Shown: in pieces, positions 1 through 13,107 of the stretch | Numbering within the stretch: the first letter of the stretch is position 1 | How the letters are laid out: each line of letters opens with the position of its first letter | NCBI GenBank assembly: GCA_016218905.1 | Contig: JACRCS010000283.1 | Location: forward strand, 1-13,107 | Length of the DNA: 13,107 bases | Origin: Deltaproteobacteria bacterium | Lineage (GTDB): Bacteria; Desulfobacterota_C; Deferrisomatia; Deferrisomatales; JACRMM01 | Reading direction: 5' to 3' | Made by a program: the position numbers and the translations under genes | The notes under the pieces: generated by a model | The model's database searches: none | Told to the model about the DNA's origin: nothing | The model's input: the letters and a program-made list of their open reading frames with translations, nothing else

Positions 1-475
1 AGTACTTGTACTTCTCGTAGTTGTCCGCCACCGCCTTCGTGTACGCGGGCGTCAGCACCCCCGTCGAGATGATCGAGACCTTCTTGTGCTGGCTCAGCAA
101 ATCCATGACGGCGAGCGCCGCCTCGGAGCGCACCGGCCCGCCGAGGAGGAAGTCGACCTTCTTCTGGAGAATCAGCTTCTCGACGGCCTTGATGGCGTCG
201 TCGACGGGCACGCCCGGCTCGAGGTCACGCGTGTCGATGACCTCGAGCGAAAACGGCCGCTTCTCTTTCCCGACCTTCACGCCGCCGCCCTTGTTGATCT
301 CCTCGACTGCCAGCCGCATCCCCCGCTCCGCGTCCCAGCCGTAGAGGAACGCCGTCGAGAGCGGGGCTCCCAGCTTGATCGGCTCGGGGGCCGCGGCGGC
401 CGGGGGCACCCTTGCCAGTCCGAGACCGAGAAGGAGCGAAGCCACCGCCAAGCCTGTGTGAACTCGTCGTCCCAT
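1..475 (-). CDS. ABC transporter substrate-binding protein, branched-chain amino acid type (N-terminal part, cut by window edge)
   Basis: About 158 N-terminal residues are visible and the rest lies beyond base 1. The start is the ATG at 475-473, preceded 6 nt upstream by a perfect AGGAGG (482-487, complement). A basic, then hydrophobic Sec signal peptide runs over roughly residues 1-29, with an Ala-rich end and no lipobox cysteine. The mature part opens with IKLGAPLS, then an AERGMRLAVEEINKGGG block, a DAIKAVEKLI helix, FLLGGPVRSEAALAV and VSIISTGVLTPAYT. These are hallmarks of the periplasmic LivJ/LivK-like (Peripla_BP_6) fold. The family binds amino acids, amides, urea or aromatic acids in the periplasm and delivers them to a membrane permease, so the substrate cannot be told from this fragment. 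A candidate promoter lies at 708-736, leaving a leader of about 225 nt. Permease and ATPase genes would be expected further left. Confidence 0.88.
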   Translation of the reverse strand, partial: MGRRVHTGLAVASLLLGLGLARVPPAAAAPEPIKLGAPLSTAFLYGWDAERGMRLAVEEINKGGGVKVGKEKRPFSLEVIDTRDLEPGVPVDDAIKAVEKLILQKKVDFLLGGPVRSEAALAVMDLLSQHKKVSIISTGVLTPAYTKAVADNYEKYKY

Positions 476-707
476 AGAGCGCCTCCTGTTCTGATGGTTG
501 CGGGGAGAAGTCGTCCTGGCGGGCCTTGCCCACAGCATCATTCGGCGTCGCCGTCCGCCGGGTCCGGCTCGCGGAGCCGGCGGAAGCTCGGGCGCAGCCC
601 TCCCGGCCCCATTTTTCGGGAGCACGGGAGAAGCCGGCGGTACCCTCCGCTGCCGTCAGCTGGATGCTGCGGGCGATTACAGAACTTTGTTTGGTTCGGC
701 GGAACGT

Positions 708-736
708 AAACTACAGACGCGACGAATCAGAGTCAA
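708..736 (-). promoter_or_regulatory. Candidate sigma-70 promoter for the ABC solute-binding protein gene
   Basis: Read on the minus strand, TTGACT (736-731, 5 of 6 to the -35 consensus) is followed after exactly 17 nt by TAGTTT (713-708, 3 of 6 to the -10 consensus). Transcription would begin near 700 and run through about 225 nt of untranslated leader to the ATG at 475. The -35 and spacing are good and the -10 is poor, so this is a moderate call. The leader contains a 7-bp inverted repeat (564-580, CCGGCTC/GAGCCGG). Confidence 0.4.
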
Positions 737-783
737 GGGCAGCAACCCGATGTATGAGTAGGAATCGGGCGCTTCGAAGAGAT

Positions 784-809
784 CGGCACGCCTGCAAGCA
801 GGCGTGCCG
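784..809 (-). terminator. Strong hairpin just downstream of the coiled-coil protein gene (probable terminator)
   Basis: A perfect 12-bp inverted repeat (CGGCACGCCTGC at 784-795, its complement at 798-809) has only 2 nt between the arms, so the real loop takes in the innermost pairs. It starts 8 nt after the stop codon of the minus-strand gene ending at 818. On that strand it is followed by a pyrimidine-rich GATCTCTTC rather than a clean U-run. It may therefore be an imperfect intrinsic terminator or a 3'-end stabilising hairpin. Confidence 0.6.
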
Positions 810-817
810 GAGAGGGG

Positions 818-1366
818 TTACTCGGCCGAGCCCTCCGGACCCTCCGTTTCAGGAGCGGAATCCGCAGCTTTGGATCGCTTGCTTGAAGGCTTCTCTTCCG
901 TAGGCTGCGGAGACTGGAGCATGGCCCCTTCCAGTTCTCTCTGCTCGGAGACGGTTACGTCTGCAGCGGGCTCCGAGGGGCTCGGCGCGGGTTCCACGAC
1001 GACGGCGGGCTCCTCGTCGGGCCGGGGCCCCTCTCGGTGGGGCTCGGTCTCCTCATCCGTGAAGTGCTTCTTCGCCCGCCCCAGGCGGCTGATCGAATCC
1101 CGAAGCCGCTCCACCTCGGCCTTGTTGTTGCGGATGTTGTGGACGAGGATCTTGACCTCTTCTTCTTCCAGGATCGCGGTTTGATGATTGAGGATGGCGT
1201 TATACACGAGATTTCCAAGATCCCGCAGATCCGCCTTGATCTCTTTCTGCAGGGCAGCTACTCGCATTCTCTTCTTTAGGATCCGGCTTTGCTTCGTAGT
1301 CTCGAAAGCCAGAATCGAAAGTCCCCTTTGCGTCTTTTTCAAGATGCCTTCGTTGTGGCTCGCCAT
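818..1366 (-). CDS. Uncharacterised coiled-coil protein with acidic, proline-rich tail
   Basis: This 182-residue protein belongs to no family I recognise. I chose the ATG at 1366 because AAGGAGG (1373-1379, complement) sits 6 nt upstream; a frame extension of 7 residues to 1387 has no such signal. Residues 1-25 are polar, with ILKKTQRGLSILAFETTKQ. Residues 26-100 are rich in Leu, Ile, Lys and Glu (KEIKADLRDLGNLVYNAI, then EEEEVKILVHNIRNNKAEVERL) and look like one or two long amphipathic helices, probably a coiled coil. Residues 103-182 are a low-complexity Glu/Pro/Ser/Ala tail, likely disordered. There is no signal peptide or membrane segment, so it is probably cytoplasmic. It lies 66 nt downstream of the ATP-grasp gene ending at 1433 and could be the last gene of that transcript or have its own promoter. 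A scaffold or partner role is only a guess. Confidence 0.75.
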   Translation of the reverse strand: MASHNEGILKKTQRGLSILAFETTKQSRILKKRMRVAALQKEIKADLRDLGNLVYNAILNHQTAILEEEEVKILVHNIRNNKAEVERLRDSISRLGRAKKHFTDEETEPHREGPRPDEEPAVVVEPAPSPSEPAADVTVSEQRELEGAMLQSPQPTEEKPSSKRSKAADSAPETEGPEGSAE

Positions 1367-1432
1367 ACCGTGCCTCCTTCGCAACAAAAGGGACCGATCC
1401 CACTGGCTTTATGGAGGGGGAGGACCGGAAAT

Positions 1433-2470
1433 CTAGACGCACCCGGTCTGGGTGTCAAGCGATGCGCAAGCGCCGTTTTGCGGAGGTCGGGCGACGCGGC
1501 GTAGGGCGACCTCGAGGAAGCGGGACAGGAGCTCCGGATAGCCGTAGCCGGCCCGAGCCGCCGCGGCGACGAAGCCGCTCTCGGGCGAGATGCACGGGTT
1601 GGCGTTGATCTCCAGCACCCACGGCTCGCCCGAGCGGTCGACCCGGAAGTCGACACGGGCGTACCCGGCGAGGCCGAAGTGGCGCCAACACGCCGTGGCC
1701 ATCGAAGCCAGCCGCTCCAAGAGCGCCCGGTCCGAAGCGGGAAAGTCGAAGGAGCGGGGAGTGTTCCGGTACTCGAACGACGCGGCGTCCCATTTCGCGC
1801 GATAGCAAACCATTCGAGGCTTTTCGGCCGGGTAGCCGGCGAAGCGGATCTCCGCGGGAGGGAGCACTTGGGGCCCGTCCGCCGTCTCGAGGAGAGAGAG
1901 GTTGAACTCGCGGCCTTCGATGTACCGCTCGGCGAAGCACTCCGAGCCCAGGCGAAGCGTTCGTGCCCGAGTCTCCGCCCAGACGCGGTCGCCTCGAGAG
2001 ACGACGGACGTCTCGTCGATGCCGACGGAGGCGTCTTCCGAGACCGGCTTGATAATGGCGGGCGTCGGGATCCGAGCCCCGGCGGCGAGCTCCCTCTCGG
2101 TGGCCCAGGCCGGCGTCGGCAGCCCCGCAGCCACGAGCCAGCGCTTCGCGAGGACCTTGTCCGACGTGAGGAACAGGGCCTGCGTCGGCGCGCCGGTGTA
2201 CGGGAGTCGGAGCCGGTCGAGGAGCGCCGGCGCGAAGTGGGCGAGATCGCCCTTCCCTTCGAGCGTCTCGACCAGGTTCACGACCACGTCGGGAGAGAAG
2301 CCGGTCAGGGCCCGGGCTCCCTCGTCCAGCCGGAGCGAGAGCGGGACGCGCGCGGTCTCGTGCCCGAGCCGGCGAAGCGTCTCCTCGGCCAGCTCCACCT
2401 CCCGGAGGACGTCGAGCTCGTCGGCGGGGGCCTCCTCGGGCACGGCTCCGAAGAGGAGCGCCACCCTCAT
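1433..2470 (-). CDS. D-Ala-D-Ala-ligase-like ATP-grasp enzyme, intact active site (last gene of the KamA operon)
   Basis: This 345-residue protein has the usual length for the Ddl-like ATP-grasp family, which activates a carboxylate as acyl phosphate and joins it to an amine. Visible motifs are a Ddl-like pre-grasp segment with RLPYTGAP (89-95), SDK (103-105), the ATP-binding PAIIKP (137-142, Lys141), a Ser/Gly loop SEDASVGID (144-152), ERYIEGREFN (181-190), ARVDFRVD (271-278, Asp274 and Arg276), and the metal-binding Glu287 and Asn289 of LEINANP. All catalytic and Mg-binding positions I can align are present. The ATG at 2470 overlaps the preceding gene's stop by 4 bp (ATGA), which implies translational coupling; frame extensions further upstream lie inside the previous gene. 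Its context with KamA and two other ATP-grasp genes argues against a cell-wall Ddl role. The true substrates cannot be read from sequence. Confidence 0.9.
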   Translation of the reverse strand: MRVALLFGAVPEEAPADELDVLREVELAEETLRRLGHETARVPLSLRLDEGARALTGFSPDVVVNLVETLEGKGDLAHFAPALLDRLRLPYTGAPTQALFLTSDKVLAKRWLVAAGLPTPAWATERELAAGARIPTPAIIKPVSEDASVGIDETSVVSRGDRVWAETRARTLRLGSECFAERYIEGREFNLSLLETADGPQVLPPAEIRFAGYPAEKPRMVCYRAKWDAASFEYRNTPRSFDFPASDRALLERLASMATACWRHFGLAGYARVDFRVDRSGEPWVLEINANPCISPESGFVAAAARAGYGYPELLSRFLEVALRRVARPPQNGACASLDTQTGCV

Positions 2471-3465
2471 CGGCGCGCGCCGGTCCGTAGTCTCGCCTCG
2501 TCGACGATCCTCCGGATGAGTTCCCGGTAGGGCATGCCGAAGAACCCGCAGACGATGGGGAGGTCGGAGTGCTCCGGGTGTAGGCCCGCCAGCGGGTTGA
2601 CCTCCAGGAAGTTGGGAACCCCGGCCGCGTCGCACCGGACGTCGACCCTCCCCCCGTCCCGGCACCCGAGCGCGCGCCAGGCGGCGAGGGCGCACGCGGC
2701 GACGCGGTCACCGAGCTCGCCGCGCGCGGCTCGATAGTCAACGAGGAGCTCGCAACGCTCCTTGTTCACGTACGAGTACACCTCGGGCTCGGCGGTCTCC
2801 CGGAGCAGGACTTCCATCACGCCGACGGACTCGGCCCGGGTACCGGTTCCGAGCACGCCCACCGTGAACTCCCGTCCGGGGAGAAAGGTCTCGACCAGAA
2901 CCGGCTGGTCGAAGAGCTCCAGCAACCTTCCGCAGACGGCCTTCAGCTCCCGCCGATCGCGCACCTTCGAGGCGGCCGTGATCCCCTTCCCCGTCCCCTC
3001 GGCGAGCGGTTTCGCGAAGAGGGGGAAGGGAAGTTCGAGCCCATCGGCGTAGCTCTCGGTCTCGACGAGGGCGAAGTCGGGAGTCGGGATGCCGACGTCC
3101 CGGACCACCCGCTTGGCCATGCCCTTGTGCAGCGTGAGGGCGCAGGTCAGGGGATCGGAGAAGGTGTACGGGATGCCGTAGGTGTCGAGGAGGGCCGGGA
3201 CCACGGCCTCCCGCCCGTACCCGTTGAGCCCCTCCGCGATGTTGAAGACGAGCTCCCAGCGGTGCCCGGCGGCGAGGCGGGAGACGAGGCTCCGGGCGTG
3301 GCCGATGCGGTCCGTCTCGTAGCCGAGCTCCCGCAGGGCCCCCTCGATGGCCTCGATCGTGTCCGGGCGGTCGAACTCCGCTGTCTCCTCTTCGCCGTAC
3401 CCCTCGGCCAAGTAGTCGTCGCGTAAGTCATAGGTGAGACCGACGATCGTCCGCGGGCCGGGCAT
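2467..3465 (-). CDS. D-Ala-D-Ala-ligase-like ATP-grasp enzyme of the FNIAEG type, intact active site
   Basis: This 332-residue ATP-grasp ligase belongs to a Ddl-like branch marked by FNIAEG (74-79), then GREAVVPALLDTYGIPYTFSDP. Further motifs are HK (113-114, where canonical Ddl has DK), FAKPLAEGTGKGI (150-162, ATP-binding Lys152 and the glycine loop), VETFLPGREFTVGV (191-204), GRVDVRCD (272-279, Asp275 and Arg277) and the metal-binding LEVNPLAGL (287-295, Glu288 and Asn290). The last is followed by HPEHSDLP. Length and motifs indicate an active enzyme forming an amide from a carboxylate and an amine at the cost of ATP. The ATG at 3465 lies 2 nt after the KamA stop, with no clear Shine-Dalgarno, so translation is probably coupled to KamA. 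It overlaps the next ATP-grasp gene by 4 bp. The two intact ligases differ in sequence and probably catalyse successive condensations. Confidence 0.92.
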   Translation of the reverse strand: MPGPRTIVGLTYDLRDDYLAEGYGEEETAEFDRPDTIEAIEGALRELGYETDRIGHARSLVSRLAAGHRWELVFNIAEGLNGYGREAVVPALLDTYGIPYTFSDPLTCALTLHKGMAKRVVRDVGIPTPDFALVETESYADGLELPFPLFAKPLAEGTGKGITAASKVRDRRELKAVCGRLLELFDQPVLVETFLPGREFTVGVLGTGTRAESVGVMEVLLRETAEPEVYSYVNKERCELLVDYRAARGELGDRVAACALAAWRALGCRDGGRVDVRCDAAGVPNFLEVNPLAGLHPEHSDLPIVCGFFGMPYRELIRRIVDEARLRTGARR

Positions 3466-3467
3466 GC

Positions 3468-4583
3468 TCAGCAGCCGGTGAAGAGGCCCAGGTGCCCGGC
3501 GCAGTCGGGTTCCGCAGCGAGCGGCGGCGCCTCCGGGCGCGACGTTTCGTCGGGGTAGACGTAGAGCTCGTCGCGGTAGTTCCGCAGCACCATCCTCGCG
3601 CCGTCCCGCTGGACGGTGTCCTCCGGCAGCAGCGGGATCTTGCCGCCGCCGCCCGGCGCGTCGATGACGAACTGCGGCACGGCGAGACCCGAGGTGTGGC
3701 CGCGAAGGGCCCGCACGACCCGGAGCCCCGTCTCGACGGGCGTGCGGAAGTGCTCCGTTCCTTCCACCAGGTCGGCCTGGTAGAGGTAATAGGGACGAAC
3801 CCGGCAAGCGAGCAGCCGCCGGTTGAGCTCGAGGAAGACCGCGGGATCGTCGTTGACCCCGTGCAGGAGCACCGACTGGTTCCCCAAGGGGATTCCCGCG
3901 TCCGCCAGGCGGCCGAGCGCGACCGCCGCCTGAGCGGTGAGCTCCCGGGGGGGATCGACGTGGGTGTTGACGAAGAGCGGGTTGTACTTCCGCAGCATCC
4001 GGGCGAGGCGGCGGGTCACCCGGTGGGGGAGCGTACAGGGGACCCGAGTGCCGATCCGGATCACCTCGACGTGGCGAATCCGCCGTAGTCCCAGCAGGAT
4101 GTCCTCGAGGACCTCGTCCGGCAGGAGGAGCGGGTCGCCCCCGGAGACGATCACGTCCCGAACCTCCGGCGTCCTGGCGATGTAGTCGAGCCCCTCCCGC
4201 CGCATCTCCTCCGTGATGCGCTGGTCCTTGCCGACCTTCCGCTTCCTCGTGCAGAAGCGGCAGTACATGGCGCACCGCGTGGTCACGAGGAAGAGGGCCC
4301 GATCAGGGTAACGGTGCACGACGCACGGAACCGGACTCGTACTCTCCTCGGCCAGCGGGTCGGGGAGCAGGGTGGTAGGCTCCAGCTCGGCCGGATCCGG
4401 GATGCACGGCCGCCCGATGGGATCGTCCGGACGCTCGGCGAGGCTCAGATAGTACGGGTTGATGCACATCGGATAGACTTCCGCCACCTCGTCGAGGGCC
4501 GCCACGTCGAGGTTCGGATAGAAGAGCGAGAGTTGGATGGGCTGCCGAAAGGCCGAGGCGAGAAGCTTCTGCCACAGTTCCAT
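3468..4583 (-). CDS. kamA: KamA-family radical SAM aminomutase (lysine-2,3-aminomutase type)
   Basis: This 371-residue enzyme uses S-adenosylmethionine, a 4Fe-4S cluster and PLP to move an alpha-amino group to the beta carbon. The radical SAM motif is CAMYCRFC (Cys104, Cys108, Cys111), followed by TRKRKVG. SAM-binding SGGDP is at 147-151, GTRVP at 178-182 and NTHVDPPRE at 206-214. The PLP lysine lies in DAPGGGGK (Lys315). Two Asp residues that hold the lysine side-chain amine in the clostridial enzyme appear conserved, as Asp271 in YQADLVEGTEHFR and Asp308 in VIDAP. This favours L-lysine over glutamate as substrate. The clostridial zinc-site Cys in GVNDC is Asp246 here and the C-terminal Cys cluster is missing, so the protein resembles the shorter KamA/EpmB forms. 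It lies 6 nt after the GNAT stop and 2 nt before the next ATP-grasp gene. The EpmB role (EF-P modification) is less likely because no epmA or efp lies nearby. Confidence 0.93.
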   Translation of the reverse strand: MELWQKLLASAFRQPIQLSLFYPNLDVAALDEVAEVYPMCINPYYLSLAERPDDPIGRPCIPDPAELEPTTLLPDPLAEESTSPVPCVVHRYPDRALFLVTTRCAMYCRFCTRKRKVGKDQRITEEMRREGLDYIARTPEVRDVIVSGGDPLLLPDEVLEDILLGLRRIRHVEVIRIGTRVPCTLPHRVTRRLARMLRKYNPLFVNTHVDPPRELTAQAAVALGRLADAGIPLGNQSVLLHGVNDDPAVFLELNRRLLACRVRPYYLYQADLVEGTEHFRTPVETGLRVVRALRGHTSGLAVPQFVIDAPGGGGKIPLLPEDTVQRDGARMVLRNYRDELYVYPDETSRPEAPPLAAEPDCAGHLGLFTGC

Positions 4584-4589
4584 CTGAGC

Positions 4590-5096
4590 CTACAATCCTC
4601 CGGTCCGGCATAGCGGTTTCGTGTAGATGAGCTTCGCGCGCCCGGGTCGATAGAAGTCCGGTACGCGCGCCACCTTCCGGAAACCGCGGGCAGCGTAAAA
4701 AGTCATCGCGGGCTCATAGCCTCGAGCCTCTTCCGTCTCGGCGACGAGCAGCCGGCCCCCGCGTGCGGTCAGCTCCGCCTCCACGGACCGGAGCAGCCGG
4801 CTGGCGACCCCACGCCCCTGCGCCTCGGGGCTGACCGCGATCCAGTAAAGGTCGAAGGTCCCTTCGGTACACGGTGTGGGGCCGTAGCAGGCATAGCCCG
4901 TCGGCGCTCCCCCTCGGGCGGCGACCCGGAATAGGTACCCCGAGGCTTCGCCCCGTTCGAGCCCGGCATCGATCAACTCCTCGGCCACTTCCACTTCGTC
5001 GGGCCGAAAGGCGCCCGTCTTTCGCAGCAGTCCGAGGAGCGCCTCCCGGTCCCCCTCCTGCAGCGGGCGGAGCTCGTCCGAGCTCAGCGATTCCAC
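4590..5096 (-). CDS. GNAT-family N-acetyltransferase of the KamA operon
   Basis: This 168-residue single-domain GNAT protein transfers an acetyl (or other acyl) group from CoA to an amine. Motif A is seen as LYWIAVSPEAQGRGVASRLL (83-102), with the pyrophosphate-binding QGRGVA loop at 93-98. The later FYAARGFRKVARVPDFYRPG block (133-152) holds the usual tyrosine (Tyr134) and the GF that closes the fold. I chose the GTG at 5096: a GGAGGA lies about 5 nt upstream, inside the preceding gene, giving a 13-bp overlap with it. Much longer extensions of this frame lie within that gene and lack support. The stop is TAG, followed 6 nt later by the KamA start. By analogy with the ablA/ablB pair that makes N-epsilon-acetyl-beta-lysine it may acetylate a KamA product. 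It is, however, shorter than AblB as I know it, so the substrate is inferred from context only. Confidence 0.88.
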   Translation of the reverse strand: MESLSSDELRPLQEGDREALLGLLRKTGAFRPDEVEVAEELIDAGLERGEASGYLFRVAARGGAPTGYACYGPTPCTEGTFDLYWIAVSPEAQGRGVASRLLRSVEAELTARGGRLLVAETEEARGYEPAMTFYAARGFRKVARVPDFYRPGRAKLIYTKPLCRTGGL

Positions 5097-6052
5097 GCGT
5101 CCTCCACCAGCCGTTCGAGGAAGTCCTCGTAGGTGTCGCCGGAGGCCTCGACGGCTCGAGCGAAGGGACCTGCCCTCGACAGGTCCGGCGCCGTGTCGAC
5201 GCCGAAGACGTGGGGATTTCCCCTCCCGTCGAGCCGCAGGCCGATCCACGCGCAGTAGCAGCATTCGAGGGCCCGATAGGCGGCCAAGGCGGCCGTGGCG
5301 ACGCTCACGCGGAGGTGCTCTCCCATCTCGGCCGGGCACCGCGGTTCGAACGGAACGCCCTCGGCGAGGACGCGCGGTCGCTCGTCCTCGCTCGGCCCGA
5401 AGGCGATCTCCATCACCGAGACCGCCCGCGCCACCCGCCCCCGGCCGGAGACAGCAACCCCGAACTCCCTGCCGTCCAGGTACACCTCGGCCAGGGCGGG
5501 CTGGTGCGTGGAGTCCAGCACCTCTTCCACCCGGCGGCAGAGCTCGTCGGGCGTACGGACGAAGGAGTTCAGCGGGAGGCGGGCTCCGGGGCCCGCCCGG
5601 AGCGGCTTCACGACGAGGGGGAACGCCATGTCCCGCACCGCGTCCCGGTGGGGCGCCGTGCGGAAGACGCGGGCTCCCGGCGTGGGGATGCCGGCGGCGG
5701 AGAGGATCGCCTTCGTGAGGCGCTTGTCCAGCGCGCACGTGAGCGTGCGCGCGCCGTTGCCGGCGAAGCGCAGCCCGTGGAAGGCGAGGAGCGCGGCTAC
5801 GAGCGGGGCGTGCTGCGGGTTGCGGTCCAAAGCGCCGCAGAGGTTCACGACTGCGATCTCGTCGCGGCGGAGGGCGAGTTCGGCAGTCGTCGCCAGCAGG
5901 TCTTCCGCGGTGACGGCACGAGCTTCGGCCGCGTAAGCCGCGTTGACGAGGCCGGCGCAGACGTCTGAAGCCGCGCTCGAGGCGTCGCTCCCCTCGGAGT
6001 GGAGGACGACCGCGGCGCGGAGGCCGGGCCTCGCTATGCCGGCGTCAGCCAT
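5084..6052 (-). CDS. Degenerate D-Ala-D-Ala-ligase-like ATP-grasp protein (first gene of the KamA operon)
   Basis: This 322-residue protein has a clear Ddl/ATP-grasp layout: LRFAGNGARTLTCALDK (94-110), GIPTPG (121-126), FPLVVKP (144-150, Lys149), LAEVYLDGREFGVAV (187-201) and a C-terminal helix. Its metal site is broken. Where the sister genes read VDFR and LEIN or LEVN, this one reads WIGLRLD (269-275, Gly271 for Asp) and FGVDTAPD (283-290, Gly284 for Glu and Asp286 for Asn). The glycine/serine loop after the KP motif is also unusual (RAGPGARLPLNS). It may be a non-catalytic partner, an allosteric subunit or an enzyme with altered chemistry. The start is uncertain: ATG at 6052 has a GAAGGA that is too close, and a TTG at 6091 would add 13 residues. 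It follows the promoter at 6418-6445 after a leader of about 360 nt and overlaps the GNAT gene by 13 bp. Confidence 0.85.
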   Translation of the reverse strand: MADAGIARPGLRAAVVLHSEGSDASSAASDVCAGLVNAAYAAEARAVTAEDLLATTAELALRRDEIAVVNLCGALDRNPQHAPLVAALLAFHGLRFAGNGARTLTCALDKRLTKAILSAAGIPTPGARVFRTAPHRDAVRDMAFPLVVKPLRAGPGARLPLNSFVRTPDELCRRVEEVLDSTHQPALAEVYLDGREFGVAVSGRGRVARAVSVMEIAFGPSEDERPRVLAEGVPFEPRCPAEMGEHLRVSVATAALAAYRALECCYCAWIGLRLDGRGNPHVFGVDTAPDLSRAGPFARAVEASGDTYEDFLERLVEDAWNR

Positions 6053-6488
6053 GTCCTTCGGCGCGGCAGGGGTGCCGCAACGCTCCGGCAAGCGCGCGCC
6101 GCACGGGCAGAGTCAAATTGTGGAGGCGAGAAGCTTCAAGGCGGGCCGCGCCGGAGCTTCGGGCCGGAGCGGACGTCGTCGCAGGAGTGGGGGCCGGCAG
6201 GGGCCGGGCAGCAGCGAGGGCCGCAGCCGGCGACGGAGGTTCCTCTTCCTCCTCCGGCGCGACCTGCGACGGGATGCTTCGCATCTCGGTCCGGCAAGGC
6301 GTGGGTGCCTTTCGGCTTTGGTGGTGCACGGAAGCGTCTCCCCGGGTCGACAGCTCTCTCGCCCCGCCCGAACCCGCGCGGACGGGATCCCCGGGGCCAG
6401 CCCGGGATTCGGGCGTAATCATACCCATGGTCGACCCTCAGTCAACGCATTTCTGCCGAGCTTTTCCGCGCCGCGGGCGCGCGGGCGC
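6053..6488. other. Long leader of the KamA operon and aroF 3' flank, no supported gene
   Basis: The stretch between the aroF stop and the first operon gene holds a promoter (6418-6445) and about 360 nt of probable 5' leader. Within the leader, read on the minus strand, is a purine-rich tract (6255-6240) whose GGAGG can fold back onto CCTCC at 6239-6235. A 5-7 bp hairpin with a 3-nt loop sits at 6271-6287. A 6-bp GC hairpin (6467-6481) lies just after the aroF stop but has no U-run, so it is a poor terminator. The one open frame crossing the leader (6428-6045) begins upstream of the predicted transcription start and encodes low-complexity Ala/Pro/Arg sequence. I do not call it a gene. Confidence 0.5.
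6418..6445 (-). promoter_or_regulatory. Sigma-70-type promoter for the KamA/GNAT/ATP-grasp operon
   Basis: On the minus strand TTGACT (6445-6440) is followed after 16 nt by TATGAT (6423-6418). Each hexamer matches the consensus at 5 of 6 positions, which stands out in this GC-rich DNA. Transcription would start near 6411, just after aroF, so the five-gene operon need not depend on aroF read-through. The TTGACC/TTGACT elements here and at 736 and 7814 suggest the same housekeeping sigma factor. Confidence 0.65.
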
Positions 6489-7523
6489 TCAGGATCGCCG
6501 TCCGGCCGCTTCGGCGAACCGACGGACCTTCGCCATCATGTCCGCAAACTCGCCGGGAGAGAGGCTCTGAGGCCCGTCGCAGGCGGCCTCTCCGGGATTG
6601 CGGTGCACCTCGACGAGCAGTCCGTCCGCGCCGGCGGCCACGGCGGCGAAGGCCATGCGAGGCACGTACCGCGCCAGCCCCGTGGCGTGGGAAGGGTCGA
6701 CGATGACCGGCAGGTGGCTCTTCTGCTGGAGGACCGGCACCGCGGAGAGGTCGAGCGTGTTACGAGTGGCCGTCTCGAAGGTCCGAATTCCCCGTTCGCA
6801 GAGGATCACCCTCGGGTTCCCGTGCGCCAGGACGTACTCGGCGCTCATCAGGATCTCCTCGACGGTCGTCATCATCCCCCGCTTGAGGAGGACCGGCTTC
6901 CCCGCCCGGCCGAGACACTTCAGGAGGGCGAAGTTCTGAGCGTTGCGGGCGCCCACCTGGAGGACGTCCGCGTAGGCGGCCACGAGCGGAATGTCCTGGG
7001 GATTGACCACCTCGGTCACGACGGGCATGCCCAGGCGCTGTCCCACCCGAGCGAGGAGCTCGAGCCCCCGCTCCTCGAGGCCCTGGAAGGCGTACGGGCT
7101 CGAACGGGGCTTATACGCGCCGGCCCGAAGGAGCTGGGCGCCAAGCTCCTGCACGGCCACCGCCGTTTCGAAGAGCTGGTCCTCGCTCTCGACGGAGCAC
7201 GGCCCGGCGAAGGTGACGACACGCTCGCCGCCGACGACCACGCCCGGCGCCACTTGGACCTTGCTCCCCTCGGGGTTGCTGCTCCGGGAGGCGAGCTGGT
7301 ACGGCTCGGACACCTCGATCACCTCCCGGACTCCGGGCAGGTTTCGCAGCGCCTCGGCCCGTTCGTCCTTCGAGGCCGAGGGACGGGCGGGCCCTCCGAC
7401 GGCCCCGATGACGGTCCGGTCCGGGTGCTCGAGCAGGTGCGGCGTGAGCCCGTAGGCTTCGATCGCCCCGAGCACCGCCTCCATATGACCGCTCACGATG
7501 GGGGATTGCAGGACTACGATCAC
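6489..7523 (-). CDS. aroF: 3-deoxy-7-phosphoheptulonate (DAHP) synthase, type I-beta with N-terminal regulatory domain
   Basis: This 344-residue enzyme condenses phosphoenolpyruvate and erythrose 4-phosphate, the first step of the shikimate pathway to Phe, Tyr and Trp, in the cytoplasm. Residues 1 to about 90 form a ferredoxin-like domain as in Thermotoga-type DAHP synthases, where it gives feedback control. The barrel carries AGPCSVES (106-113, metal ligand Cys109), RAGAYKPRSSPYAFQG (133-148), QVGARNAQN (189-197), LLKRGM (212-217), CERGIRTFE (242-250), DPSHATG (276-282, His279) and VEVH (304-307). All key residues look intact. The start is GTG at 7523, with AGGAGG (7531-7536, complement) 7 nt upstream, which fits the length of the family. 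It is preceded by a leader peptide gene and a hairpin that together look like an attenuator (7606-7756), so its expression should respond to charged aromatic tRNAs as well as to feedback on the enzyme. Confidence 0.96.
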   Translation of the reverse strand: MIVVLQSPIVSGHMEAVLGAIEAYGLTPHLLEHPDRTVIGAVGGPARPSASKDERAEALRNLPGVREVIEVSEPYQLASRSSNPEGSKVQVAPGVVVGGERVVTFAGPCSVESEDQLFETAVAVQELGAQLLRAGAYKPRSSPYAFQGLEERGLELLARVGQRLGMPVVTEVVNPQDIPLVAAYADVLQVGARNAQNFALLKCLGRAGKPVLLKRGMMTTVEEILMSAEYVLAHGNPRVILCERGIRTFETATRNTLDLSAVPVLQQKSHLPVIVDPSHATGLARYVPRMAFAAVAAGADGLLVEVHRNPGEAACDGPQSLSPGEFADMMAKVRRFAEAAGRRS

Positions 7524-7605
7524 GGCGTTTCCTCCTGGCCGAAGCCGTCATGGGGAAAGGCCGGGGGTCTCCCGCGGTCTTCCCGGAGGCACGCCGCCAA
7601 ACGAG

Positions 7606-7636
7606 AAGGGCCGCGGGTTTGTCGCCCGCGGCCCTT
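7606..7636 (-). terminator. Attenuator hairpin in the aroF leader
   Basis: A perfect 12-bp inverted repeat (AAGGGCCGCGGG and its complement) encloses a 7-nt loop. It lies 21 nt past the stop codon of the leader peptide and about 70 nt before the aroF ribosome binding site. On the minus strand it is followed by CTCGTTTGG, a weak U-tract, so termination may be helped by Rho or by the very stable GC stem. The 5' arm can alternatively pair with bases 7684-7694 inside the leader gene. Confidence 0.75.
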
Positions 7637-7694
7637 GTTCTGCCCTGTGGTCGGGACCTAGTGGTCGTCCCTTCGGCAGACGGGGGCCCGGGCG
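7623..7694 (-). promoter_or_regulatory. Proposed antiterminator pairing in the aroF leader
   Basis: On the minus strand CGCCCGGGCCC (7694-7684), within the leader gene just after the aromatic codons, is complementary to GGGCCGCGGGCG (7634-7623), the 5' arm of the hairpin, apart from one bulged base. Forming it would prevent the hairpin at 7606-7636. A further nested stem, TCTGCC with GGCAGA around GGGAC with GTCCC, lies between them (roughly 7678-7639) and overlaps the leader stop codon. The pairing is seen in sequence; the switching mechanism is inference. Confidence 0.45.
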
Positions 7695-7756
7695 GTCGTA
7701 AAGATAAACCACCAATAGGTAAAGCCCCGATCTGCGCTGTTCCGAAGGAGAGCCAT
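7658..7756 (-). CDS. Aromatic amino acid leader peptide of the aroF attenuator
   Basis: This is a 32-codon open frame from ATG (7756-7754) to TAG (7660-7658). A GAGAGG (7761-7766, complement) about 4 nt upstream acts as ribosome binding site. Residues 12-19 read FTYWWFIF: two adjacent Trp, one Tyr and three Phe within eight codons. The Phe and Tyr codons are all TTT and TAT, in contrast to the TTC/TAC preference expected in this GC-rich DNA. Such runs are the signature of peptides whose translation, not product, regulates the downstream gene: ribosomes slow when charged Phe-, Tyr- or Trp-tRNA is scarce. The hairpin at 7606-7636 follows, then aroF. The rest of the peptide (an RNSADR segment before the run and an RRDDH end after it) shows no family. 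It is an attenuation leader on very good grounds, although I cannot show that it is translated. Confidence 0.85.
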   Translation of the reverse strand: MALLRNSADRGFTYWWFIFTTARAPVCRRDDH

Positions 7757-7785
7757 TAGACCTCTCGCCGACGATGGAAAGCACA

Positions 7786-7814
7786 AGTTAAACGCACGGG
7801 CCACCGAAGGTCAA
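7786..7814 (-). promoter_or_regulatory. Promoter of the aroF leader transcript
   Basis: On the minus strand TTGACC (7814-7809, 5 of 6) is followed by TTTAAC (7792-7787, spacer 16) or TTAACT (7791-7786, spacer 17) as the -10 element. Transcription would start near 7779, about 20 nt before the leader peptide ATG, a length typical of attenuator transcripts. It is divergent from the LuxR gene promoter about 80 nt away, so a shared regulator could act on both. Confidence 0.6.
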
Positions 7815-7890
7815 GTAGAAAGCCCTCGGAGCCCAAAGCTTCACCGCCTGTCGGACTCCTACCCCCGTTCTATTTCTGCGCTTCTCCCGG

Positions 7891-7920
7891 TTGACGCCCT
7901 TCCGAAGCCACTGATATAAT
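7891..7920 (+). promoter_or_regulatory. Strong sigma-70 promoter of the LuxR-type regulator gene
   Basis: TTGACG (7891-7896, 5 of 6) and a perfect TATAAT (7915-7920) are separated by 18 nt. The expected transcription start is near 7927, about 33 nt before the ATG at 7960. It is the best promoter match in the window and the only one on the plus strand. Confidence 0.75.
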
Positions 7921-7959
7921 TCGGCAAAACCTGGTCCTAAAGTGGGAGAGGTTTCGTCC

Positions 7960-9099
7960 ATGCAAGGTGCCTCGGGAATCGAATGTTTGACGCCTAAAGA
8001 GACCACGGGTGTTTTGGACGTGCTCTCGTCTCCCGACTGCGGGTGCTCAGTCCAAGCCTTTCGAGAGAAGTGCCTCGAGTACCTGATGGATACCTTCGAC
8101 GCCCAAGCCGGAATATTCTTCCTGCGTGACAGCCGGTCGGCAACGATCAATCTCGAAAACGCCCTTTACAAGCACTTCGACCGTCAGCGATCCATCGAGG
8201 CTTACCGACAACGGTACCGGCACTCTGACCCGTGCCACCTCAGGGGCTTTGACACCTTGAGCGTCCATTGCATGGTGCTCGAGTATGGCGAACGCCGACT
8301 CCGCCACAACGAGTTCTACAGCGACTTTCTCGCCGAAAGCGGAATCATCGATCGGATGGTCATCGCCCTATCGGTGAACGGGCGGGGTCTAGCATCACCC
8401 GTTCTCTTCCGCTGCCGAGGGGAGCCAAGCTTTACGCTCCGCGAGAAGGCAAAGGCCGCGACCTTGAGGCCCTATCTCAGCGGTGGAATGTTCCGGTCTC
8501 TGCAAGCCGAGAGGGCGCATGAAGCCGAGTGGGTGCTCAGCGCGTCCGCGGACAATGTAGGGGATCGGGGGCTCGTCGTCGTGGATGGGGACATGTCCGT
8601 CGCGTTTGCCAACTCGGCCGCTAGAGAGATCTTCCTCCTCGAAAACGAAACGGGCGGGATGGAGGTGGGCGCCAGGGGAGAGTGTCGCCTCCCCGATGCA
8701 CTTATGGCCATGTGCGGGCACCGCCTTGAGAATGCCCGCGCGGAGCGCTGCCTTGAGAAGACCGCCGAGGTTCTCACGATTGGCGAAGTGCCCTTGCGAG
8801 TCTGGGCAAGCGGGCTCTCGGGCCGGTTCTGCGAGGAGAGGAAGGACTATCTGGTCCTCCAGATCGAGAGGCTTTCCCAGCCAAGCTCGAAACTCGACGA
8901 ATCCGCAGTGTCCTACTTCGGTCTAAGCGCACGTGAGGCAGAGATCGCGGCGGCCATCGCCGAAGGCCATCGAAACGCGGAAATCGCCGAGCGGCTGTTC
9001 ATCAGCATCTTTACTGTCGAGAAGCACATACAGAATCTATTCCGGAAAGTCTCCGTCAGCAGCAGGACCGCACTTGTATCCAAACTCGTGCGGCGATAA
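7960..9099 (+). CDS. LuxR-family (GerE-type HTH) transcriptional regulator with GAF/PAS-like sensor region
   Basis: This is a 379-residue DNA-binding regulator. The C-terminal 60 residues are a typical LuxR/GerE helix-turn-helix: FGLSAREAEIAAAIAEGHRN, then AEIAERLFISIFTVEKHIQN and LFRKVSVSSRTALVSKLV. Residues 30-180 look like a GAF-type sensory fold, and residues 204-225 (GLVVVDGDMSVAFANSAAREIF) read like a PAS domain core, followed by a linker. There is no receiver-domain Asp and no clear acyl-homoserine-lactone pocket motif, so the ligand is unknown. I chose the ATG at 7960, with GGGAGAGG 8 nt upstream; a GTG at 7942 would add 6 residues. It is the only plus-strand gene, convergent with the MMPL transporter genes and divergent from aroF. 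By eye its codon use looks less GC-biased than its neighbours, which may point to separate ancestry. Control of the adjacent transporter operon is possible but unproven. Confidence 0.9.
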   Translation: MQGASGIECLTPKETTGVLDVLSSPDCGCSVQAFREKCLEYLMDTFDAQAGIFFLRDSRSATINLENALYKHFDRQRSIEAYRQRYRHSDPCHLRGFDTLSVHCMVLEYGERRLRHNEFYSDFLAESGIIDRMVIALSVNGRGLASPVLFRCRGEPSFTLREKAKAATLRPYLSGGMFRSLQAERAHEAEWVLSASADNVGDRGLVVVDGDMSVAFANSAAREIFLLENETGGMEVGARGECRLPDALMAMCGHRLENARAERCLEKTAEVLTIGEVPLRVWASGLSGRFCEERKDYLVLQIERLSQPSSKLDESAVSYFGLSAREAEIAAAIAEGHRNAEIAERLFISIFTVEKHIQNLFRKVSVSSRTALVSKLVRR

Positions 9100-9571
9100 C
9101 GGATTCGACGGCGCACTCGCCTCCGTTGGCCGGGCATTCCGCGCTTTCTACCAAGCGCCGGGGACTTTCGAAGGGAATACCGAGCCAGGTTCCGCTAGCG
9201 AGCCCTGTCTTCTCCGCTACGCCGTACGGAGGAACCCGTTCGCTTCGGTCAAGAGCCCGCCTGTGAGGCAGGCCCCCTCTCCCCGTGACGCGAGTAGTCC
9301 GCCGGCCCCGACACCCGAAGCCAAGGCCGACGGCCAAAACCCGATCCATTCGTCTGCCAGACCCTAGGCCTCATCTTGGGGTGGCGTGCTCGGTCGAAAC
9401 CCATTTCACAGGCCGTGCAAAGCGGGGCAGGACGCCTTCTTGCTTGACGATCATCTGCGGAACCGAAGTGTTCTCCTACTGTCCGGGCTGTCTCTGACCC
9501 AGAAGAACGGGTCAGGCCTATGACGGCTCCTCTCGGCTCTTTGGTTTGGGGTCAGGCCTCTAGGAGAGTGC
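9100..9571. other. Non-coding stretch between convergent regulator and transporter genes, with a repeated GGGTCAGGCCT motif
   Basis: No supported gene lies here: the open frames run through both strands without ribosome binding sites or recognisable protein character. A 5-bp hairpin at 9259-9273 (GCCTG/CAGGC) is too weak for a confident terminator of the regulator gene. The right end carries GGGTCAGGCCT twice (9509-9519 and 9549-9559) and an inverted CTGACCC at 9494-9500, described separately. Confidence 0.6.
9494..9559. repeat. Inverted and direct copies of a GGGTCAG motif near the 3' end of the transporter gene
   Basis: CTGACCC (9494-9500) and GGGTCAG (9509-9515) form a 7-bp inverted repeat with an 8-nt loop. 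The 11-base GGGTCAGGCCT occurs at 9509-9519 and again at 9549-9559. The arrangement could be a bidirectional terminator for the convergent genes, though it lacks U-runs, or the remnant of a REP-like repeat. A similar motif is common in intergenic repeats of GC-rich bacteria as I remember it. Confidence 0.5.
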
Positions 9572-10237
9572 TCATGGCGGGAGGTCCGGCGTGGGTGCCA
9601 GCTCCGGCGCGGTCCGACCGTTGAACGCGGCCGGTTGCACGACGGGTGCCCTGCCCGGCAGCAGGAAGGTTGCCAGCGCCGGCAGGAGGATCAGTGCGCC
9701 GAGCATGTTCCAGACGAACATGAAGACGAGGAGGATGCCCACGTCGGCCTGGAACTTGATCGGGGAGAAGCCCCAGGTGGCCACGCCGAAGGCGAGCGTG
9801 AGCCCGGTGAGCACGACCACCCGGCCCGTGAAGCAGAGCGTGTTGTAGTAGGCCTGGGAGAGGGACCGGCCAGCCGAGAGGTGCCCCAGGACGACGCTCA
9901 GGATGTAGAGGGCGTAGTCGACGCCGATGCCGACGCCGAGGGCGATGACCGGGAGGGTGGCGACCTTGACGCCCATCCCGAGCTTCACCATGAGCGCTTC
10001 GCAGAGAACCGACGTGAGCATCAGCGGCACGACCGCGACGACCACGGCGCGCCAGGAGCGAAACGTGATGAAGCAGAGGAGGATGACCGCGCCGTAGACC
10101 CAGAGGAGCATCTCCCGGCTCGCCTTCTTCACGACGATGTTGGTGGCCGCGTCGATCCCCGCGGTCCCGGCCCCGAGGACGAACTTCGCGTCCTTCGTGT
10201 CGTTGTCCTTCGCGAAGCCCTCCACCGTGTCGACCAC
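9572..10237 (-). CDS. C-terminal part of MMPL/RND transporter, separated from its N-terminal part by an in-frame TAG
   Basis: This 221-residue open frame lies in the same reading frame as the gene ending at 10256. The 6 codons between the TAG and this GTG (AETLTR) continue the same protein, so this is one gene broken by a nonsense codon and not a separate gene. It holds the end of the second periplasmic loop (1-40) and the last membrane helices, roughly at 43-58, 64-84, 91-113, 138-157 and 165-193. Helix three carries GVGIGVDYALYI with the Asp107-Tyr108 pair. In MMPL/RND transporters an Asp-Tyr pair of this kind is part of the proton relay. A Pro-rich tail ends in TPDLPP. No Shine-Dalgarno precedes the GTG, so independent translation is doubtful. 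The long antisense frame here is a GC artefact. Confidence 0.7.
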   Translation of the reverse strand: MVDTVEGFAKDNDTKDAKFVLGAGTAGIDAATNIVVKKASREMLLWVYGAVILLCFITFRSWRAVVVAVVPLMLTSVLCEALMVKLGMGVKVATLPVIALGVGIGVDYALYILSVVLGHLSAGRSLSQAYYNTLCFTGRVVVLTGLTLAFGVATWGFSPIKFQADVGILLVFMFVWNMLGALILLPALATFLLPGRAPVVQPAAFNGRTAPELAPTPDLPP

Positions 10238-10255
10238 GCGCGTGAGCGTCTCGGC

Positions 10256-12025
10256 CTAGTGGTCCTTGAGGAACACGGAGAGGGTGAGGAGGCTGCACGA
10301 GTCGTTGTAGAGACCGCGCGGCGCGCCGCCGGTGATCGTGTTGATCATGTTCTGGTTTCGGGGCACGTCGTACCACTTGAGGCTGCCCTCGCTGTAGGCC
10401 CCGTAGAACCGGCGGTTGAGGAGTGCGAGCGAGGTCGTCGACTCGACGCCGTCCACCTGGCGCAGGATCTCGTCCAAGGCGTCGAGGCGCATCACCGTGT
10501 CGCGGAGGCTGCACGCGTTGTCGGGCGTCTCCACCATCACGGCCAGCACGTCGCTCGAGGCGCCGTAGTGGGCGTTCAGGTAGGCGTTGTCGCGGTTGTA
10601 GCGCGAGTCGGGCCGAAGCTCCGGGGCGCCCGGATCGAGGTCTCCGATCTTCAGGTCCTCCCGAACGTAGAGCCCGGCCCCGGCGAGCACGAGGCTGACC
10701 ACGATCGCCGTGGCGGCCCACTTCCTCCGGGTGAAGAGGTCGAGGAAGCGCCAGAACCAGTTCTTCTCCGCTCCGGACCGCTCCGCCTTCTCCTGCGACA
10801 GGCTTCGGGCCGCGGCCTTGGGGTTGACGCCCGTGTAGGAGAGGCAGATCGGGAGCAGGATGAGGTTCGTGAAGATCAGGATCGCGACGCCGATGCTCGA
10901 CGTGATGGCGAGGTCGCGGATGACCTGGATCTTGATGACCATCAGCACGATGAACCCCACGGCGTCGGCGAGGAGCGCGGTCAGACCCGGCAGGAAGAGG
11001 CGCCGGAAGGTGTAACGCGCCGCGACCACGCGGTGGGTCCCCCGCCCGATGTCCTGCATGATGCCGTTCATCTTCTGAGAGCCGTGGCTCATCCCGATCG
11101 AGAAGATGAGGAAGGGCACGAGGATCGAGTAGGGATCGAGCTCGTACCCGAGGAGCGGCAGGAGCCCGAGCTGCCAGACGACGGCGATGAGGGAGCACGC
11201 GACCATGAGCCCGGTGCTCCTCCAGCACCGGATGTAGTACTGGCGAAGCCCCGCGTCGATCAGGATCGCGCCGACGAAGAAGACGAGGAACCACCGCAGC
11301 GCGCCGATCAGGTCTCCGAGCACCTTGGCAAAGCCCGTGATGTGGATCTTGACGCTCTGGCTCTGGTACTTCTGCCGCACCTTCTCGAGGCTCTCGGAGA
11401 ACTTCCCGTAGTCCAGGGGCTTTCCCGTCTGGGGGTCCTTGGAGAGGAGCGGCAGGTAGATGATGCTCGACTTGAGGTCCGGAGCCACGAGCTGCCCGAT
11501 CTCGCCGGAACGGTCGACGTTTCGGTGCACCTGCTCCACGCTCTCGGGCGAGCCGTCGTAGGCGTTGGGGACCACGGGGCCCGACTCGAAGCCCTCTTCG
11601 GTCACGCCCCACCACCGGGTGGAAGGGGTCCAGAGCGACTTCATGTAGGCTCGATCGACGCCCGGCAGCAGGAAGACCTCGTCGCTCACCTTCTGCAGGG
11701 TGCCGAGGTAGTCCTTGTCGTAGATCGTGCCCTTCGTCGTCTCCACCGCGATGCGCACGGCGTTTCCGAGCCCGCCCAGGTCGGACTTGTGCTTGAGATA
11801 GTTCACGATATAGGGGTGCCGGGTAGGGATCGTCTTCTCGAAGCTCGCGTTCAGGCGAAGCTTCGTCATGCCGTACCCGAGGGCCAGCGTGACGGCGAGG
11901 CAGACGAGCATCACCAGGCCCCGGTGGTTGAAGAGCGCCCGCTCGATCAGCGTTCCCGAGCTCTTGTCGAACTCCTCGAGCGTGCGGACGACCGGTTGAT
12001 TCTCCAGGGACTTGCCGGGCTTCAT
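10256..12025 (-). CDS. MMPL/RND-superfamily transporter, N-terminal 589 residues up to a premature TAG (probable pseudogene or read-through)
   Basis: RND-type exporters use proton flow to move lipids or hydrophobic compounds out of the inner membrane. With its continuation to 9572 the full product would be about 817 residues, normal for the family. Membrane helices are visible near residues 37-54, then 241-258, 270-288, 298-315, 343-364, 374-396 and 436-453. A large periplasmic loop fills 55-240 and the second loop begins at 454. FSIGMSHGSQKMN (308-320) and RYTFRRLFLPGLTALLADAVGF (337-358) are typical of the branch. Translation stops at TAG (10256-10258) after SVFLKDH, in the middle of the second loop. 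The truncated product lacks five helices and the proton-relay Asp-Tyr, so it should be inactive. The ATG at 12025 overlaps the stop of the YCF48-like gene by 4 bp, showing a shared operon. Confidence 0.88.
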   Translation of the reverse strand: MKPGKSLENQPVVRTLEEFDKSSGTLIERALFNHRGLVMLVCLAVTLALGYGMTKLRLNASFEKTIPTRHPYIVNYLKHKSDLGGLGNAVRIAVETTKGTIYDKDYLGTLQKVSDEVFLLPGVDRAYMKSLWTPSTRWWGVTEEGFESGPVVPNAYDGSPESVEQVHRNVDRSGEIGQLVAPDLKSSIIYLPLLSKDPQTGKPLDYGKFSESLEKVRQKYQSQSVKIHITGFAKVLGDLIGALRWFLVFFVGAILIDAGLRQYYIRCWRSTGLMVACSLIAVVWQLGLLPLLGYELDPYSILVPFLIFSIGMSHGSQKMNGIMQDIGRGTHRVVAARYTFRRLFLPGLTALLADAVGFIVLMVIKIQVIRDLAITSSIGVAILIFTNLILLPICLSYTGVNPKAAARSLSQEKAERSGAEKNWFWRFLDLFTRRKWAATAIVVSLVLAGAGLYVREDLKIGDLDPGAPELRPDSRYNRDNAYLNAHYGASSDVLAVMVETPDNACSLRDTVMRLDALDEILRQVDGVESTTSLALLNRRFYGAYSEGSLKWYDVPRNQNMINTITGGAPRGLYNDSCSLLTLSVFLKDH

Positions 12026-13107
12026 CGCGTTGCTCCGCTCGTGGTTGCGGGGGACATCCCGGTCAGCGGTAGAGAGATGGCTCCCCCTACCCCCACGGTC
12101 ATCACGGAGCCGTCGCCGGCCGGCGTGAGCGCCGCGAGGGGGGGCAGCGGGGGCGTTCCCAGAGGCTTCAAAGTGCGTCCGCGGTCGCGGCTCGCGAGGA
12201 GGTTGCCCGCCTGGTTGGCGAAGACGAGCGTGCCGTCGGCGAGCGTCGCGACGCCGCTGAAGGAGACCGGGATGGGGACGTCCACTTTGGAGAACGTCTT
12301 TCCCTGGTCACCCGACCAGTACGCGTTGCCGCGAAGCCCCAGGAGCACGAGCTCGCCCGTGGGCACCGAGCCGATGGCGAAGTAGGTGCCCTTGTAGGGG
12401 GTCTCGAGTCGGCGAAAGCTCGCACCCCGATCCGACGAGCGAAGGAACAGCCCCTGCTCGCCGGCAAGGTAGAGGTTGCTCCCGTCGACGCGGATCGCGT
12501 AGAGGTGCAGCCCCCGCGGGTTGTCGAGGCGGTCCATCCAGGACTGCCACGTCTTTCCGCCGTCCTCGGTGTGCAGGAAGAGCCCGTAGGCGCCCGCGAT
12601 CCAGCCCTCCCGCTCGCTTTCGAAGTGAAGGGCCAGGAAGGGCTTGTCGGGTCCGTCCTGGACGAGCTGCCGGGCCTCGGCCAGGAGCCCTTGGGCTGCC
12701 GGATCCGAGGGACGGGCCGACGCCCTCGCCTGCGCGGCCTCCAGCACCAGGCGCGCCGCCTGGACGCCGTCGAGCTGGCGCGTCCAGGTCTCGCCTCCGT
12801 CGTCACTGTGGAGCACGGTGCCCGAGTGACCGACGGCCCACCCCTGCTTCGGGGTCGCGAACGCCACCGCCGTGAGCGAGACGGCCGTCGGCACCCTTGC
12901 CTGCCGCCACGTCTTTCCCGCATCGTCGGAGAGGACCACGATCCCCCGCTCTCCCACGGCCACGAAGCGCGGTCCCGCCTTCGTCACGTCGAGGAGCACG
13001 GACTTCAACGATTCTCGCGTGGGGAGCGCCGGGCGTACCAGCGGGTCCGCCACCGGAGCCGCCCGGACGGCTCCGGCGAGCATCCCCCCCAACACGAGAC
13101 CACCGGC
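12022..13107 (-). CDS. Exported YCF48-like BNR-repeat protein, partner of the MMPL transporter (start beyond window)
   Basis: At least 361 residues are visible; the start lies beyond 13107 or at a GTG/ATG near the edge (13095 or 13083). The N-terminus (GLVLGGMLAGAVRAAP) is a hydrophobic signal peptide ending in a plausible AAP cleavage site, so the protein is probably periplasmic. Six BNR/Asp-box motifs of the form S/T-x-D-x-G-x-T/S-aromatic or L are spaced along it: SDDAGKTW, SDDGGETW, TEDGGKTW, SSDRGASF, SGDQGKTF and SRDRGRTL. They interrupt WAVG- and GWIAG-type strands, as expected for a beta-propeller of the YCF48/photosystem-II-assembly-factor-like group. No photosynthesis genes are present, and in non-photosynthetic bacteria such proteins are found beside MMPL/RND transporters. 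The stop overlaps the transporter ATG (ATGA), so the two are co-translated. It is likely an accessory or substrate-handling subunit, by inference from context. Confidence 0.88.
   Translation of the reverse strand, partial: AGGLVLGGMLAGAVRAAPVADPLVRPALPTRESLKSVLLDVTKAGPRFVAVGERGIVVLSDDAGKTWRQARVPTAVSLTAVAFATPKQGWAVGHSGTVLHSDDGGETWTRQLDGVQAARLVLEAAQARASARPSDPAAQGLLAEARQLVQDGPDKPFLALHFESEREGWIAGAYGLFLHTEDGGKTWQSWMDRLDNPRGLHLYAIRVDGSNLYLAGEQGLFLRSSDRGASFRRLETPYKGTYFAIGSVPTGELVLLGLRGNAYWSGDQGKTFSKVDVPIPVSFSGVATLADGTLVFANQAGNLLASRDRGRTLKPLGTPPLPPLAALTPAGDGSVMTVGVGGAISLPLTGMSPATTSGATR

Follow-up and report, generated by a model that had tools for sequence, protein, structure and literature searches.

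The existence of an uncharacterised pathway, encoded by a KamA-type radical SAM enzyme, two Ddl-fold ATP-grasp ligases and a GNAT, is well supported by the analysis of a 13,107-nucleotide stretch of deltaproteobacterial DNA (the window) and of related loci. The gene set is not a local oddity and is spread over many groups of mostly uncultured bacteria. With a probability of about 0.55, the pathway is cytoplasmic and would lead from lysine to beta-lysine and, through two ligations and an acetylation, to a small acetylated beta-lysine di- or tripeptide serving as compatible solute or nitrogen store, the operon of the window being a rebuilt version. We infer both product and role, and an osmolyte is favoured.

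The first-pass annotation of the window had described five closely packed genes on the minus strand, and this was borne out by the reading of its open reading frames (Table 1). In gene order, ATPg1 and GNAT overlap by 13 nt, GNAT and KamA are separated by 6 nt, KamA and ATPg2 by 2 nt, and ATPg2 and ATPg3 overlap by 4 nt. The single promoter proposed for these genes is represented by one sigma-70-like match, at a distance of 366 nt from the start codon of the first gene, but this is a match to the consensus only; four such matches were found in the window against a mean of 0.4 in shuffled sequence. Control by a riboswitch was rejected, as the 16 sources scanned (the window plus 15 loci) gave no Rfam match of any kind at the gathering threshold.

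Table 1. Features of the operon in the window.
Feature	Position	Strand	Description
ATPg1	6052-5084	minus	322 aa; first gene; Dala_Dala_lig_C (PF07478), 49 bits
GNAT	5096-4590	minus	168 aa; GTG start; PF00583, 48.5 bits
KamA	4583-3468	minus	371 aa; Radical_SAM (PF04055) and LAM_C (PF12544)
ATPg2	3465-2467	minus	332 aa; Dala_Dala_lig_C; Ddl-fold ligase, catalytic residues kept
ATPg3	2470-1433	minus	345 aa; Dala_Dala_lig_C; Ddl-fold ligase, catalytic residues kept
Sigma-70-like promoter match	6418-6445	minus	TTGACT-16-TATGAT; consensus scan only

A search of the genome collection detected relatives of ATPg2 in 549 stretches, and 80 of these were kept for counting; they were chosen by ATPg2 and are not independent. 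KamA is located upstream of ATPg2 on the same strand, at a distance of at most about 0.8 kb, in 79 of the 80 loci, while ATPg3 is found nearby in 75 and the same GNAT family in 60. The usual gene set is KamA-ATPg2-ATPg3-GNAT, completed in 16 loci by a histone-deacetylase-fold gene. In 11 of the 20 loci without GNAT, the contig ends within 1.5 kb after ATPg2, and a strong ATPg3 is present elsewhere for two of the three loci which lack it and do not reach a contig end. At three loci (L006, L041 and L075), both ATPg3 and GNAT are missing from the surroundings of KamA-ATPg2. Ten additional loci (L081-L090) were not counted due to short flanks and, for some, genomes already present; KamA was seen in nine of them, the tenth being G001 again.

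The association was also evident at the genome level. Among 198 genomes of one phylum, KamA at 60 bits or more was found in 66 of the 69 genomes with ATPg2 vs 14 of the 129 others (Fisher p 1.7e-34, a value which ignores relatedness and relies on a threshold set after the list was seen). With a looser threshold (E <= 1e-3), the numbers were 68 of 69 and 45 of 129. An ATPg3-type ligase is present in G184, which counts among the 14 KamA genomes without ATPg2, and in ten genomes KamA is present but distant or on another contig. Because KamA tracks ATPg2 across the 198 genomes, the possibility of chance neighbours was ruled out. The first-pass annotation had named a lack of co-occurrence in other genomes as refuting its proposal; this check was run, and linkage in the loci and in the genomes argues strongly for a shared pathway. 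The proposal is thus partly supported, for the common gene set, while its product, order of steps and role are putative. In the nearest relative (locus L001 of genome G001), ATPg2-ATPg3-GNAT are present and a LAM_C match is found nowhere in the assembly, which could mean either that beta-lysine is not strictly required or that this MAG is incomplete. Only weak LAM_C matches were obtained in G034 and G072.

The KamA of the window scored 262.8 bits with the KamA-family model TIGR00238 (cut-off 199.2), and stayed below the cut-offs of the AblA equivalog TIGR03820 (425.8 vs 525.4) and of the EpmB model TIGR03821 (219.5 vs 369.3). Other KamAs came closer to TIGR03820, with 490.5 for the operon KamA of L007 and 519.8 for the KamA of L115. 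The CxxxCxxC motif and the equivalents of R134, D293, D330 and K337 are invariant in 21 of 21 aligned KamAs, and both lysine/PLP motifs fit 71 of the 74 operon KamA ORFs longer than 300 aa. We take these four residues to be the carboxylate Arg, the lysine-binding Asp pair and the PLP Lys of lysine 2,3-aminomutase. Residues 36-345 align with the Clostridium lysine 2,3-aminomutase (PDB 2A5H) with conservation of the iron-sulfur, PLP and lysine-binding residues, although the window protein is shorter at both ends (371 vs 416 residues). No gene of lysine fermentation was found in a domain scan of the window proteins.

The three ATP-grasp proteins of the window display the Ddl fold. However, they scored only 61.7, 113.9 and 100.6 bits with the Ddl model TIGR01205, well below its cut-off of 245.65, and alignments to solved Ddl chains revealed that the omega-loop Lys-Tyr of Ddl is replaced by Lys-Trp in ATPg3 and by Lys-Glu in ATPg2, a further difference from D-alanine-D-alanine ligases (Ddl, VanA). 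In a ligase tree built from a subsample of the loci and including no true Ddl, the ATPg2-type and ATPg3-type ligases form separate groups. The tree indicates that they are two distinct Ddl-fold families kept as a pair, and both are joined in one ORF at L016, L025 and L029. Such a pair fits the idea that two ligases act in sequence, the order being one that we infer. In this tree ATPg1 goes with the ATPg3-type ligases, and it is predicted to be a catalytically degenerate Ddl-fold ATP-grasp protein. Nine of the 26 members of its family, the window protein among them, lack the omega-loop Lys-Trp and have another residue in place of the metal-binding Asn, while the residues checked are kept in the 17 others. 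Three working ligases were ruled out because ATPg1 has lost the catalytic loop and metal-binding residues, in agreement with the two intact ligases of the first-pass annotation.

From these relationships, the window operon is seen as a derived hybrid of two operon versions. Its ATPg2 and ATPg3 both pair with those of L001 in the ligase tree (100/98 and 98/97). Genome G212 matches the GNAT (58%), KamA (77%) and ATPg1 family of the window, in the order ATPg2'-ATPg1-GNAT-KamA. In addition, the window KamA falls in another clade than most operon KamAs, in a tree of the 73 operon ORFs, out of 76, that exceed 380 aa, to which 37 of its own matches were added, the outside sampling being one-sided. 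One operon version would have supplied KamA, GNAT and the now inactive ATPg1, and a second version the working ligases ATPg2 and ATPg3. The five-gene form would thus be a rebuilt one with a dead first ATP-grasp protein, the usual set having four genes. An assembly chimera is a less probable source of the hybrid. Against it, G+C ranges from 0.64 to 0.73 along the operon with no clear step and the gene ends are coupled. Moreover, KamA P0125 and ligase P0003, both close relatives of the window proteins, have the same entry for their longest contig, 3,230 bases, which suggests, without showing it, that they lie on one contig.

In the proposed pathway, KamA would convert L-lysine to beta-lysine, a step strongly suggested by its residues. 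ATPg2 would then activate a carboxylate with ATP and form a first amide bond in which beta-lysine takes part, ATPg3 would add another residue, and GNAT would acetylate a free amine of the product. The latter is likely a small acetylated di- or tripeptide of beta-lysine with little net charge, which most likely stays inside the cell. In operons that include the HDAC-like gene, its product, a homologue of acetylpolyamine amidohydrolases, could strip the acetyl groups again, and the compound may therefore be both made and reclaimed. No osmotic gene was recognised among the identified recurring neighbours, a set that does not include clusters c10, c17 and c18, several smaller clusters, and c3, which was dropped as antisense ORFs.

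Two acetylated solutes can be compared. According to PMC1224877, ablAB turns beta-lysine into an osmolyte through acetylation, and N-acetylglutaminylglutamine amide (NAGGN) is an acetylated dipeptide solute. Both represent precedents for the reading as an acetylated beta-lysine peptide. The ablA-ablB system of methanogens and some bacteria likewise combines lysine 2,3-aminomutase with a GNAT acetyltransferase and no carrier protein, and the four residues assigned above to lysine 2,3-aminomutase are present in the aligned KamAs; here, in contrast, two Ddl-fold ligases accompany KamA. NAGGN synthesis involves no NRPS; the enzyme is a fusion of GNAT and Ddl-like ATP-grasp ligase, with an asparagine-synthase-like amidotransferase as partner. 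The present system differs in having GNAT and ligases as separate ORFs, two ligases instead of one and a built-in source of beta-amino acid. No such amidotransferase was found among the ten window proteins scanned or the neighbours identified.

A broader reading, given slightly less than even odds, holds that a multi-phylum pathway of KamA, two Ddl-fold ligases, GNAT and an optional acetylpolyamine-type deacetylase would make and reclaim a major cytoplasmic solute of these mostly uncultured bacteria, belonging to an undescribed class of acetylated peptides of beta-lysine or of its amides with polyamines, with the ligase pair swapped and the inactive ligase kept in the window. The polyamine alternative stems from polyamine genes beside some operons: the ligases would couple beta-lysine or its peptide to a polyamine (putrescine, a spermidine analogue), giving an acetylatable amide and not a peptide osmolyte. 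Taken alone it is unlikely. In one divergent lineage, the ligase pair adjoins arginine decarboxylase, agmatinase and/or a deoxyhypusine-synthase-like (DHS-like) gene and not KamA, a location that a pure beta-lysine peptide leaves unexplained. PdaD matches upstream of ATPg2 in 11 loci from seven genomes of this lineage; it lies less than 1 kb from ATPg2 in nine genomes and less than 2 kb from ATPg3 in G184, accompanied by agmatinase and/or the DHS-like gene in five longer stretches. A KamA scoring 84 bits or more is encoded at another place in all ten PdaD-linked genomes, which favours the amide, and because of this persistence the idea that PdaD replaces KamA as diamine supplier was rejected. 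A GNAT-agmatinase ORF (L039), a PAD_porph protein after GNAT with no NCBIfam name (L060), and the HDAC-like gene, whose best PDB match is an acetylpolyamine amidohydrolase, point in the same direction. On the other hand, PdaD and DHS queries gave no match in the first 80 loci and agmatinase only two, PdaD is absent from 13 of the 33 genomes examined, several of them with the operon, and the polyamine genes may be neighbours by descent in a single lineage. The Ddl mechanism, furthermore, uses an amino acid as acceptor.

Attachment of beta-lysine or its peptide to a macromolecule (peptidoglycan, lipid or protein) is quite improbable. Ddl-fold ligases do act in cell-wall precursor synthesis, and EpmB, a relative of KamA, supplies beta-lysine for EF-P, but the EpmB score given above is below its cut-off, the Ddl scores are far below theirs, and no wall, lipid or translation gene was recognised among the identified recurring neighbours except an Asp/Glu racemase-family protein in five loci.

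It is very unlikely that only N-epsilon-acetyl-beta-lysine is produced and that the ligases belong to another pathway and are chance neighbours. KamA and GNAT do correspond to the abl pair of activities, as described in PMC1224877 and PMC3543383, but ATPg2 is tied to KamA in all but one of the 80 loci and also where the genes lie apart. At E <= 10 the window GNAT gave matches to eight models, with the AblB model TIGR03827 not among them, and at E <= 1e-3 TIGR03827 matched none of the 14 operon-class genomes tested vs 5 of 14 control genomes; an AblB identity of the GNAT was therefore rejected. The GNAT family profile matched PDB 2R7H (4.2e-58), a member of the same family named 'putative D-alanine N-acetyltransferase' by its depositors, for which we know of no demonstrated activity.

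A secreted, antibiotic-like or metal-binding beta-lysine peptide is hardly credible: ATP-grasp ligases produce bioactive peptides in some other clusters, but the core set has no exporter, the recurring membrane neighbours (an AI-2E-type protein in 10 loci, a phosphate transporter in 8, a DUF486 protein in some) are none of them general, and the broad conserved spread across phyla is unlike secondary metabolism.

No paper describing the gene set was found among the matches listed from the open-access literature, judged from titles and the starts of abstracts. Where source annotations are given, they read 'D-alanine-D-alanine ligase' and 'lysine 2,3-aminomutase' or 'KamA family radical SAM protein', and such borrowed names conceal the gene set, although its marker ligase is present in 549 stretches. 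The genome-level association leads to a defined four-gene set. If the acetylated beta-lysine reading is true, a so far unknown class of beta-amino-acid metabolites would exist in sulfate-reducing, syntrophic, planctomycete and other lineages.

The operon genes follow each other with junctions of -13, +6, +2 and -4 nt, and one sigma-70-like site is placed 366 nt 5' of the first gene. None of the three Ddl-fold ATP-grasp ligases (ATPg1-3) reached the Ddl cut-off of the NCBIfam models. The lysine 2,3-aminomutase-like radical SAM enzyme (KamA) passed the general KamA model (262.8 vs cut-off 199.2); AblA was its top-scoring NCBIfam model, yet the AblA cut-off was not reached.

Features of the window and of related loci (L-numbers)
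Feature	Position	Strand	Remarks
ATPg1	6052-5084	minus	Pfam Dala_Dala_lig_C
GNAT acetyltransferase	5096-4590	minus	Pfam GNAT domain
KamA	4583-3468	minus	Pfam Radical_SAM + LAM_C
ATPg2	3465-2467	minus	Pfam Dala_Dala_lig_C
ATPg3	2470-1433	minus	Pfam Dala_Dala_lig_C
DAHP synthase	6489-7523	minus	upstream of operon, same direction, 436 nt off
Protein without Pfam family	818-1387	minus	after operon; own promoter-like site 1458-1430
LuxR-type regulator	7942-9099 (feature 7891-9099)	plus	preceded by near-consensus promoter match TTGACG-18-TATAAT; weak likeness to BagY/FevT regulators (64.8 bits vs cut-off 700)
Membrane-transporter-like	12025-10256	minus	weak MMPL match (18.2 bits, below cut-off 20.5); seemingly runs on in another frame (10237-9572, minus)
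YCF48-like beta-propeller	13095-12022		shares 4 nt with the membrane-transporter-like gene
CxxCxxCC-type	L043:9460-10038		
CxxCxxCC-type	L044:4496-5017		Pfam match
CxxCxxCC-type	L060:9520-10029		
GNAT + agmatinase-type ORF	L039:13743-15140		221.1 bits vs TIGR01230 cut-off 174.3
HDAC-type	L125:60-4604		between window-type KamA and second KamA of another type, one contig
DUF486 protein	L009:12024-12371		Pfam match
DUF486 protein	L007, L014, L018, L040, L047, L049, L050		assigned by likeness

Some 5.8 billion proteins were searched, and 8000 ATPg2 candidates were scored (all E <= 1e-20); the 120 among them that were listed are the window itself and others at 65-76% identity. A profile scan of the genome collection with an alignment of 25 ATPg2 sequences, window included, returned 549 stretches encoding relatives, of which the best 80 were kept. 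The record titles, nearly all MAG labels, mention Deltaproteobacteria/Thermodesulfobacteriota groups, Calditrichota, Planctomycetota, Bacteroidota, Omnitrophota, Acidobacteriota, Krumholzibacteria, Fibrobacteres, Sumerlaeota, Bacillota and Alphaproteobacteria.

In 79 of these 80 loci, KamA precedes a co-directional ATPg2 with a gap of at most about 0.8 kb; a nearby ATPg3 was found in 75 loci and a nearby GNAT in 60. Since the loci were chosen by ATPg2, these counts give no ranking of the genes. Of the 20 loci without a GNAT nearby, 11 have less than 1.5 kb of contig left after ATPg2. The only KamA miss was L001, the closest relative of the window by ATPg2 (75%): no LAM_C match was found in its assembly (G001), and reading of the translations suggested reverse-transcriptase-like and PIN-like frames at the usual KamA place, upstream of the ligases (upstream of 9995). 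ATPg2 and ATPg3 are fused in one ORF in L016, L025 and L029, and a small CxxCxxCC-type gene separates KamA from ATPg2 in three planctomycete and Omnitrophota loci. A gene of ~590 aa with a histone-deacetylase domain (261 bits) occurs in 16/80 loci; the N-terminus of this HDAC-like protein is a GNAT-like part just under the Pfam cut-off (26.6 vs 27), among solved structures the protein is closest to acetylpolyamine amidohydrolases, and it has no NCBIfam match at 1e-10. Less general neighbours were a sigma-54-type regulator (14 loci), Fpg (14), an AI-2E-type protein (10), a DUF47/PhoU-like protein (8) and a phosphate transporter (8). The sigma-54-type cluster is related to a sigma-54-type response regulator situated between ATPg2 and KamA in L102 and L112, in the latter apparently beside a PAS/histidine-kinase-like frame. 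A DUF486 DMT-type membrane protein is encoded between ATPg3 and GNAT or directly after ATPg3 in eight loci.

As a genome-level control, 198 genomes from the phylum of G001 were searched for ATPg2 and LAM_C. ATPg2 was matched at E <= 1e-60 in 69 genomes, of which 66 carried a KamA scoring 60 bits or more vs 14 of the 129 others (Fisher p 1.7e-34, uncorrected for relatedness); G001, G034 and G072 were the exceptions. At E <= 1e-3, the proportions were 68/69 vs 45/129. The starts of both genes lay at most 2.5 kb apart in 47 of the 69 genomes, and within 6 kb on the same contig in seven more.

Residues 36-345 (of 371) of the window KamA align with Clostridium lysine 2,3-aminomutase 2A5H. In the 21 aligned sequences (window plus 20 operon KamAs), all three cysteines and the residues equivalent to R134, D293, D330 and K337 were invariant, and 71 of 74 operon KamA ORFs above 300 aa fitted the motifs around both D293 and D330-K337. 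D293 and D330 bind the side-chain amine of lysine, and glutamate aminomutase has other residues in their place. KamA is predicted to convert lysine to beta-lysine.

The window operon appears to be a hybrid. Of the 73 operon KamAs in a tree of 110 KamA proteins (quick method, midpoint root), 72 formed one clade (SH-aLRT 99); the window KamA grouped with its own best homologues outside this clade, and the L016 KamA branched on that side, on a long branch. Window ATPg2 and ATPg3 both pair with L001 in the ligase tree (100/98 and 98/97). The relatives of ATPg1 comprise 25 close ones (E <= 1e-72) and five distant ones; some carry the name Deferrisomatales. With the window, the close group numbers 26. 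In 17 of these the residues that were checked are intact; in nine, the window's among them, both the Lys-Trp loop and the Asn are gone, and eight of these nine, again with the window's, share one branch. G212, a genome from the class of G001, encodes a divergent ATPg2 (ATPg2'), an intact ATPg1, a GNAT (58% identity to the window's) and KamA (77%), in that order. The most parsimonious history would start from an ATPg2'-ATPg1-GNAT-KamA operon that took in ATPg2 and ATPg3 as a foreign pair, lost ATPg2' and retained an inactive ATPg1. The ATPg1 frame stays open in several relatives, so ATPg1 may have a role other than catalysis or may be coupled to the GNAT in translation.

Links to polyamine genes emerged from 16 divergent stretches with weaker ATPg2 matches, from the phylum of G001. 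All contain ATPg2 and a further ligase, 13 a GNAT and 11 KamA. In the five KamA-free stretches (L099, L100, L101, L103, L104), pyruvoyl-dependent arginine decarboxylase (PdaD) lies upstream of ATPg2, accompanied by agmatinase, a deoxyhypusine-synthase-like gene or both. PdaD was detected at most 1 kb from ATPg2 in nine genomes and at most 2 kb from ATPg3 in G184; each of the ten has a single strong KamA away from these genes, 458 kb off in G208 and otherwise on a different contig. Translations of six of these distant KamA neighbourhoods pointed to mostly housekeeping genes, with a MerR-like regulator in three. Neither ATPg3 nor GNAT was nearby in L006, L041 and L075; strong unlinked ATPg3 matches exist in the genomes of L006 (1.7e-138) and L075 (1.0e-131), and a weaker one in that of L041 (4.4e-75). 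The GNAT family was present in six of nine genomes tested (eight without a visible linked GNAT, plus G001 as positive control). The GNAT-agmatinase ORF of L039 hints at a polyamine or guanidine step. Given these links, the product may alternatively, though less probably, be a beta-lysyl polyamine amide. It is very improbable that KamA and GNAT only make N-epsilon-acetyl-beta-lysine with the ligases unrelated, and slightly more so since AblB (TIGR03827) was found in 0/14 genomes of the operon group (12 behind loci, G212, G213) vs 5/14 control genomes.

The gene set, its co-occurrence, the conserved residues and the folds are established, and a pathway may be proposed on them: KamA would form beta-lysine, the ligase pair would perform two ATP-dependent ligations, the GNAT would acetylate, and the HDAC-like protein, where present, would deacetylate. 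Since the core set contains neither transporter nor carrier protein, a soluble cytoplasmic compound is suggested as product, and its favoured putative role is that of an osmolyte (probability perhaps one in three). Known precedents are N-epsilon-acetyl-beta-lysine, which ablAB makes, and NAGGN, an acetylated dipeptide (PMC1224877; also PMC3543383, PMC9337991). A description of this enzyme combination was not found among the matches listed from the open-access literature. Each kind of activity is already known, and the combination would fall within the broader class of non-ribosomal amino-acid derivative synthesis. The gene set is both common and testable.
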